Below are positions 1 to 60,507 of a DNA stretch of 60,507 bases, one piece after another. The stretch's first letter is position 1, and every line of letters begins with the position of its first letter. The stretch lies in IMG/VR virus record IMGVR_UViG_3300030090_004814, positions 1-60,507 of that record. One strand, 5' to 3'. The position numbers and the translations under genes were made by a program. Below the pieces are notes generated by a model, which worked only from the letters and a program-made list of their open reading frames with translations, was not told the origin of the DNA and did not search any database. This stretch comes from a virus.

Positions 1-87
1 GCATTTACATTATCGGCAAATCTAATTGCTTTAGATGCCCACATATATCCTGCGGAACCATCTAGTGTGAGGTAGGCAGTAACCCCT
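1..87. repeat. Terminal redundancy, left copy
   Basis: The first 87 bases are identical to 60421-60507. The repeat lies inside the tail-fibre reading frame, and joining the ends keeps that frame open. It is best read as the overlap left by circular assembly rather than a biological terminal repeat. A true short direct terminal repeat cannot be excluded from sequence alone. Confidence 0.95.
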
Positions 88-3000
88 CCTGATCCGTCGT
101 CGGATTGCAGTATTATATCTTTGTCATCAGCGTGATTAACAATGTATAAATCCCCGTTGGTACTGTTAATAAATGAGTCAGTGCCATCATGGTTAAAATA
201 TAAATCGGCTCCTGTGCCAATACCTAAACGACTGTTGTCAGGGAATATTGTAAATGGGTTTCCTGATGAAAGAGAACCATCTAAGTAGAAGTAGGTTTCA
301 TATCCTCCACTACCATCATCACATCTAAATATAACATCTTTATCATCTGCAAAGTTAGATATATAAAAATCGCCAGTATAATTTGTTATGCCTGAATTAG
401 TTCCATCGTGACTAATTTGTAAATCATTAGCATTACCAAAATAGGCAAAAACACTGTCTGCAAAACGAATTTGTTTAGAGGCAATGGAATAACCTGAACC
501 ACCATCTAAACGGAAATATTCAGTAAACCCTCCTGACCCGTCATCAGACATAAATATAATATCTGAATCATCAGCACTGTTGATAAAATACAACCCCCCA
601 GTTGCATTAGTGACATAAGAGTTACTGCCATCATGGTACAGTTGAAGATCGTTTCCACCGCCAAGGTTTAATTGAATGCTGTCAATTAATTTAACATTTT
701 TTGAAAAAATATTTATTCCTTCGCCACCATCTAAACGGAAGTATTGAGTTGTGCCTCCAGAGCCATTATCACATTTAAATATAATATCGGCATCATCAAC
801 AGTCTGCTGAAGGTATAAGTTACCAGTACCAGTTTGACTTATGTAACTGTGCGATCCGTCATGGTGAATATCTAAATCAAGATCAGTTCCAAACCTAATC
901 CTTCGATTATCTGGAAATACTGTAAATGTGTTCGTACCATCAGCAAAAGAACCATCAAGATAAAAGTACGTTGTTAAACCTCCAGAGCCATCATCGCTAC
1001 GGAATATTACATCTCCATCATCAGTTGCATTTTGTACATATAAATCACCAGTCTTATTATTGATGTATGAATGATTTGAGGTATGGACAATTTCTAAATC
1101 TCCAGAAGATCCTGCTTGTAGATAAACATCATCTTGCGCTCTGAAATTTCTATATGCTCGCATTACACGACCACCACCATCGAACTGTAAGTAATTTTCT
1201 ACCCCGCCCGAACCATTTTCAGTTTGAATAAGTATGTCGTCACCGTCTGATAAGTTTCTAATAGTTAAATCGCCAGTGGCATTTTCTAAATAAGTTTGAG
1301 TTCCGTTATGATAAAAAGAAGCATCACCAGAAGAACCGACTACAAAACGGCTACTATCATCGACTTGAATGCCTTGGTTAAATTGCCATCTGTTAGTTGC
1401 ATCAGTCCATTGAATAGTATAATCACTAGCACCTTTTAAAGTAAACCCACCACCATCAGCCGTTGTGTCAGATGGGCTAGATACATTACCTATGATGATG
1501 TTCTTGTCCTCAACTGTCAGATTTGCTGTGTCTAGGGTTGTTGTCGTACCACTTACTGTTAGGTTGCCGTTAACTGTAAGATCGTTGAATGTTTGGTTCG
1601 TACTACCTGAAACTGTTAGGTCACCAGTTATCGTTACACCAGCAGCAGTTGTCTCAAATTTCTTTACGTTGTTATGAAATAAACTTACTGAACCATCAGC
1701 AGTTGCTACAATCATGTCCTCACCATTTCCGCTCTCTATTTGAACAGAATTGTGTGACTGAATATATAAGCTGCCAGTTACATTATTAGTTATTTTGCTG
1801 TGCGTTCCATCGTGATAAAGCTGAAGGTCTCCACCACCACCTAATTTTAGGTAAACACTATCGTTAAGTAAAACCTCTTTTGAAAAAATTGTTTTGTGGC
1901 TTGAACCATCTATACGGAAGTATTGAGCTGTGCCTCCAGAGCCGTCATCACATTGGAATATTATATCTTTATCGTCAGCGTCGTTTCTTATTATTGAGTC
2001 ACCTGTTGTGTTTATTAATTCAAAATTTGTACCAGTGTGGCGAACATACGAATCAGCATCGTTTCCGTAATAACTTGAAATGCTATCTAAGTGTAAAAAG
2101 TTTTTGTGGATCTTAGTATATAAAGCACTTCCGTCTATTGTTATATAGGTTGCTACTCCACCAGAACCGTCATCAGACTGGAAGATAATATCCTTGTCAT
2201 CTGTACTTTGCCTTATGTAAAGGTCACCAACATTTTCTTGGATAAATGAATCAGTGCCATTGTTGATTATTTGCAGGTTCCCTTGATTACCAAACCTTAA
2301 TGATGAGTCGTTAGGGAATACAGTTGTTGGATAACCTGCTCCACCGAAACTACCATCTAAGTAGAAATAAGTTGATGTCCCTCCACTGCCATTATCACAA
2401 TGAAACTCTATGTCTTTGTCATCAGCGTAATTTCTAATAACTAAGTTTCCTACATAGTTTTGAATAAATGAATCTGTTCCGTTATGGTCAATTCTTAAAT
2501 CTCTACTGTCACCAAATGCAATCTGACTATTATCAGGGAATACTGTAAATGGATCTCCAGAAGAAGCTGAACCATCTAAGTAAAAATAAGTTTCTGTTCC
2601 GCCAGAACCGTCATCAGCTTTAAATACAATATCTTTATCAGCAGCAGCTTGACGAATATAAAAGTCACCTGTGTAATTATCTAGATATGTGTTAGCCCCA
2701 TCGTGCATAAAACGAGCATCACCACCTGTACCAATACGAAGTGGTATTGCATCATCCATACGGATTTCTTTATGTGCCTTAGTGTATCCAGAATCACCAT
2801 CTAAACGAAAATAGGTTTCTACTCCACCAGAACCATCATCAGACTGAAATATTATATCTTTATCATCAGCGTAATTAGCAATGTATAAGTCACCAGTTTG
2901 GTTTCGTATATTTGAGTTAGTTCCATCATGCCATATTGATAAATCATAACCGTTACCAAAATAATGATAAATGCCGTCTGGATTTAATATTGCTTTATGG

Positions 3001-5099
3001 AAAATATTTACTGATGACCCGCCATCTATTGTAAAGTAAGGTGTAGTCCCACCACTACCATCGTCAGATTGAAATATAATATCAGAATCATCAGCACTGT
3101 TTCTAATTTCTAAATTGCCGTTTGTGTTATTAAGAAGAGTTTTAGTGCCATCATGATACATAGCAAAATCTTTGCCTGTACCTAAAGATATCAACGAGTT
3201 GTCTGGCCAATTTGTGTAAAGTGATGTTGTAGCACTGCCATCATGTGTTGCTGAAGAACCATCTAAACGGAAGTATTCTGCTAGACCGCCACTACCGTCA
3301 TCACATTCAAATATGATGTCACCATCGTCAGCCCCATTTGTAATATTTAAGTTACCTGTGTTATTAGTTATTAATGAATTACTTCCATCATGCCTAATAT
3401 TTAAGTCCCCAGATGGGCCAAATGTTGCAGGAACATTGTCATTAAAGTTTAAAGTTTTACTAACAAACAAATAACCTAACCCACCATCTAAACGGAAGTA
3501 TTCTGCTACTCCGCCACTTCCGTCGTCACATTGGAAAATGATGTCTTTGTCGTCTGTAAGATTTTTTATTATAAGATCACCTGTACCAATATGTTGTATA
3601 AAAGAATGATCACCTGCGTGTCCTATTTGTAAGTCTAAACCATCACCAAACAAAGCGTAGTGAGTATCCTTAAACTCAAAGTGATTTTCTACTACTGTTC
3701 TACCAGTACTACCATCTAAACGGAAATAAGTTTCCGTGCCTCCACTACCGTCATCGCATTGGAAGATAATATCGTTGTCATCAGTTTGGTTTCTAATATA
3801 TAAATGACCAACATCGTTAATCATGTAAGAATGACTACCATCATGATAAATCTGTAAATCATCACCTGCGCCCAATCTTACTCTTTGGTTATCCCCTAAA
3901 TCTATATGTGAACCTACTGTAATAGCCCCACCGCCTGTGCCGTAGAATGTTGCAAGTCCTGCACTATCTATAAAGAATCTTGGTTGAGCTGAACCATACT
4001 CAAATTTAAAAGTTCTACCAGACATGGTGATTGCCTTGTAATCATTACCATGTTGTATAGAGCCAATGATAGCACCACCTGAGTTTGTATAGGATAAACC
4101 AAGACCACCTTGGTTAGTTCCATCAGCTTCTCCAGAAATTCTTACAACACTATCATTAAAGCTAGCCCCAACATCCCAAGCACTAGATGCTGTTTTTATG
4201 TCAAGCATGGCTTCAGGTGTCGAGGTTCCCAACCCTAAACGACCATTACTGTCTAGCCTCATTCTTTCCGCTGTACCTGTTACATCAATGACAAAGTTGC
4301 CATCACCAAATGTAAGGTTGTCAGAAGAGTTCATTGAGACGGCAGCTATAACTCCACCCCCTGCTGTTTCTGTTAAGAAGGATCTTGTGTTATCTACACG
4401 AACATCTCCACCTTCAAGCTGGAGCATTGCTTGCCCTGCTGTTCCGCCAATCGTTATGTTGCCGTCGGAATGAAGGCGTATTCTTTCAGTGCCTCCTGTG
4501 GTAAATGCTAAAGTGTTGGCAGTCGGTCGAAATATTCCTGTATCACTATCTAAATTAAATCTAACACTTGGGGATGAAGCAGTACCATCACCATGATAAA
4601 CAGTGTTAACTTTTAAATTACCTAACGTACCACTGAAAACTTCTGAGCTGTTTGTAGCCGAAGTTAAAAACGTAAAGGCACTTTCAGAATCATCATAACC
4701 AAAGAATCCAACTCTAGGGGTAGAACCATCATGGTAACGGAACTCAATACCCCTATCTTTATTGTCATCAGATGAAGGAGCCGTGTCACCACCTATGGTG
4801 AATACAGGGTCGTCAATGGTGACCACTGTACTGTTGAAAGAAGTCGTGGTTCCTGTTACATCCAAATCCCCCGCTATGATCAGCTTATCAGCACTCTCAT
4901 CCCATTGTAAATACTTACCACTTGTAGCTCCGAAGAACTTTACGTCGTGGCCTAAATCATTTTCCCCTACAGTTAAAGTACCTCCTAATTGTAGGTTACC
5001 TCCTATAGTGCCACCCGCTAAAAGATTAAACGAGCCATCATTGAGGCTCGCTGTTATGACGTTGGTGACTTCGGTTACTTTAACTACTTCGTTAGCCAT
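1..5099 (-). CDS. Giant repetitive tail fibre, N-terminal part (continues at 60420)
   Basis: This is the first 5,099 bases of a gene that runs off the left edge and continues from 60420 down to 57852. Together they make 7,668 bases, about 2,555 residues. The ATG at 5099 overlaps the upstream stop as TAATG. The N-terminus (MANEVVKVTEV) leads into a region of the kind found at the start of marine phage fibres (GATSGKYLQWDESADK; DDPVFTIGGDTAPSS). From about residue 400 a repeat of roughly 73 residues recurs: a DLQIYHDGT-like strand, a TGDLYI strand, DDKDIIF, then DDGSGG followed by YFxLDG. About 15 copies lie in this part. It is probably a trimeric beta-rich fibre for host recognition. No peptidase or enzymatic domain was seen. 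Confidence 0.9.
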   Translation of the reverse strand, partial: MANEVVKVTEVTNVITASLNDGSFNLLAGGTIGGNLQLGGTLTVGENDLGHDVKFFGATSGKYLQWDESADKLIIAGDLDVTGTTTSFNSTVVTIDDPVFTIGGDTAPSSDDNKDRGIEFRYHDGSTPRVGFFGYDDSESAFTFLTSATNSSEVFSGTLGNLKVNTVYHGDGTASSPSVRFNLDSDTGIFRPTANTLAFTTGGTERIRLHSDGNITIGGTAGQAMLQLEGGDVRVDNTRSFLTETAGGGVIAAVSMNSSDNLTFGDGNFVIDVTGTAERMRLDSNGRLGLGTSTPEAMLDIKTASSAWDVGASFNDSVVRISGEADGTNQGGLGLSYTNSGGAIIGSIQHGNDYKAITMSGRTFKFEYGSAQPRFFIDSAGLATFYGTGGGAITVGSHIDLGDNQRVRLGAGDDLQIYHDGSHSYMINDVGHLYIRNQTDDNDIIFQCDDGSGGTETYFRLDGSTGRTVVENHFEFKDTHYALFGDGLDLQIGHAGDHSFIQHIGTGDLIIKNLTDDKDIIFQCDDGSGGVAEYFRLDGGLGYLFVSKTLNFNDNVPATFGPSGDLNIRHDGSNSLITNNTGNLNITNGADDGDIIFECDDGSGGLAEYFRLDGSSATHDGSATTSLYTNWPDNSLISLGTGKDFAMYHDGTKTLLNNTNGNLEIRNSADDSDIIFQSDDGSGGTTPYFTIDGGSSVNIFHKAILNPDGIYHYFGNGYDLSIWHDGTNSNIRNQTGDLYIANYADDKDIIFQSDDGSGGVETYFRLDGDSGYTKAHKEIRMDDAIPLRIGTGGDARFMHDGANTYLDNYTGDFYIRQAAADKDIVFKADDGSGGTETYFYLDGSASSGDPFTVFPDNSQIAFGDSRDLRIDHNGTDSFIQNYVGNLVIRNYADDKDIEFHCDNGSGGTSTYFYLDGSFGGAGYPTTVFPNDSSLRFGNQGNLQIINNGTDSFIQENVGDLYIRQSTDDKDIIFQSDDGSGGVATYITIDGSALYTKIHKNFLHLDSISSYYGNDADSYVRHTGTNFELINTTGDSIIRNDADDKDIIFQCDDGSGGTAQYFRIDGSSHKTIFSKEVLLNDSVYLKLGGGGDLQLYHDGTHSKITNNVTGSLYIQSHNSVQIESGNGEDMIVATADGSVSLFHNNVKKFETTAAGVTITGDLTVSGSTNQTFNDLTVNGNLTVSGTTTTLDTANLTVEDKNIIIGNVSSPSDTTADGGGFTLKGASDYTIQWTDATNRWQFNQGIQVDDSSRFVVGSSGDASFYHNGTQTYLENATGDLTIRNLSDGDDILIQTENGSGGVENYLQFDGGGRVMRAYRNFRAQDDVYLQAGSSGDLEIVHTSNHSYINNKTGDLYVQNATDDGDVIFRSDDGSGGLTTYFYLDGSFADGTNTFTVFPDNRRIRFGTDLDLDIHHDGSHSYISQTGTGNLYLQQTVDDADIIFKCDNGSGGTTQYFRLDGGEGINIFSKNVKLIDSIQLNLGGGNDLQLYHDGSNSYVTNATGGLYFINSADDSDIIFMSDDGSGGFTEYFRLDGGSGYSIASKQIRFADSVFAYFGNANDLQISHDGTNSGITNYTGDFYISNFADDKDVIFRCDDGSGGYETYFYLDGSLSSGNPFTIFPDNSRLGIGTGADLYFNHDGTDSFINSTNGDLYIVNHADDKDIILQSDDGSGGVTAYLTLDGSAGYMWASKAIRFADNVN

Positions 5100-5737
5100 T
5101 ATATAATTTCTGCTTTGATATCAAATCTTAATCGTATTGAGTGTATTACCTCAGTAGAGGCCGTATCGGTATCTGTTATTTGTAAGTCCCCAAAGACTGT
5201 AACATCTTCATTAGGTAATTTAGTAGACTGAGCACCACTCCAATAAAGAACTATATTAGGTAAACTACTTGTGCTTCCAATATTTGGGAATCGTATCCTG
5301 CCTGTAGAGTTTTGATTACTACCACTTGTATTACTAGTCAGTGTATCTACAATAGGCCCGTTAAAAGAGTTTCCTATTTTCCTACGAATAACTAAACTAG
5401 CAGTAAACTGAGCGTCTGAGGTGTAAAAGTTTTTAGATGGAACAACAGCCGTTTCATCATCTGCAATATTTCCACTAAGGTCATTCGCACTAGAACCATC
5501 AGAAGTTAGAGTGGTTGTTCCTACAAGTGCGTCTTGTGATAAGATAATAGTAGCCCCACTTGAAAATAAAACAGTAGTAGCTGCTGGTATAAACTTATTC
5601 AAAGCATCAATCGTTACAGTATCTGCTCCTGCTGAAGCAGCTCCATTTGCAACAGGCTTTGCATCACTTGGAGCAAATGCTAAAGCTACATTAACTGATT
5701 TACCTCTCTTTAAAACTATTGGTGATATTTCAGCCAT
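5099..5737 (-). CDS. Virion structural protein upstream of the tail fibre
   Basis: A 212-residue protein beginning MAEISPIVLKRG. It is rich in Ser, Thr, Ala and Asp with alternating hydrophobic residues, as in beta-sandwich tail or baseplate proteins. I chose the ATG at 5737 rather than an upstream start at 5815, because the longer form would overlap the preceding gene. The stop overlaps the fibre start, suggesting translational coupling and perhaps a role at the fibre attachment site. I recognise no named family. Confidence 0.75.
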   Translation of the reverse strand: MAEISPIVLKRGKSVNVALAFAPSDAKPVANGAASAGADTVTIDALNKFIPAATTVLFSSGATIILSQDALVGTTTLTSDGSSANDLSGNIADDETAVVPSKNFYTSDAQFTASLVIRRKIGNSFNGPIVDTLTSNTSGSNQNSTGRIRFPNIGSTSSLPNIVLYWSGAQSTKLPNEDVTVFGDLQITDTDTASTEVIHSIRLRFDIKAEII

Positions 5738-5768
5738 AATATAATTGTTTGTTTTATTGTTAAATTGT

Positions 5769-6860
5769 TTAATACATTCCTGACATGCCCGCACCAATTC
5801 CCCCTGGGGCAACATGTAAAGTCGGCTTTGCAGACCCCCTGTATGAATCCGTATCTGTTTCTAAAAGTTGTGCTACTAAACCCCAATGATAAGAAGCCCT
5901 TTGAATGTCAGCGTTATCTTCTGAAAGTTTACCTAAAAGAGCATGTTTTAAAATTGCGTTAGAAGGCATGTGTACTAAATCAGAAGTACTATCTACATCT
6001 ACCCACTTACGTTTTAAAAGCATGTGAGCTGTTGAGGTAGAATCAGTACCGCCTACTCTAAATCTCCTGTACCTAGAAGATCCGTTATCTGTTGTTATAT
6101 CCACAAGATGTACGTCTTTACTTGCGTCTTGAGCATCTGATGACGAAGAAGCCTCACCCATGTACCTGCCTATTATCCTAACAGGGGCATCTACTTTTAT
6201 ATCTGTCCAACTAATAGATAAGACTTGATTTGCGTCTGCTGCTATAACAAAAAGGTCTGCATCAGATCCATCAGAGGGTGCTGTTTCATTTTCTAAATTA
6301 TGTATAGACTCATTATAAGAAAACCCTTCCAATACGCTATTCGCAGGTATCTCAGCTAATGAGTCAGTTTTATCTGTAAATTTTCTATACCTGTACGTAA
6401 ATCGTCCTTCATAAGGAAGAAAAAACTTAAAAGGTGCTTTCAAAGAAACTACTTTGAAATCATACTTTCCTGCGGGATCAAGATCTCTATAAGTAGGTGC
6501 GTAGCCATCATCAATGAAAGCAGACATATCGGTCTTATCATTATCATTTGTCCCAAACAATTTATAGTCATGCCATAAAGAACGGGTAGGTAATGGATTA
6601 TTATCTAATATTCCAGCTACTATAGAATCAGTGTCTTGAGGTAAAGACACATACCCTTCAGAAGCATCTTGTGTGTGTTCTACAAGCATCTCTCTCCAAT
6701 ACCCCATCTTGTAAATACGGGGCATGACCTCGTTTAAAGCATTACGGAAATCTTCTTGTTCCGAAGAAGAAGCGTCTAAATATTGAGAATGGGTAGCAAA
6801 TAATTGCTCTGTAGTTTTAGCTGGCACATTTAAATATAAGTGCTTTACAAAGCAATTCAA
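5769..6860 (-). CDS. Probable head-tail adaptor / tail tubular A-like protein
   Basis: A 363-residue protein. Its N-terminal third has a helical segment with LNEVMPRIYKMGYWRE, then a strand-rich part with YVSLPQDTDSIV and an aromatic-rich turn (LWHDYKLFG). Phage adaptor proteins of the T7 gp11 type show this order: helices, a 'G-x-W' segment, then a beta domain starting with a conserved LP. In the virion it would sit beneath the portal. The C-terminus ends in a Gly-rich tail. The assignment rests on pattern, not alignment, and another tail protein is possible. Confidence 0.5.
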   Translation of the reverse strand: MNCFVKHLYLNVPAKTTEQLFATHSQYLDASSSEQEDFRNALNEVMPRIYKMGYWREMLVEHTQDASEGYVSLPQDTDSIVAGILDNNPLPTRSLWHDYKLFGTNDNDKTDMSAFIDDGYAPTYRDLDPAGKYDFKVVSLKAPFKFFLPYEGRFTYRYRKFTDKTDSLAEIPANSVLEGFSYNESIHNLENETAPSDGSDADLFVIAADANQVLSISWTDIKVDAPVRIIGRYMGEASSSSDAQDASKDVHLVDITTDNGSSRYRRFRVGGTDSTSTAHMLLKRKWVDVDSTSDLVHMPSNAILKHALLGKLSEDNADIQRASYHWGLVAQLLETDTDSYRGSAKPTLHVAPGGIGAGMSGMY

Positions 6861-6875
6861 CCCATTGAAATGGGT

Positions 6876-7136
6876 CTAATCATCTGTGTAAAAAGATACA
6901 GGGACTATATATTCAGGTTTTCCAATCAAAACAAAGTACGCAGATCTATGTCTCCCCTCTAAAAGTTGAGAAGATCTGCCTGGTGCAATATAAACTTTAG
7001 CTGGATTCTCTTTATCCCACCCTTTATTTAGGCTGTCAATTGTCTCTTGAGGTAGGAAATCCACCTTCAAATCCCGCAAACTATGTAAAGAATTTAAAAT
7101 ACTAGCTGTTAAGTACCCTTCTCCTATCTTCTGCAT
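6876..7136 (-). CDS. Small hypothetical protein in virion operon
   Basis: An 86-residue protein with an amphipathic N-terminal half and a strand-rich C-terminal half (RSAYFVLIGKPEYIVPVSF). Its start lies directly next to the end of the upstream structural gene, and 15 bases separate it from the adaptor-like gene. It is probably a small virion or assembly protein. I recognise no family. Confidence 0.7.
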   Translation of the reverse strand: MQKIGEGYLTASILNSLHSLRDLKVDFLPQETIDSLNKGWDKENPAKVYIAPGRSSQLLEGRHRSAYFVLIGKPEYIVPVSFYTDD

Positions 7137-8246
7137 CTACACAATCCCTGTTAACCCTGTGTTTGTAGCATTTGGAGCCACTAATTGTGCGGTATCATCA
7201 GTAGCTGTATGGTCTAAAGGAGGCACCCTATCTGGGTTAGTATTACCATCAATCACATGATTACTTCGCACATAAGTAGGGCAGTCGTATCTCCACCATT
7301 CTATTATAGGGGTTGAAGGGGTTGTAGTATCATCAAAGCTTATAGACCCCCAAACAAACTTACGTGATGCATCGGTGTTCCTCCAAGAGTCATGCTTAAC
7401 TGAAAAAACATCGTCTGTGTCAGAGTCAGCTTGTTTAACAACTTTTATCTCAGGAGCTGCGTTAACAAAATAATTTCTCTCTAGCAATGGGACATATGTA
7501 TATGGAGTAAGTCCTGAACTTGATCCTGAACCAAAAGGAGCACCTATATTATCAACCATACTTATAGTTTTAGGGTCTGAAATATCATGTTGGTGGGAAG
7601 CAAAGCTAGAATCATTGCCGTTGTCTGCTGATTCTGCAACTGTTTCCATAACAGAATCATCTCCTGAACTACGAGGGCCTACTTTTAATTGAGGTATTTG
7701 AGATCTGATACCTGCATACGTACCATCTCCTGCCACACGAGCCGCTAAAGATTCATCATTTGAAAGATAATTTACCTCTAAATATATAATATGATTCTCC
7801 CCATCGGTTAATTGAAGTCTTGGTCGTCTAACTGTTGATCCTCCAAAAGCATCAGCATCATTAATTGCTCTAGCAGAGCCTCCTGAAGAATCCACCATAG
7901 TGGGTCTGAAAGGCCACGCATCATTCCAAGAGTTATGCCAAAATCCTCCTGAAGCTCTTGCTACAGGAAGAAACACCACTCCGGCGGTAGTGAACTCAAA
8001 ATAAAAGTTATTACCCTCTTGATAAACATTAGGCTGGAAAGGAAGAGTTACAGAAGCTCCTGCATCACCAGGAATACGTGGAGTCTCTGAAAAGCCTCCT
8101 TCATCATAATCATTTGTTATCTTGCTAATAGGAAGATCTTTAAAATTTGGAGTACCTACGTTTGGTGTCTCTTGATAATTACCTGGCCCAAAAGGCCCAC
8201 TGCCCTGAAAAGTGGGCTGAAAACCTGGATCTTCTTTTTTAGACAT
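7137..8246 (-). CDS. Structural protein, hypothetical
   Basis: A 369-residue protein with a Pro/Gly-rich N-terminus, then beta-rich sequence with many aromatic residues (FYFEFTTAGVVFLPVARA, GGFWHNSWNDAW). It has no signal peptide or membrane segment. It sits between two other tail-region genes and ends in TGLTGIV. Context indicates a virion component, possibly tail nozzle or neck. I recognise no family. Confidence 0.7.
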   Translation of the reverse strand: MSKKEDPGFQPTFQGSGPFGPGNYQETPNVGTPNFKDLPISKITNDYDEGGFSETPRIPGDAGASVTLPFQPNVYQEGNNFYFEFTTAGVVFLPVARASGGFWHNSWNDAWPFRPTMVDSSGGSARAINDADAFGGSTVRRPRLQLTDGENHIIYLEVNYLSNDESLAARVAGDGTYAGIRSQIPQLKVGPRSSGDDSVMETVAESADNGNDSSFASHQHDISDPKTISMVDNIGAPFGSGSSSGLTPYTYVPLLERNYFVNAAPEIKVVKQADSDTDDVFSVKHDSWRNTDASRKFVWGSISFDDTTTPSTPIIEWWRYDCPTYVRSNHVIDGNTNPDRVPPLDHTATDDTAQLVAPNATNTGLTGIV

Positions 8247-8247
8247 T

Positions 8248-9708
8248 TTAAGTGTTATGAGGAGGGAAAGCAGTAAGCCTTTCTCTTAAATAACCTCCCC
8301 TAAAGGGTTTTTGTGAATCTGAAATAACTATACTAGAAGGCCAGTCTGTATAATCTCCTGTGGATGTAAAAACTCTCGTGCTCCCAGTATATTCATATAT
8401 AGGGTGATTTGTCCCTGAAGTAGCCGTCAAAAATATATCGGGGTGTAGTGTGGGCTTTATACTTAAACTTACTATTGGAGTCTTATACTGCACAGGTCTT
8501 GGCAGCATAGGGACTAATAGCTGTAGGTTTGTAGACGTAAAAGAATCAGAGACAGGTTCCCCATAAGGTGTTGCACTCCAAAACAACTGAACCAACATTT
8601 TAGTAGGTCCTCTGTAAGTATCCCTTTTATAAACAGGATATACTACAGTATCTGCTCCCTTGTTCTCCTTTCTTTGCCAACTTTCAGCATCAACAGGACC
8701 ACCATTAGAAGTATCTAAGACAGCGGGCCAAGTATAATCTTGCGTGGTGTAATACTCTTTGACTAACCCTTCAGTAGCAGGAGAACCACTTTTTTGTGTT
8801 TTGATAACTTCTCTTTCAGCAACAGCAAACCAATTATTAGACAATTGTCTGACCTCTCTGAAGATACCAAAGTAACTCGTTCCCGCAGTATCAGCTTCCC
8901 TAAAGGTTCCCCAAATATCTGACTGAGAATGCCCCTTCTTAACTGCTTGATCCACAGTAACAGAGGGGTCTAACACACTCATTGAATCATTAGGCTCTTT
9001 AAACTCTGTAGTCTTTTTAAGAACCTCGTCTTTATAATAAATAGTTTCTTTAGAACGTAATGGAACAGAAAATTGAGGGTCAAGATCCACTCTTCTTATA
9101 GGTACTTTCTTTACATAAACTCTCTGCTCTACAACATATAAAGAGTCTAACGTTTCATCACCTGACCGAACCTGCTTCTTTTCAAAAAGTACATAATTAA
9201 AATCAGTGGAAGCCTCAATCTCCCCAACAACATTTGGGCCAACACCTTGCCCAAAAGGGTCATGGATTGTTGTAGGCATCGCTGTGTTAAGTGCAGGTGC
9301 TGTCTCTTCAAAGTAATCTGTACCAGCAACTTCTCCCGTAGCTGGAGCACCATTAGCACCAGACCCATACCTTGGTAGTACATAAGTACGGACTACGGAA
9401 TCATAACGAGCAGAACCAACGCCAGCGGCTTGATACTCCCAATTATAATCATCTTGCTTCTCCCTATCTTTTATATAATACCATAACTGAAACTGTCCTT
9501 GCGAAGTGTCAGCGTTTTTAATTAAGGCTAGTTTGAAGTTAGGGAACTTTGCACTATTAGGATGTGCTGTTCCATATGGAACATTATCAGCGCTATCCGA
9601 AGATGATACATTCCTACTAGCATCTACAGTCTCTACTACAACTAGGTCAGAAACCTTGGGAGTTGTAAATTGTATTATTCTTTGACGCTTATTAGGAGAC
9701 GTTGCCAT
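8248..9708 (-). CDS. Structural protein, hypothetical
   Basis: A 486-residue protein with strand-rich sequence and few charged helices (QLWYYIKDREKQDDYNWEY, NWFAVAEREVI). It lies one base from the next gene and shares that gene's overall character. The two may be paired tail components. No signal peptide, coiled coil or catalytic motif is visible. The position between capsid and adaptor genes supports a virion role. Confidence 0.7.
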   Translation of the reverse strand: MATSPNKRQRIIQFTTPKVSDLVVVETVDASRNVSSSDSADNVPYGTAHPNSAKFPNFKLALIKNADTSQGQFQLWYYIKDREKQDDYNWEYQAAGVGSARYDSVVRTYVLPRYGSGANGAPATGEVAGTDYFEETAPALNTAMPTTIHDPFGQGVGPNVVGEIEASTDFNYVLFEKKQVRSGDETLDSLYVVEQRVYVKKVPIRRVDLDPQFSVPLRSKETIYYKDEVLKKTTEFKEPNDSMSVLDPSVTVDQAVKKGHSQSDIWGTFREADTAGTSYFGIFREVRQLSNNWFAVAEREVIKTQKSGSPATEGLVKEYYTTQDYTWPAVLDTSNGGPVDAESWQRKENKGADTVVYPVYKRDTYRGPTKMLVQLFWSATPYGEPVSDSFTSTNLQLLVPMLPRPVQYKTPIVSLSIKPTLHPDIFLTATSGTNHPIYEYTGSTRVFTSTGDYTDWPSSIVISDSQKPFRGGYLRERLTAFPPHNT

Positions 9709-9714
9709 GTAAAA

Positions 9715-10227
9715 TTAATCTTTCGCTAAACAAACAACTGTAATAGTTGCAGCTCCTCCACAAGTAAACACCACCGCTTCACTACCTTGAATAGTGTACT
9801 GAGGGACTAACAGAGCAGATCTAGCTGCTCCATTTAAAAGTTTTATGTCACCTGTTTCATCGTTGGGGCCATTAGCTCTAACCCATTGGGAATTAGTTGA
9901 AGGGACCTCATAATATATAGAAACAACTTTAGTCATCGAAGGAAGAGCTGTTCCCGCAGCATCGAAAGTAGTACTTCCCGCTCCTTTTATAACAGCATCA
10001 CTCCCACCTGAAGTCTGTGTGACAGATCCATTTGAAAGTACCCAACTAACTTGATCATCATTACTCCCAAAAGTTATTTGGAAACTATAAATTATATCTG
10101 CATCAGTTGAGGATAAAGAATAAGCGTTAGTACCCCCCACAGGAATAGAGCTTTGAATACCACTCGTTGAACCGACTTTTGCCGACAACTGTTGGACCAA
10201 TGTTAAAGATGTTAATGATTGGGCCAT
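9715..10227 (-). CDS. Structural protein, hypothetical
   Basis: A 170-residue beta-rich protein (FQITFGSNDDQVSWVLSNG) with a hydrophobic C-terminal strand (EAVVFTCGGAATITVVCLA). The start ATG overlaps the stop of the upstream gene as TAATG. Size, composition and location downstream of the capsid gene fit a decoration, head-completion or tail protein. I cannot name a family. Confidence 0.65.
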   Translation of the reverse strand: MAQSLTSLTLVQQLSAKVGSTSGIQSSIPVGGTNAYSLSSTDADIIYSFQITFGSNDDQVSWVLSNGSVTQTSGGSDAVIKGAGSTTFDAAGTALPSMTKVVSIYYEVPSTNSQWVRANGPNDETGDIKLLNGAARSALLVPQYTIQGSEAVVFTCGGAATITVVCLAKD

Positions 10228-10523
10228 TATTCAACTTCTTCACCCCCTGCTTGCTCTTCCATATCCCTATAGAGTTTCAAAGCAAATTGAGATACAGTCA
10301 TATCTCCTGAGGCAAGTTCTTCAGAAAGACCAGGGTCTTGCTGTAATAATAAAATAATTTGCTGCATAACAGCTAAATGACCTTGATCTGCATCATTAAA
10401 CTCAGTTCCTGCAATTACTTCAAATATCTGTTCTAGTATTTCTTCACTAGGTAATTGAACTTCTGGAGTTTCTTCAACAGCTTCTTCAGCCATGACTTCT
10501 TCGTCTAAATTTTCTTCAGCCAT
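10227..10523 (-). CDS. Small acidic protein of the capsid region
   Basis: A 98-residue, very acidic protein (MAEENLDEEVMAEEAVEET) with a helical middle (LAVMQQIILLLQQDP). I chose the ATG at 10523. A longer form would start inside the terminator hairpin upstream and add an implausible YLFIYLYI leader. The gene begins just after that terminator, so it may have its own promoter. Function is unknown; acidic helical proteins here may be assembly chaperones. Confidence 0.65.
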   Translation of the reverse strand: MAEENLDEEVMAEEAVEETPEVQLPSEEILEQIFEVIAGTEFNDADQGHLAVMQQIILLLQQDPGLSEELASGDMTVSQFALKLYRDMEEQAGGEEVE

Positions 10524-10552
10524 AATATATAAATAAATAAATAAATAAATAA

Positions 10553-10585
10553 CCCCGATCCCCTCCTTTTGCAAGAGGATCGGGG
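10553..10585 (-). terminator. Hairpin terminator after the 68-residue gene
   Basis: CCCCGATC pairs with GATCGGGG around a short loop, with extra pairing inside. Read leftward, the stem is followed by the T-rich TTATTTATTTATT. It separates the 10611-10817 gene from the acidic protein gene. Confidence 0.75.
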
Positions 10586-10610
10586 ATTATTGTGGATTGT
10601 TACTCAACTA

Positions 10611-10817
10611 CTAAGAAGTAGCGGTCAAAGTACCTGTTGTTATGGCAGCAGCTAAATCAGCTACTGTTATAGTTTTAGCTACTTGTTCAGACTGATCATA
10701 TATTTGAATCAAATCTTGAGAAGCTATTTTACTAGCATCTCCTGCATTTGCGTTCAATAAATCAGCAGTAGCTAATTTAGGAACAGACTTAGTTGGTGCA
10801 TCATCTAAAGTTGGCAT
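10611..10817 (-). CDS. Small hypothetical protein between two terminators
   Basis: A 68-residue protein starting MPTLDDAPTKSVPKL and containing LIQIYDQSEQVAKTITVADL. Similar short stretches occur at the N-termini of phage fibre or head-fibre proteins; this resemblance is only by eye. The gene is isolated by hairpin terminators on both sides, so its transcript level may be set separately from the capsid gene. Confidence 0.6.
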   Translation of the reverse strand: MPTLDDAPTKSVPKLATADLLNANAGDASKIASQDLIQIYDQSEQVAKTITVADLAAAITTGTLTATS

Positions 10818-10846
10818 AATTTTTTAAAAGTTAAAATTAATATTAT

Positions 10847-10874
10847 GTGGGGTTCCTTTTTACGGGAACCCCAC
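10847..10874 (-). terminator. Rho-independent-type terminator after the major capsid gene
   Basis: A perfect 10-bp stem (GTGGGGTTCC / GGAACCCCAC) with an 8-base loop lies six bases after the capsid stop codon. Leftward it is followed by the AT-rich ATAATATTAATTTT. It probably lets capsid mRNA accumulate separately from the downstream genes. Confidence 0.8.
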
Positions 10875-10880
10875 TTTAGA

Positions 10881-12275
10881 TTAAACAGCAGCAGGTGTTT
10901 CTGAACCAGAGCCACTACGCTTGAAGAGAATCACGTAACCGAAGTCGGTCTTGATTGGCTTCGTAGCACTTGCTAGAACACCTCTGAAGAACCCACGATC
11001 TGAATCAGGGTTAGTGACAGCGTCTGCAATGTTAGTCCACTTAAAGTCACCTCTGTATGTCATAGGATCAAAAGTGATACCATTACCTCCACTCAGTGGG
11101 TTTGGAATCTGTGACTCACAAACGTCTGGGTGAATGATGTAAGCAACTTCATAAAGTGCTGATTCATAAGAAGAATTAAGATCTCCTGCTGAAGTGTATG
11201 GCTGCTGTCTTGTTAAAGCACCAGCACCACTAATATCAAAACGAGGAGCCATGTCATCAACTAAGTGATAGAAACCTCTGAATGATTTTTCAACACCCAA
11301 CGGAGCAATAAGATCACTTACTGCCGCATTGTTGTAACGAACATCATCACGGAATCCTGCCTCAGTCTTGAGTGTATAAGATGCCTCAGATGAAAGGACA
11401 AGTCCAAACACTGGGCGACCATTCTCACGACCATAAGCATTACTACCTGCACCCTTACGGACAAGCTGGAAATAAGCTTTATCAAGAACTGCGTTTGAGA
11501 TGTTAGCAGACGGAGTGTAATCCTCATCACCAGCTGGTGAGCTTTGGTCAAAGTTAGCTTTAACGTCAAACTGTGAAGTCTGTAAAGTGTCAAAGCTAGC
11601 TGCTACCGCACCTGCACCTGCGTCAGAATCAAAAGCAGTTGTTAAATACTGAGAACTTGAAGACAAGCAAAGAACAATGTTCTTTGCAACACGGTCAAAC
11701 TCATCACGATAACGATTCTCCCAAGTAAACCTTGTAGCATTAGTCATCTGATCCATAATCGCTCTAAGTTGCTCATTACGATGAGCAGCGAAACGTAAAT
11801 CATCTAGTGAAATACGTGGGGACTCGATAACAGCTTTTTTAAGGTTGTACTGCTTCAACTGCTTGTTGAAGTCAAAGAATGCTCTTTGGTCACCATACTC
11901 ACCTGAGTCACCTGTATCAGCATCAGCATTGAGATCATTACCTCTTGTGCCTGGGATAGCAGATGCAGCGTCTTTTAAAGACTGACCCGTAGTCGTATCA
12001 AAAGTGTTAGCTCCTAAAGTAGATCCCGCAACATCGTTCCAGTTTACTCCTACAGTAGTACCACCTGAAGTTGTACGTGGGATAACCCTATCGTAAATCA
12101 AAGTGGTAAGTGTATATCCCATTCCATCAGGGAATGCGGATTGTTTCATTAAATCCATCCAAGGAGATGTATGCAATGTTCTAGAATGAATATCCTGACC
12201 AATTCTATTAGCTTCCTCAGTCAAGATTGTATTAATGGCAGTTATTCCAGTACTGCCTAAGTCAAATGTAGACAT
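10881..12275 (-). CDS. Major capsid protein
   Basis: A 464-residue protein. Its size, position downstream of portal and scaffold genes, its own terminator, and its sequence pattern (an early WMDLMKQSAFPDG segment, a helical LDDLRFAAHRNEQLRAIMDQ segment, and C-terminal YRGDFKWTNI and GYVILFKR) fit the HK97-fold capsid proteins of phages with large portals. A long leader (12276 to about 12500) precedes it with no Shine-Dalgarno; the start lies in TTATTTATTAATT. The fold is inferred from pattern and context. Confidence 0.82.
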   Translation of the reverse strand: MSTFDLGSTGITAINTILTEEANRIGQDIHSRTLHTSPWMDLMKQSAFPDGMGYTLTTLIYDRVIPRTTSGGTTVGVNWNDVAGSTLGANTFDTTTGQSLKDAASAIPGTRGNDLNADADTGDSGEYGDQRAFFDFNKQLKQYNLKKAVIESPRISLDDLRFAAHRNEQLRAIMDQMTNATRFTWENRYRDEFDRVAKNIVLCLSSSSQYLTTAFDSDAGAGAVAASFDTLQTSQFDVKANFDQSSPAGDEDYTPSANISNAVLDKAYFQLVRKGAGSNAYGRENGRPVFGLVLSSEASYTLKTEAGFRDDVRYNNAAVSDLIAPLGVEKSFRGFYHLVDDMAPRFDISGAGALTRQQPYTSAGDLNSSYESALYEVAYIIHPDVCESQIPNPLSGGNGITFDPMTYRGDFKWTNIADAVTNPDSDRGFFRGVLASATKPIKTDFGYVILFKRSGSGSETPAAV

Positions 12276-12649
12276 AATTAATAAATAATAGTTGTGCCCT
12301 ATTGGGCGTTAATAAGGTTAAAAAGCAGACCCCTCCCCTGTCGATCAGGGAGCCGATCTTATTTCACGATTGTGAATTTTACTTCTTAGAACTAATTCAA
12401 AGGCTAGAGCAACCAGCAAAATTGTATGTATTTGCAACAAGAACTGAACTAATTAATGGCTAGAGCAACCGTACTTGTGTACCCTATTAGTATAACTCAA
12501 AAAAAATAACCATGCAAACCACTATTTTTTAGTTAATTTAAAGGATGTTTTACAGTAACCCTTTCAACGGCATACCTATTTGGTTGATTATAAGTATGTT
12601 GATTACTTTATTAATCTTGATTCTTTAAGAAAATAGCTTATATACTCTT
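12276..12649. promoter_or_regulatory. Intergenic control region between capsid and lone lipoprotein genes
   Basis: A 374-base gap between divergent genes. On the capsid side the leader holds a CCCTG/CAGGG hairpin (12336-12350), a TTCAC/GTGAA inverted repeat (12363-12376) and a GCCC/GGGC hairpin (12296-12307). An imperfect 25-base direct repeat occupies 12389-12414 and 12446-12470, 57 bases apart, both containing GGCTAGAGCAACC. On the lipoprotein side there is TTGATT at 12617-12622 and TATACT at 12641-12646. The region probably carries the capsid promoter and a separate rightward promoter. Confidence 0.5.
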
Positions 12650-12841
12650 ATGATTAAGAAACTTATATTATCAATTGGAATCGTTTCACTAGGTTTTTCT
12701 TGTGTTTCTTGTAACACAACTGATGCTACAATCGGATTACCGATACCATTTACTAACCCATCAGTAAGAGTTAATCTTGAAACTCACGTAACACCATTAC
12801 CACCTAAGATCTGTGTGGGTCTTGATGTAGTTGAAGATTAA
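12650..12841 (+). CDS. Lone small lipoprotein (moron-like)
   Basis: A 63-residue protein with a lipoprotein signal: MIKKLILSIGIVSLGFSC then VSC. Either Cys (18 or 21) could be the acylated residue. The mature part is about 43 residues, Pro-rich, with one more Cys. It is the only plus-strand gene inside the leftward virion block and ends one base before the convergent oxygenase gene. Phage lipoproteins placed this way are often independently expressed and act at the host envelope, for example blocking superinfection (T5 Llp is the classic case). That role is inference. Confidence 0.72.
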   Translation: MIKKLILSIGIVSLGFSCVSCNTTDATIGLPIPFTNPSVRVNLETHVTPLPPKICVGLDVVED

Positions 12842-13267
12842 TTACTTCAAAAAAGCTAAAAAGGCCACCCTCCCAAAAGGTTGGTGCACCGTTCTATGCT
12901 CTTCATCACTACTATGGATTGCTAAACTACAGTAATGCTCATCAGGAAGTATCTTCGTACCATCCCTATACTCTAGATATCCCGCCTCTTTGTTGTTCTT
13001 TAAAAGAATAGAACAACCATACTTACACCAAAGCATGTGTTTTTTACTCCCTGTATCTAAATGCCAATCGTGTGCCCTACCTAAATTTTCTAATCTAAAG
13101 TAAGCAGGGGACTCCCAAGAAGCTTTTACCTCTGAGTTTATAACATCTTTGATTTTTGTTATAATACTAGAAGGAAGTATAGGGTCTTTTCTTTTCTCTT
13201 CTTTCGCAAGCCTAGCAAGAATATCTGCTTCTTCAGGTGTAATAATATCTTTAATTAATTGTTTCAT
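12842..13267 (-). CDS. 2-oxoglutarate/Fe(II)-dependent oxygenase
   Basis: A 141-residue protein with the double-stranded beta-helix oxygenase signature: H69-L-D71 as the HxD iron ligands, distal His H124, and R133 in GRVAFLAFL positioned to bind 2-oxoglutarate. It matches the small prolyl-4-hydroxylase-like proteins common in phages. It would hydroxylate a protein side chain or other substrate while oxidising 2-oxoglutarate to succinate and CO2. It is the last gene of the tightly packed portal-to-oxygenase operon, next to the secreted 122-residue protein. The substrate cannot be read from sequence; a virion protein is plausible from position. Confidence 0.82.
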   Translation of the reverse strand: MKQLIKDIITPEEADILARLAKEEKRKDPILPSSIITKIKDVINSEVKASWESPAYFRLENLGRAHDWHLDTGSKKHMLWCKYGCSILLKNNKEAGYLEYRDGTKILPDEHYCSLAIHSSDEEHRTVHQPFGRVAFLAFLK

Positions 13268-13636
13268 TTAAGCTCCCCACATTACCCTAACTCTAAACAT
13301 CTCTGATCGAATCCAATCGTAGATATTACCGTTAGAGTCTTTGTATTGTAGTCTAAACGAAATATACTCGTTAAAATTGCTACGTATAGGTACAAATGGC
13401 CTATGCCAAAGAAACTTTGGATCTATAATACCATCTTGATCTACCTGTTTCACCTCTACAATATACCAAATAGGTCGATCAAAAGTAGAGTCTGATACCC
13501 AACCAAGTGTTATCCACCCACTATAGATGTCATGTTCTATAATTATTTCAGGTACTGGAGGTACGGTTCCCCAATGATCATCTGCTTGAAGTAATGGGGA
13601 TATACTACAAAACAGGGCTGTTAACAGCCATTTCAC
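13268..13636 (-). CDS. Secreted or periplasmic hypothetical protein
   Basis: A 122-residue protein with a clear Sec signal peptide (KWLLTALFCSISPLLQA then DDHW). The mature part is about 100 residues, aromatic and strand-rich (GWITLGWVSD, IWYIVEVKQVD), recalling an immunoglobulin or fibronectin-III fold, though I cannot assign one. It abuts the oxygenase gene. A signal peptide in a late operon suggests an envelope role in lysis or exclusion. Confidence 0.7.
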   Translation of the reverse strand: MKWLLTALFCSISPLLQADDHWGTVPPVPEIIIEHDIYSGWITLGWVSDSTFDRPIWYIVEVKQVDQDGIIDPKFLWHRPFVPIRSNFNEYISFRLQYKDSNGNIYDWIRSEMFRVRVMWGA

Positions 13637-13637
13637 A

Positions 13638-13931
13638 TCAATGATCCTTCGGCACTCCGTTATATAATTTTGACATTACTTTGTCCATATCCATTTCTAA
13701 CATACCTATCTTTAAATCTTGCCTTACATCTGATGGTAAAGATCCAGACCCCCATTTACCTGCGGGCCAAAGTTTAACAAACTCTGAGTTCTCACTAACA
13801 TCTTTAGCAATCATCTGTATTTGAAAATCATTGTGCTGAACATCTGATTGTAATTTAGAAGCCCACCAAACTATACCTGCGGCTTGTACTACAAGACCTA
13901 TTCCTAATGATAATAATGTTTTAGTATCCAC
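13638..13931 (-). CDS. Single-span membrane protein
   Basis: A 97-residue protein with one N-terminal membrane segment (LLSLGIGLVVQAAGIVWWAS) followed by a soluble helical tail. Topology resembles phage inner-membrane proteins with a periplasmic tail (holin-like or spanin-like). It overlaps the upstream gene by 11 bases. The true lysis cassette is elsewhere (54.5-57.3 kb), so its role is open. Confidence 0.68.
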   Translation of the reverse strand: MDTKTLLSLGIGLVVQAAGIVWWASKLQSDVQHNDFQIQMIAKDVSENSEFVKLWPAGKWGSGSLPSDVRQDLKIGMLEMDMDKVMSKLYNGVPKDH

Positions 13932-14109
13932 TTTTCTTTTTAAGTCTAGATTCTACGGCTTCAGAAAAAGAATTACGCTTCTTTTTAGGTTTGGTATGAC
14001 CATACCCTTTCTTCTTTAACTCAAGGTGCTTTTTATAAGTACCCGCCCTAACACCTTTACCAGTCTTAGGATCATACATCATGTGTGGTTTGAAATCTTT
14101 CTTTTTCAT
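13921..14109 (-). CDS. Tiny basic phage protein (HMMYDP family)
   Basis: A 62-residue Lys-rich protein with DFKPHMMYDPKTGKG and HLELKKKGYGHT. Short proteins with this pattern are common in marine phages. A second protein in this genome (57324-57605) has the same HxMYxP core with a KLREKGWW counterpart. The start overlaps the upstream stop as ATGA. Function is unknown; the charge suggests nucleic-acid or capsid-interior contact. Confidence 0.72.
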   Translation of the reverse strand: MKKKDFKPHMMYDPKTGKGVRAGTYKKHLELKKKGYGHTKPKKKRNSFSEAVESRLKKKSGY

Positions 14110-14372
14110 TTTTTCTTTTTCTTTTTCTTTTTATAAGAAGATTTTAAGAAAGCTGCACGTTCAGCTTTAGTGTATTTAGCTCTCTGCTTACCTGAAGCAG
14201 TCGCTTTTCGTTTCCTACGAGTTCCAGCAGCATACTCAGCAGAAGATAATGATTTTATAGCAGCCTCAGGTAAATAACGCTCTCCTGTCTCAGAAGACTT
14301 CTTACCCGACTTAGTACGCCATTTCTGTTTAGTCCAAGCTTTTAATGACTTCTGAGGCTTCTTTAAAGACAT
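14106..14372 (-). CDS. Small basic phage protein (DUF5872-like)
   Basis: An 88-residue protein with KAWTKQKWRTKSGK, ERYLPEAAIKSLSSAEYA and an eight-lysine C-terminus. The KxWTxQxWRTxxGK ... RYLP pattern is what I recall for the DUF5872 family of phages and large DNA viruses; the family number is from memory. The start overlaps the upstream stop as TAATG. It is probably a DNA-binding virion protein. Confidence 0.72.
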   Translation of the reverse strand: MSLKKPQKSLKAWTKQKWRTKSGKKSSETGERYLPEAAIKSLSSAEYAAGTRRKRKATASGKQRAKYTKAERAAFLKSSYKKKKKKKK

Positions 14373-14551
14373 TATTTATAGCCTCCACCCCTCTTTTTAT
14401 ACTCTCTAGCAAGCATTTGAGCTTTCCGTGCAGACCATTGTCCTGGTTTGCCACCTTTAGAACCTGCCATAATCTTTTTAAACAAAGCCTTTCGCATTCC
14501 TGGCTTCGTATAATTACCTGCTTTGTTGACTGTTGATTTCTTTTTAGGCAT
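14372..14551 (-). CDS. Tiny basic phage protein
   Basis: A 59-residue protein beginning MPKKKSTVNKAGNYTKP and ending in KPGQWSARKAQMLAREYKK-RGGGYK (split here for length). It is strongly basic and of a type widespread in marine phages. I start it at the ATG at 14551, which overlaps the upstream stop as TAATG. A TTG two codons upstream is also open but less likely. Function is unknown. Confidence 0.72.
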   Translation of the reverse strand: MPKKKSTVNKAGNYTKPGMRKALFKKIMAGSKGGKPGQWSARKAQMLAREYKKRGGGYK

Positions 14552-14838
14552 TACCAAAGTTTCTTACAAGCCCAATAACGAGCAGTTAACTTATCTTTAG
14601 CTGTATCACAGTTATGTCTAGATCTAAAATTCTTTCTCCTCTTAGGGTCTTTGTGTTGTCTGAAATCTTTATAATCTCTATGCCCGAAACCAATCTTTTT
14701 AATCTTGTCCCCACTCTTAGCTAAAACAAAAAACTTCTTTTTGCTACCCGAAGGAGCTTTCTTTGGTTTATTGAAACCAGGGAAAGTCTCCCCTAAGTAA
14801 CTAATCTTACCTGAAGGAAGTCTTTTGAACCGTGCCAT
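14551..14838 (-). CDS. Small basic phage protein (DUF5754-like)
   Basis: A 95-residue protein with a conserved C-terminal half: GFGHRDYKDFRQHKDP, then RHNCDTAKDKLTARYWAC and KKLW. The HRDYxDFxxHKD ... RHxCxxxKDKxTARYW pattern recurs in marine phages and large DNA viruses (DUF5754 from memory). The two Cys and several His could bind metal, but this is not shown. TAATG coupling joins it to the genes on both sides. Confidence 0.72.
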   Translation of the reverse strand: MARFKRLPSGKISYLGETFPGFNKPKKAPSGSKKKFFVLAKSGDKIKKIGFGHRDYKDFRQHKDPKRRKNFRSRHNCDTAKDKLTARYWACKKLW

Positions 14839-15860
14839 TATCTATAAAGAGCCGATAAATTTCTATCTTTTCCGATACGGGAAAAAAGATTCCCAAAGAA
14901 ACTTTTAGGTTTGGCTTTTTTTAATGTTGGCATAGGTACTGGTTTTAAAGTTTTACCATCAATAGTGATACCACCTTCCCGCTGAATTATTGGCATATTA
15001 CTCTCAAAACTACTATCTTGCTGAAGCATTGGCATAGGCACTGCCTCTATCGGCTTATCCTCCATGAAGCCTAAGAAATCAGCGGCTCTTTTACTCATCT
15101 CAGCTCGATCCATTTCTTTTTTAAGCATCTCATTCAAAGCTCTGTTCTCTGCCATGCCTTTATAAGCTTCAGCAAATTTTGGGAACCTCTCCATCATACT
15201 CTCAATAATACCTTTTGGTTTATCAGGAGCATCTTCCAAAACAGTCTGACCTGCTGAATCCATGCCCTTGAAACTTTGATTGGCTACTGGAGGAGCGGGA
15301 TACTTTTCCTTCAACTGCTCATTCAAAGCTCTGTTCTCCGCCATGCCTTTATAAGCTTCCGAAAATTTTGGGTACCTCCCCATCATACTCTCAATAATAC
15401 CTTTTGGTTTATCAGGAGCACCCTCATACACCTCTTTTGCATAATCAGGCATTTCCATAGATTCCTCTGCGGGTCCTTCATACACCTCTTTTGCATAATC
15501 AGGCATTTCCATAGACTCTTCTACAGGCTTATCTTGCAAACCTTCATACACATCTTTCGCCTCTTGGGGAATCTCCATAGCAGGTTCTGCCAACTTAGAA
15601 ACAGTAGACTCAATCTTGTCATCCATTTCTTCGGCTTTTGGAGCAGCAGACGCTTTGCTAGCTACAATAGGGGCACCCGCAGAAGCTACTGCTGCTGCTG
15701 ACCTACGGTCCCTACCTACTGGGCGACCACCTCTCGTACTCTTTGAACCAGAAAGTGCAGAAGCTTTACCCCCAAAAAAAGTATCTCTGTCTTGTTGTGA
15801 TCGTGCTGCTGAAGCAGCTAATGGAATTCTCTTTTTACGTCGTTTGATAAATCTAGCCAT
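14838..15860 (-). CDS. Basic-headed protein with internal repeats
   Basis: A 340-residue protein. Residues 1-50 are very basic (MARFIKRRKKRIPL). The middle contains two copies of MEMPDYAKEVYEG and two copies of a longer block (DKPKGIIESMM then AYKGMAENRALNE). The DNA repeats lie near 15120-15230 and 15310-15420 and near 15420-15530. A similar MARFK start occurs in the next gene. It is probably a virion protein; function is unknown. Confidence 0.68.
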   Translation of the reverse strand: MARFIKRRKKRIPLAASAARSQQDRDTFFGGKASALSGSKSTRGGRPVGRDRRSAAAVASAGAPIVASKASAAPKAEEMDDKIESTVSKLAEPAMEIPQEAKDVYEGLQDKPVEESMEMPDYAKEVYEGPAEESMEMPDYAKEVYEGAPDKPKGIIESMMGRYPKFSEAYKGMAENRALNEQLKEKYPAPPVANQSFKGMDSAGQTVLEDAPDKPKGIIESMMERFPKFAEAYKGMAENRALNEMLKKEMDRAEMSKRAADFLGFMEDKPIEAVPMPMLQQDSSFESNMPIIQREGGITIDGKTLKPVPMPTLKKAKPKSFFGNLFSRIGKDRNLSALYR

Positions 15861-15897
15861 GACAGGCTAAAATAAACTATGTTTGTAAATTATGCAA

Positions 15898-17130
15898 CTA
15901 ACCTCCGAAAGCTGCCGAAACAGCCTCCTCAAAGGACATATCACCCCTAACCCCACTAGATTTTGCCTTACCATCCCCTACAGGTGCTCCTGACATTGTA
16001 GGTTCAGCCTCCTCATATTCAGCTAATTTTGACAGCAAATTCTCGTTCTCCTTCTGAAGAGTAAAAAATTCTTGGACAACCCTCGGCAACAAGTCCCCGG
16101 CTACACTCCCATAAGCGAAATCAACTGGATGTACAACAGCAGGATCTAATGAAGATGCCTTCTCTTGTATCCCATCTAAATCTACTCCCTCTAGTCCTGT
16201 GATAAAAGGCAACTTCTCCTTCACACGCTGCACCACATTCTTTGAAACAGACTGACGTACACGCACTTTTTCAGCCAACTCATTGTTCATTTTCTCTTCT
16301 TCCAAAGCTTTTGCCTCGTTCAACGCCACATCCACATTCTCATACATCTCCTGCCTCTGCGACAAAATAGGCTCAATGTCCTCAATCATTCTATACACCT
16401 TCGCCTTATCCCTTGCTGACATATTAGGGAAATGTTGATCCAAAGCTTCATCCTGCAATTCAGGATTGTCTAAGGACATTATATCAATAATAACATCCCC
16501 CTCTACATCATAATGATCAGAAATCGCTATTGCCTGATCAAGGATGTTGTTCAAAGGTTCAGAGATCACCTCTTTATACGCCTCAGTTGATTCAAGATCT
16601 GTGAAGGCTTGTTGTTCCTCATACTTTGCCACCTTATCCTTCAAAGCGTCTATATCACGATCCTCAACCAAACTAGCCATCTCCATCAATTGAGATGTCT
16701 GCTCCTTAGTCAACTGCTTCAACTCCTCTAACTCAGAACGATTGTTTTTAAGTTCAGATTTCAACTCCTTAAAGCGATTAGCCGCTTTAGGTGTCCAATC
16801 CTGTAAATTTTCAGTCAGGCTCTCAACAGGCTCTTCGCCTTCGGAAGAAGAATCCTCTGCAACCTCTTGCTTAACTTCTTCGGTGACTTCTTTAACATTT
16901 TTTGCAGCAGCTTGTTCCTCCGCTTGTACTTCAGGCTGCGCCTCCTGTTTTGGCGGCTCCTCTGATACTGGTTCAGGTGTCGGCTCTGGCTTTGGGTTAA
17001 ACGCATTTTCTATTGCATCCATAAAAGATACATTAGATTCTGATGACTGCTCTGGTAAAGATTCCAAAGCATCGGTTGGCTGTTCAGCTACAGGGGCTTC
17101 TACTGTTGCGGTTTCTGAATGTGCATCCAT
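15898..17130 (-). CDS. Probable capsid scaffolding protein
   Basis: A 410-residue protein, very acidic and Pro/Glu-rich over residues 1-110, then a long predicted coiled coil (RFKELKSELKNNRSELEEL) and a helical C-terminus ending MSFEEAVSAAFGG. It sits between portal and major capsid genes, the usual scaffold position. It overlaps the 103-residue gene by 31 bases. No protease motif is visible. Assignment is by position and composition. Confidence 0.65.
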   Translation of the reverse strand: MDAHSETATVEAPVAEQPTDALESLPEQSSESNVSFMDAIENAFNPKPEPTPEPVSEEPPKQEAQPEVQAEEQAAAKNVKEVTEEVKQEVAEDSSSEGEEPVESLTENLQDWTPKAANRFKELKSELKNNRSELEELKQLTKEQTSQLMEMASLVEDRDIDALKDKVAKYEEQQAFTDLESTEAYKEVISEPLNNILDQAIAISDHYDVEGDVIIDIMSLDNPELQDEALDQHFPNMSARDKAKVYRMIEDIEPILSQRQEMYENVDVALNEAKALEEEKMNNELAEKVRVRQSVSKNVVQRVKEKLPFITGLEGVDLDGIQEKASSLDPAVVHPVDFAYGSVAGDLLPRVVQEFFTLQKENENLLSKLAEYEEAEPTMSGAPVGDGKAKSSGVRGDMSFEEAVSAAFGG

Positions 17131-17411
17131 TCTTCTGCTATTTGGTTGTTTGTTGTGTTTGTACTTCTGACTTTTGTCAGTTTATGTAAATCACTGAAAG
17201 CATCACGATACCCAGCGTACCATGCGTGACGGTTGCTGTTAACTCCTGTATCGGTTGAGACTCCTCCATAAGTTGGTCCTGCTGACTCTTTAAGAGTTGC
17301 TGCTGCCGTCTGGAAAGCCTCAGATTCCAGGACAGTTCGCAGTTCTTCAATTCTTTGGACATCTTTAAACCACCTATCCAAAGGAATAGGCAAGGATATT
17401 TTTTTTGGCAT
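17100..17411 (-). CDS. Small hypothetical protein between portal and scaffold
   Basis: A 103-residue protein with RWFKDVQRIEELRTVLES and NSNRHAWYAGYRDAFSDLHK. It starts two bases after the portal stop and overlaps the scaffold gene in another frame. Small proteins in this slot are often head-completion or portal-associated, but nothing more specific is visible. Confidence 0.65.
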   Translation of the reverse strand: MPKKISLPIPLDRWFKDVQRIEELRTVLESEAFQTAAATLKESAGPTYGGVSTDTGVNSNRHAWYAGYRDAFSDLHKLTKVRSTNTTNNQIAEEWMHIQKPQQ

Positions 17412-17413
17412 AT

Positions 17414-19630
17414 TTAACTCTGTTCACTTAGCTCTCTCGCATTTTTTGCGTCTCTAATGGCTAAGTCCTGCTCAAACTCGGCTTGCTTTATTTCCATGTC
17501 AAGTTTTGCTTTGTCTAAAGCTATCTTATTTTTCACTTCAGCCTCTCGCATTTTCGCTGCCATAGCAGCATCACCCGACTGCTCCTGACCTCCCGCTTCA
17601 GCTTGCTCACGCTTCATCTTCTCAATCTTCTGAGAAGTATTGTAAATCATCTCCTGAGTAAAGTTCAATACCTGCTTCGCTTCACCAACTAACAACTTCT
17701 GCATCGGATCTCCCGCCAATGCCTGAACCGTCTGACTCACATGATCATAAAACGCCTGTAAAGCAGGGAATGCTTGCACTGGGTCAGCAACACCCTCATC
17801 CAACTGCTGCAATAACTGATTCAATGTCGGTAAATGCACCTGCAAATGCGTCGCATGTAACTCATTAGGTACAACAGGTACTGGCTTACCTTCCATCATA
17901 TCCTGATTCTCAAAGTAAGCGATCTTCAAATCAATAGTAGGTCGCTCCTGCTCCTGCTGTGGCATATACCTGTCAGCCAAATCATGACCAACACGAGTTG
18001 CCACAATGTCACGAGTCAAATTCTTACGACCCGTCTCATCAAACTGACCAGACACCGCTTGCAACTCTCGCAATGCAGTAAACCTATTCGCTTGTGAACC
18101 ACTACCAATTGATCTAACGGCTTTAGTCCGACTAATATCCAACGTCTTGATAAATGATTCCTGAACTCCTCGCACTGCACACCGATCATAAAACTCTTTA
18201 ACCGCACCATCCCTACGCTTGTTCTCAACAACCCTACGGACAATCTCCTTCATCAACCTGGTCCAACTCGCATAAAATAAATTCAACGAAGCTCCAGACA
18301 GTCTAGTAGCCACATCCATGTCAGCCACCACCTGCATCTTGTTACGATACGGAGAACTTTGTTGCGAACCATACGTGCTCACTGTATCAGTGTTCAGGGC
18401 TAACTGATTCGTAATATCATTTAAGGCAGGTTGCACTGCCGTGCTCAAATTAGGCACTGCCTTCTCAATAATGTTCACGTTTGGCGACAGCACCGCATAT
18501 GCTCCGTAATACGTGAAACTGAGTTCATCCAATGCCCTTTGGTTCTCAGGCTGTATCATCACAGCCGATCCCAACATCGCACCGTCTATCATCTGACAGC
18601 GCAACCTGTTACTTGTTTGGATGTGATTAAATATACGATGCCCTAATCCTCGAATAGAGTGATAAGTGCCATTCGAGCCAACACCATACGTGAACATCAC
18701 AAACGCTTGTTCAGGCTTCTCATACCTTGAAATCTTCTCGTACATGAACTTCTTAGGCTTGTCCTCCGCACATATAAAATGCGAAACAGACCCATCCATC
18801 TCACGTACCCAAAAATGTAAAACAGATACTGTAGGGTTTTGATAACTGTGATAAAGATCATTGTTCTTTAACTCAGCCTGATAAGACTCCCAATCAGAAG
18901 TGTAGTTCATTCCTGTTCTACCCTGCGTAGTCACATTTTCCATGATTACACGCTTAACTTCCGCAATATCCCAACCAACACTCTTCGCAGCCTTCTCATT
19001 TTTTATGAAGCCAAACAACTCATGCAAATGATACTGCCTACGACCAATCGCTATATCCACAAAGTTTTCATCAGCGGGAGTCTGCCTAGGTATCAAAATA
19101 TCCGCAAAACTACCTACCCTAAACTTCCAGTCATCGGGGGTGTCAAAATAAGCCACTCCCGTACCGTGCTTCACAAAAGTCGTGCACAAACGCAAATAAC
19201 TATTGTGAAACTCAGGCCAACTCCGCAACATATGGGTCAACTCTTCAGAAACAATATCCTCTTGAGTCTTGATCTCTGATCTCTGACCCTGTGTTCCTCT
19301 AACTTCAACAAGTGTTTCTAGTGAAGAATATAAATCCACATAGGCAGATAACGAAATATCCAACAATCTTTGAGCTTCTCCAAAATTCAGATTGGTTTTT
19401 AGACCCTGACCACTAGCATTTAAGCGTTTAGAATCATAGGGACTAGCTCCATCAAACATAGAATCTACCCTCGACCTGTTAATCGAAGAAGCTTCATCCG
19501 CTTTTTGAAGGCTTCTAAAAATGCTTAGAGCACTATTGACATCTTTTAAGCGGCTCTTTTCTGGCTTCCCCTTTTCATCGAGATTTCCTAATTCACTAAG
19601 AGCGTCTATCGAATATTTTTCTGTTGACAT
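17414..19630 (-). CDS. Portal protein
   Basis: A 738-residue protein of podovirus-portal length. The N-terminal region has LNFGEAQRLLDISLSAYVDL, and the centre has FVKHGTGVAYFDTPDDW and FMFTYG-like wing segments. The last about 100 residues form a charged helical region rich in Glu, Lys and Ala (NKIALDKAKLDMEIKQAEF), as at the C-termini of large portals. It would form the dodecameric DNA gate at the capsid vertex. The order portal, small protein, scaffold, capsid supports the call. An AAAGG lies just before the start. Confidence 0.85.
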   Translation of the reverse strand: MSTEKYSIDALSELGNLDEKGKPEKSRLKDVNSALSIFRSLQKADEASSINRSRVDSMFDGASPYDSKRLNASGQGLKTNLNFGEAQRLLDISLSAYVDLYSSLETLVEVRGTQGQRSEIKTQEDIVSEELTHMLRSWPEFHNSYLRLCTTFVKHGTGVAYFDTPDDWKFRVGSFADILIPRQTPADENFVDIAIGRRQYHLHELFGFIKNEKAAKSVGWDIAEVKRVIMENVTTQGRTGMNYTSDWESYQAELKNNDLYHSYQNPTVSVLHFWVREMDGSVSHFICAEDKPKKFMYEKISRYEKPEQAFVMFTYGVGSNGTYHSIRGLGHRIFNHIQTSNRLRCQMIDGAMLGSAVMIQPENQRALDELSFTYYGAYAVLSPNVNIIEKAVPNLSTAVQPALNDITNQLALNTDTVSTYGSQQSSPYRNKMQVVADMDVATRLSGASLNLFYASWTRLMKEIVRRVVENKRRDGAVKEFYDRCAVRGVQESFIKTLDISRTKAVRSIGSGSQANRFTALRELQAVSGQFDETGRKNLTRDIVATRVGHDLADRYMPQQEQERPTIDLKIAYFENQDMMEGKPVPVVPNELHATHLQVHLPTLNQLLQQLDEGVADPVQAFPALQAFYDHVSQTVQALAGDPMQKLLVGEAKQVLNFTQEMIYNTSQKIEKMKREQAEAGGQEQSGDAAMAAKMREAEVKNKIALDKAKLDMEIKQAEFEQDLAIRDAKNARELSEQS

Positions 19631-19658
19631 GTACCTTTAAATTTAAGCCTTTTTTCAA

Positions 19659-20171
19659 CTACAGCAAGGCGGAATCTTCACCCCACACCTCCTCTACCAA
19701 AGTAGCCACTCTCTTGTTCCTTCTCGTCCCATCAGAATGGTACAAAGTTACATAGGGGTGACCACCACTCATCAAAAACTCACGTAACAAAAAACACTTA
19801 CCAGCATTCCTACCTCTCTTTGGAGGGTCTACACAGTAAATGGCTCCATAAGGCGTGATTACATATCTCGCCCATTCAGGGATCATCCGCACATCAAATT
19901 TCTCAAACACATCTTCTTTGGTGAAATGAGTCTTAGGTTTATTGAACATGGATTCGGCTAGGCGTTCAGAGTCAAATGTCCAAACCCGCCCTTTGTCATT
20001 TCGGATCGTTGCGTACCAGCGAGAGCAAATATATCGCTGTTTCATCTTCTTTAACTTCCCTTGTGGTGATCTTCTGTAAACAAAGCCATTTTTATCTATC
20101 TCGAATGGCGCAGCTTTGGCGATCTTCTTGGTTTCTATATTTTCTGTTACAATTTCAGTAATGTTTTCCAT
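19659..20171 (-). CDS. Tandem NUMOD4-like DNA-binding protein
   Basis: A 170-residue protein made of two related halves. The C-terminal half (YVITPYGAIYCVDPP, then GGHPYVTLYHSDGTRRNKRV and LVEEVWG) has the layout of a NUMOD4 motif from HNH homing endonucleases. The N-terminal half (FEIDKNGFVYRRSPQGKLKK, then WYATIRNDKGRVWTF) repeats the scheme. No HNH catalytic residues follow. It may be a DNA-binding remnant of a homing endonuclease or a regulator. It is the first gene of the leftward virion operon, just below the 63-bp repeat. Confidence 0.65.
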   Translation of the reverse strand: MENITEIVTENIETKKIAKAAPFEIDKNGFVYRRSPQGKLKKMKQRYICSRWYATIRNDKGRVWTFDSERLAESMFNKPKTHFTKEDVFEKFDVRMIPEWARYVITPYGAIYCVDPPKRGRNAGKCFLLREFLMSGGHPYVTLYHSDGTRRNKRVATLVEEVWGEDSALL

Positions 20172-20215
20172 GAGGTGCTTTTTCTTAGTTATTTTCTTAT
20201 TTTCTTATTTATTAT

Positions 20216-20278
20216 CCCCTACCTAAAAACTTCCTTAGAATAGGTTAAGCATATTATTTCATATTGTTGTAAAATGCT
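20216..20278 (-). promoter_or_regulatory. 63-bp element, copy A (candidate late promoter)
   Basis: This segment matches 42953-43015 over 63 bases with identical spacing. A conserved CCCCTAyCTAAAAACTT block, a 12-base unconserved gap, and a 34-base block differ only at one position in each conserved block. Read leftward it begins AGCATTTTACAACAATATG. It lies 45 bases upstream of the first gene of the virion operon. Confidence 0.72.
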
Positions 20279-20501
20279 AAAGTAACTTATAGAAAGTTTT
20301 TGAGGTGGGGTCAAGAGAAAGTGATTACTTATTTTTGTAAAAACTACCATTTCTGAGCCACAAAATAACCATTCTGAAAAAAGAGCCATTTAGAGCCATT
20401 TTAATTAATTGTTTGTTTTTTGAGCTAATTCCAGCCCTCTCATATGACGAAAATTTTTTCATATAAGGTATATATGTATAGCGAGCTTCGCAGAAAAATC
20501 C

Positions 20502-20531
20502 TGGCCTCCAGGGTGGGGGTACCCCCTGGCC
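20502..20531. repeat. GC-rich inverted repeat
   Basis: A GC-rich island in AT-rich surroundings. GGGGGTACCCCC (20515-20526) is a perfect palindrome, and GGCC at 20503-20506 can pair with GGCC at 20528-20531. There is no T-run after it, so it looks more like a protein-binding or structural site than a terminator. Confidence 0.6.
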
Positions 20532-20609
20532 GTGCTAAGTTGATTCCTGGTCCATGATCCCCTAACACTTTACTACACTAACACTTGTCAAATGGATCAA
20601 GACTCAATG

Positions 20610-20756
20610 CTCAATGGCTATAATTTCACAAATTAAATAAATCGATCTTTTTTTATGGATTTGAGAAATTGCTTTTTTGATTGCAAGCTAATAATAAAAA
20701 AAGTGAAATAATGATAATATAATTATAAAAGGCTATTTTCTCAATATGCCTATAAT
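20610..20756 (+). promoter_or_regulatory. Two similar candidate early promoter boxes
   Basis: CTCAATGGCTATAAT at 20610-20624 and CTCAATATGCCTATAAT at 20740-20756 both end in a consensus -10 hexamer. Neither has a good -35, so a phage-specific or activator-dependent promoter is possible. Both point toward the early genes. Confidence 0.42.
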
Positions 20757-20830
20757 GGCCCATATTTAGCTTATATGACCTTTGAACTATGATTCAGTGG
20801 TTTTATACCCTCTGAGCATTTAAAGAAAAA

Positions 20831-20848
20831 ACCCTATTTTTATAGGGT
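20831..20848. terminator. Short hairpin upstream of the first early gene
   Basis: ACCCTAT and ATAGGGT form a perfect 7-bp stem with a TTTT loop. Read leftward it is followed by TTTTTTCTTT, so it could stop antisense transcription entering the control region. Read rightward it would sit in the leader of the first early gene. Confidence 0.45.
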
Positions 20849-20908
20849 GAAAATAGTATAAAATTAGTGCTTTTAATTTAGGGTATATGTGCTTTAATTG
20901 TAGGTATC

Positions 20909-21343
20909 ATGTTAAATCCTGATATAAAAACAGTCGGTGTCTCAATTGGGGCAAAAACCATAATTAAAAATGCTAACGATAAGAAAGAAGCTATTGATGC
21001 AATTACAGAGGCATTAAAAGAAAATACTTTTTTCTTACCAAACATTAACTCAAAAAATAGAGCTTATACGCAAGCTATATCACCCGATATTCAAAGCAAA
21101 ATTAACGATGCTAGATCTACAATTCTTGATCTCCAAACACAGTTTGGATCTGTTAAGTTTGGTAGATCATTACGTAAAGGTGAGCAAGATTTTATGAATC
21201 TTGAAATGTACAAAGCATGCAAAGCCTATGCATCTGATGATCAGATGGAGCAAGTTAATTTGTACTATGCTTGTGTTCCACTTGTAGAGGCAACAGCAAT
21301 AGACATTAAAGCATTAGCTTTGGCTATCTATAACGAGAAATAA
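20909..21343 (+). CDS. First early gene, hypothetical
   Basis: A 144-residue mostly helical protein (ANDKKEAIDAITEALKENTF, KINDARSTILDLQTQFG) with no Cys-rich, membrane or signal segment. It stands alone, with the divergent control region in front and a strong terminator 26 bases behind. First genes after the early promoter are often host-takeover proteins, but no function can be read. Its start has no clear Shine-Dalgarno. Confidence 0.75.
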   Translation: MLNPDIKTVGVSIGAKTIIKNANDKKEAIDAITEALKENTFFLPNINSKNRAYTQAISPDIQSKINDARSTILDLQTQFGSVKFGRSLRKGEQDFMNLEMYKACKAYASDDQMEQVNLYYACVPLVEATAIDIKALALAIYNEK

Positions 21344-21368
21344 ACCCTTAAACCATATTAAAGCAATC

Positions 21369-21398
21369 GCCTCTAGGATTGATTTCCTAGGGGCTTTT
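21369..21398 (+). terminator. Terminator of the first early gene
   Basis: GCCTCTAGG pairs with CCTAGGGGC (nine pairs including one G-T) around an 8-base loop and is followed by TTTT. It lies 26 bases after the stop codon. Confidence 0.82.
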
Positions 21399-21443
21399 GT
21401 GGTGTAAATGATAAGCGATTCAATAGCTTTTAGCGATAAGCCC

Positions 21444-21704
21444 TTAAAGGTTTCATATGGAGCTTTTAGGGGTTTATTTTGCTTTGTATCGTCAAAAGGA
21501 CTAATGCCTCGCAAGGGGTTTATTTGTGAAAATATGGACGGAATTTTGACAATGATATTCAAAGCATTAAGCCACAAAAGGCATTCAATATTGCTTTTAA
21601 AGGTTTCCTATATGGGGGCTTTTAGGGGTTTTAGGATCGTTAATTTGCCCTTACTAAATGAGGCTTATTTTAGGTCATTAAATCATTTAGAGGCTTTTAG
21701 GGGT
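21444..21704 (+). repeat. G-rich direct repeats in gene-poor DNA
   Basis: GCTTTTAGGGG occurs three times (in 21444-21476, 21595-21635 and 21690-21704). In the first two the match extends to about 35 bases with TTAAAGGTTTC and TATGG before it. Variants (AGGGGCTTTTGTGG near 21389, TAGGGGTTTAAG near 21732) flank them. Iteron-like direct repeats next to inverted repeats in an early gene-poor region suggest a replication origin or a regulator binding array. The open frames here only translate the repeat. Confidence 0.6.
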
Positions 21705-21766
21705 AATAATTATTTAAATGTTTTTTATATAGTAGGGGTTTAAGTCATTCCTTTTGATTACTTGCC

Positions 21767-22183
21767 TAATGAGATAGCTATCTCATTACAGGATTTTTAC
21801 GTCCTGTAATCTCTGACAATTCTATTCAATAGCTATTGGTGCAAATCCTTAACTCGTTAATGATATATCAGATCCTTAGCAAGATTTGTAGCGCAAGACC
21901 TACGCCAAATGAGCGAACAAAATATATGGTAGAAGATTACACCATTGCATTAGAACGCATAATGCAATGCCTTAATCAGTAAAATTGGAAAAGGGAACAT
22001 ATGAGCATTGAAGTGTGAACTATGATCTATGATTCATGAGCTAATGAATCATGACGTTGTCCTACGTTCACATCGCTAAATGTACGACCTTATGAGAGTG
22101 TACTGTAATCAGTACAGAGCAGGACATTATTTTCACATAACCTGCACATCTCTTGAAATCATCACGACGATGGAGATGTGCAG
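21767..22183 (+). other. Dense array of perfect inverted repeats, non-coding
   Basis: In 417 bases there are at least six perfect inverted repeats: a 22-bp palindrome (21767-21788); ATTACAGGA/TCCTGTAAT (21785-21793 with 21802-21810), which shares four bases with the palindrome; CATTGCATTA/TAATGCAATG (21943-21969); TGTGAAC/GTTCACA (22014-22072) enclosing ATGATTCAT/ATGAATCAT (22029-22052); TGTACTG/CAGTACA (22099-22116); and CTGCACATCTC/GAGATGTGCAG (22142-22183). No convincing gene lies here. As RNA it would be a string of stem-loops. Origin, RNase III processing sites or a structured regulatory RNA are possible. Confidence 0.65.
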
Positions 22184-22213
22184 TCATGTGGACGTAAACC
22201 ACAACGAAAGCAA

Positions 22214-22489
22214 ATGAGTATGTTAAAAGTTACATCGTACCCTGACAGGTATGATCATGCGACTACGTATAATATGAAGTCGATCACAGATCACCACCCC
22301 TATGCTGGTGATCATCACGCCAAGCACTCCCGCATTCATGCAGGGACTTATGGATTGGTTAGAATAAGAAAGAAGCCATCAGGCGATCTAAGTATATTCC
22401 CTACGAGCATCACTAGCACGGAGAGGAAAGAGGGACGCAGGTTCACAAGTAAGAAGAAACTAAAAGCAAGAGGGAGGAGAAAGAGATGA
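22214..22489 (+). CDS. Small basic hypothetical protein
   Basis: A 91-residue protein rich in His, Lys and Arg (MSMLKVTSYPDRYDHATTY; C-terminal KKKLKARGRRKR). I start it at the ATG at 22214. A GTG at 22178 is also open but lies in the arm of a perfect hairpin. The stop overlaps the next start as ATGA. The His-rich centre (DHHPYAGDHHAKH) could bind metal. Coding status is moderately supported by the coupled downstream gene. Confidence 0.5.
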   Translation: MSMLKVTSYPDRYDHATTYNMKSITDHHPYAGDHHAKHSRIHAGTYGLVRIRKKPSGDLSIFPTSITSTERKEGRRFTSKKKLKARGRRKR

Positions 22490-22566
22490 GCAGGACAATA
22501 TCAGACAGGCTGGACGAAGGCGAAGAGGTAAGAGAGATTGAATTTACCAGTATAGATTTAACCTGA
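22486..22566 (+). CDS. 26-residue peptide
   Basis: A very short frame (MSRTISDRLDEGEEVREIEF...) whose ATG overlaps the upstream stop as ATGA. It is preceded by a strong Shine-Dalgarno (AGGGAGGAG), which decides the start. Function unknown. Confidence 0.45.
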   Translation: MSRTISDRLDEGEEVREIEFTSIDLT

Positions 22567-22809
22567 ACAGCTTGGTGCATTGTTCAGAAATGCTAACGCA
22601 CCCACCCAATTCTAGAGGGATAACATTCTAGAGAACAGAAAGGCAAGCCATGAGATACGAATAAGACAGCCTCCTGGGCAAGAGATTAAACTGCCCTATA
22701 TTTTAAGTCTTCTATACTTCAATATTCAAGCTAAAGGTACAGGGATGCGTTGAATATTGAAGTATAGAGCATTTAAAAACGGCTCTATTTAACCTTAACC
22801 CATAAACAA
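22567..22809 (+). other. Gene-free stretch with hairpins
   Basis: About 240 bases without a supportable gene. It contains a CTGAACA/TGTTCAG hairpin (22563-22587), a repeated ATTCTAGAG (near 22611 and 22628), and the 19-bp perfect inverted repeat at 22711-22768. Confidence 0.6.
22711..22768 (+). repeat. Perfect 19-bp inverted repeat with 20-base loop
   Basis: The arms 22711-22729 and 22750-22768 are exactly complementary and start TCTATACTTCAATATTC. No T-run follows, so it is not a typical terminator. It lies 41 bases before the next start codon and could be an RNase III cleavage site or a small structured RNA. Confidence 0.8.
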
Positions 22810-23022
22810 ATGGATAGAGAAAGTATAAGAAAGTTTGAAAACACGACTAAGTTTTCAAGTGGAATCTTCAATAGAGGTATTGAAGTATTAAAGGAACACC
22901 ACGCCATGCACGGTAATTTTAAGTTACACAAGAAGCATGAGGATTCATTACGTTGGTGCATTGCCGACATGCGGAATGCCATCGCAAAAATAGAAGTGGA
23001 GATAGATGAACTCGCATCATAG
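22810..23022 (+). CDS. Small helical early protein
   Basis: A 70-residue protein with two predicted helices and a C-terminal helical run (ADMRNAIAKIEVEIDELA). It follows the 19-bp inverted repeat and starts at an ATG in an A-rich context. Function unknown. Confidence 0.65.
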   Translation: MDRESIRKFENTTKFSSGIFNRGIEVLKEHHAMHGNFKLHKKHEDSLRWCIADMRNAIAKIEVEIDELAS

Positions 23023-23036
23023 AGCAGTATAGATTT

Positions 23037-23213
23037 ATGTATAAAAATAAAAGGACTGTGCCTTTACACAGAAGACCAGTGCTTGATCTTATCAACAGTA
23101 AGACACCAAGCAACCAGGCAGATATATTATCTGCAAAGCAGGGGGATGAAAATCCCAGGAACAGCGGAAGTATTAACACCATGCGTAAAGCATTAAACTT
23201 GATAGGTGCATGA
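23037..23213 (+). CDS. Small early protein, possible helix-turn-helix
   Basis: A 58-residue protein (MYKNKRTVPLHRRPVLDLIN...). The central NQADILSAKQ and terminal INTMRKALNLIG segments could form a small helix-turn-helix, but this is a weak reading. The stop overlaps the next start as ATGA, which supports the frame. Confidence 0.55.
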   Translation: MYKNKRTVPLHRRPVLDLINSKTPSNQADILSAKQGDENPRNSGSINTMRKALNLIGA

Positions 23214-23452
23214 AGAGATTACTAAGCGACACGTTCACCGTGTACTTACGCATGACGCTGATCAGTTTTGCATCAGCATTGTTTGTAGTGATGGGAGCTT
23301 TCATGCTAGGATTATCTGATAAGTTAATCCACAGATTGAGTTACTTCACGAATGAGGAGTTCCTAATCATATTCGTGATAGCTCCTATATCACTCACAAT
23401 ATTCTGGACATTCATGTGCAGGGTAAAGATCACAATAACTTTAAGAAAATAA
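23210..23452 (+). CDS. Two-span membrane protein
   Basis: An 80-residue protein with two hydrophobic segments (LISFASALFVVMGAFMLGL and LIIFVIAPISLTIFWTFM) joined by a short polar loop. The ATGA overlap with the upstream gene supports the start. An early small inner-membrane protein could affect superinfection or host membrane processes; no family is recognised. Confidence 0.68.
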   Translation: MKRLLSDTFTVYLRMTLISFASALFVVMGAFMLGLSDKLIHRLSYFTNEEFLIIFVIAPISLTIFWTFMCRVKITITLRK

Positions 23453-23490
23453 TTAACCATACCAAGACCTCGCAAGAGGCATTCATACAT

Positions 23491-23718
23491 ATGAAGAAAG
23501 CAACTGAAGGGACTCGTTCCCAGATTAAGAAAGCAACGTCCGTCAAGGACATCAAGCGGTTATACAATACTGCTAGAAGGAAAGAAGAGAATGGCGAATA
23601 TGATTTCGCTAGACCTGGCTACATTGACAGGCTGAAGGGATTAGCGGATAGACACATTGCCAAGCTGGTTGAAATCGAAGTGAAGCAGTTGAATATGAAA
23701 ACAAGGAGTGAGAAATGA
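23491..23718 (+). CDS. Small basic helical early protein
   Basis: A 75-residue protein starting MKKATEGTRSQIKKATSVKD. It is Lys/Arg-rich and largely helical. A longer frame starting with GTG at 23416 would overlap the membrane-protein gene and lacks a ribosome site. The ATG at 23491 has AGAGG upstream. The stop overlaps the next start as ATGA. Confidence 0.58.
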   Translation: MKKATEGTRSQIKKATSVKDIKRLYNTARRKEENGEYDFARPGYIDRLKGLADRHIAKLVEIEVKQLNMKTRSEK

Positions 23719-23849
23719 GTAGACATTATTCAGAGGTAAATGAGGAGGCAGAACACCTTGAGGATGTGAAGAAAACATTATGGCGTAAGTACCTTAACAG
23801 GGAACTGTATGTCAAGAAAGGTAAGAGGTTTGTAAGATGGGAAGGGTAG
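23715..23849 (+). CDS. 44-residue early protein
   Basis: A short protein (MSRHYSEVNEEAEHLEDVKK...) with AAGGAG six bases before the ATG, ATGA coupling to the gene before, and a 13-base overlap with the gene after. These features support translation. Function unknown. Confidence 0.58.
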   Translation: MSRHYSEVNEEAEHLEDVKKTLWRKYLNRELYVKKGKRFVRWEG

Positions 23850-24058
23850 AGTATAAGAGGATTGAGGGCTATGAAAGACTAGCAGATGAGTTCGTTGACT
23901 ACCTGATTGAGTACTACCATTTTCAGAGTACTCCATCAGAGCATCTGTATTACAGATTAGTTGATGAACTAATTGAAAGAGGCATCATCAAAAGAGAAAC
24001 TTATGATGAGAAGAATGGCAGGGTTTTCTATGTTAGGATGCCCGCCCCACTAAAATAA
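23837..24058 (+). CDS. Small early protein, winged-helix-like
   Basis: A 73-residue protein (LADEFVDYLIEYYHFQSTPS ... LVDELIERGIIKRET ... GRVFYVRM). Two helices followed by a short strand pair looks like a small winged helix, but that is inference. A strong terminator follows 13 bases after its stop. Confidence 0.65.
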   Translation: MGRVEYKRIEGYERLADEFVDYLIEYYHFQSTPSEHLYYRLVDELIERGIIKRETYDEKNGRVFYVRMPAPLK

Positions 24059-24070
24059 ACTAAACAATAG

Positions 24071-24120
24071 CAAGGCAACCTGATCCATGAACTCTGAATC
24101 ATGGACGGGTTGCCTTGTTT
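24071..24120 (+). terminator. Long nested hairpin, probable terminator
   Basis: CAAGGCAACC pairs perfectly with GGTTGCCTTG, enclosing a second stem CCATGA/TCATGG, and TTT follows. It ends the 22.2-24.1 kb gene run. It could also be an intercistronic processing site, since the next gene starts 28 bases later. Confidence 0.75.
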
Positions 24121-24147
24121 CATTTAAACAAAGAAATAAAAAGTAAA

Positions 24148-24522
24148 ATGATTGCAGCAAATGAATGGCGTAAGAATCGCAAAGTAGGTTTTGAAATAAC
24201 CGATAGGTTAGAAGAACCTGGCTTTTATATGAAGTTTGAGAATGGCTTCATGGTATCCGTGCAGTGGAGTTCAATTAATTATGGGGACCACTATGCTACA
24301 GGAAAGAAGTTACCTGAAGAGGTGAGTTATTCACTTGAAGTAGAGATAGCTATCATCAATCCAGAAGGTGAGCTTATGGAAATCAATGCCGTAGATGATT
24401 CAGTAGTGGCTTACATAGGAGCAGATGAAGTAGCGGAGTACATGCACAGGGTATCTAATTTGAGGTATCACCGTGTAACAGGAAAGGTTATAGATCCGAC
24501 TAATCTTTTTTCCAAACAGTAA
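24148..24522 (+). CDS. Hypothetical early protein
   Basis: A 124-residue protein starting MIAANEWRKNRKVGF. It is alpha/beta in character (FYMKFENGFMVSVQWSSINY, YSLEVEIAIINPEGEL). Similar small proteins occur on phages and plasmids without a known role. A TTG 33 bases upstream is in frame but lies inside the terminator stem, so the ATG at 24148 is preferred. Confidence 0.65.
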   Translation: MIAANEWRKNRKVGFEITDRLEEPGFYMKFENGFMVSVQWSSINYGDHYATGKKLPEEVSYSLEVEIAIINPEGELMEINAVDDSVVAYIGADEVAEYMHRVSNLRYHRVTGKVIDPTNLFSKQ

Positions 24523-24533
24523 TAAAAAATAAG

Positions 24534-24671
24534 ATGAGCCAAAAAATATATAAGATCACTTGCAAAGTTTGTGGTCATCATGATTACGTCGGGCACTTAG
24601 ATTGGCATGCCATTAAATGCCAAGGTTGTCTTCAATACATTGAACAAAAAAAGTTCAAGATAGATAAGTAA
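24534..24671 (+). CDS. Small zinc-ribbon protein
   Basis: A 45-residue protein with two Cys pairs (CKVC near residue 10 and CQGC near residue 29) and three His residues between, the layout of a zinc ribbon. It starts 11 bases after the preceding stop. Possible roles include binding nucleic acid or a host polymerase; nothing more can be read. Confidence 0.62.
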   Translation: MSQKIYKITCKVCGHHDYVGHLDWHAIKCQGCLQYIEQKKFKIDK

Positions 24672-24769
24672 CAAATTACTAGACAAATAATAGTAATTAA
24701 AGTATAACAATTTCCCTGGTGTACGTTTCACCAGACGAAAGCATAACTAAAACAGAAGAAAATAATACT

Positions 24770-25897
24770 ATGGTAACACCAAGTAATGTATCATCAGATG
24801 ATACACAAGTAGTAGAGCCTGATACAGGCTATCACACACTCGACAGAGTGAATGTAAAAGGAGCTAAAGAAGATTACGTACATAGGTTACGTGACTTATC
24901 CTTTGGCTATAATCACGACGCTAAGTCGTATATGATAATCCTACCTAATAATGGTAGACCTGTTATAAGTAACAAGCGGTTCACGACTGATCTTCTCACG
25001 GAGATTGGTGGCAATGGACTCGTCCGTTATGGTAGAATGCTACACTCAACAGGTCAGCTTGATCTCCTCTTGAGGAATGTCCATGAGCAATTGGACAGGA
25101 CCGACAAGAAGATGTTAATCAGGACTAAGCAAAGGACTGACATCGAGAGTGTACTGCCAACCTTTGAAGCCAGGGCACTGCTGTCTACAAAGTACAAGCG
25201 GTTAGATAACGATGTGTTATTCCCACTTATTGATGGTGTGCTTGAACAGCTGGACTTCAAGATGAAGTTCTTAGGTGGACGTAATGACGGTGTCATTACT
25301 CATGCTAGGTTCATCAGTGAAGAGGCTGTGTATGAGAAAGGTGATCGTAAGATGTACTTAGGCTTTCAAGTCAGGACATCAGAAGTCGGTGCATCAGGAT
25401 TGTACATTGAGTTCTTTATCTGCGATGCATACTGTGACAATGGTATGGTCTTCGGCAGACAGGACTTAGAACTAGGAGAGTTCTACATGAAGCACTTGGG
25501 CAGGGCTGTCATAGGGACAGGGCTAAAGCCTCAACGTGAACCACGTTATGAGGATATCCGAAACGTACAGAATCATTTGGTTAGGATGTTCCAATTCGAT
25601 AACATCCAAATGATTCGTAACATGTTGGAGCTTTCATTCGAGAGAACCTTTGACGGGGATGCTGATGATATCATCGACAAGTTTGGTAGACATTACAGCC
25701 TCAGTAAAGAGGAGATTGATCTCGCCAAAGAGGAGTTCAAACCACATGAGCGTCATGCTTATGGTATACAAGCTGCATTCACAGCAGCAGCACAAAGGGT
25801 AGAAACCTTTGACAGGAGAGCAGAGCTTGACCGCATTGGTGGTAGGATTGTCGAGCAGACAGAGGATCAGTGGAACAAGTTAGTATTGGCTGCATAA
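24770..25897 (+). CDS. DUF932-like early protein
   Basis: A 375-residue protein resembling the DUF932 / phage-plasmid TIGR03299 family: an N-terminal substrate-like segment (YMIILPNNGRPVISNKRF), the ARALLSTKYKRLDND segment, a strand-rich core (MYLGFQVRTSEVGASGLYIE) and a C-terminal helical region. The family is common on phages and plasmids and has no settled biochemical role. I start at ATG 24770; a GTG at 24719 is open but sits in a CTGGTG/CACCAG inverted repeat. A very strong terminator follows. Confidence 0.75.
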   Translation: MVTPSNVSSDDTQVVEPDTGYHTLDRVNVKGAKEDYVHRLRDLSFGYNHDAKSYMIILPNNGRPVISNKRFTTDLLTEIGGNGLVRYGRMLHSTGQLDLLLRNVHEQLDRTDKKMLIRTKQRTDIESVLPTFEARALLSTKYKRLDNDVLFPLIDGVLEQLDFKMKFLGGRNDGVITHARFISEEAVYEKGDRKMYLGFQVRTSEVGASGLYIEFFICDAYCDNGMVFGRQDLELGEFYMKHLGRAVIGTGLKPQREPRYEDIRNVQNHLVRMFQFDNIQMIRNMLELSFERTFDGDADDIIDKFGRHYSLSKEEIDLAKEEFKPHERHAYGIQAAFTAAAQRVETFDRRAELDRIGGRIVEQTEDQWNKLVLAA

Positions 25898-25915
25898 CTA
25901 GAAGCAAACAAACTT

Positions 25916-25953
25916 ACACAGAACCCTATGCAGTCTAGGGTTCTGTGTTTTTT
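25916..25953 (+). terminator. Strong terminator after the DUF932-like gene
   Basis: A perfect stem of at least 12 pairs (CACAGAACCCTA / TAGGGTTCTGTG) with a 7-base loop, followed by TTTTTT. The next start codon (25957) begins only three bases after the T-run, so the next gene needs its own promoter or depends on read-through. Confidence 0.9.
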
Positions 25954-25956
25954 ATT

Positions 25957-26151
25957 ATGATAGACATAGATAGAATAGATGTCGCAATCCGTGCATTGGG
26001 AGATCTAGAATCACAAATAAGATACATGCAAGTAGTTCCAGCTGAAAGGCTAGAAAGAAAACTTGCTATTGAAAACATAAGAGAAGTACAAGACATCTTG
26101 TGCAAAGTAAAAATAGGAGCAAAGAAACATGCCAAATCACACACAAATTAA
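25957..26151 (+). CDS. Small helical early protein
   Basis: A 64-residue protein (MIDIDRIDVAIRALGDLESQ...), helical and charged. The ATG at 25957 directly follows the terminator. A GTG at 25945 would place the start inside the stem. It overlaps the next gene by 23 bases. Function unknown. Confidence 0.6.
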   Translation: MIDIDRIDVAIRALGDLESQIRYMQVVPAERLERKLAIENIREVQDILCKVKIGAKKHAKSHTN

Positions 26152-26752
26152 ACTAAGTGTAAAGAAGAAAGGAAGCGGTAAGTACGCTAACTCAAAGAAG
26201 ATAGACGTACTTGACGCACCACCTGCTATGGCAGGAGATAGGATGGCAGCCTTGTTATCAAGGTTTACCTTCCAAAAGATAGTACCAATGCCTGACTACC
26301 ATGAAGACTATGGTGGCAGGTTGGATACAACTAAGCCTACTTCAGCCAGGCTGAGTGATGAGCCTAGTAGTAATGACTGGTACAGTTGGAGGTTAGACCA
26401 TTGGGATACTAAATGGGATGCCTATGATGTATACAGTGGTGTTGATACTTATAATGAAGATGAAACTATCAACCTGTACAAATCAGGCGGGCATTTTACA
26501 ACTGCCTGGGCACCTCCATACAGAGTCATCCACAAGATGCAGATGCTTTTCCCAGACTTTGAGATAAGTATGAAGTACCTTGATGAGGGTTACATGTTCG
26601 CAGGACAAATGTTCTCGAATGGTGAAGTAGTTGAGGCATCAGATAGAAGTAGCACACTGTTTGAAGTTATTGAGAAAGCCTACACCTTAGACTTTATCAG
26701 TGACGAGGAGAGGCACGAGATGCACAAAGAGAATGAGGAGGTAGGCGGATGA
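26129..26752 (+). CDS. YubB / DUF1281 ferredoxin-like-fold protein
   Basis: A 207-residue protein beginning MPNHTQIKLSV, with FTFQKIVPMPDY, then WYSWRLDHWDTKWDAYDV, then AWAPPYRVIHKMQMLFPD and YLDEGYMFAGQM. The order PN-(H/W)-N-like start, F-x-KI-PMP, W-x-x-x-WGTKWDA and AW-PP is that of the DUF1281/YubB (Api92-like) proteins with a ferredoxin-like fold found on plasmids and phages. Their function is unknown. It is coupled to the next gene by ATGA. Confidence 0.78.
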   Translation: MPNHTQIKLSVKKKGSGKYANSKKIDVLDAPPAMAGDRMAALLSRFTFQKIVPMPDYHEDYGGRLDTTKPTSARLSDEPSSNDWYSWRLDHWDTKWDAYDVYSGVDTYNEDETINLYKSGGHFTTAWAPPYRVIHKMQMLFPDFEISMKYLDEGYMFAGQMFSNGEVVEASDRSSTLFEVIEKAYTLDFISDEERHEMHKENEEVGG

Positions 26753-26988
26753 AAGCTGAAGACCCTTTAGAAGTTAGCAAGCGACTAGTTAAAGTAGTTA
26801 ATGATCCAGAAAAACAAAAGTTGATGGATGATGCTTACGAGCTAGTCACTGATCTTATTGACACTCGCCTCTCTGACTTAGGTGCAAGACCTGACGAAGA
26901 ACGAGACGAAGGCACGGAATATGAAGAGCAACTATTAGAAGTTGCTTTGAACATTCTTTCACAGAAATCAATCACTGTCATACTATGA
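26749..26988 (+). CDS. Small acidic early protein
   Basis: A 79-residue acidic helical protein starting MKAEDPLEVSKRLVKVVND. It has a strong GAGGAGG upstream and ATGA overlaps at both ends. Function unknown. Confidence 0.65.
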   Translation: MKAEDPLEVSKRLVKVVNDPEKQKLMDDAYELVTDLIDTRLSDLGARPDEERDEGTEYEEQLLEVALNILSQKSITVIL

Positions 26989-27161
26989 CAATAAAACAGA
27001 TTCATGAACTCATGGACGATGGTCCACGAGCTTATGCTACATGGAAGCTAGAAGATCTAAAGAGACTTCTAGATAAACTAAAAGAACAAGAAGAAAATGA
27101 AAGTAGAGCTGAAGAGCATACAATACTGCGAGGCGTTAAGCCAAGAAACACCTGCCTTTAG
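26985..27161 (+). CDS. 58-residue early protein
   Basis: A short protein (MTIKQIHELMDDGPRAYATW...) with an amphipathic helix (LEDLKRLLDKLKEQEE). The ATGA overlap with the preceding gene supports it. It overlaps the next gene by 65 bases, and either its C-terminus or the next start could be wrong. Confidence 0.45.
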   Translation: MTIKQIHELMDDGPRAYATWKLEDLKRLLDKLKEQEENESRAEEHTILRGVKPRNTCL

Positions 27162-27618
27162 TGGCAAGGTATATGTCAACGGAAGACATGTCGGTCAAGC
27201 TGAGAATGCTGGACACGGAGGACCTACAGATGTGCGAGTCGCATGGAAAGGTAAACGAGATCCTGAAACTGACTATCCTGTTTGCGAGGACAAGGACAAG
27301 AAAGTTATAAAGGATCTGCACAAGTGGGCAAAGAAGCACCACCAATTCGGAATCGAAGAACTAATAGAAGATCTCCTGTATGATGAGTTACATTGGAGAG
27401 ACTTCCAAAAGCTAAAGAGAAATAAGTTGGTGTACCTTCAGGATGGTAAGATATGGTCTGCCACCAAAGGCAGTTTAACTTCTGAACACATCAAGTCTGG
27501 TAAAGCAGAGGAAGTACTGAAGGCAGCAAGTTGGTGGAAGGACAGCAATGTTTTTCTTAACAACATTACAAGATCTGAGTTCTTGGAGAAGTATCTAACA
27601 GCTTACAAGGGGGAGTAG
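27097..27618 (+). CDS. Hypothetical early protein
   Basis: A 173-residue protein with FSGKVYVNGRHVGQAENAGH near the N-terminus, a strand-turn-strand seen in several phage and plasmid hypothetical proteins, followed by a helical charged region and a C-terminal WWKDSNVFLNN segment. No catalytic motif is visible. A Shine-Dalgarno for the next gene lies at its end. Confidence 0.65.
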   Translation: MKVELKSIQYCEALSQETPAFSGKVYVNGRHVGQAENAGHGGPTDVRVAWKGKRDPETDYPVCEDKDKKVIKDLHKWAKKHHQFGIEELIEDLLYDELHWRDFQKLKRNKLVYLQDGKIWSATKGSLTSEHIKSGKAEEVLKAASWWKDSNVFLNNITRSEFLEKYLTAYKGE

Positions 27619-27620
27619 TT

Positions 27621-27800
27621 ATGAAATATGATTACAAGATATTTGTAGAAACGAACGGATGTTGTTCCCGTGAAACCATTAATTATTTATTTGAGTGGTA
27701 TAACGGAACAGAGGAAACAACTATTGCTGTTTCCTTACACGCTGCAATAAAACTTGCTGAAACCTTTGAAGGTTTTGGCTACAAAAGAAAGGAAAAATAA
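27621..27800 (+). CDS. 59-residue early protein
   Basis: A short protein (MKYDYKIFVETNGCCSRETI...) with an adjacent Cys pair and a helical C-terminus. GGGGGAG lies upstream, two bases separate it from the gene before, and its stop lies one base before the next ATG. Function unknown. Confidence 0.58.
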   Translation: MKYDYKIFVETNGCCSRETINYLFEWYNGTEETTIAVSLHAAIKLAETFEGFGYKRKEK

Positions 27801-27801
27801 A

Positions 27802-28461
27802 ATGGGATATACACACTATTGGTATACCAAAAAAGAGATACCCGCTGATAAGTGGGATGCATTCACCAATGACTGTAAAGAGTTGTTGGATTCAGATGCT
27901 GCTGAAGGCATAGTCTGGAGTAGGAAAGATAAGATCTTCCCTTACATTACAGATGAGTACTGTACCTTTGACGGCATAGGTAACAATGGACATGAGACTT
28001 TTTCCATGTCTAGAAATCGTGGACGACGAGAGTCTGATGGCGAGAGCTTTGACTGCTGTAAGACAGCACAGAAACCATATGATAAGTATGTGGTTGACGT
28101 TCTGATACTCGCAGAAAAACACTTCGGTGATTTGATACGGGTAAAGAGTGACGGTCACTGGCCTGATGTAAAGAGGGATAGAGAGCATGAGAAGTTACAG
28201 AATCACATGTTCGATGTAGCCTTTACAGTTGAGTCAACTAACAAGGCTGAAGATGTAACGAACGAGGAGATACTCAAAGCATTAGCAAAGCGATGGGCTT
28301 CTCTTTGCCAAGAGTTTAAAGATGACTTACACAAACCATATGGTGAAGCCTTTGGTTACAGTGATTCATATGATGTTAGAGAGGATAAAACAGAACCTGC
28401 ACTCAACCACATGTTTGGTGATGTGCCTAAAGACCTTGATAAATTAAGGATTAAGAAATAA
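27802..28461 (+). CDS. MGYTHYW-family phage protein
   Basis: A 219-residue protein beginning MGYTHYWYTKKEIPADKW, the hallmark of a family widespread in phages and bacterial mobile elements. The internal SFDCCKTAQKPYDKYVVDVL segment and the SDGHWPDV segment are also typical. Function is not established. A longer frame from 27754 would overlap the 59-residue gene; the invariant MGYTHYW start decides the matter. Confidence 0.8.
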   Translation: MGYTHYWYTKKEIPADKWDAFTNDCKELLDSDAAEGIVWSRKDKIFPYITDEYCTFDGIGNNGHETFSMSRNRGRRESDGESFDCCKTAQKPYDKYVVDVLILAEKHFGDLIRVKSDGHWPDVKRDREHEKLQNHMFDVAFTVESTNKAEDVTNEEILKALAKRWASLCQEFKDDLHKPYGEAFGYSDSYDVREDKTEPALNHMFGDVPKDLDKLRIKK

Positions 28462-28465
28462 TCTT

Positions 28466-29305
28466 ATGAACAGAAAGCAACTAATGCAGTTTGCACAGAT
28501 GGTGCAGACTGAAAAGAAAGCCTGGCGATTACAACAATGGCTAGACGAAAACGTCCTTGGGGACATCACAAAGGTTGGAACGTGGGCTTATCACGCCCAC
28601 AAGTTTCAACGCTTTTTAGATACAGGTAAACCAGAGTTCTCTGTGTTTGCAGATGGTAACAAGAAGTTATCCTTCAAAGCATGGTCAGTGCTTCCACTAG
28701 TCACTTGTCCTGGTGCAGGAGCATGTGCTAAGTTTTGTTACTCATTCAAAGCATGGCGGTATCCAGCTGCATTCTTCAGACAGGCACAGAACTTATGGCT
28801 CCTGAACTATGAACCCTGCACAGGGATCATTGAAGAGGAATGGATGAAACTTCCTCAAGGCATTACAGTTCGACTGTATGTTGATGGGGACATTCATGAT
28901 CTCAATACTCTAGCCTTTTGGTTCCTGATGTTAGAACAAAGACCTGACATCAAGGCGTATGGGTATAGCAAGAGTTGGGACTTGTTTCTTAGGTGGCATG
29001 AGTTGGGTCAGCCATTCCCACCTAACTACAAACTCAACCTGTCTAGTGACAGTCGCTATAGTGAAGGTAAGCGTAGGCAGATGAAGGAGTTGCCTTGTAC
29101 AAGAGGAGACTTCCTTACTGTAGCTATCGACAAGCTTGCTGCAAAAGCAGGGTTCAAGACAAGAGAATACAAGAAAGCAGTGCGTAATGCAGTAGGCAAG
29201 CGAGTGTTTGTCTGCCCAGGCACATGTGACACATGCACCCCGCAAGGCCATGCCTGTGGATTGGATTCATTTAAGAACGTGCCAATAGCAATTGGCCTCC
29301 ATTAA
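28466..29305 (+). CDS. Gp88-like Cys-cluster phage protein
   Basis: A 279-residue protein with CPGAGACAKFCYS (C81, C87, C91) and a C-terminal CPGTCDTCTPQGHACG (C250, C254, C257, C264). A middle segment (VRLYVDGDIHDLNTLAFWF) and YGYSKSW follow the pattern of the mycobacteriophage Gene 88 product family (PF17338 from memory). The two Cys clusters suggest metal or iron-sulfur binding. Function is unknown. The next gene begins one base after its stop. Confidence 0.7.
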   Translation: MNRKQLMQFAQMVQTEKKAWRLQQWLDENVLGDITKVGTWAYHAHKFQRFLDTGKPEFSVFADGNKKLSFKAWSVLPLVTCPGAGACAKFCYSFKAWRYPAAFFRQAQNLWLLNYEPCTGIIEEEWMKLPQGITVRLYVDGDIHDLNTLAFWFLMLEQRPDIKAYGYSKSWDLFLRWHELGQPFPPNYKLNLSSDSRYSEGKRRQMKELPCTRGDFLTVAIDKLAAKAGFKTREYKKAVRNAVGKRVFVCPGTCDTCTPQGHACGLDSFKNVPIAIGLH

Positions 29306-29306
29306 C

Positions 29307-29597
29307 ATGACAAAGAAACGAAACTTAAAACAGATCCTTGATGACTTCGTCCAAGCGTTCCCACAACACGGAGAAACGTATGAGGATATCACCGCCTTAC
29401 TAGTTAAGCTAGATGAGGAATTGAGTAAGCCTGATGACACACAGAGAATGATTACTAGCACCTTAGGTCAAGTGATCATTCTTCTAACTGGATTCATCAC
29501 AGAACATCCGAACTTCTTGGAAGCAACCACTGATGTGGATGTTGCGAGGAGTATATTACAAACCTTAAAAGATAAGTTGGAAGCTAGTAATAGTTGA
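29307..29597 (+). CDS. Small helical early protein
   Basis: A 96-residue helical protein starting MTKKRNLKQILDDFVQAFPQ. An in-frame TTG at 29292 would overlap the preceding gene; the ATG at 29307 is preferred. Function unknown. Confidence 0.65.
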   Translation: MTKKRNLKQILDDFVQAFPQHGETYEDITALLVKLDEELSKPDDTQRMITSTLGQVIILLTGFITEHPNFLEATTDVDVARSILQTLKDKLEASNS

Positions 29598-29598
29598 C

Positions 29599-29622
29599 AA
29601 ATAGTATAAAATTAATAATAAT
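29599..29622 (+). promoter_or_regulatory. Candidate promoter before the DnaA-like gene
   Basis: TTGACA at 29594-29599 is a consensus -35, with AATAAT 17 bases on. A 16-base run (AAATAGTATAAAATTA, 29599-29614) is identical to 20851-20866 in the early control region, suggesting a shared regulatory site. Confidence 0.4.
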
Positions 29623-29627
29623 AAATT

Positions 29628-29909
29628 ATGAGACTAGTAAATAGTAAAAGGATAGAAGCAATAAAGAAAGCGATTGTGGATGTCTCAGGTAAATCTATGA
29701 TTGAACTTGAGACAAGTCGCAAGCACACTGTCACCTCTTGGGCTACGTTAGGCATGTACCTGATGACCAAAGAAGGAGAGACAGCAGAGAGTGCTGCCAA
29801 ACATTATGGCAGGAAGCAAGGTATTGTATACCGCAAGGTCAAAGAGATCGAAGACAAGTTAGATCATTACCAGCCTGTCATTGATAAGATATTAGAAAGA
29901 GTAGAATAA
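29628..29909 (+). CDS. DnaA domain IV-like DNA-binding protein
   Basis: A 93-residue protein whose residues about 28-80 (ETSRKHTVTSWATLGMYLMT, then ESAAKHYGRKQGIVYRKVKE) follow the helix pattern of DnaA domain IV: an RxxxV basic loop, a MYL helix, a helix-turn-helix with A-xx-YGR, and a recognition helix. There is no ATPase domain. It may bind DnaA-box-like DNA to recruit or block host initiation, or act as a regulator. It shares a 16-base upstream element with the first early gene. Confidence 0.62.
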   Translation: MRLVNSKRIEAIKKAIVDVSGKSMIELETSRKHTVTSWATLGMYLMTKEGETAESAAKHYGRKQGIVYRKVKEIEDKLDHYQPVIDKILERVE

Positions 29910-30127
29910 TGTGGCTAGCAATCATTATATTTTATTTCATCTTACTGTTTTTAGTATGCAGATTTTTCTCTGTATCAAAGGAGATAAAACAAAGGCCAAA
30001 GAAACGTGAACTCTCTGCCCATCAAAAGCAGTTATTGAACATCATGACAGGAAGAGATAAGAACCAAGACCTCACCGAAAGTGAACTCGAATCTTTAAAA
30101 GAGGATGGCGACAAATGTCAACGATAA
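29909..30127 (+). CDS. Small membrane-anchored protein
   Basis: A 72-residue protein with an N-terminal membrane segment (MWLAIIIFYFILLFLVCRFF) and a charged cytoplasmic tail. The start overlaps the DnaA-like gene's stop by one base. Function unknown. Confidence 0.6.
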   Translation: MWLAIIIFYFILLFLVCRFFSVSKEIKQRPKKRELSAHQKQLLNIMTGRDKNQDLTESELESLKEDGDKCQR

Positions 30128-30309
30128 TAAGACAAAAACCAGTTGAGTTCTACAGTTATAAAACCGTAACACTTCTTTACGATAGTATTGAAGAGGTATG
30201 GAAAGTTGTAGGAGTTAAAGAAAACGAACCAAACACAGTCATCTACAAAGGAGAGAGTCAAGATCTTGCAGTTAAGTTCTTCGACACAATCATTTTGAAT
30301 GACAAATAA
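30115..30309 (+). CDS. Small early protein
   Basis: A 64-residue protein with strand-rich sequence (VEFYSYKTVTLLYDSIEEVW). It overlaps the membrane protein by 13 bases. Function unknown. Confidence 0.6.
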   Translation: MSTIIRQKPVEFYSYKTVTLLYDSIEEVWKVVGVKENEPNTVIYKGESQDLAVKFFDTIILNDK

Positions 30310-30332
30310 ACCTAAAAAATAGAAAGCAAATA

Positions 30333-31487
30333 ATGTGGATAATCCCAAAGAATATATCAGACACCTATCCCTCTGTAGTGGTTACGAGGGAATCGGAAGT
30401 GGACTCAGAAGAGTTCTCCCTAATGTGCGAGAAATCGCTCATGTTGAAATCGAAACCTTCGCTATCTGCAACCTGGTTGCGAAGATGGAAGCGAACCAAA
30501 TTCATCCAGCACCTGTGTTCACGGACCTTAAAGAATTCCCATTCAGAAAGTTTCGTGGATGCGTTGACATCCTGTCTGGTGGATTCCCCTGCCAACCTTT
30601 CTCAGGAGCAGGACTCAAGAAAGCAACAGAAGATCCAAGACACTTGTTCCCCTACATCCTTGAAGGAATCAAAGAGTGTAGACCCACTGTCTTGTTCCTC
30701 GAAAACGTCGAAGGGATCATCAGTTGCAAGACAGCCGATGGAGAATCAGTTCTCCACTATGTCCTCAGATCGTTGGAAGAAGTGGGTTACATCGCAGAGG
30801 CAGGAGTATTCTCAGCGTCTGAAGTCGGAGCGACTCATCAGAGAAAGCGAGTCTTCATCTTGGCCTACTCCAGCAGCGAGGGATTGGAAAGGATACTACA
30901 ATGTAGAGAGCCAAAAGAAGCGGTTCAGAAACTTACTACCAGACGCAGTGGAAGCACAGGAGATGTTGAGTTGGCCTACAGCGAGGACATCGGATGCAGA
31001 GGGGGGAAGGATCGAGACGGAGATAACAGACAAAGGATTCAGGAGCAAGAGGAAGAAGAGCGACCAATGGTTTGGAGCGAAGCTAAGAGACGCAGTGGAG
31101 ACGCACGAGAATTGGCCGACACCAACAGTAGCAGAGGGAGGGAAGATTGGGAACAACCCGAACTATGGACAGCTAGGACTGAGCAACCATCCCGAAGTAC
31201 ATGGGCAGAAAGTGCAGAGGGAGAAGCTTCACAAGGACAGGAAAGGATTATCCAAAGCTGGCCTTCACGACCAGGCGAAGCTCAACAAGAGTGGGAAGAG
31301 CCGAGAGTTATTGTGGGGAACCCCAAAGGAGGTAGACAGCAGAGCAGCACACACAGACAGGGGCAAGAGCAACTTGGGGGAGCAAGTACAGCACAATACA
31401 GGGAAGAAGCTCAATGCGAATTGGGTGGAGCAATTAATGGGGCTGCCAGTGGGGTGGACCCAATTGCCAACAGAGTGGATCGACTAA
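30333..31487 (+). CDS. Nested second-frame ORF over the methyltransferase gene
   Basis: A 384-codon frame begins with ATG at 30333, two bases before the methyltransferase GTG. Its product has WVTSQRQEYSQRLKSERL, three WPT motifs (WPTPAARDWKG, WPTARTSDAEGG, WPTPTVAEGG) and a C-terminal LNANWVEQLMGLPVGWTQLP. Proteins with WPTP repeats and LNPxWVExLMGxPxGWT ends are common in phage databases. The same bases give LAYS and VDRLRxLGN in the methyltransferase frame, so this family may be a dual-coded protein or a shadow of the enzyme. T-poor sequence here also lowers stop-codon chance. Confidence 0.35.
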   Translation: MWIIPKNISDTYPSVVVTRESEVDSEEFSLMCEKSLMLKSKPSLSATWLRRWKRTKFIQHLCSRTLKNSHSESFVDALTSCLVDSPANLSQEQDSRKQQKIQDTCSPTSLKESKSVDPLSCSSKTSKGSSVARQPMENQFSTMSSDRWKKWVTSQRQEYSQRLKSERLIRESESSSWPTPAARDWKGYYNVESQKKRFRNLLPDAVEAQEMLSWPTARTSDAEGGRIETEITDKGFRSKRKKSDQWFGAKLRDAVETHENWPTPTVAEGGKIGNNPNYGQLGLSNHPEVHGQKVQREKLHKDRKGLSKAGLHDQAKLNKSGKSRELLWGTPKEVDSRAAHTDRGKSNLGEQVQHNTGKKLNANWVEQLMGLPVGWTQLPTEWID

Positions 31488-31564
31488 GATTGTTAGGCAA
31501 CGGTGTTGTACCACAGGTTGCAGAAAAAGCATTTGTAACTTTACTAAGGAGGTTTAATGCCTAG
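30335..31564 (+). CDS. DNA (cytosine-5) methyltransferase
   Basis: A 409-residue enzyme that transfers a methyl group from S-adenosylmethionine to C5 of cytosine. Motifs: I LSLCSGYEGIGSG (11-23), IV GGFPCQPFSG with catalytic C86, VI ENV (123-125), VIII QRKRVFIL (169-176), and X near the C-terminus (RVDRLRLLGNGVVPQVAE). The region between VIII and X has repeated LAYS/LADT segments, as in many phage enzymes. The start must be the GTG at 30335, because no in-frame ATG lies before motif I and a stop is at 30320. It may protect phage DNA from host restriction; no cognate nuclease is adjacent. A second frame is open through 94% of the gene. Confidence 0.93.
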   Translation: MDNPKEYIRHLSLCSGYEGIGSGLRRVLPNVREIAHVEIETFAICNLVAKMEANQIHPAPVFTDLKEFPFRKFRGCVDILSGGFPCQPFSGAGLKKATEDPRHLFPYILEGIKECRPTVLFLENVEGIISCKTADGESVLHYVLRSLEEVGYIAEAGVFSASEVGATHQRKRVFILAYSSSEGLERILQCREPKEAVQKLTTRRSGSTGDVELAYSEDIGCRGGKDRDGDNRQRIQEQEEEERPMVWSEAKRRSGDARELADTNSSRGREDWEQPELWTARTEQPSRSTWAESAEGEASQGQERIIQSWPSRPGEAQQEWEEPRVIVGNPKGGRQQSSTHRQGQEQLGGASTAQYREEAQCELGGAINGAASGVDPIANRVDRLRLLGNGVVPQVAEKAFVTLLRRFNA

Positions 31565-31736
31565 ACGCAAAACATTACCTGCTGTATTATACGAAGAATC
31601 TGATGGCACTTATACTTTGTACTTTGTGGAGAACCCTAATTGGGTGGCGAGAGATTTGCCCTCAAAAGAAATGGCTAGACAAGTAGCTTCTCTACATAAT
31701 TACAGAATAGATATGACCGTCAAACGTAAGAAATAA
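31557..31736 (+). CDS. 59-residue protein after the methyltransferase
   Basis: A short protein (MPRRKTLPAVLYEESDGTYT...) with a perfect AGGAGG four bases before its ATG and an 8-base overlap with the methyltransferase gene. Two strands and a helix are suggested. Function unknown. Confidence 0.62.
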   Translation: MPRRKTLPAVLYEESDGTYTLYFVENPNWVARDLPSKEMARQVASLHNYRIDMTVKRKK

Positions 31737-31762
31737 TTTGCCATATCGGCATTGTGAGGGGA

Positions 31763-31809
31763 GCCTCGTCATCTGTTTGTAGGGATCAGGTGGCGAGGCA
31801 TTTAATTTT
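31763..31809 (+). terminator. Terminator-like hairpin
   Basis: GCCTCG at 31763-31768 pairs with CGAGGC at 31794-31799 with an added CA/TG extension, followed by ATTTAATTTT. It lies between the 59-residue gene and the last early gene. Confidence 0.6.
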
Positions 31810-31823
31810 AAAGTAAAACAAAT

Positions 31824-32069
31824 ATGATAATAAAAAAAGAAGCCAAAGGTGTATACAAAGTAAAAGATGAATTCAATACTGTTTACTATGTAGAAGACAC
31901 AAGATCTCCAAATGCACGGAACCTACCTAAAGATGTCAAAGGATCTATTGAAGGGTATTGGGGAGTGTGGCAAGAAGAGGAACATCATTTATCATTTATA
32001 AACAATTGTAAAACTCTTGCAGAGTGTTTAACTTGTATCGCCTTATGGGAAGACGCTGAACACGTCTAA
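31824..32069 (+). CDS. Last early gene, hypothetical
   Basis: An 81-residue protein starting MIIKKEAKGVYKVKDEF, with a strand-rich N-terminus and WGVWQEEEHHLSFINNC. It follows a terminator hairpin and precedes the branched inverted-repeat element. Function unknown. Confidence 0.6.
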   Translation: MIIKKEAKGVYKVKDEFNTVYYVEDTRSPNARNLPKDVKGSIEGYWGVWQEEEHHLSFINNCKTLAECLTCIALWEDAEHV

Positions 32070-32075
32070 CAATTT

Positions 32076-32163
32076 GGATCACATGGATGTAGAGTGCAGG
32101 GAGATCCTGCAACGAGGGGGTTTGTCCTTCTGTTCGCCTCCTACATTGATCACCATGTGATCC
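32076..32163. ncRNA. Branched inverted-repeat element between convergent genes
   Basis: An 88-base segment that folds as a multi-branched structure. GGATCACATGG pairs with CCATGTGATCC (11 bp), then ATGTAG with CTACAT (6 bp, with six unpaired bases on one side). Inside are a TGCAGG/CCTGCA hairpin and a weaker GAGG/CCTC hairpin. It fills the gap between the last early gene and the stop of the giant leftward gene. No T-run follows on either strand. It may be a bidirectional terminator or a structured RNA. Confidence 0.5.
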
Positions 32164-32165
32164 CT

Positions 32166-35100
32166 TTACTCAAGAGAAATAAACCCATTCTCTGTTTGTT
32201 CCAAAAGAAAGCTAGCAGCTTTAGAAAGTCTTGCCCTTACTTCTGGGTTAGAGCTATTCTTAAATACTTCTTTCATCCTGTTACTGAAGAACAAAGCAGG
32301 TACATAATTGTTTAACATTATGTTCTTATAACCTTCTTTAGTAAATAACTCTCCACCAATCTTCCTGACTTGTTCAGGAGTAGCTCCTAGTTTAGGGAAA
32401 GCAGGAGCATGTCTCTTAAATGTTTTCGCTGATCTCTTATAACTATTAACAAGATTCTGTAATGTATCTCTAAGTTCGTCATCAGACACTGGCTTTGACG
32501 TAGCAAGTTTGTTAAGTGCTTTACGCATAGCTAGTTTATCCTGCTCGATTGGTCTGGTAAAATTATATAAGGCAGTCTGTGGTTTTATCTCATAAGGTTT
32601 TAAAGGGGAAAATTCATCCCTTAATAACTTAGACATAGTGTACGTAGGGTCATCACTTAGCATACCTTTTATGTTTTCACTAAGCCTCATGAAAGTTGGA
32701 GCACCGTAAGCTTCTTTAGCAAAGCTAGCTAAACCTTTAGCAGCTTTAGTTCCTAAGTCATCATGCTCAAAAAAGATAGCCTCATCTTTTGAATTCTTAT
32801 TGTTCAGCATGTTGTAGAAAGCTTTAGTAGCTATCTGACCTTCGAGGAAAGGAGCTGAAAAAAGAATATGCATTCCGTGACCCATAGCCTCTAAAGGACT
32901 CTCCCCTCTTCCTAACGATCTTTGTATCGCAGGGAAAGCATCCAAGTAAGTAGAGTAAGGATTCAAGTAAGTTAAATCCCAAGAGTAATACTTACCATTC
33001 TTCTTGGTATATAAGAATGTATGGTTACGTAAATAAGAAGGCACACTAAGTTGTAAAGCTTCCTTCTCTTCATCTCCTAAATCATCAGCAGGTCTGTGCC
33101 CTAACCCATAAACAAATATTAGTAGTGCAGCTTCCGCAGCAAACGTAGCCACTGTAGAAACAGCTCCAACAGTAGCAGCTCCAGCAGCTCTTTGTAATCC
33201 TCTTTTCCTTATGACAGGATTTTTTGACTTAATTTCTTGAGCAGCTAACATGGTATTGTTAACCATTATCCTGCCTACTTCTGCTCTGAATCGATAATAA
33301 GGAGCCACTAAAGCACCCGCAGTAGATCTACTGAAAGCTTCTGTACCAGGCATGTTTTGAGAAAAGTATTGAGCAGTCTTCTTTAACTTATCAATTGCCA
33401 TTAGCTCAAGCTCTCTATCAGACTTGCCTTTGAATCCAGTATCTATTCCACTCTCATCATCATATGCTCTAGCTTCTTGAAGATTGTTTAACTCATATTC
33501 GTACACAGCTATTTTGTAGAATGAGTCTGAAGCTAATGAAAGTTTCTGTAGTTTGTTCTCAAGCTTCTTAGAAATCTTATACCCTTTCTTCCCTACTTGT
33601 TTTAAAGTATCTAATAAAGACTTATCACTATCTGCTTCAATAGGAGGAAGACCATTCTCTTTCTGTAATTCATTTAACAGATCAGAAGTTTGTTCTCTCA
33701 AACTTTCCTCAGTGATAAGTCCGTTGACCATGTCCTCATAAAGAGCAACAGAAAATTCTCTTTCAATAACCCCATCCTTAACAAGTTTATTCACATACTC
33801 ATTAACTTCTTTAGGGCTTGTGATAGCTCGTGCTAACTCTCCTTTGATCTTAGTTATCCCTGTGCCTGGTGGTAATCCTAAAGACAATGCGAAGTATGTT
33901 GTGTTACCTACTATGTTTCTAATGTAGTAGGTAGTACTAGTAAGTGTCTTTATACCTAGCGAGTATCCTATACTTTTCCTGACTATACCATTTATAGATT
34001 TAGTTAACTTGTCAGTAAGCCTTGTTCCTTCTTGAACAAAGGTTCTTGCTTCTTGTATGTCATTAATTAATTCAGGTGGTGCGTAATAACCTTTACCAAT
34101 TAGAGGACTAAAAACATCGTCCTTGTCTGTCTTTAAAGCAGTATCTATTAGTTGGTAATCATCTAACCCTAGTTCATTCCTTTGTTCTCTAGTCACTAAC
34201 CATCTCTGATCAGGCTCTCCAGCTGTCCCAAGTCTTTCTAAGTTAGCATCAACGGCAAGCCTGTTGACTAAATAACTAACATTCTCATAAGTTTTTACAA
34301 CATTCCAAGTGCCGTCAGGTATTTCTCCTAATGCTTCCCTCACAGCTTTTGGGAGATCTTGTTTCTTTTTAAGAACATCTGCATCTAAATCTTCTCCATA
34401 CTTAGAAAAGTTATTCTTGAAAGTAGCTTCTAAAAAAGCTTCTTCACTTTGACCCTCAGTTTCTAAAGCTTGAGCTAAAGTTTTAGCTAGCCCACTAAAC
34501 TCTGCTCTCTTAGCTGACTCAGATTTAGTTATCCAGTCTACATCATTGTTTGCGTAAGCTTCTTTATCTTTTTTGATGACCTCTGCTGAGATTTCATTTT
34601 CTTGATTTTGTTTAAAAATTTCTCTAGCTGCATTCAACCTAAGTGCTTTTGCTTTAGGATTATCTTTAGAAAATATAAACTCTTTCCAAGAAGCGTCTTG
34701 GAAGATCCTATACGAACGAGTTAAGTAAAAACCTTCTTGAGCACTGAACCGTGCTTCTATGTCCGTGTACTCATCTTTATCTATCTTTGATAACTGTTCT
34801 GAAATGTATCGTGAGGATGCAGTTATTTTAAATCTCAGTCCTCTAAGTGTTTCAGCTAACTCAGGAGATTTCTCACTGATCTTATTTAAAGCTTGATCTA
34901 CTCTAGCAAGGGTTTCTTGTCGTATCCTTTGCTTTTCCTTTATCACTGCTGACTCATAATCACGGTCTGCTTTTTTAACAGCCTCTATAACATCTTTAGG
35001 ATTTTCTAAATCTCTAGCAGCTAACTTAGCAGCGTCTCTTTCAGCAATAAAGACCGCATCAACTTCTTCACTTACGTTGATATTGTTTCTTTCTCCAGTA

Positions 35101-38100
35101 GCTTGTTCTAATAAAGTATTTATTTCTGCGGTAAACCCACCCCATCCTTCATTAACAAGTCTTTCTATCTGCCCTATATAAGATTCAACTTCTGTACGGA
35201 TACCATTCATGAAGCTTTCTCTCCGCTCCATTTCTCTCTTCCATCTAGGATCTTTTAAGCCTGTGAACCAGGACCAAAAAGTTTTGATCCAATTAGGTTT
35301 ACCCTCAACAGGGCTAGTGTAACTACCTAACTGACCTATAGGTACTTCAATCAAAGTTCTAAATTCTTTTTCAATGTCTGTCAAAGCTTGCGGGTCATCA
35401 GCTTTAGTTATTACATTTCTTATTTGTTCCAGCCCTGCTTCAGCAGTAGCACCCCCATTGTACACAATCATTTTTTCAGGGTTAAAAACATAACCCTTTC
35501 TTAGATGTGTCCTAGCAGTGCCTAAAGAATCTAACTTCAAAGCTAACTCTTTACTTACGTCAGATGCTAAATCCTTATCAAGACTTTGTGAGATTAAGTC
35601 AATAGAGTTATCTAATGACTGCATTGCTATTTCTTTTAGCTTTGGAAATGAATTTAATATGGTTAAAGAATCTCTATAATCTTTACCACTTACTGCTTCA
35701 GCGGTTAGCTTTTTGATAGCATTGATTGCAATACTTTTAACAACTTCATCCCCTTGAGCTTCAATGTCCTCTTCAGAAAAAATTCCTGTATCAAATAATA
35801 AATCATTTTCTGAAGAAATAAAAGATAAGAACTTATCATCAATCCCTAAATCAGCAAAAGATTCAACGCTTAGATTATCATTTAAAAAAGTATCTTCAAT
35901 AGATTTAATTGTAAACTCAGATTCAAGGTACCCATTTAAAGAAGCCTCTTCTCCTTTTGTTTTTCTATAAGATGACAAGGCATCTATTAAAGCAACTTTG
36001 TTGAACTCAAGAACACCCTCATCAACAGTCACCGCTGCTAAGTTTGGTGAGTTTGTTGTTCTTACTATATATTTTTTTGTTATATTATTTCTGACATGAA
36101 CAGCAGCATCTACTAGTAATTCATTAGCCCCCTCAGTAGTCTCTGTGGTGAAGTCAGTCTCTTGGCTGTTTGCTGAAAGAGCAGGTCCCTCATCAAGGTA
36201 TATTGCAGAAGGTGGGTTGTTATCTATAATGGTTTCAACAGCTTGTGTTTCTGTAGCTACGTTAGTCCCAAACTCATTAAGTACTTTTATTAAGAAAGTA
36301 TCTACTGTGTCACCACTTACTTTAGAAGTAACCATGATATCTTTAATTCTACCAACTGTTACTCCTTCAACATAGTTTTCGCTACCCCTTTGACTTATCT
36401 CAGGAAAAGTTATTTTTTCTTTTCTAGTAGAGACACTCTCTAAAAAGTCTACGTATTTATCCCTAATTACATCTAGTTTAGCACGGTTGAAATTTGGTAT
36501 GCTCTGTTGTACTTCAGGATCAGAAAGCAAGTAGGCTTCTACTTTTTCTATGTTAGCTTGCTGAACTTTCTCTGCTGTTTCTTCTTGGTTGCGTACCCCT
36601 TTATTTGTAATCTTTCTTTTAGAAACTTCATTTGCTTTAAGCCAAAGAGAATCTTCAGTTGTTATAGGTGTTTCTTCTGGCTCAACAGATAGCTCAACAT
36701 CTTCAACTTCTAACTTTTCTTTTGAAGCTTTTTCAAAATCAACGAACCTCCCCCTGATAGAACTAGCTAATGTATTTGTGTAAGCTGCTTCTATATCATT
36801 CAAATACTTCGCTACACTCTTGTTGATAAATGAATACTGATCCTTGCTCTCTTGAACATTTGGATCTAAGAATCCTCTAACATGTTGAACGAGGTCTTGT
36901 AAGAACTCTAAGAATCCTTTGTCTTTAGTTATGTCAGTCAGCTTAGTTTCGCTCTCAATAAATTGTCTAGTAAACTCTGAAACAATTTCATCAGCCTCCA
37001 TTGTAGGGCTTTGTTCTGAGTTTGGTTCTAATTCACCAGGCAGTATTACATCATCAACCTCCATGCCTTTGTAAACGGCAACGGAGTTTCTTAGCTTATC
37101 TATCCCCTCTCCTTTAGCTAACGACTCATATACTTCAGTAAGTTTCTTTTTAGAGAACTGAAGGAAGTTTAAACCTTCTTCCTGAGAAGATCTCTTCCTC
37201 CACATATCTTTAAGCAAAGAGCTTTCACTAACGTGCACAAACTCGTGTGCGAGCATTGTATCTAAAGCTTTTTTCCTGGCTTCTTTTCCTTTTAAATCTT
37301 TTAACTGCGCTGTGATTTTATCGGTGTCAATTTGTAGTACAATGTTTGGGTTGTCCGTTGTACCAGCATTGATACCAACTCTCATTGGGTTATTATCAGG
37401 GAGCTTGCCATCAACATACTGTATGAATATGTCTTCTTTAGTGTTGGTAGGAACCCAACCACTGATGTAATCAGCTACATCTTCTTTAGTAAGTTTACTT
37501 CCGAAGTTTGTCAGGATAGTTCTGCTAGTTGGTTTCTCAGCTAATGTTTCTTCAAACTCTTCAACGGCTCCTTCTATCTCTGCATCCCCCACAACAGTAA
37601 CATCTTCGGCAACAGGAGCCTCTGCACCTGCTTCTTTAGTTTCAATTGGGTTAGTAACTTTTAAAGATTCTTGTAACTGTTCAGCACTGATAACTAAACC
37701 TGCTTCATCTAAAGCCTGAGAGGCTTGGGCAAGAGCGGTGTTCAGAGCGACTGTTTTCTTGTTCTCTTCGCTTTTTACATTGGTAGATTTCAATAACCTA
37801 TCTGGGCCAAAGAAAGTTTCTGACCCAACAGTCATAGTACCACCTAGAATACTTCCCAACCCACCCGCATAAAGACCTTGAGATATGCGCTCCTTCATGG
37901 GAACAAACTCATTCAATACAGCACTGTCTACAAAAGATCCTATGAATTCATCAAGACCTTCTTCAGCACCTTCAGCAGCAGCACTGCCTAATGCTTTTTT
38001 AATTAAGGTAGAGTTTGCTTCCTTCTTGTATAACTCAGCAGCTTGTTTAGCAATAGTATTTCTTAAAAGAGCTTTAGTTGTTTCCTCATTCGCTTTAAAA

Positions 38101-40115
38101 GCAACATTAGGCACATTGTTTATAGCATTCTTAAATTGTCTAAATGATGCTCCTTTGGCTACAATGTTTTCTAAACCACCTGCACCAAAAGCAGAAAATC
38201 CAGAAGTTATAACACCAGTCAAAGTACCTCTTGCAAAAGCAGCTCCTAAAGCTTTGTCATGTTTTTCTTCATGACTCATATCTTCTGGCAAAGAGTTATA
38301 GATAGAAGCGTAGGTAGCTCCTGCTGATCTGTTAGCAGAAGTTAAAAACAAAGAAGAAGTAATACCAAACTTCTGTGCTGTTTGCTCATTGAAACGACCT
38401 ATAGCTAATGGAGTTTTCTTAGGGTCAATAGCAGCTTCATTTGCAATTCTTTTGATTGCTTGTTCTTTAGAAGCAACGTTATCTAATTTTCTACCAACCC
38501 CTAAAGCTTTAGCCCCTTTAGTTAATGGACCTGCTAAGAAGTAAGTAGAAGCTAAGTCTGCTCCGACAGCTGGAAGTATAGTAGCTAAGTCATAGCCTAC
38601 TCCAAACTCCCCACCGAAAAGACCATCTAGTTCTCTCCTTTGTGACTGTTTCTTTTGAGATTCTTTTAAGTAATTAGCAGAAGCGTCGTTGCCTAGTAAG
38701 GCTCCAATAGAAGCACCAATCCCTACGATTGCTTCAGGGACAGATGCACGGACACCACCCCACCAGTTCTTTGAAGCATCATAGTTTTTCTCATTAGAAA
38801 GAAACTCATCAACAAAGGCAACTCTATCCTCTTTCCATTTCTGTGGGTTCTCAGCTTTTGCTCTAGCCCACTTGTCTCCAACCGCTGATTCTAAATGATC
38901 ACTACTAAGTACATCATCAATGTGATAAGATCTAGAATACATATAGTTTCTTCTAGATTCACTAAGTGCTTTTCTCTGACTAGGAGTAAGTCTGTCATCT
39001 TTTAAAAGCTCATTAAAAGCTTTTGGGTTCTCCATTACAGTTGGGTGTGCAATAGGCACTCCCATTGGAGTAAGTCTTAAATTGTTTTCAGGTTTGTCTT
39101 CATCATACTTAAAAGCACCCTGGTTGTTTGTGTGGACAATAGATAGTTCTTTAATTAAGTTAGCTATTCTCTCATTGGAAAACCTGTAAGAGTTATCAAC
39201 AGAAATACCAGCTGCTTCTGCATCTCCCCATCCTTTTCGTTTAGCAAACTCATTGAGAAAAATTGGAGTAAGGTCTTCTATTTCTTCAGGTAATTCTTCT
39301 GATAAAATTTGTGTTATCTTTTCAGGTCTGTCTGCAAAGATTTGCTGTAACCAATTTCCTTTTGTTCTATAAGTCTCAAGATCAATTGAGTTAACAATGG
39401 CATCGTTAATTGTTTTAGCATAAGGTGAGTCTTTATCACCAAGCATCTCACGTAAAATACCTAAGTCTTCTTCATCTAAATCTGATTCAAAATTAGTTTT
39501 ACCAGGCACCCTTGTAGATTCTAACCCCTCAGAAACTTGCCATAGATCTCTAGGATCAACAGCACCTAGAGTCACTGCACTCAATGCTCTTTGACTAGCT
39601 AACTTCTTTTTATCAGGAGAGGTTCCTAAAACATCATAATCTCCTACTTGTACAGTTCCTCGACCACCTTCTAAAATAGTAGCAAAAGGTAGTTCACCAC
39701 TTGCCATTAAAGATTTTTTAGCCCTATTAAGATATTCATTTTGTTTGGCTGTATCAATTGCAGCAAAATCTACGTTAGGGAAAACTCTATTTACAATACG
39801 CTCATCATTTAAACTACCTGATTGGTAAGCGGTTGATTGATTAGCTAGTGCTGCATAATCTTCATCAGATACTTCCTCCCCATTAGAAGCCCAATTAACA
39901 TAGTAGTTCTGAATATCCGCTTCTTTCTCTCTAGTTAACTCGCCTCGTTTAAAGAGTTCTGTCCGGTAGTAATCTAAATACTGGGGTAGATCCTGATCTG
40001 TTGTTAAATCCTCATCACTGTTGATTTGTTTCCATTGAGGATATGAATATAAAGAACCTAATTCATTATTAATTGGTGTTTCAGCAGTCGCTAAATTTGA
40101 TCTGTTAAGTGCCAC
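32166..40115 (-). CDS. Giant polyvalent internal virion protein with metallopeptidase-like motif
   Basis: A 2,649-residue protein, the largest uninterrupted gene in the window. Residues about 430-800 hold Gly/Ala-rich hydrophobic stretches (PEAIVGIGASIGALLG; YAGGLGSILGGTMTVG) that could enter membranes. H957-E-F-V-H961 is a zinc metallopeptidase-type HExxH. A long charged helical middle follows. The C-terminal about 500 residues (YYIRNIVGNTTYFALSLGL, ALVAPYYRFRAEVGRIM, a membrane-like span, then the L-T-Y-L-NPYS segment) resemble the LPD38 part of phage polyvalent proteins. Such proteins are thought to travel in the capsid and enter the cell with the DNA. It is followed in the opposite strand by the early block. 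Confidence 0.72.
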   Translation of the reverse strand: MALNRSNLATAETPINNELGSLYSYPQWKQINSDEDLTTDQDLPQYLDYYRTELFKRGELTREKEADIQNYYVNWASNGEEVSDEDYAALANQSTAYQSGSLNDERIVNRVFPNVDFAAIDTAKQNEYLNRAKKSLMASGELPFATILEGGRGTVQVGDYDVLGTSPDKKKLASQRALSAVTLGAVDPRDLWQVSEGLESTRVPGKTNFESDLDEEDLGILREMLGDKDSPYAKTINDAIVNSIDLETYRTKGNWLQQIFADRPEKITQILSEELPEEIEDLTPIFLNEFAKRKGWGDAEAAGISVDNSYRFSNERIANLIKELSIVHTNNQGAFKYDEDKPENNLRLTPMGVPIAHPTVMENPKAFNELLKDDRLTPSQRKALSESRRNYMYSRSYHIDDVLSSDHLESAVGDKWARAKAENPQKWKEDRVAFVDEFLSNEKNYDASKNWWGGVRASVPEAIVGIGASIGALLGNDASANYLKESQKKQSQRRELDGLFGGEFGVGYDLATILPAVGADLASTYFLAGPLTKGAKALGVGRKLDNVASKEQAIKRIANEAAIDPKKTPLAIGRFNEQTAQKFGITSSLFLTSANRSAGATYASIYNSLPEDMSHEEKHDKALGAAFARGTLTGVITSGFSAFGAGGLENIVAKGASFRQFKNAINNVPNVAFKANEETTKALLRNTIAKQAAELYKKEANSTLIKKALGSAAAEGAEEGLDEFIGSFVDSAVLNEFVPMKERISQGLYAGGLGSILGGTMTVGSETFFGPDRLLKSTNVKSEENKKTVALNTALAQASQALDEAGLVISAEQLQESLKVTNPIETKEAGAEAPVAEDVTVVGDAEIEGAVEEFEETLAEKPTSRTILTNFGSKLTKEDVADYISGWVPTNTKEDIFIQYVDGKLPDNNPMRVGINAGTTDNPNIVLQIDTDKITAQLKDLKGKEARKKALDTMLAHEFVHVSESSLLKDMWRKRSSQEEGLNFLQFSKKKLTEVYESLAKGEGIDKLRNSVAVYKGMEVDDVILPGELEPNSEQSPTMEADEIVSEFTRQFIESETKLTDITKDKGFLEFLQDLVQHVRGFLDPNVQESKDQYSFINKSVAKYLNDIEAAYTNTLASSIRGRFVDFEKASKEKLEVEDVELSVEPEETPITTEDSLWLKANEVSKRKITNKGVRNQEETAEKVQQANIEKVEAYLLSDPEVQQSIPNFNRAKLDVIRDKYVDFLESVSTRKEKITFPEISQRGSENYVEGVTVGRIKDIMVTSKVSGDTVDTFLIKVLNEFGTNVATETQAVETIIDNNPPSAIYLDEGPALSANSQETDFTTETTEGANELLVDAAVHVRNNITKKYIVRTTNSPNLAAVTVDEGVLEFNKVALIDALSSYRKTKGEEASLNGYLESEFTIKSIEDTFLNDNLSVESFADLGIDDKFLSFISSENDLLFDTGIFSEEDIEAQGDEVVKSIAINAIKKLTAEAVSGKDYRDSLTILNSFPKLKEIAMQSLDNSIDLISQSLDKDLASDVSKELALKLDSLGTARTHLRKGYVFNPEKMIVYNGGATAEAGLEQIRNVITKADDPQALTDIEKEFRTLIEVPIGQLGSYTSPVEGKPNWIKTFWSWFTGLKDPRWKREMERRESFMNGIRTEVESYIGQIERLVNEGWGGFTAEINTLLEQATGERNNINVSEEVDAVFIAERDAAKLAARDLENPKDVIEAVKKADRDYESAVIKEKQRIRQETLARVDQALNKISEKSPELAETLRGLRFKITASSRYISEQLSKIDKDEYTDIEARFSAQEGFYLTRSYRIFQDASWKEFIFSKDNPKAKALRLNAAREIFKQNQENEISAEVIKKDKEAYANNDVDWITKSESAKRAEFSGLAKTLAQALETEGQSEEAFLEATFKNNFSKYGEDLDADVLKKKQDLPKAVREALGEIPDGTWNVVKTYENVSYLVNRLAVDANLERLGTAGEPDQRWLVTREQRNELGLDDYQLIDTALKTDKDDVFSPLIGKGYYAPPELINDIQEARTFVQEGTRLTDKLTKSINGIVRKSIGYSLGIKTLTSTTYYIRNIVGNTTYFALSLGLPPGTGITKIKGELARAITSPKEVNEYVNKLVKDGVIEREFSVALYEDMVNGLITEESLREQTSDLLNELQKENGLPPIEADSDKSLLDTLKQVGKKGYKISKKLENKLQKLSLASDSFYKIAVYEYELNNLQEARAYDDESGIDTGFKGKSDRELELMAIDKLKKTAQYFSQNMPGTEAFSRSTAGALVAPYYRFRAEVGRIMVNNTMLAAQEIKSKNPVIRKRGLQRAAGAATVGAVSTVATFAAEAALLIFVYGLGHRPADDLGDEEKEALQLSVPSYLRNHTFLYTKKNGKYYSWDLTYLNPYSTYLDAFPAIQRSLGRGESPLEAMGHGMHILFSAPFLEGQIATKAFYNMLNNKNSKDEAIFFEHDDLGTKAAKGLASFAKEAYGAPTFMRLSENIKGMLSDDPTYTMSKLLRDEFSPLKPYEIKPQTALYNFTRPIEQDKLAMRKALNKLATSKPVSDDELRDTLQNLVNSYKRSAKTFKRHAPAFPKLGATPEQVRKIGGELFTKEGYKNIMLNNYVPALFFSNRMKEVFKNSSNPEVRARLSKAASFLLEQTENGFISLE

Positions 40116-40137
40116 GACAAAGTATTAAATGTTAAAA

Positions 40138-41226
40138 TTATATTCTAGGTGGGATTCCTAATCCTCCTAATCCAGATGATGTTCCTGGAATACCTCTAGA
40201 GCTAGGGTCAAACCTATTTAGTTTTCTTACGCCTGTTATAGGTTGAGTGCTGACTCTATAAAGTAAAGATTGTAACAAGCTTTTTGGTTCTGCAAAAAGA
40301 GCACCACCAATTAAACCTGCCGTACCATCGTCGGTAGGTTTAGGCTGTTGAGTCCAATCAAAAAGTTTTTTATAAGCTTCAGAACCCATAAGTCCCATCG
40401 AAGCAGCTTCTGCTAAGACCATATCAGAAGCATTTTTAAGAGAGTCCCAACTAGCATCATCCCCTACAGAACTTTCAACGAAGCTCTTTAAAGCTGTGAT
40501 CCTGTCTTTTGATAACTCATCTTGTTTCTCTCTTTGTTCTTTTTTGATAGACCCTTTGATAGCTTCTTTAGCTCCTTTAACAATAGGACTAGTAGGTGCC
40601 ATCCCAATTGATTTAGCAGCTTCTTCAACAGCTTCAGGAGACTGAGTAGCTATAGCATCAGAAAATAATTTTACTCCTAAGTTAGATACATTAGGGTCCG
40701 TTGAATTCTTAATAGCCGATGTAGTTATATCTAATAATTTTTTACCTTGGTCTGTTTGTAAAAGAGTAGGATCTGAAAACAACTGCCTATATGCAAAGTT
40801 TGCTTGTTCAGAAGGTGTTGCATCAGATGCAAAGACAGGGCTAAGTCTTTCAGACATGATTGCAAACCTTTGCTCTATCTCTCTATCTTTTTTTAGAGTC
40901 TCTGCTTCACGTTTAATCTTTGCGTTTTGTTGCCTAAGGGCTAATTCTTTCTGAGCAGTATCAAGTTTTCTATAAGAATCACTATATTCTTCTGATTCTA
41001 ATTTATCAAAAGCAGGACCATAATCTTTTCTTATCTGCGATCCATGTTGACTTCCTAAGGACATACTAAATATGTCACTCTTCAAAGCCTGAATATCTTC
41101 TACCCCAAACGAATCTTGTGGATTCGCTGATCTAGCTTGTGCATCTGCTAGAAGAAAATCTGCTTGACGATTTATGTTGTCGTAAGAAGCTTTTTGCCTA
41201 GCACTAAGTGTATCCCTGTACGACAT
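40138..41226 (-). CDS. Probable internal virion (ejection) protein
   Basis: A 362-residue protein, almost wholly helical and charged over residues 1-300 (ELALRQQNAKIKREAETLKK), with a Gly/Pro-rich C-terminus. It lies one base from the upstream gene and just before the giant protein. Helical proteins in this position are typically ejection proteins. I recognise no family. Confidence 0.6.
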   Translation of the reverse strand: MSYRDTLSARQKASYDNINRQADFLLADAQARSANPQDSFGVEDIQALKSDIFSMSLGSQHGSQIRKDYGPAFDKLESEEYSDSYRKLDTAQKELALRQQNAKIKREAETLKKDREIEQRFAIMSERLSPVFASDATPSEQANFAYRQLFSDPTLLQTDQGKKLLDITTSAIKNSTDPNVSNLGVKLFSDAIATQSPEAVEEAAKSIGMAPTSPIVKGAKEAIKGSIKKEQREKQDELSKDRITALKSFVESSVGDDASWDSLKNASDMVLAEAASMGLMGSEAYKKLFDWTQQPKPTDDGTAGLIGGALFAEPKSLLQSLLYRVSTQPITGVRKLNRFDPSSRGIPGTSSGLGGLGIPPRI

Positions 41227-41227
41227 C

Positions 41228-42829
41228 TTAGCGTCTTCTACCTCCTCCGATTAAGAAATCTTTAAGATCCGATAATCCCTCACCAACTGGATCTAAAGCT
41301 TCTTCTTTAATAGCTGTCGCAACACTACGTTTTTTCTTTCTTTCAGCGGCTTCTTTTTGGAAAAGCCTATCTAACTCCGCATCTTCAGCTTCTTCTCTTT
41401 TCTTAGCTTCTTCTGCTCTCCTCTCTTCTTCTTCTTTAACTTTTTCATCCACTTCAGCTAGTTTCTTTTGGTATTCTTCTTGATCTTTTTCATACCTCTC
41501 TTGCTCTTCTGCTTGTAGCATATCAAACTCTGCCTTTTCTGCTTCAATTGCTTTTAACTCATCGGCAGCAGATAATGGTTTTTGTTCTATTGTAGCATTT
41601 TTAGTAGCATCAAAAGCAGCAAGTTTGTCATCCGGTAACTTCTTTTCAGCAGGTTTTCCTTGTTTAGGAGGCTCTCCTTGTGCGGGTGATTTCCTATTCA
41701 TTATGTCTCTAAAGAGTGCAATATCTTGAGGGCCTAAATTTTCACCCATCGCTATCTTTCTTTCTAATATCTTACTCTGTGTAAAATCTAACCCTTTCCG
41801 ACTTTGTTCAGCATCTCCTTTTTTAAAGACTTCTGCTTTATAATCTTTTATTTGTTGCTGTTTAGCTCTGCCTTTTGTGTTACGGACAACCCTATCAAAA
41901 TCTCTCTCATCAAAAGATGAATCCCCTAGTTTTCTACCTTCTCTCAAAATCCTAGCTTTTTCCTCAGGGTTTTTACTGAAGTACATGGGATCTGCTGCAC
42001 CTTCTCTAGTCATTCTAGAAATGATCTGATTACCTAACTCTCTTCGTCTATCTACATTAGATAAAGTCTCAGCCTGACTGTCTTCAAAGGCTCTCGTCCT
42101 CGCATCTTCTAAGATCTTTTCCATATAATCTTTACGAGCTTGAGACATTTCTTCAGGAGCTTCAGGTTCAACAAGACCCTCCATCTGCTGCGATCTAAAA
42201 GCTTTTAAATCTAAAGGCTCTGCTGAAGGAATACCTAAAGCTGAAGCATCTTCAGATACTTTAGGTAAAGGCTCTCCTCCTTGCAAAAGAGTCGCACCTA
42301 TTCTTGTTCTAGGACGAGTTCTACTTCCGCTTCTAAGCATTTCCGTAAACCTATTTAATCTAGTTGGAGCTGCTTTAGGTGCAGAAGAAGCAACACGATC
42401 TATCGGGGTGTCTCTTCTAGCCCCTAAAAGTTGATTGTCAGTTCTACCTCTGCCAGATGTTTGTCTAGATCTAGGTAATCGTTGTCTTGGAGGTCTTGTG
42501 GTAGCTCCTGCTCGACCAAAAGCTCCTTCCCCCATTTTGCCAAAGCTTCCTTTTTGGTTTCTAACAGCAGTATCTACCCCTTCTCCTGCAAGTTTCCCAG
42601 TCCCTTTGGTTGTGCCTTTAGCTGCTCCTGTAGCAGCAGTTTTACCTAATTTTCCTAGGGTTACTGCTTGACCTATGCCAGGTAAAGCTGCTGAAGCTCT
42701 TAAAACACCTGAGGCAACATCACCTCTTTGAAAAGAAATACCTGCATTTATTAAGTCAACAAAGTTGCCAACTATGGGAGTCATACCCGCTACGTCTAAA
42801 CCTGTTTGTAATTTGTCAAGCCAAGCCAT
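41228..42829 (-). CDS. Probable internal virion protein with hydrophobic N-terminus
   Basis: A 533-residue protein. Residues about 5-70 (LDVAGMTPIVGNFVDLINAG, then ASAALPGIGQAVTLGKLGK) resemble the Gly-rich hydrophobic segment found ahead of toxin domains in polymorphic toxins and in some phage ejection proteins. The centre is basic and Ser/Pro-rich; residues about 400-520 form a long Glu/Lys coiled coil. No toxin domain follows. It may help form the channel for DNA entry. The 63-bp element lies 124 bases upstream. Confidence 0.6.
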   Translation of the reverse strand: MAWLDKLQTGLDVAGMTPIVGNFVDLINAGISFQRGDVASGVLRASAALPGIGQAVTLGKLGKTAATGAAKGTTKGTGKLAGEGVDTAVRNQKGSFGKMGEGAFGRAGATTRPPRQRLPRSRQTSGRGRTDNQLLGARRDTPIDRVASSAPKAAPTRLNRFTEMLRSGSRTRPRTRIGATLLQGGEPLPKVSEDASALGIPSAEPLDLKAFRSQQMEGLVEPEAPEEMSQARKDYMEKILEDARTRAFEDSQAETLSNVDRRRELGNQIISRMTREGAADPMYFSKNPEEKARILREGRKLGDSSFDERDFDRVVRNTKGRAKQQQIKDYKAEVFKKGDAEQSRKGLDFTQSKILERKIAMGENLGPQDIALFRDIMNRKSPAQGEPPKQGKPAEKKLPDDKLAAFDATKNATIEQKPLSAADELKAIEAEKAEFDMLQAEEQERYEKDQEEYQKKLAEVDEKVKEEEERRAEEAKKREEAEDAELDRLFQKEAAERKKKRSVATAIKEEALDPVGEGLSDLKDFLIGGGRRR

Positions 42830-42952
42830 TTATATAAAAATTGTTAAGTTCATGAATAAGAAAAGAAGAATGTATAAATTTAAGGTTTATTAGTGGTAAG
42901 TCAACCAATCGGCTAGCACACTCTGCATAAGAAAGGTGTGCACAAAAATACC

Positions 42953-43015
42953 CCCCTATCTAAAAACTTTATAAAACCCTATTAAGCATATTATTACATA
43001 TTGTTGTAAAATGCT
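42953..43015 (-). promoter_or_regulatory. 63-bp element, copy B (candidate late promoter)
   Basis: This copy matches 20216-20278 with identical internal spacing. It lies in the 207-base gap between the terminase stop and the start of the 533-residue gene, oriented to transcribe leftward. A GCACAC/GTGTGC hairpin (42916-42941) lies between it and the gene. Confidence 0.72.
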
Positions 43016-43036
43016 TTTCTTGTGTTAGGGATTTTT

Positions 43037-44806
43037 TTAAAGTTGATCTGTTGCTAAAATAGTAGAAAGTTTCTTCAAACTTCTTCCTTTTGAAAAAGTT
43101 CCATCTGAATTTTTCGTAGGAGGGTCAACTGCAACCAATCCGTGCCTCTGCCTGGCTAAATCTAAACACAAAAAAGCAGCATCCGCTAAGTCTGGTGATT
43201 GCCCAAAACGAGCTTTATAGTCAGGTTTTGACTCTAATTTCATGCGTAGCGTAGTGCTTTTTACCAAATCATAGTTCCTGCTAGTTATTTCTTTAGCTAA
43301 ATCACTTGATATACCAAACAATTGCTTTGTCCTACATAACTCTTTGCCAACAAACCAAAGCTCACTTACTCTGTTAAAGTAAAGCTCATACCCTGTTAGC
43401 TTACTTTTAGAACTAACCTTCTTATCTGATGCCTTCCCACCAAAAGAAACACGAAGAATCCCCTCACCAAACTCTGCCGCTAGTATGTCAGCCAAAGGAG
43501 AACCCGCACCTGTCGAGTCAATTGCAAGATCATATGGTTGAACCCCCCTCTTTTGACACGCCTCTTTCACCTGCTGAACAATCTGATAAGATCGGGGGAC
43601 GGCTTTGTTGGTGGCATCGTCAGTAAGTTGAACAGATTCTCCCAACTCACAAACAAATTGACCTGTTATATCTACTCCAACTTTACCAAAGTATAAGATA
43701 GATCTGTCACCATTGTTAGTAAATGCAGGGTCAAATCCCGCAATCGACGTAGGTTTGCTTTTCCATTTAACCTGATTCATGGACCCTGATCTTATGATCT
43801 CTGATTCACTGTACACAGTTTCAGCTTCATCTGAGTCAAAGAATACTGCTCTGACCATTCGCATGTACCCTCTACTCTCAGGACCTAGCAACTCAGCATC
43901 CTCTTCAATTTTTTGTGCAGTAGGTAGCCAAGGGTATAAGTCTTCTCCTGCTAAGACATTAGGAGATCTTTCTCCATCGAGTCTTATATACGTCCCTCCC
44001 CATTTAGTTTCCCATGTATCATCTGTTTCTACGTTAACAGATTCCCAACCTCCACCTTCTTTAGGAGTACTCCACACACCGAAAGCATCGAACCTACTTG
44101 ATGGGTTACTCATACCAACTAGCGAGAAGTAAGGGTTTTTTGACAAGTTTGATAGCCCTGCTTGTAGAATAGCTTCGCTTAATTCACTAAGCTCGTCTGC
44201 AATCAAGAAGACTTTTTTCTGCTTAATACCTATAAACTTACCAACCGCTTCTCTTGTTTTTGATTTTTCAGCAGCAATCAAAGATAATCCAGCTCTTTCT
44301 ACTAAGTTCCCTTGTTCATTTATATAAGCGACATTACCGATTGAATCTCTAATCTTAAAAGGAGCACCTTCTAAAACAGAGAGTAAACTGATCACTGAAC
44401 CCCAAATCCTTTTCCGTGCTTCTCTGAGCGTGGTAGAAGTGAGTAGGATTAATGTTTCATGTGGAGCAGCCATCCAATTGATAATACCCCACGCTGCCAT
44501 TGTATGTGACTTACCACTAGATGCAGCACCTCCTACAGCAACATATTTATTTTTGAGACAAGTCCTTACTATTTCTTCTGCCCAAGGATGTCTTACCATT
44601 AAAGGTTCAGGAACATCAGAGTTATTCCAAAGCTCGTCACAAAGTCTCCAAAAATAATATTCTCTAGCAGAGTCTTTTTTATGTTTAGAAAAACCGTACA
44701 GGAGTGCAGAGATCAGATTACATGGCGGTATTTTCATACCACCGACATCCATCATTTTTGTTTTAGCATCTATAGTCGGCTCATAAATAATTTTAGTTGG
44801 AGTCAT
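43037..44806 (-). CDS. terL: Terminase large subunit
   Basis: A 589-residue packaging motor. Walker A is GGAASSGKSH (92-101, K99) and Walker B VFLIADE (199-205). The nuclease domain has GFDPA (D359), IDSTGAG (D430) and SPDLADA (D542). The ATPase drives DNA into the capsid and the RNase H-like nuclease cuts concatemers. The gene lies opposite the putative small subunit, with only 33 bases between their starts. No Shine-Dalgarno is visible. An open circular map is compatible with headful packaging but does not prove it. Confidence 0.96.
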   Translation of the reverse strand: MTPTKIIYEPTIDAKTKMMDVGGMKIPPCNLISALLYGFSKHKKDSAREYYFWRLCDELWNNSDVPEPLMVRHPWAEEIVRTCLKNKYVAVGGAASSGKSHTMAAWGIINWMAAPHETLILLTSTTLREARKRIWGSVISLLSVLEGAPFKIRDSIGNVAYINEQGNLVERAGLSLIAAEKSKTREAVGKFIGIKQKKVFLIADELSELSEAILQAGLSNLSKNPYFSLVGMSNPSSRFDAFGVWSTPKEGGGWESVNVETDDTWETKWGGTYIRLDGERSPNVLAGEDLYPWLPTAQKIEEDAELLGPESRGYMRMVRAVFFDSDEAETVYSESEIIRSGSMNQVKWKSKPTSIAGFDPAFTNNGDRSILYFGKVGVDITGQFVCELGESVQLTDDATNKAVPRSYQIVQQVKEACQKRGVQPYDLAIDSTGAGSPLADILAAEFGEGILRVSFGGKASDKKVSSKSKLTGYELYFNRVSELWFVGKELCRTKQLFGISSDLAKEITSRNYDLVKSTTLRMKLESKPDYKARFGQSPDLADAAFLCLDLARQRHGLVAVDPPTKNSDGTFSKGRSLKKLSTILATDQL

Positions 44807-44839
44807 GAGATACTTGAAATATAGCAGTTATAATAGTAT
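44807..44839. promoter_or_regulatory. Compact divergent promoter region
   Basis: Only 33 bases separate the starts of the large terminase and the helix-turn-helix gene. A consensus TATAAT (44829-44834) faces right and ends five bases before the ATG at 44840, so a transcript would be nearly leaderless. Leftward promoter elements are not clear. Confidence 0.4.
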
Positions 44840-45370
44840 ATGTTAAGTGGTTTGGCTAAAGATAATAAAGAAGAGTTAATTCAAAGAGCAGTTGATTTAT
44901 ACCATCAAGGTTTAAAACCTGCTAGTATTGCTAGAGAATTAGACATACCTGGCACAACAATTAGAAGGTGGTTAAAAAACCATGCGGGAAGAAAACCTAA
45001 AGATGTTAGGGCAAAGGATCATGTTGAAGAAACTTTAACTAAACATGATACCCATATTGAAGAGAAAAAAACTATTGAGCAAATTGCAGATGCTCAAGCT
45101 ACTCCTGCTGAACAGTATAAAGCTTTCATGGCAGGGCTGTCTCTTAAAAAACTAAGAGACGCTGATAAGTTAGGGACGTTAGGTCCAATTAGAACAGCGA
45201 GGGATGCAGAGATTTGGAATAAAATCGCTAGGGAGAACTTAGGATTAACAGATCAAAAAGGAGGTCCTAATGGTAAAATTCAAATTGATTTGTCAATTCT
45301 TAGGGAAGACTGGAAAAAGAAAGGGAAGATTATAGATGCGGAGGAAAGTGAACCTGAAGATAAAAAATAA
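44840..45370 (+). CDS. Helix-turn-helix protein, possible small terminase subunit
   Basis: A 176-residue protein with an N-terminal homeodomain-like helix-turn-helix (AVDLYHQGLKPASIARELDI then TTIRRWLKNH) and a helical C-terminal region. The layout and size fit a phage small terminase, which recognises DNA and loads the motor. Against this, it is transcribed away from the large terminase and leads the replication operon, so a transcription regulator is also possible. Confidence 0.5.
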   Translation: MLSGLAKDNKEELIQRAVDLYHQGLKPASIARELDIPGTTIRRWLKNHAGRKPKDVRAKDHVEETLTKHDTHIEEKKTIEQIADAQATPAEQYKAFMAGLSLKKLRDADKLGTLGPIRTARDAEIWNKIARENLGLTDQKGGPNGKIQIDLSILREDWKKKGKIIDAEESEPEDKK

Positions 45371-45643
45371 ATGTCAACACACGAAGATGGAGATACCGCT
45401 CTGTTATTATATGAAGGATTACAAAATGCTTTTATTGGTAGTATAGAAAGATATGGGCAACCACCAATAGCCTGTTATAGTAAACGATTAGTAATCAAAG
45501 TACTAAAAGAAGAATATGATTTAACAGATAAACAAGCGAGAGACAGGTATGAATTTGAATATTTACTTAGCAATCATGGAGAAGCTACCCCTTGTTTTTT
45601 AAATGATGACCCACCAAATGTTTCAGGATCGTTCAAGGATTAA
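45371..45643 (+). CDS. Hypothetical protein
   Basis: A 90-residue protein with an N-terminal helix and a LKEEYDLTDKQARDRYEFEY segment. It starts directly after the preceding stop. Function unknown. Confidence 0.65.
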   Translation: MSTHEDGDTALLLYEGLQNAFIGSIERYGQPPIACYSKRLVIKVLKEEYDLTDKQARDRYEFEYLLSNHGEATPCFLNDDPPNVSGSFKD

Positions 45644-45866
45644 TAATCCAACAATAGTTATTAGGAAAAATTTACCTAATGACGACTTTCAATTTGTCAC
45701 TGAAAAAAGAGTTGGCACATACTATTTGGTAATACCAAAAACAGCTAAAGAAATATTCTATATTCAGATGTTAGTAAAAAATGTAGAAGTCATGATACCT
45801 TTTGAAGGGGATGGTTTAATCCTTAGTTGTAAAGTTGTAGATAGATTTTTTGTTTCACCTGACTAA
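45603..45866 (+). CDS. Hypothetical protein
   Basis: An 87-residue strand-rich protein (TYYLVIPKTAKEIFYIQMLV, EGDGLILSCKVVDRFF). It overlaps the gene before by 41 bases and the RuvC-like gene by one. Alternative ATGs at 45606 and 45618 cannot be excluded. Function unknown. Confidence 0.6.
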   Translation: MMTHQMFQDRSRINNPTIVIRKNLPNDDFQFVTEKRVGTYYLVIPKTAKEIFYIQMLVKNVEVMIPFEGDGLILSCKVVDRFFVSPD

Positions 45867-46351
45867 TGATAATAGGAATTGATAATGGTCTTGATGGTGG
45901 GTTAGCTGCTATTTCTAAAACGACAGGAGACTTAATAAATAAAACGGTTATGCCTACCCTAAAAAGAGGTAACAAAAGAGAAGTAGATGCCTATAGATTG
46001 TACCAGTGGATTTTAGGTTTAGACGAAATGCCAAGCAATTTTGTAATTGCAATAGAAGAACCTTTACACCATGCAAAATCTTCACAAGCAGTAAGATCAA
46101 TGGCATTGTCTTTTGGAAAAATAAAAGGGTTATGTGAAGTAAAAGGGTGGGAGCACTGTTGTGTTTCAGTACATAAATGGCAAAAGAAAATGTTAGGGCA
46201 CGTTCCTAAAGGTATGACAAAAGAGGCAGCAGCTTGGAAAGCAGAATGTTTAGCTCCTGACGAATGTTGGCAAAAAAGCAAAAGGGCTAGCAAGGCACAT
46301 GATGGGATGATTGATGCTTTTTTAATAGCTAGATACATTAGAGGGAAATAG
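45866..46351 (+). CDS. RuvC-like Holliday junction resolvase
   Basis: A 161-residue RNase H-fold nuclease with the RuvC acidic set: D6 in GIDNGLDGG, E64/E65 in IAIEEP, and H145-D146 with D150 in HDGMIDAF. It also has the basic SVHKWQKKMLG segment. It would resolve four-way junctions in replicating concatemers before packaging. It sits in the replication and recombination operon. Confidence 0.85.
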   Translation: MIIGIDNGLDGGLAAISKTTGDLINKTVMPTLKRGNKREVDAYRLYQWILGLDEMPSNFVIAIEEPLHHAKSSQAVRSMALSFGKIKGLCEVKGWEHCCVSVHKWQKKMLGHVPKGMTKEAAAWKAECLAPDECWQKSKRASKAHDGMIDAFLIARYIRGK

Positions 46352-46390
46352 TTCTAGCTTTTTTATTTTAGGTGTGCTAATTAAAAACTA

Positions 46391-47683
46391 ATGAAAGCAC
46401 TCTACCCAAAGCAAGGCACCGCTGCCGACTTTTTTATTAACACCCTTAGTAATGGTAAATCAACTATTGATACTTCTAGTGTAGGTACAGGTAAAACTGT
46501 AGTCGCTAGCCACATATCAAAAGAGTTAGGAAGACCAGTTGCTGTTATTTGCCCAAAAGCTGTCATCCCATCATGGGAAAGAGAGTTAGAAGAATTTGGT
46601 GTAAAACCTTTATTTGTATTGAATTACGAAAAGATAAGGACTGGTAATACAGAGTTTATGACTAAGCGAGGTAAGAAGATAATGACCTGGCATTTACCTG
46701 AAGACACTATCATCTTAATGGACGAGATACATAAAGCAAAAGGTCCTTATACTCAAAATGCACAACTATTAATATCTTTGATTACGCAAAAGTTTTTGGT
46801 GCACGGCATGAGTGCTACTGCATGTGAAGACCCTACAGAAATGAGAGCTATAGGGTACATGTTAGGTCTACATAGTTTGAATAAATCTGTTTCTCCAAAA
46901 AGGAGTTGGTACTCATGGATGTTATCTAATGGTTGTCTACAAGACCAATGGAAGACTTGGAAGTTAGCTAGTAGAAAAAAGTTAAAATCTGTTAAAGAAA
47001 CAATTTATGGGGTTACTGGTTTTAAGTTAACTATTGAAGACTTCCCTGATTCATTTAGAGATAACCGAGTTTTTGTAGAGCCAATACAATTCAATGCTCC
47101 TAATAAAATTATAAAAGCTTACGAGGACTTAGGGGTTACTCCAGACATTGTACAACAATTTATTGAGCACGGTAGTGTTGAGAACAGTGACTTTGATATT
47201 GTGAATATCCTACGTGCTAGAATGCTCGCTGAGAGCTACAAGGTTTTAGATCTAGCGGATATGTCAACTGATCTGTACCACCAAGGTAACTCTGTTGTGA
47301 TCTTTGTGAACTTCAAAGAAACGATTGATACCCTTTGCCAAAAACTAGATTGTGGCAGGATTGATGGTGGGCAAACTGCTCAAGAAAGACAGAAAGAGAT
47401 TGATGATTTTCAATCTGATAAAAGAAGAATACTTGCTGTTAATACAGCAGCAGGAGGCACAGGACTGTCTCTGCATGATGTGAAAGGCAAACACCCTAGA
47501 GTTAGTTTGATTAGCCCTTCTTTCTCTGCTAAAAACCATCTACAAGTCCTAGGAAGAATACACAGGAACGGAGCAAAGTCAGATGCTGTACAAAAGATAT
47601 TAGTGGCTGCGGGATCTATAGAAGAGAACGTAATGAAAGCCATAGAAAGAAAACTTAAAAACTTAGAAACATTACATGGATAA
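46391..47683 (+). CDS. SF2 (SNF2-like) helicase
   Basis: A 430-residue two-lobed ATPase. Motif I is GTGKT (32-36), motif II DEIH (111-114), motif III near GMSATA, and motif VI QVLGRIHRNG (385-394). The order and the NTAAGGTGLSLHD segment fit the SNF2/DEAD-like branch seen in many phage replication modules. It would move on or unwind DNA using ATP. It overlaps the next gene by eight bases. Confidence 0.9.
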   Translation: MKALYPKQGTAADFFINTLSNGKSTIDTSSVGTGKTVVASHISKELGRPVAVICPKAVIPSWERELEEFGVKPLFVLNYEKIRTGNTEFMTKRGKKIMTWHLPEDTIILMDEIHKAKGPYTQNAQLLISLITQKFLVHGMSATACEDPTEMRAIGYMLGLHSLNKSVSPKRSWYSWMLSNGCLQDQWKTWKLASRKKLKSVKETIYGVTGFKLTIEDFPDSFRDNRVFVEPIQFNAPNKIIKAYEDLGVTPDIVQQFIEHGSVENSDFDIVNILRARMLAESYKVLDLADMSTDLYHQGNSVVIFVNFKETIDTLCQKLDCGRIDGGQTAQERQKEIDDFQSDKRRILAVNTAAGGTGLSLHDVKGKHPRVSLISPSFSAKNHLQVLGRIHRNGAKSDAVQKILVAAGSIEENVMKAIERKLKNLETLHG

Positions 47684-48794
47684 CCAACCAGATCATGGAA
47701 GTAGAGGACACGCAGAGTTTTCACCATCTAGTCTTAAATATGTAGCCACTTGTCCTGGCTTCAAAGGGCGAAGTGGTACTAACGCTGCTGCTGAAAAAGG
47801 AACACGGATACATGAAGCATTAGAGATTAGAGATCCTTCAGCATTACACGATGAAGAGGAGCTTGAGATTTATGAGCAGATTGTAAAAGATGAAGCTGAG
47901 TTCATGCAGGAAATTATTGGGGATGAGGAATATGAAGAGCACAATGAAATGCTCACTCACGTACAGTTAAATGGGACTAGTACATGGGGGACTTGTGATC
48001 GTTTAATACTGTATGCGGATAAAGCGATTATGGGCGATTACAAAACTGGTATATCAGTTATTGATTCACCTAGAGACAATTGGCAAGCTAAAGCATATGC
48101 TTTGGGAGCTTTTCAAAAGTTTAAACAAATTAAGGAAATTACTTTCGTATTTTATGTTCCTGTTAGGAATGAAGTTCTACATGATGTATTTAAGCGTGAA
48201 GAAATGGAGGAGATGACCCATGAACTTTCTTTAGTTATCTTACAAGGCGAAAAAATTAGACCACAGTGGGAGTATGGTAAACCTGCTATAGCCGATGTTA
48301 ACCCAACTGTTAATTGCAGATTCTGTGCTTTTGAAGCTAAGTGCCCTGCTTTAGGTGCGATAGCTATACAAGTAGCTAAAAAGGTAGCCGACCATTCTAT
48401 TCCTGATACAGACATATCTGATCCTGATGATCCAAAGACTCTTGAAGAACTTTGGGCAATCGCAAAGATAGTAACTAACTGGGCAACACGTATAAAAGCC
48501 AAAGCTATTACTATGGCTAAAGAAGGGCATGAGTTTCCTTCATTGAGATTGAAGTCAATGGGGGCTACAAAAAAATGTAACGACAATAAAAAATTAGCTG
48601 AAATTGCTAAGAAGCATAACTTGTCGGATGAAGAATTACTCACACTTGCAACTTTTCCTTTGCAAAAGATTGCAACTGCTGTAAGTAAACAAGCCCCTGA
48701 TGGGGAGAAAGGACAAGCAAAACAGGATTTTTTGAATGAATTGCTTGAAGAAAAAATTGTCGATGTCTCCGAAACAAGGTACACATTGACGTAA
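47676..48794 (+). CDS. Cas4/RecB-like PD-(D/E)XK nuclease (DUF2800-like)
   Basis: A 372-residue nuclease with SPSSLKYVATCPGF at the N-terminus, GTRIHEALE (H46-E47), D108 in GTCDRL, and GDYKTG (D121-Y-K123) as the PD-(D/E)XK core. A CRFCAFEAKCPAL segment supplies three of the Cys residues typical of the iron-sulfur cluster, the fourth perhaps C26. It matches DUF2800/Cas4-like phage exonucleases, which probably process DNA ends for recombination. Confidence 0.85.
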   Translation: MDNQPDHGSRGHAEFSPSSLKYVATCPGFKGRSGTNAAAEKGTRIHEALEIRDPSALHDEEELEIYEQIVKDEAEFMQEIIGDEEYEEHNEMLTHVQLNGTSTWGTCDRLILYADKAIMGDYKTGISVIDSPRDNWQAKAYALGAFQKFKQIKEITFVFYVPVRNEVLHDVFKREEMEEMTHELSLVILQGEKIRPQWEYGKPAIADVNPTVNCRFCAFEAKCPALGAIAIQVAKKVADHSIPDTDISDPDDPKTLEELWAIAKIVTNWATRIKAKAITMAKEGHEFPSLRLKSMGATKKCNDNKKLAEIAKKHNLSDEELLTLATFPLQKIATAVSKQAPDGEKGQAKQDFLNELLEEKIVDVSETRYTLT

Positions 48795-48813
48795 ATTAAA
48801 ATAAAATATAAAA

Positions 48814-49491
48814 ATGAGTAAAACGAAAAAACCGCCTAAAGCGGAAATTGTAAAGCCTGAAAAGGCAGAGTTAGCAGCAGATACTGAATCAGCAAGATTC
48901 ACTATATCAAGAGACGATATTAACGTATCAAAGTTTAATGTTAAACAAAACTCTTCAGGGTACGAAGCAGGATCTTCTGGATCGTTAGTCTACAACATGG
49001 AAACCGAAGTGGTTCCCCCAAACACAACTAGTGATATTATCTTTGTAGATATTAAAAAATATTGGATGGAAGATGTAGGTTATGAAAATGACATTAAACC
49101 ACGCACTGCCCATACAGAAGAAGAAGCAAAAATTCTTGAAGAAGAGTCTGAGTTTGTGGTCCGTAAGTGTGCTGACCTTACCTTCTTAGTTCCGCAGCCT
49201 GATGATTGTGAAGATGATTCTCCATTCACATATGCTCTAGGAGATAAGAACTATGCTTTTGGCAAGATGTTTGTATGGAAAGGAGCTTATAGGGGGACCT
49301 ATGAAAAGATAGCTACCTTTCTTGTTACCAACCTCAATGCTGAATGTGAAGACATGTGCTGGACATTTAGAACAGTTGAACAAGAGTTCAAAAGAAATCG
49401 TTGGATGGAGCCTCGTGTGGACCCTTGTAATAAGCCAGTACCACAAGAAGCTAAAGATCTTGCAGTCAGAATGAGAGCCATACTCGCATGA
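48814..49491 (+). CDS. Hypothetical replication-module protein, possible ssDNA-binding analogue
   Basis: A 225-residue protein with an acidic centre and aromatic strands (SDIIFVDIKKYWMED, YAFGKMFVWKGAYRGTYEKI). DUF2800-type nucleases are often followed by a DUF2815 single-strand binding protein; this gene holds that place but I cannot see the family signature. No catalytic motif is visible. Confidence 0.45.
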   Translation: MSKTKKPPKAEIVKPEKAELAADTESARFTISRDDINVSKFNVKQNSSGYEAGSSGSLVYNMETEVVPPNTTSDIIFVDIKKYWMEDVGYENDIKPRTAHTEEEAKILEEESEFVVRKCADLTFLVPQPDDCEDDSPFTYALGDKNYAFGKMFVWKGAYRGTYEKIATFLVTNLNAECEDMCWTFRTVEQEFKRNRWMEPRVDPCNKPVPQEAKDLAVRMRAILA

Positions 49492-49682
49492 CCGAAAGAG
49501 AAATATTACAGAAAGAACTCGAAGCTGTGCAAGAGAGTATAGTTGAGGTCAGAAAGAACCTCGAAGATCTCACGCAAATGCTAGGAAGAATGAATCTACT
49601 TAGCAATATCTTCAGCAAAGAGTTAGAATCAATGGGTGGTCCAGACCCAAAAGAAGAAAAAGATTCTAGCGTGGACAGCTAG
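49488..49682 (+). CDS. Small coiled-coil protein
   Basis: A 64-residue protein that is almost wholly one coiled coil (LQKELEAVQESIVEVRKNLE). ATGA coupling links it to the gene before. Two hairpins follow, ending the first part of the replication operon. Confidence 0.65.
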   Translation: MTEREILQKELEAVQESIVEVRKNLEDLTQMLGRMNLLSNIFSKELESMGGPDPKEEKDSSVDS

Positions 49683-49689
49683 TTAGCCC

Positions 49690-49766
49690 AAGGAGTTGAG
49701 GGACTCCTTCCTTACCCTAGTGGTCTTGGTTTTTCTTGCTTTCTACCAAGATCACTAGGGACTTTT
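49690..49766 (+). terminator. Double hairpin before the DNA polymerase gene
   Basis: The first stem is AAGGAGT/ACTCCTT (49690-49709). The second is 16 pairs with one G-T, between 49715-49730 and 49745-49760, followed by ACTTTT. The polymerase ATG lies only 12 bases after the second stem, so this could be a terminator, an attenuator or an RNase processing site. Confidence 0.78.
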
Positions 49767-49772
49767 ACCCCT

Positions 49773-51533
49773 ATGAATACCTTTGCCCTTGATTACGAAA
49801 CTTATTATGATAAGAACTGCTCTATTAAGACTCTTGGTCCTTTAGGGTATTTCAGCCACCCTGAGTTTGATGCTTATCGAGTTTCTGTTTGGGGAGATGA
49901 GGGGACAAAGTTTGTAGGGCACCCAAAAGATTTTGATTGGGATTTATTAGAAGGCAATCGTGTTCTCAGTCACAATGCTTCCTTTGATGAGACGCTATAT
50001 CTGTATGGTATAAAACAAGACTGGTGGCCTGGTGTAAAGTATGCAGAGTGGCATTGCACGGCTGACTTAGCAGTCTACTGCGGTTTGCCTAGATCACTTA
50101 AAGGATCAACTGGCGTTGTTTTTGATTTAGAGGTTAGTAAAGAAACTAGAGATAATATGTCAGGCAAGAAGTGGGAGGATATGCTCGAAGGTTTTCAGGA
50201 AGAAGTCGATGAGTATGCTTTGAAAGATTCTGAGCTTTGCTTACAGCTTTGGGAAGAGTTATCACCAAAATGGCCTGAACACGAAAGAGATATTAGCAGA
50301 ACCAATAGGACAATAGTACAAAGAGGCATCCCTATTGATTATGACCTTCTAACAAAGAACAAGAATGTTATAGCCAATAAACTTTTTGAAACTGAAAAGA
50401 ATATTCCTTGGTTCGGAGAAGCTCCAACATTGTCCAGGAAATCATTCAATGAAGAGTGCCGTAAAGTTGGTATTGATCCCCCAGCTAGTTTAGCTCTTAG
50501 TAGTGAAGAAGCTAATGAGTGGATAGATGATCATAAAGAGAGTCATCCTTTTACGGAAGCTGTTAGGGACTACAGAAGAATTAATGCTCTTAAAAAGAAA
50601 CTAGATAGTTTTGAATATGCTACCCTTGATGACTCAAGATACTATGGGGGCTGTTTTTATTTTGGAGCACATACTGGAAGATACTCAGGAAGTGGAGGTA
50701 ACTTGAATATGCAGAACCTTCCTAGGGCAGAACATTTCGGTATAAACCTGAGACACATGATCTCTGCACCTGTGAACAAGAAACTCATTATTGCTGACTT
50801 ATCTCAAATCGAAGTTAGGACTCTTTGTTACTTGGCAGGAGATTTTGATATCATGGAAGATATTAAAGAAGCAGATGACATCTATGAAGTCTTTGCTAGA
50901 GAATTAGGTTTTTGGAGTGGGGACGGTTCTTTTAAAGAAGCTGATGAAGGAAAACTCAGGCATAAAGTAAAACAAATTGTTTTAGGATGTGGGTATGGGG
51001 TATCAGGTAAGAAGTTCGCAATGATATCAGGATTTCCTATTGAGCAAGCAATTGACTACGTAAGAATTTACAGAGATAAAATGAACAAAGTTGTAAAGCT
51101 TTGGAATAAATACCAAAGAAGTTTGGTTGTTGCTAACCATTTACAAAAAGATTTTACAATAGAACTTCCCTCTAAAAGAGTTCTTAATTATGGGAGCATA
51201 AAGAAAAGTGCAGGGGAGTTTAGAACTAATTATGTGTCCCATCATTATAAAGGTAACAAACAAGTACCTATTCGCCTATGGGGAGGTCTTCTCGCAGAGA
51301 ATGCCTCACAAGCTCTTAGTAGAGATATCTTTTCAGATATGATGCTTCGTCTTGAGGAAGAAGGCATCAAAACAATTTTTCATGTCCATGATGAATTTAT
51401 CATTGAGGTCGATGAAAATAAAGCAGACGCAACTCTTGAGAAAGTTTTGCAAGTCATGTCCACGCCCCCTAAATGGATACCTGAAATCCCTTTAGAGGCA
51501 GAAGGTAAAATAGTAGATAGATACGAAAAATGA
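49773..51533 (+). CDS. Family A DNA polymerase with 3'-5' exonuclease
   Basis: A 586-residue polymerase. The exonuclease domain has DYE (D7, E9), HNASFDE (D72) and YALKDSE (Y148, D152). The polymerase domain has motif A IIADLSQIE (D342), motif B on the O-helix (R396, K400, L404, Y408) and motif C HVHDEF (D540). L404 aligns with E. coli Pol I F762. It would replicate the phage genome. The start overlaps no other gene and follows a strong hairpin. Its stop overlaps the primase-helicase start as ATGA. Confidence 0.97.
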   Translation: MNTFALDYETYYDKNCSIKTLGPLGYFSHPEFDAYRVSVWGDEGTKFVGHPKDFDWDLLEGNRVLSHNASFDETLYLYGIKQDWWPGVKYAEWHCTADLAVYCGLPRSLKGSTGVVFDLEVSKETRDNMSGKKWEDMLEGFQEEVDEYALKDSELCLQLWEELSPKWPEHERDISRTNRTIVQRGIPIDYDLLTKNKNVIANKLFETEKNIPWFGEAPTLSRKSFNEECRKVGIDPPASLALSSEEANEWIDDHKESHPFTEAVRDYRRINALKKKLDSFEYATLDDSRYYGGCFYFGAHTGRYSGSGGNLNMQNLPRAEHFGINLRHMISAPVNKKLIIADLSQIEVRTLCYLAGDFDIMEDIKEADDIYEVFARELGFWSGDGSFKEADEGKLRHKVKQIVLGCGYGVSGKKFAMISGFPIEQAIDYVRIYRDKMNKVVKLWNKYQRSLVVANHLQKDFTIELPSKRVLNYGSIKKSAGEFRTNYVSHHYKGNKQVPIRLWGGLLAENASQALSRDIFSDMMLRLEEEGIKTIFHVHDEFIIEVDENKADATLEKVLQVMSTPPKWIPEIPLEAEGKIVDRYEK

Positions 51534-53713
51534 GTTACAGATATATTAAGAACCTATTAGATAAAAAAGCAGTCAAGTGTCCTGATTTAACAGCACTTAA
51601 AAAGAAAAGACCCTCACTTAAAGGTAAACTAGCATATAGGAAATGGTGCAAAGATAAAGACACAGAACATGTATTCTATTCTCTTTGTGAAGGTGACAAT
51701 GCAAACCTTAGAATAGATGGTCAAAACCCTTTATATGCGGTAAGTGGTATAGTTGCAGACTATGATGCAAATGTGGATTGGGATACAGTGGATGATCAAA
51801 TCAGGATAGGATGTAAAGATTTATTGCCTACATGGAGGACTAAAACATTTTCAAATTATATTAGACTGATATGGGAGTTTGAAGAAAAGATACCAGTATC
51901 TTCTGATATGTATTCAGCTTTCTGTAAAAGGATATCTACTAAGATTGGAGTTGAAAGAGTATTACCTGGGTTTGATCAAAGCTCTTTTAAGAGTAGCCAA
52001 TACTTTGAGCTTGGAGAAGATTGGCAAAGACTAGGGGATGCCTTGAGTAAATCAATTGCAACTACAGCATTGTTGCAAGCTGCAAAAGACAACCCACCAA
52101 CAACATCTGATGTATCCATCCCAATGGATATTCTAGAAAAAGAAATAAAAGAAAGATGGCCTAACAGATGGGAAGGAGATTTTTATGAAGGAGCTAGAGG
52201 TCCTTTATTTTGGATAGATGATGGGATTGAAAGAGAAGGTTGTCAGGTAGCAGAGCACGGAATCATTTGCTACAGCGACAGAGGGCATAGCCCTTTCTTA
52301 AACTGGAGAGAGTTATTAGGGTCTAAGTTTGTAGAGGAATATGAGGGTAAAAAATTACAGAGTGTACTAGACCAGTATTGGTTCAATGGTAATAATTATT
52401 TTAAGTTGATGTACAATAGGGCCGTTAAGATTCCTGATAAGCAACTTAACTTAGAACTTAGAAAGTTAGGTTTTTCTCCTAAACCCAGGAAGAAAGAACC
52501 TGTATCAGAACTTGAGGATGCTGTGGATGCTATTAATAACCAAAACAGAATTGATGCTATAGCTCCTGTAGTATTTTCTAAAGAAAGAGTACTCACTTAT
52601 CACGGCAAAAGGATTCTAAATGAATCTAATAACATGCCTATTGAACCTGCTGAAACTGGATCATTCGACAAGTGGCCTTGGCTATATAAATTTTTAAACC
52701 AATTCTTAGCAAGAGATTCTTCAGAAGATCAATTACCTTACCTTTTGTCTTGGGCTAAAAGAGCTTATGAAGCTTTGAGAGAAGGAGTCCTTTCACAAGG
52801 ACAAGCTTTGATATTAGTAGGTCCTGCTGGAAGAGGTAAGACACTTTTATCGGGGGGTATACTAGCTCCTTTGTTTGGAGGATGTGCTAATGCTTCAGAT
52901 TACTTGTCAGGAAAAACATCTTTTAATAAAGACTTAGGAAACTTCCCTTTATGGGCAGTAGACGATACTGTTTCAGCAGCTAGTTTCCAAGATCAAAGAA
53001 GAGCTACTGAACTTATTAAAAGGGGTGTTGCTAATCCTAATATTGAGTACCATGCAAAATATGCGGATTCAATATCAATTCCAATGGCTCCTAGAATATT
53101 GCTTACATTAAACATGGACCCCAATAGTTTATCGGTAATCCCTTCTTTAGATCAAAGTAATAGAGATAAAATAATTGCTCTTAGAATATCTATGGATGCT
53201 TCAGAGGATTTCCCATCAAACGCAGACATTAAGAAGATCTTAGATGAAGAACTTCCTTACTTTGCAGCTTTTCTTCTTGAATACGATATACCTAAAAAGA
53301 TAGCTGGTAACAATAGGTTTGGAGTTAAATCATACATTGATGATATGATAGCTAATGCAGCTTATGACAATTCTAGGAGGTCCCATGTTGCTGAGTTAGT
53401 GGAGTACTTTGTTGTCAAAGCACGTTCTTGGTTTCAAGATGGTAAACCTGTTTGGACTGGTACTCTTACAGAGATGCAGTCTTTTATATTAGAGTTCTCA
53501 GGAGGTCGTCACATAGGCGTTTCAAATAATCTCGATGCGGTTCGCAGGGGTATGCTGACCTTAGAGGATCATAGTAAGAACAACAAAAATGCTAGACCTA
53601 TCAGATCTAGTGGAGCAGGGGCAGGTAAAGTTTGGGAAATTTCATTAGAGGAAAAATTTGATTTAGACAGAGAACCAATTATAAATAAAGAAACAGTTGA
53701 AGAAAAAGTATGA
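51530..53713 (+). CDS. Primase-helicase (archaeo-eukaryotic primase-like plus SF3-like ATPase)
   Basis: A 727-residue protein. The N-terminal part has IVADYDAN (D77-Y-D79), the acidic pair expected of an AEP/PrimPol-like primase. The C-terminal part has Walker A GPAGRGKT (431-438) and Walker B LWAVDDT (D478, D479), then ILLTLNMDPNSL as a sensor-like motif, consistent with a D5/SF3-type helicase. It would prime and unwind DNA for the polymerase. The primase assignment is less certain than the ATPase. Confidence 0.85.
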   Translation: MSYRYIKNLLDKKAVKCPDLTALKKKRPSLKGKLAYRKWCKDKDTEHVFYSLCEGDNANLRIDGQNPLYAVSGIVADYDANVDWDTVDDQIRIGCKDLLPTWRTKTFSNYIRLIWEFEEKIPVSSDMYSAFCKRISTKIGVERVLPGFDQSSFKSSQYFELGEDWQRLGDALSKSIATTALLQAAKDNPPTTSDVSIPMDILEKEIKERWPNRWEGDFYEGARGPLFWIDDGIEREGCQVAEHGIICYSDRGHSPFLNWRELLGSKFVEEYEGKKLQSVLDQYWFNGNNYFKLMYNRAVKIPDKQLNLELRKLGFSPKPRKKEPVSELEDAVDAINNQNRIDAIAPVVFSKERVLTYHGKRILNESNNMPIEPAETGSFDKWPWLYKFLNQFLARDSSEDQLPYLLSWAKRAYEALREGVLSQGQALILVGPAGRGKTLLSGGILAPLFGGCANASDYLSGKTSFNKDLGNFPLWAVDDTVSAASFQDQRRATELIKRGVANPNIEYHAKYADSISIPMAPRILLTLNMDPNSLSVIPSLDQSNRDKIIALRISMDASEDFPSNADIKKILDEELPYFAAFLLEYDIPKKIAGNNRFGVKSYIDDMIANAAYDNSRRSHVAELVEYFVVKARSWFQDGKPVWTGTLTEMQSFILEFSGGRHIGVSNNLDAVRRGMLTLEDHSKNNKNARPIRSSGAGAGKVWEISLEEKFDLDREPIINKETVEEKV

Positions 53714-53979
53714 TTGAAGATATAAATGATTTTTTACAAGAGATTGTTCCTGGTGAAGCCGATCAGGTATACACCATTGATAACCTTTCTTATGGTTTTA
53801 TTGGGGTAACAGATGATTTGCGAGCTATTTATAGTCTTGAAAAATGTGTTGAGAAGTATCACCCAAAAGAAAATAAAGACTCAGCAGAAGGGTTAGTTTG
53901 GGAAGAGTTTACACAACACATTGATCAAGCTATTTCTGAGGGGTTTGACCCACCTCTTTTAATAAACACTATAGCTTGA
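53710..53979 (+). CDS. Small acidic protein at the end of the replication operon
   Basis: An 89-residue acidic protein (MIEDINDFLQEIVPGEADQV). ATGA coupling joins it to the primase-helicase gene. It overlaps the convergent nuclease gene by 11 bases at its end. Function unknown. Confidence 0.65.
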   Translation: MIEDINDFLQEIVPGEADQVYTIDNLSYGFIGVTDDLRAIYSLEKCVEKYHPKENKDSAEGLVWEEFTQHIDQAISEGFDPPLLINTIA

Positions 53980-54502
53980 GTATATCTTTTGGTTTGTTTA
54001 AAGAACTTATTTCTAAATGCAATCCTGAAGATTTAAACTTAAATCCATCATTATCCGTATCCCCTCTGTTTACGTAGTGGGCAGTGCTCAAGAGTTTTTT
54101 AGTAGGTAGCCAACCAACTAACCAGGCATACATGAGATCCCTTCTAACTCGTGTAAAAAAGTAAATGTCGTTTTGAAACTTAAAGTTTTTAGAGCAATTT
54201 ACAAAAGCACTATAGTTTGGTTGTGGCTCTGAGCTACATGTTTTAGACTTCACCTCAATTTCTTTTTTCCGGAATCTTATATCATATGTGTATGAAGTGT
54301 CTCCTGTGTATTTACTTCTAGGTAAATACTTGTTAACTACAACCTCTCCTAAACAACCTACCATCCTACCTAATCCTCGTGTATATGAATTAGGCAAAAC
54401 ACCCATATCTTTAGCTCTTTGATGTGCTAAAGAGATATCTTCGCTTGTCGGTTCATATCCTATAAAATCACCAACCTCTATAAATTTTTTACTTTTGCTC
54501 AT
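53969..54502 (-). CDS. PD-(D/E)XK nuclease-like protein
   Basis: A 177-residue protein with GCLGEVVVNKYL (E53), YDIRF (D74) and EIEVKSK (E83-V-K85), the E-D-ExK layout of PD-(D/E)XK nucleases. A helical C-terminal region follows. It may degrade host DNA or trim phage DNA. It is the last gene of the leftward lysis block, overlapping the lysozyme gene by 14 bases. Confidence 0.75.
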   Translation of the reverse strand: MSKSKKFIEVGDFIGYEPTSEDISLAHQRAKDMGVLPNSYTRGLGRMVGCLGEVVVNKYLPRSKYTGDTSYTYDIRFRKKEIEVKSKTCSSEPQPNYSAFVNCSKNFKFQNDIYFFTRVRRDLMYAWLVGWLPTKKLLSTAHYVNRGDTDNDGFKFKSSGLHLEISSLNKPKDILKL

Positions 54503-55028
54503 CTAGTAAGCGGATTCTTTCAGAAGCTGCTTCGTCGAAAGGCATCTTCAATGTTTTGGCGTTGCCTAAATCAACCCAAGGTTTTATGTTCCTTTCCATT
54601 CTTGGAGCGATCCCTGTTCCTTGTTTTAAGGATTTTCTATAATCGTCATTATTAAGAAGTTCTTTAGCTGCTGCATAATACTTACCCTCTTTAAATAACC
54701 CAATAGCTTTAGGTGATTGTCTGTAATCCCCTCTAAAATCTAAATCTATTAAAGATATTTTAATAGGGTTTGGAAAAGCATCAAAAGCACCTTTACCTAA
54801 ATCTTTATCTATATCATTTTTGACATAGTCTATCTTCTCTTTAATATCCACATTGAAAAGTTGTTTCGCTTTAGCTTCTGTTATCTCATTTAATTTTTCC
54901 CCCTTCTTTATCAAATGACCGATGCCAATAGTTGGGTTGCCTTCTGAATCCTTATACTTTTTCAAACGAAGTCCCTCGTTAGCTTTTATATATGAATAAT
55001 AATCAGGCTGTTTGTTTTCTTCACTCAT
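54489..55028 (-). CDS. Endolysin, T4-type lysozyme (GH24)
   Basis: A 179-residue muramidase cleaving the glycan strands of peptidoglycan. The N-terminal IKANEGLRLKKYKDSEG then PTIGIGH gives E18, D27 and T33, with the same spacing as E11, D20 and T26 of T4 lysozyme. There is no signal peptide, so release needs a holin. It lies with an amidase and membrane proteins in the lysis cassette and overlaps both neighbours. Confidence 0.92.
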   Translation of the reverse strand: MSEENKQPDYYSYIKANEGLRLKKYKDSEGNPTIGIGHLIKKGEKLNEITEAKAKQLFNVDIKEKIDYVKNDIDKDLGKGAFDAFPNPIKISLIDLDFRGDYRQSPKAIGLFKEGKYYAAAKELLNNDDYRKSLKQGTGIAPRMERNIKPWVDLGNAKTLKMPFDEAASERIRLLDEQK

Positions 55029-55323
55029 CTTTATATTTTTTTAAAAAGGTTTCCCAGGCAGGGAAGAATATTTCTTCCATACAACGTACAACAGCCTCTT
55101 GATCATAATTCTCAAGCCATCCTACTCCACTTATAAGTAAGCTAGCCTCCATCATTTCGTGACGGATAGTGTTTAAAAGAGTTTTACCTTTAAGGTTTTT
55201 GTTTATCTCAATTGTTTTTTTATCGTGCAGGTATAACCCAAAATCGGGACTGTCCCCATTAAAAGGAACTACAACAAGTTTTATCCTTTGTCCTGCAATC
55301 GATATAGATTTTGGAAGTTGCAC
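55021..55323 (-). CDS. Metallopeptidase-like small phage protein
   Basis: A 100-residue protein with TIRHEMMEASL, an HExxE variant of the HExxH zinc motif, followed by a helical EEIFFPAWETFLKK tail. Phage proteins with RHE-(I/M)-x-(H/E)-A and this tail are common and of unknown activity. I start at GTG 55323, directly after the amidase stop (TAATGTG) with GAGGTGG upstream. A TTG at 55383 would overlap the amidase by 59 bases. Confidence 0.6.
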   Translation of the reverse strand: MQLPKSISIAGQRIKLVVVPFNGDSPDFGLYLHDKKTIEINKNLKGKTLLNTIRHEMMEASLLISGVGWLENYDQEAVVRCMEEIFFPAWETFLKKYKDE

Positions 55324-55324
55324 A

Positions 55325-55879
55325 TTACCACCTCTCTGAAAGGTCTTTATAAAGTTCAATTCCCGCTGCCATTGCCGTAGCAATACCCTCCATATTTTTT
55401 AGAGCAAGATCCCAATCCTCCTCATTACTACCAAAAAAAGGCTCTGCGATTAATGCTGGACAATGAGTTAACCTTAAAAATCCTGCTCCTCTGCTCCCTT
55501 TCCGCCTGGGCCGAATACCTCTGCTCCTTAATTGTGGGAAGCAGTCTTCAAATGAATCTCTTAAAGCACGGGCAAATAGCCTTCCTTTCTCTGAAGTGGT
55601 CCAATACAGCCACTCATGCCCTGTGGCTGATGGAGTAGCTGCATTAAAATGTAGTTCTATGGCTGCTTCTACTCCGTCATTACGCAGAGTCTTTGCTAGC
55701 CACTTCATCGCACTCCAATAACTGTTTCCTTTATAGGTTGAGTAGATTTTGTGCTTTACCTTTAACCTATCGCTGATCATATCAGCTAGTTGGGAATTAT
55801 AATCCCATTCAGTAACTCCAGTTACAGAGGCTGCTCCTGAGTTATTTGGTCGTGAGTGTCCTACGCATATTGCTATCAT
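55325..55879 (-). CDS. N-acetylmuramoyl-L-alanine amidase (Amidase_3-like)
   Basis: A 184-residue zinc amidase that cuts the bond between muramic acid and the peptide stem. H8 (CVGHSRPNNSGA), E24 (VTEWDYN), H77 (ELHFNA) and E146 (LIAEPFF) are the Amidase_3 zinc and catalytic residues. There is no signal peptide. With the lysozyme in the same cassette it gives a second peptidoglycan-cutting activity. Confidence 0.9.
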   Translation of the reverse strand: MIAICVGHSRPNNSGAASVTGVTEWDYNSQLADMISDRLKVKHKIYSTYKGNSYWSAMKWLAKTLRNDGVEAAIELHFNAATPSATGHEWLYWTTSEKGRLFARALRDSFEDCFPQLRSRGIRPRRKGSRGAGFLRLTHCPALIAEPFFGSNEEDWDLALKNMEGIATAMAAGIELYKDLSERW

Positions 55880-55891
55880 TTTTACTGGGCA

Positions 55892-56509
55892 CTACTTTTT
55901 GTCTTTTCTTTTCTTGTCTCTAAAAGACATCCTTATCTTCTTTAATCTTACTGGGTCTGATATATTACTCGTATAACTATCTATTGCGGAACCATCCTCA
56001 TTCAAAATTAATCTCCCTTCCGTTCCCATCGTTGGATCACCTTCAGACAATATCTCCTGGCCAATTATATTTAGTCTAGTTCTTCCTGTATTATCTTTCC
56101 CTTTAAAAGAAATATCATCTAAAGGAGTAGCTTCATCTCTAAACCCACTTAAATCTTTACCACTCCTCTCAGCACCCCTAAGACCACTAAAATCTTTTTC
56201 ACTAGTAATTGAGTCTAACCCCTCTTCAACGGCTTCTTCAAAAGACAAAGGTGTTATATAAAGAGGTTTTTCTTTTTTAGAAGGAAAAGATCCAGAATTA
56301 GATGTAGTTTTTTCTTCAGTGACCTGAATAATACCTCGTCTAACAAGGTCTTTTTCCGCATCGTCAAACTCCTTAATCTGTTTACGGATGGCTTCTCTAG
56401 TACCTTTATCAAGTTTATCTAGAGAGCTTTGAGAAAGACCTTTAATATAATCTATTTTCTTTTTATTACTCGCATAGATTTTTTTAATTTCTTCTAATTC
56501 GTTAGGCAT
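55892..56509 (-). CDS. Hypothetical protein in lysis block
   Basis: A 205-residue charged protein with a helical first half (EEIKKIYASNKKKIDYIKGL) and a Gly/Asp/Ser-rich second half. There is no membrane segment, signal peptide or motif. Its location between the amidase and the lipoprotein suggests a late role. Function unknown. Confidence 0.65.
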   Translation of the reverse strand: MPNELEEIKKIYASNKKKIDYIKGLSQSSLDKLDKGTREAIRKQIKEFDDAEKDLVRRGIIQVTEEKTTSNSGSFPSKKEKPLYITPLSFEEAVEEGLDSITSEKDFSGLRGAERSGKDLSGFRDEATPLDDISFKGKDNTGRTRLNIIGQEILSEGDPTMGTEGRLILNEDGSAIDSYTSNISDPVRLKKIRMSFRDKKRKDKK

Positions 56510-56513
56510 ATAA

Positions 56514-56756
56514 TTATTTTTGATTACCTATAATTATAGCACGTCTGTAGGAATAATCACTGTGAAACTTCTGCCCACGACCCATGAGGTTGCCTTCTTT
56601 GAAAGGATAGTCATACCCTTTTATAAGGGTTATTGTAGCAGGATCATAAAGATTGCTTTCGTTCAAGCTGGAGTCTCCTGCTAAGTCTCTCAAGGCGCAG
56701 CTTGGCAGCAGGGCTACCATCAGCAGCAAGGCGATCAGCTTCATCTTCAAGGTCAT
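56514..56756 (-). CDS. Small lipoprotein, spanin-like outer-membrane partner
   Basis: An 80-residue protein with a lipoprotein signal (MKLIALLLMVALLPSC, lipobox LPSC). The mature part is about 58 residues. The gene overlaps the 63-residue gene in another frame, the arrangement of Rz/Rz1 spanin pairs. It would sit in the outer membrane and link to an inner partner to complete lysis. The start may be MTLK (56756) or MKLI (56744). Confidence 0.62.
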   Translation of the reverse strand: MTLKMKLIALLLMVALLPSCALRDLAGDSSLNESNLYDPATITLIKGYDYPFKEGNLMGRGQKFHSDYSYRRAIIIGNQK

Positions 56757-56835
56757 AAATATGTTTCCTATGTTTATATTTAGTGTATGCAGCGTATGAA
56801 CTCAAAGCTGACTTTATAATACTTATGAAGGTCAC
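56644..56835 (-). CDS. Small helical protein overlapping the lipoprotein (possible inner spanin)
   Basis: A 63-residue protein with a modest hydrophobic start (MTFISIIKSALSSYAAY) and a charged helical tail. It starts with GTG overlapping the upstream stop (GTGA). Its last about 113 bases overlap the lipoprotein gene in another frame, as in Rz/Rz1 pairs, but the hydrophobic segment is weak. The spanin role is inference. Confidence 0.5.
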   Translation of the reverse strand: MTFISIIKSALSSYAAYTKYKHRKHIYDLEDEADRLAADGSPAAKLRLERLSRRLQLERKQSL

Positions 56836-56939
56836 TTCTTATTCTTTTTATTTCTATAAGCTTTTCTTAGGACAGAATTTTTAGAATTCTTTTTTTTAGA
56901 AGCCTTCTTTTCTTTTCCGTAAGATTTCCCGTACTTCAT
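56832..56939 (-). CDS. 35-residue basic peptide
   Basis: A tiny Lys-rich protein (MKYGKSYGKEKKASKKKNSK...) joined by ATGA to the gene before and by GTGA to the gene after. It resembles the tiny basic proteins of the virion operon. Function unknown. Confidence 0.55.
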   Translation of the reverse strand: MKYGKSYGKEKKASKKKNSKNSVLRKAYRNKKNKK

Positions 56940-57100
56940 TTCTTTTTAGATAAAATTGACCATATAACACCCACGAGAGTGACTGCTGCTGATACGCCCG
57001 TAGTTACTTCTTCACCAGAAGCTAACCCATTCTGAGTCATGAATCCTCCCCCGAAAGTAAGGATATGACGTATGATTCCTAAGATTGCTTGTTTATTCAT
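56936..57100 (-). CDS. Pam3-gp28-like putative holin
   Basis: A 54-residue protein, MNKQAILGIIRHILTFGGGF then an ATTGVSAAVTLVGVIWSIL-type membrane span and SKKK end. The KQ-xx-GI-x-RH-x-LTxGGG-F start and VGVIWSI end are those of the Pam3-gp28 family of putative phage holins (family name from memory). It would form the lysis pore letting the lysozyme out. It overlaps both neighbours by ATGA. Confidence 0.72.
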   Translation of the reverse strand: MNKQAILGIIRHILTFGGGFMTQNGLASGEEVTTGVSAAVTLVGVIWSILSKKK

Positions 57101-57270
57101 TTTTTCTTTTTTATTAAATTATATAAGGTAATGATAGCTACCGTAATACCTAAGAGTCCTCCAACGACTTGTATACCCCATTGGATGACCTCTGCGTATG
57201 GTATTGTAACTGCTATTAAAGAGCCAGTTACCCCTGTAACTCCTTTAGCTATTATTTCACTATTGCTCAT
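57097..57270 (-). CDS. Second holin-like membrane protein
   Basis: A 57-residue protein starting MSNSEIIAKGVTGVTGSLIA, with two hydrophobic stretches (GSLIAVTIPYAEVIQWGI and VVGGLLGITVAIITLYNLI) and a lysine-rich end. A TTG 33 bases upstream is in frame but adds an unlikely leader. Two adjacent small membrane proteins may act as holin and antiholin. Confidence 0.62.
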   Translation of the reverse strand: MSNSEIIAKGVTGVTGSLIAVTIPYAEVIQWGIQVVGGLLGITVAIITLYNLIKKKK

Positions 57271-57323
57271 GAAGCTAAAAATATAGCATATTTGTAGCCT
57301 CAATCAAGGTGCTGAAAACCCTA

Positions 57324-57605
57324 TTAATCAGGCAAAACTATGTCTTCGGTAGGCTCTTCTACCTTCATAGTTTCTTGGAACTCAGTAAGACCTTCCTTCT
57401 CTGTAGGTACTGTGTGGCTATCATTTACATCACTGATAGTCCACCAGCCCTTTTCTCGAAGTTTTAGGTAGTCCCCATACTCATGACAAACTCTTTTGTC
57501 AGTATGCTCAGTAGCATACCCATTTGCATCAGTACTTCGTTGAGGCACTGGATTATACATCCAGTGCGACTTGAAGTCCTCTTCGGATAGATCTAAGTCA
57601 GGCAT
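57324..57605 (-). CDS. Small protein related to the HMMYDP family
   Basis: A 93-residue acidic protein with DFKSHWMYNPVPQRSTDANG and HEYGDYLKLREKGWW, matching the core of the 62-residue protein at 13921-14109 (HMMYDP ... KKHLELKKKGY). It therefore looks like a distant paralogue, here without the basic tail. The start overlaps the upstream stop as TAATG. Function unknown. Confidence 0.62.
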   Translation of the reverse strand: MPDLDLSEEDFKSHWMYNPVPQRSTDANGYATEHTDKRVCHEYGDYLKLREKGWWTISDVNDSHTVPTEKEGLTEFQETMKVEEPTEDIVLPD

Positions 57606-57805
57606 TACTCTGACTCTTCTTCTTCTTTAGCCTCTTCAGGAGCAGGTTTAGGTGGCTCTTCTCCAGTTTGTTTAGCAATTTCTTTTGCTACAACGACAAG
57701 AGCTTCTGCACCATTCAACCCGACTTGCTTAGTAGTAATATCGAGTGCTTGATAGATTACTTGTATGAATCCTTTGGGAATTTCTAATGTAACTTTTTCT
57801 TCCAT
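57605..57805 (-). CDS. Small acidic-tailed protein
   Basis: A 66-residue protein with a helical first half (IPKGFIQVIYQALDITTKQV) and an acidic Pro/Glu tail. It lies 46 bases after the tail fibre and is coupled to the next gene by TAATG. Function unknown. Confidence 0.62.
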   Translation of the reverse strand: MEEKVTLEIPKGFIQVIYQALDITTKQVGLNGAEALVVVAKEIAKQTGEEPPKPAPEEAKEEEESE

Positions 57806-57851
57806 AATACTGTTAGAATAGCTAGTTTAGGGAGCTGTTCAAGTATTTTAT

Positions 57852-60507
57852 TTAAATAGTAGACCAATTAGTTCCATCACAAACAAGGGTTACTGAACCA
57901 TATCCTGAGTTAATAACTTTAGTAGCTGCTCCATCAATAGTCTGAGATCCTTGTGTAGCTATAGTAATGTTATGCATCGCTGCTTGACCATCTCTGTCTT
58001 TAATAATTAAGACTCGTCCAAGGTTACACTCAGAAGTGGCTATAGTCACTGTCCTTCCTGCACTCATGTTGTGCATCAAAATTATATGGTTAGCTGTGCC
58101 AACTGTGTAATCAGAATTGTTTGAAAGAACTGTATTATATTCAACACCTCTATGATGATGTACAATTTCACGGCCTCCATCCAAGGAAAGCATCATTGTA
58201 CTTGCTGCATAGAAAGTAAGATCAGAAGCAGATCCAAGAGCTTTGAATTGTATATCACCTGTCTGAGCTTGGATAGTTCCTATTGTACCATTATGCCCAA
58301 CAAGTAAATCATTGTCATCTCCGAAATAAGCATTGACGCCATCAACGTGTCGGGTATGTTTTAAAAATTTAGTTAAAACAAGTCCACCATCTAAACCAAA
58401 ATATTTGGTTGGACTTCCACTGCCGTCATCCGCATAAAATTCCAAATCAGCATCGGTTGCTGTTGCTTTAATAGCAAGATCTCCAGTTGCGTTTTGGATT
58501 GTACCAGTCGCACCGTTATGCGTTACCTGCATATCATTGTCAGTACCCAACTGAATCTGAACGCCATCAATCAGCCTTAACTCTTTACCAAAAAGAATAT
58601 TCCCTACGCTTCCGTCTAAGTAAAAGTACTCAGTTGTTCCACCAGACCCATCGTCACACTTAAAGACAATATCTTTATCGTTGGCATTTTGTTCGATAAC
58701 AAGATTGCCAGTCTGATTACGGATCTTTGAGTCCGTTCCATCGTGGTGCAGAGTCATGTCTGCGTCAGGACCGAAAGCTAAATATGAATCATCTGGGAAT
58801 ACTGTAAAAGGATCTCCTCCAGATAATGATCCGTCTAAGAAGAAATAGGTTTCTAAACCACCGCTGCCGTCATCGCATTGGAAAATGAGGTCTTTGTCAG
58901 TAGTGGCTTGCTGGATATAAAGATCTCCTGTTTGGTTGTAGAAGAAAGAGTTTGTTCCACTGTGGTAAATCTGCATATCAACACCATTACCAAAACCAAT
59001 TTTAGAATTGTCATACCAAAGAGTTAGTAAAGAAGTAGTAGCACTACCATCGTGAGTCGCCAATGATCCTTGCATATCAAAATATGCAGCAGTACCTCCT
59101 GCCCCATTATCACCAACAAATCTTATACGTTTATCATCAGCACTATTTTGAATATAAAGATCACCTGAAGTGTTTTCAATATAACTATTTGTTCCATTGT
59201 GATATAACCGCAAATCACTTCCAGTACCTAATTCAACACGGTCATTATCTGTCCATGTTGCTGTTCTATTAAAGACTGTTCCTCCGTAACTTCCATCTAA
59301 GTAGAAGTACGTAGTAACTCCGCCAGACCCATCATCGCATTTAAAATGAATGTCTTTATCATCCGAAGTATTTATAATTGCTAAATCACCTGTATTATTT
59401 TGGATGTTAGAATTAGTACCATCATGCCAAATTTGTAAGTCATGTCCTGCACCAAAAGCGGCATAAGCTCCATCATTAAAATGTGCAGTTGTAGAAAAGT
59501 TTACATTATTAGCACCTCCGTCTACACGGAAATACTCAGATACACCACCAGAACCGTCATCGCTTCTGAAAACAATGTCTGAATCATCGGCTGTATTTGT
59601 AATGTACAAATGACCTGTAATGTTTTCGATATATGAATTATCTGATACGTGTTTGATTATTAAATCCTCCCCATCGCCAAAAGTAGCGTGAATGTCATCA
59701 TCCCATTTTACCTTCCGCTTCATCCGAATAGAAGACTGACTGCTATCTAGTATTATATAGTCAACCGCAGTAGAGTTAGTTTCAGTAGAGGCTTGCAACC
59801 TAACATCAGCATTATCAACACTGTGGCTTATAATTAAAGCACCTGTTCCTACTTGTTGTATGTGGCTGTTTGAACCATCGTGATATAGTCGAAGGTCATT
59901 GGAATCTCCAAGCATTACATGACCACTATCGGCAAACTTTACTTGCCCTCCGCCCATAACAAGATTTCCAGTTAATGTGGCTCCTGTTGAAGATGTCTGG
60001 AACTTAGTAGCCCCATCGTACATTAAGAAGCAAGCACCGCCATCAGTAAACTGTGCTAGCGCATTACCATCAATGTCTTGAAAATAAATAGCAGGGCCAT
60101 TTGTTCTAAGATATAAACCACCATCACCGTTGTCATCTATCCTGCTACTACCACCACCGTGATAAATTTGAAGGTCACCACTATTACCAAAAGTAGCTTT
60201 TATAGTATCTGTAAATTTAACATCCTTATCAAATTGAGTTAATCCTGCCGAACCATCTATAGCAATGTATTGGGCTGAACCACCGCTTCCGTCATCGCAT
60301 GAGAAAATTATGTCACTATCATCTGCGTGTTGCTTAATCTCTAAATTACCAGTGTAGTTTTCAACGTAAGATACCGTACCATTATGTCTTAGCACCAAAT
60401 CTGCACTAGCACCCCACTGAGCATTTACATTATCGGCAAATCTAATTGCTTTAGATGCCCACATATATCCTGCGGAACCATCTAGTGTGAGGTAGGCAGT
60501 AACCCCT
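57852..60507 (-). CDS. Giant repetitive tail fibre, C-terminal part
   Basis: This is the end of the fibre gene that begins at 5099 and crosses the circular join. The bases 57852-60420 continue the same frame, and 60421-60507 duplicate 1-87. It adds about seven more copies of the DDGSGG repeat and then a distinct C-terminal domain (HIILMHNMSAGRTVTIATSE; GSVTLVCDGTNWSTI), which probably forms the tip and binds the host surface. The ATG at 60464 (MWASKAIRF) is internal, not the start. Confidence 0.9.
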   Translation of the reverse strand, partial: GVTAYLTLDGSAGYMWASKAIRFADNVNAQWGASADLVLRHNGTVSYVENYTGNLEIKQHADDSDIIFSCDDGSGGSAQYIAIDGSAGLTQFDKDVKFTDTIKATFGNSGDLQIYHGGGSSRIDDNGDGGLYLRTNGPAIYFQDIDGNALAQFTDGGACFLMYDGATKFQTSSTGATLTGNLVMGGGQVKFADSGHVMLGDSNDLRLYHDGSNSHIQQVGTGALIISHSVDNADVRLQASTETNSTAVDYIILDSSQSSIRMKRKVKWDDDIHATFGDGEDLIIKHVSDNSYIENITGHLYITNTADDSDIVFRSDDGSGGVSEYFRVDGGANNVNFSTTAHFNDGAYAAFGAGHDLQIWHDGTNSNIQNNTGDLAIINTSDDKDIHFKCDDGSGGVTTYFYLDGSYGGTVFNRTATWTDNDRVELGTGSDLRLYHNGTNSYIENTSGDLYIQNSADDKRIRFVGDNGAGGTAAYFDMQGSLATHDGSATTSLLTLWYDNSKIGFGNGVDMQIYHSGTNSFFYNQTGDLYIQQATTDKDLIFQCDDGSGGLETYFFLDGSLSGGDPFTVFPDDSYLAFGPDADMTLHHDGTDSKIRNQTGNLVIEQNANDKDIVFKCDDGSGGTTEYFYLDGSVGNILFGKELRLIDGVQIQLGTDNDMQVTHNGATGTIQNATGDLAIKATATDADLEFYADDGSGSPTKYFGLDGGLVLTKFLKHTRHVDGVNAYFGDDNDLLVGHNGTIGTIQAQTGDIQFKALGSASDLTFYAASTMMLSLDGGREIVHHHRGVEYNTVLSNNSDYTVGTANHIILMHNMSAGRTVTIATSECNLGRVLIIKDRDGQAAMHNITIATQGSQTIDGAATKVINSGYGSVTLVCDGTNWSTI
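60421..60507. repeat. Terminal redundancy, right copy
   Basis: Identical over 87 bases to 1-87. See the left copy. Removing one copy gives a 60,420-bp circle. Confidence 0.95.

Follow-up and report, generated by a model that had tools for sequence, protein, structure and literature searches.

The window analysed here is a 60507-base IMG/VR virus record, which carries on its plus strand a locus that is open in two frames. Frame A (30335–31564) starts at a GTG, is open over 409 codons and encodes a C5-cytosine methyltransferase with motifs I–VIII and X, here called alpha. Frame B (30333–31487) starts at an ATG, is open over 384 codons and encodes beta, whose N-terminal half lies opposite the catalytic domain and is followed by four WPTP cassettes and motif IX. 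B corresponds to A+1, with the third codon position of B being the first codon position of A (B3 = A1), and the doubly read stretch is about 1150 nt long. GTG 30335 is the earliest possible start for A, given that an in-frame TAG (30320–30322) is followed only by AAA GCA AAT AAT before it. The methyltransferase is adjoined by a minus-strand ORF of 2649 residues (32166–40115), probably a large virion protein; another minus-strand ORF of the window, of 210 residues (48152–48784), is antisense to the ORF 47676–48794.

Frame A matches PF00145 (E = 8.7e-35) and phrog_363 (E = 1.4e-50), and M.HhaI is among its PDB matches. The motifs SLCSGYEGIG (I), GGFPCQP (IV), FLENVEG (VI) and HQRKRVF (VIII) occur in this order in one polypeptide, and membership of PF00145 by motifs I, IV (PCQ), VI (ENV) and VIII (QxRxR) in one chain is therefore met. 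The catalytic motif IV (PCQ; 30587–30595, plus strand) was read from the sequence and aligned to M.HhaI; motif VIII (HQRKRVFI; 30836–30859, plus strand) lies where frame B reads a conserved ..RESESSS just before its first cassette. The Pfam match reaches only profile position 234 of 324, and the gene departs from the usual monomer layout, in which one chain holds motifs I–VIII, motif IX and the recognition region: the last two are in frame B here. The middle of A is a hydrophilic, low-complexity 'LADS..G..R' linker; the frame also carries LAYS, LADT, GATHQRKRVF and RVDRLRLLGNG. Motif X (NRVDRLRLLGNGVVPQV; 31469–31519, plus strand) is in A, sits after motif IX and extends past the frame-B stop.

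Frame B matches phrog_1008, 'DNA methyltransferase' (E = 3e-27), and has no Pfam or NCBIfam match. The phrog_1008 profile (329 positions) covers frame B residues 67–378 and also the frame-A motif X: its positions 27–281 match B and 292–322 match the last 31 residues of A. Since the end of the profile is matched by A, the members of this family hold in one frame the recognition part, IX and X, which two frames share here, X being in the other frame.

The cassettes, all on the plus strand, have the form W-x-T-P...D/E......L...V and were assigned to types in a module catalogue. Cassette 1 (WPTPAARDWKG...; 30861–30971) is of type O; cassette 2 (WPTARTSDAEGG...LRDAVETHE; 30972–31112) is of type B, with 12 copies in the set and an identity over the first 30 positions of 0.67 in frame B and 0.37 in frame A; cassette 3 (WPTPTVAEGGKIGNNPNYGQLGLSNHP...; 31113–31313) is of type A, with 17 copies and identities of 0.78 and 0.46, respectively; and cassette 4 (WGTPKEVD...LGEQV; 31314–31409) is of type G. 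Motif IX (LNANWVEQLMGLPVGWT; 31410–31460, plus strand) follows, with the family consensus LNxxWVExLMGxPxGWT and, in the present clade, LNxNWVEQLMGxPxGWT. An earlier sequence-only reading of this DNA had reported the 384-codon frame overlapping the methyltransferase, the WPTP repeats and LNANWVEQLMGLPVGWTQ end in that second frame, and LAYS in the enzyme frame, all of which held: the WPTP/WPTA/WPTP/WGTP repeats and the LNANWVEQLMGLPVGWTQ end are both within B. Its statement that the same DNA gives LNANWVEQLMGLPVGWTQ and VDRLRLLGN failed, as motif IX ends at 31460 and motif X starts at 31469.

A second open frame of this length could be a meaningless shadow that owes its openness to base composition and to the enzyme's amino-acid sequence, and the gene is indeed T-poor (0.187) and A-rich. 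In 3000 trials, the synonymous codons were then shuffled with the A protein and its codon usage left unchanged, and the stops in B were counted. None is present in the window gene, against 6.06 +/- 1.60 expected, and none of the 3000 shuffles was stop-free; the control frame A+2 has 18 stops against 22.9 expected. In the reverse shuffle, with protein B kept, 17.0 stops were expected in A and none is observed. The openness of B is thus real and more than chance, and low T content, which had been offered as a simpler partial explanation, is no explanation, because B is stop-free beyond the shuffle expectation.

The frame under selection was studied across 27 usable genes (the window, the IMG/VR loci L001–L014 and L016–L028, and phage C75C1), among which all ungapped alignments are in frame. 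The stop test was made on 16 loci with less than 85% identity and the substitution test on 13 disjoint pairs; as pairs share ancestry, the summed counts of the all-pair, fine-scan and Firmicutes analyses are non-independent and the 13 disjoint pairs are safer. Frame B had 2 stops against 36.9 expected in the N part (z -8.5), 0 against 7.0 in motifs VII–VIII, and 0 against 51.6 in the recognition region (TRD; z -11.2). No depletion was seen in the control frame A+2 of the same loci, with 113 against 114.7, 16 against 15.1 and 180 against 187.1, respectively. Frequent stops in B of homologues, which would have refuted a second coding frame, were looked for and not found.

Substitutions at A1/A2/A3 in the 13 pairs numbered 307/195/491 in the N part, 404/125/109 in the TRD, where the maximum was at A1 in every pair, 79/39/16 in motif IX and 63/16/145 in motif X. 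The four-fold sites of A were changed at 183/603 in the N part, 23/159 in motifs VII–VIII, 24/417 in the recognition region, 0/81 in IX and 72/157 in X; in the recognition region and IX these sites are thus almost invariant. Amino-acid identity agrees: 0.68 in A and 0.87 in B for the TRD, 0.57 and 0.84 for motif IX, and 0.91 and 0.53 for motif X. Firmicutes relatives gave A1/A2/A3 values of 0.48/0.19/0.16 in the TRD and 0.50/0.15/0.10 in IX, with the N part and X maximal at A3. The concentration of substitutions at A1 in the TRD and IX, and at A3 in the N part and X, shows that selection passes from frame A to frame B downstream of motif VIII and returns to A upstream of motif X. On finer scanning, an extra A-selected island, WPxRPGxxQxxWEEPRV, was seen within the cassette region; in the window this short frame-A element (WPSRPGEAQQEWEEPRV; 31259–31309, plus strand) has its substitution maximum at A3 in three bins (0.525, 0.315 and 0.276). 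The selected frame thus alternates: A (I–VIII), B (cassettes), A (WPxRPG..WEEPRV), B (IX) and A (X). Along most of the overlap only one frame is under selection and the other is merely kept open; the exception lies around motifs VII–VIII, where both frames are constrained, as the four-fold changes there compared with the rest of the N part indicate.

These results all but exclude the shadow explanation. The shuffles and the codon-position test speak against it, with B3-dominated substitutions in the recognition region in 13/13 disjoint pairs, as does the fact that marine phages share cassettes conserved in B with a Paenibacillus plasmid and with an E. coli phage. Of the two options left by the sequence-only reading, a dual-coded protein held, and the idea that the whole database family is a shadow of C5 methyltransferases failed, since the cassettes and IX vary at the third codon position of B. 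Frame B is very likely a real protein, with the reservation that no protein or ribosome-profiling data were available for it.

The module catalogue of the 27 loci contains 115 cassettes of about 39 types, in differing orders. Loci L003 and L007 differ by the swap of a single cassette (B-H-K-A-C and B-H-M-A-C), and near-identical cassettes occur in the Paenibacillus polymyxa plasmid L035 and the E. coli phage L040. In every cassette type with at least 4 copies, B is better conserved than A. It is inferred that the cassettes are target-recognition modules; recognition function was not shown, and structural support is lacking. An AlphaFold2 model of beta alone (18 homologues) had a pLDDT of 42 and was uninformative; the model of a monomer relative, L055, presented a good catalytic domain and the motif IX helix, with cassettes below a pLDDT of 50. 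Foldseek with the L055 model found M.HhaI and M.HaeIII, as expected, and was uninformative on the cassettes; in a PDB profile search with monomers only the catalytic half aligned. A search of an E. coli genome collection with the ESSI2 gene returned only two partial matches.

The start codons of the two frames form an overlapping pair, ATGTG (30333–30337, plus strand). A B start codon is present at the gene start in 24/24 loci holding it (22 ATG and 2 GTG), within 2–10 nt of the A start. The pair is ATGTG in 18 loci and GTGTG in 2 (L026 and L028), and involves another ATG in 4; A has its own ATG 7–10 nt upstream of the B ATG in L004, L013, L021, L023 and L029. The two bases preceding the GTG are AT in 18/18 ATGTG loci, and they lie outside the coding sequence of A where A starts there. 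Moreover, in 22/24 loci the N part of B contains no stop. With a conserved start and a stop-free N part, the likeliest arrangement in this clade is that each frame is initiated independently at a shared site. That both proteins start at one site is likely, the translation of B from ATG 30333 being inferred; the suggestion that the ATG/GTG pair would serve both frames is in this way supported by conservation, with no experimental proof.

Alternatively, beta could be real but internally initiated, with ATG 30333 unused. In favour of this, the open stretch of B begins only at about motif IV in the Paenibacillus plasmid L035 and in Lihuaxuella L123, the N part of B is interrupted by a stop in L008 and L009, and an ATG precedes MSSxxWK in many loci. 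Against it stand the stop-free N part in most of the clade, with strong depletion, and the conservation of the B start codon in sequence that is mostly non-coding for A; the internal ATG is also absent in L017–L020, L022 and L024. We consider internal initiation unlikely for the present clade and retain initiation at the twin starts. Other clades, in which B is closed upstream, are inferred to need an internal start for B. The N-part stop of L008 and L009 is a single one, in the same context in both (HT*KMQ) and beside an insertion, and beta must start further in there.

The relatives present several layouts of the same parts. Pelosinus L128 encodes motifs I–VIII, WPTP cassettes, IX, WP..QYDYEPPRV and X, in that order, in a single frame of 419 residues, which indicates that the parts of B are ordinary enzyme parts moved to the other frame. 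In ShiLan gp70 and L045–L059, IX and X are in a single chain and the first one or two cassettes are in +1. In Yecey3 (gp86/gp85), many actinophages, Brevibacillus L122 and Alicyclobacillus L131, A ends shortly after VIII and the cassettes, IX and X are in +1. In the present clade, C75C1, Paenibacillus phage Pagassa, Lihuaxuella, KpV2811, ESSI2 and Shinella, the cassettes and IX are in +1 and X is in A, the arrangement reported for M.EcoHK31I (PMC3404938).

Some individual loci add to this variety. In the actinophage monomers L042 and L045–L059, the first 1–2 LPTP cassettes after VIII are in +1 and the rest are in frame, a layout that looks as if an indel had fused a two-frame ancestor, which remains only a possibility. 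Gordonia phage JKSyngboy (L044, 1489–2553) presents a fourth layout, with the cassettes in +1 and IX and X in the frame of I–VIII. In the Paenibacillus polymyxa plasmid L035 (1501–2991), frame B has two tandem copies of motif IX (LNPTWVECLMGFPLDWT and LNPAWVECLMGFPLGWT) with stops between them. In Mycobacterium phage Jarcob (L032, gp69/gp70), the gene that is single-frame in ShiLan is interrupted within the catalytic half and forms two overlapping ORFs. Near relatives of the window gene are also carried by L133, L134 and L136, metagenome-assembled genomes labelled Kiritimatiellia, Opitutae and Verrucomicrobiales; these may hint at Verrucomicrobiota hosts, with the caution that the binned contigs may be phage.

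Two further explanations must be weighed against these layouts. In the first, compensating indels in a former monomer shifted its recognition region out of frame, leaving a decaying gene or an A-only enzyme. Monomers do exist (L128 and ShiLan) and frame layouts vary between clades; however, selection on B persists after the split in clades whose hosts differ widely, A is the less conserved frame in the recognition region, and the B3 excess is found in every pair tested, so that this explanation is practically excluded. In the second, programmed frameshifting yields a single chain that starts in A, passes by +1 into B after VIII and returns to A before X. The monomer relatives, with all parts in one frame, mean that a fused chain would function. 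Nevertheless, this route would take two shifts in spite of a frame A kept open along the whole gene, and an open B over the catalytic half with a conserved start is unneeded for a shift from A. Frameshifting seems very unlikely, although slippery sites were not systematically searched.

The reading that we prefer, and regard as likely, is that the locus encodes two subunits of one C5-cytosine methyltransferase in two frames, co-initiated and protecting phage DNA; enzyme activity and translation of B are untested. The openness of both frames and the selection on B (cassettes and IX) and on A (catalytic part and X) are shown; the translation of B from ATG 30333, the heterodimer, the cassettes as recognition modules and the protection of phage DNA are inferred. 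In the proposed mechanism, alpha and beta would be translated from starts two bases apart (GTG 30335 and ATG 30333); alpha would perform AdoMet binding and catalysis through I–VIII and contribute motif X; beta would provide recognition through the WPTP-type cassette array and motif IX; and both would assemble into one enzyme methylating the DNA of the phage, most likely as a defence against restriction by the host. Among the window ORFs, no partner endonuclease was seen adjoining the gene, and the enzyme is thus probably an orphan protecting phage DNA. By analogy with multispecific Bacillus-phage enzymes, several cassettes could give several targets.

A bolder reading, towards which the evidence leans only slightly, sees one gene with twin starts and two full-length proteins, each with its working half opposite the passive half of the other. 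The cassettes would be exchanged among phages under selection in B, with A only kept open there, and the result would be a modular, possibly multispecific, two-subunit methyltransferase missed by annotation. For bacterial viruses, evidence of selection seldom supports long overlaps on the same strand; here the codon-position and stop-depletion evidence spans dozens of loci, and the division between frames follows known enzyme anatomy. As B has no Pfam or NCBIfam match, the annotations of many phages, plasmids and bacteria probably lack or misname the recognition subunits of C5 methyltransferases, the genomes concerned here being of Paenibacillus, Lihuaxuella, Shinella, and Escherichia and Klebsiella phages. 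It also becomes testable why the recognition half is overprinted in another frame and whether the methylated sequence changes when cassettes are swapped.

In the open-access literature searched, which leaves subscription papers mostly outside, no paper was found on WPTP repeats in methyltransferases, nor any describing overlapping frames in a phage cytosine methyltransferase. The multispecific C5 methyltransferases of the Bacillus phages SPR, phi3T and H2 have, between motifs VIII and IX, several target-recognition modules that are interchangeable. These are single-frame monomers, unlike the window gene, and any likeness of the modules to the cassettes, whose recognition role is inferred, is by position only, with no sequence relation shown.

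Split C5 methyltransferases are able to reassemble in the cell, best with a C-terminal piece beginning in the interval from motif VIII to the recognition domain (PMC3404938), which is where this gene changes frame. M.AquI, an alpha/beta C5 methyltransferase of target CYCGRG, is split between VIII and IX (PMC3404938), a layout shared by Yecey3 gp86/gp85, many actinophages, L122 and L131. The window gene does not meet the M.AquI-type criterion, IX and X in the small subunit; unlike in M.AquI, X stays in alpha here and alpha reads through.

In M.EcoHK31I, the larger subunit has motifs I–VIII and X and the smaller polypeptide has only motif IX (PMC3404938). The small subunit of M.EcoHK31I is nested in the gene of the large one in another frame; M.EcoHK31I, like M.EaeI, is a naturally split C5 methyltransferase of target YGGCCR. 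The window gene is like M.EcoHK31I in having, by the selection found in each frame, I–VIII and X in the large subunit (A) and IX in the small one (B), and nesting in another frame is met by B (30333–31487) in relation to A (30335–31564). M.EcoHK31I-type membership is claimed for this layout and not for sequence descent, as the M.EcoHK31I sequence was not compared. The predicted TRD of M.EcoHK31I was placed in the large subunit (PMC3404938), whereas selection here puts the recognition region in beta. Also unlike M.EcoHK31I, beta is open from the start of alpha, spans almost the whole gene and carries several WPTP cassettes. The split-enzyme kind is known, and what is apparently new is the co-initiated, full-length overlap together with the cassette array.
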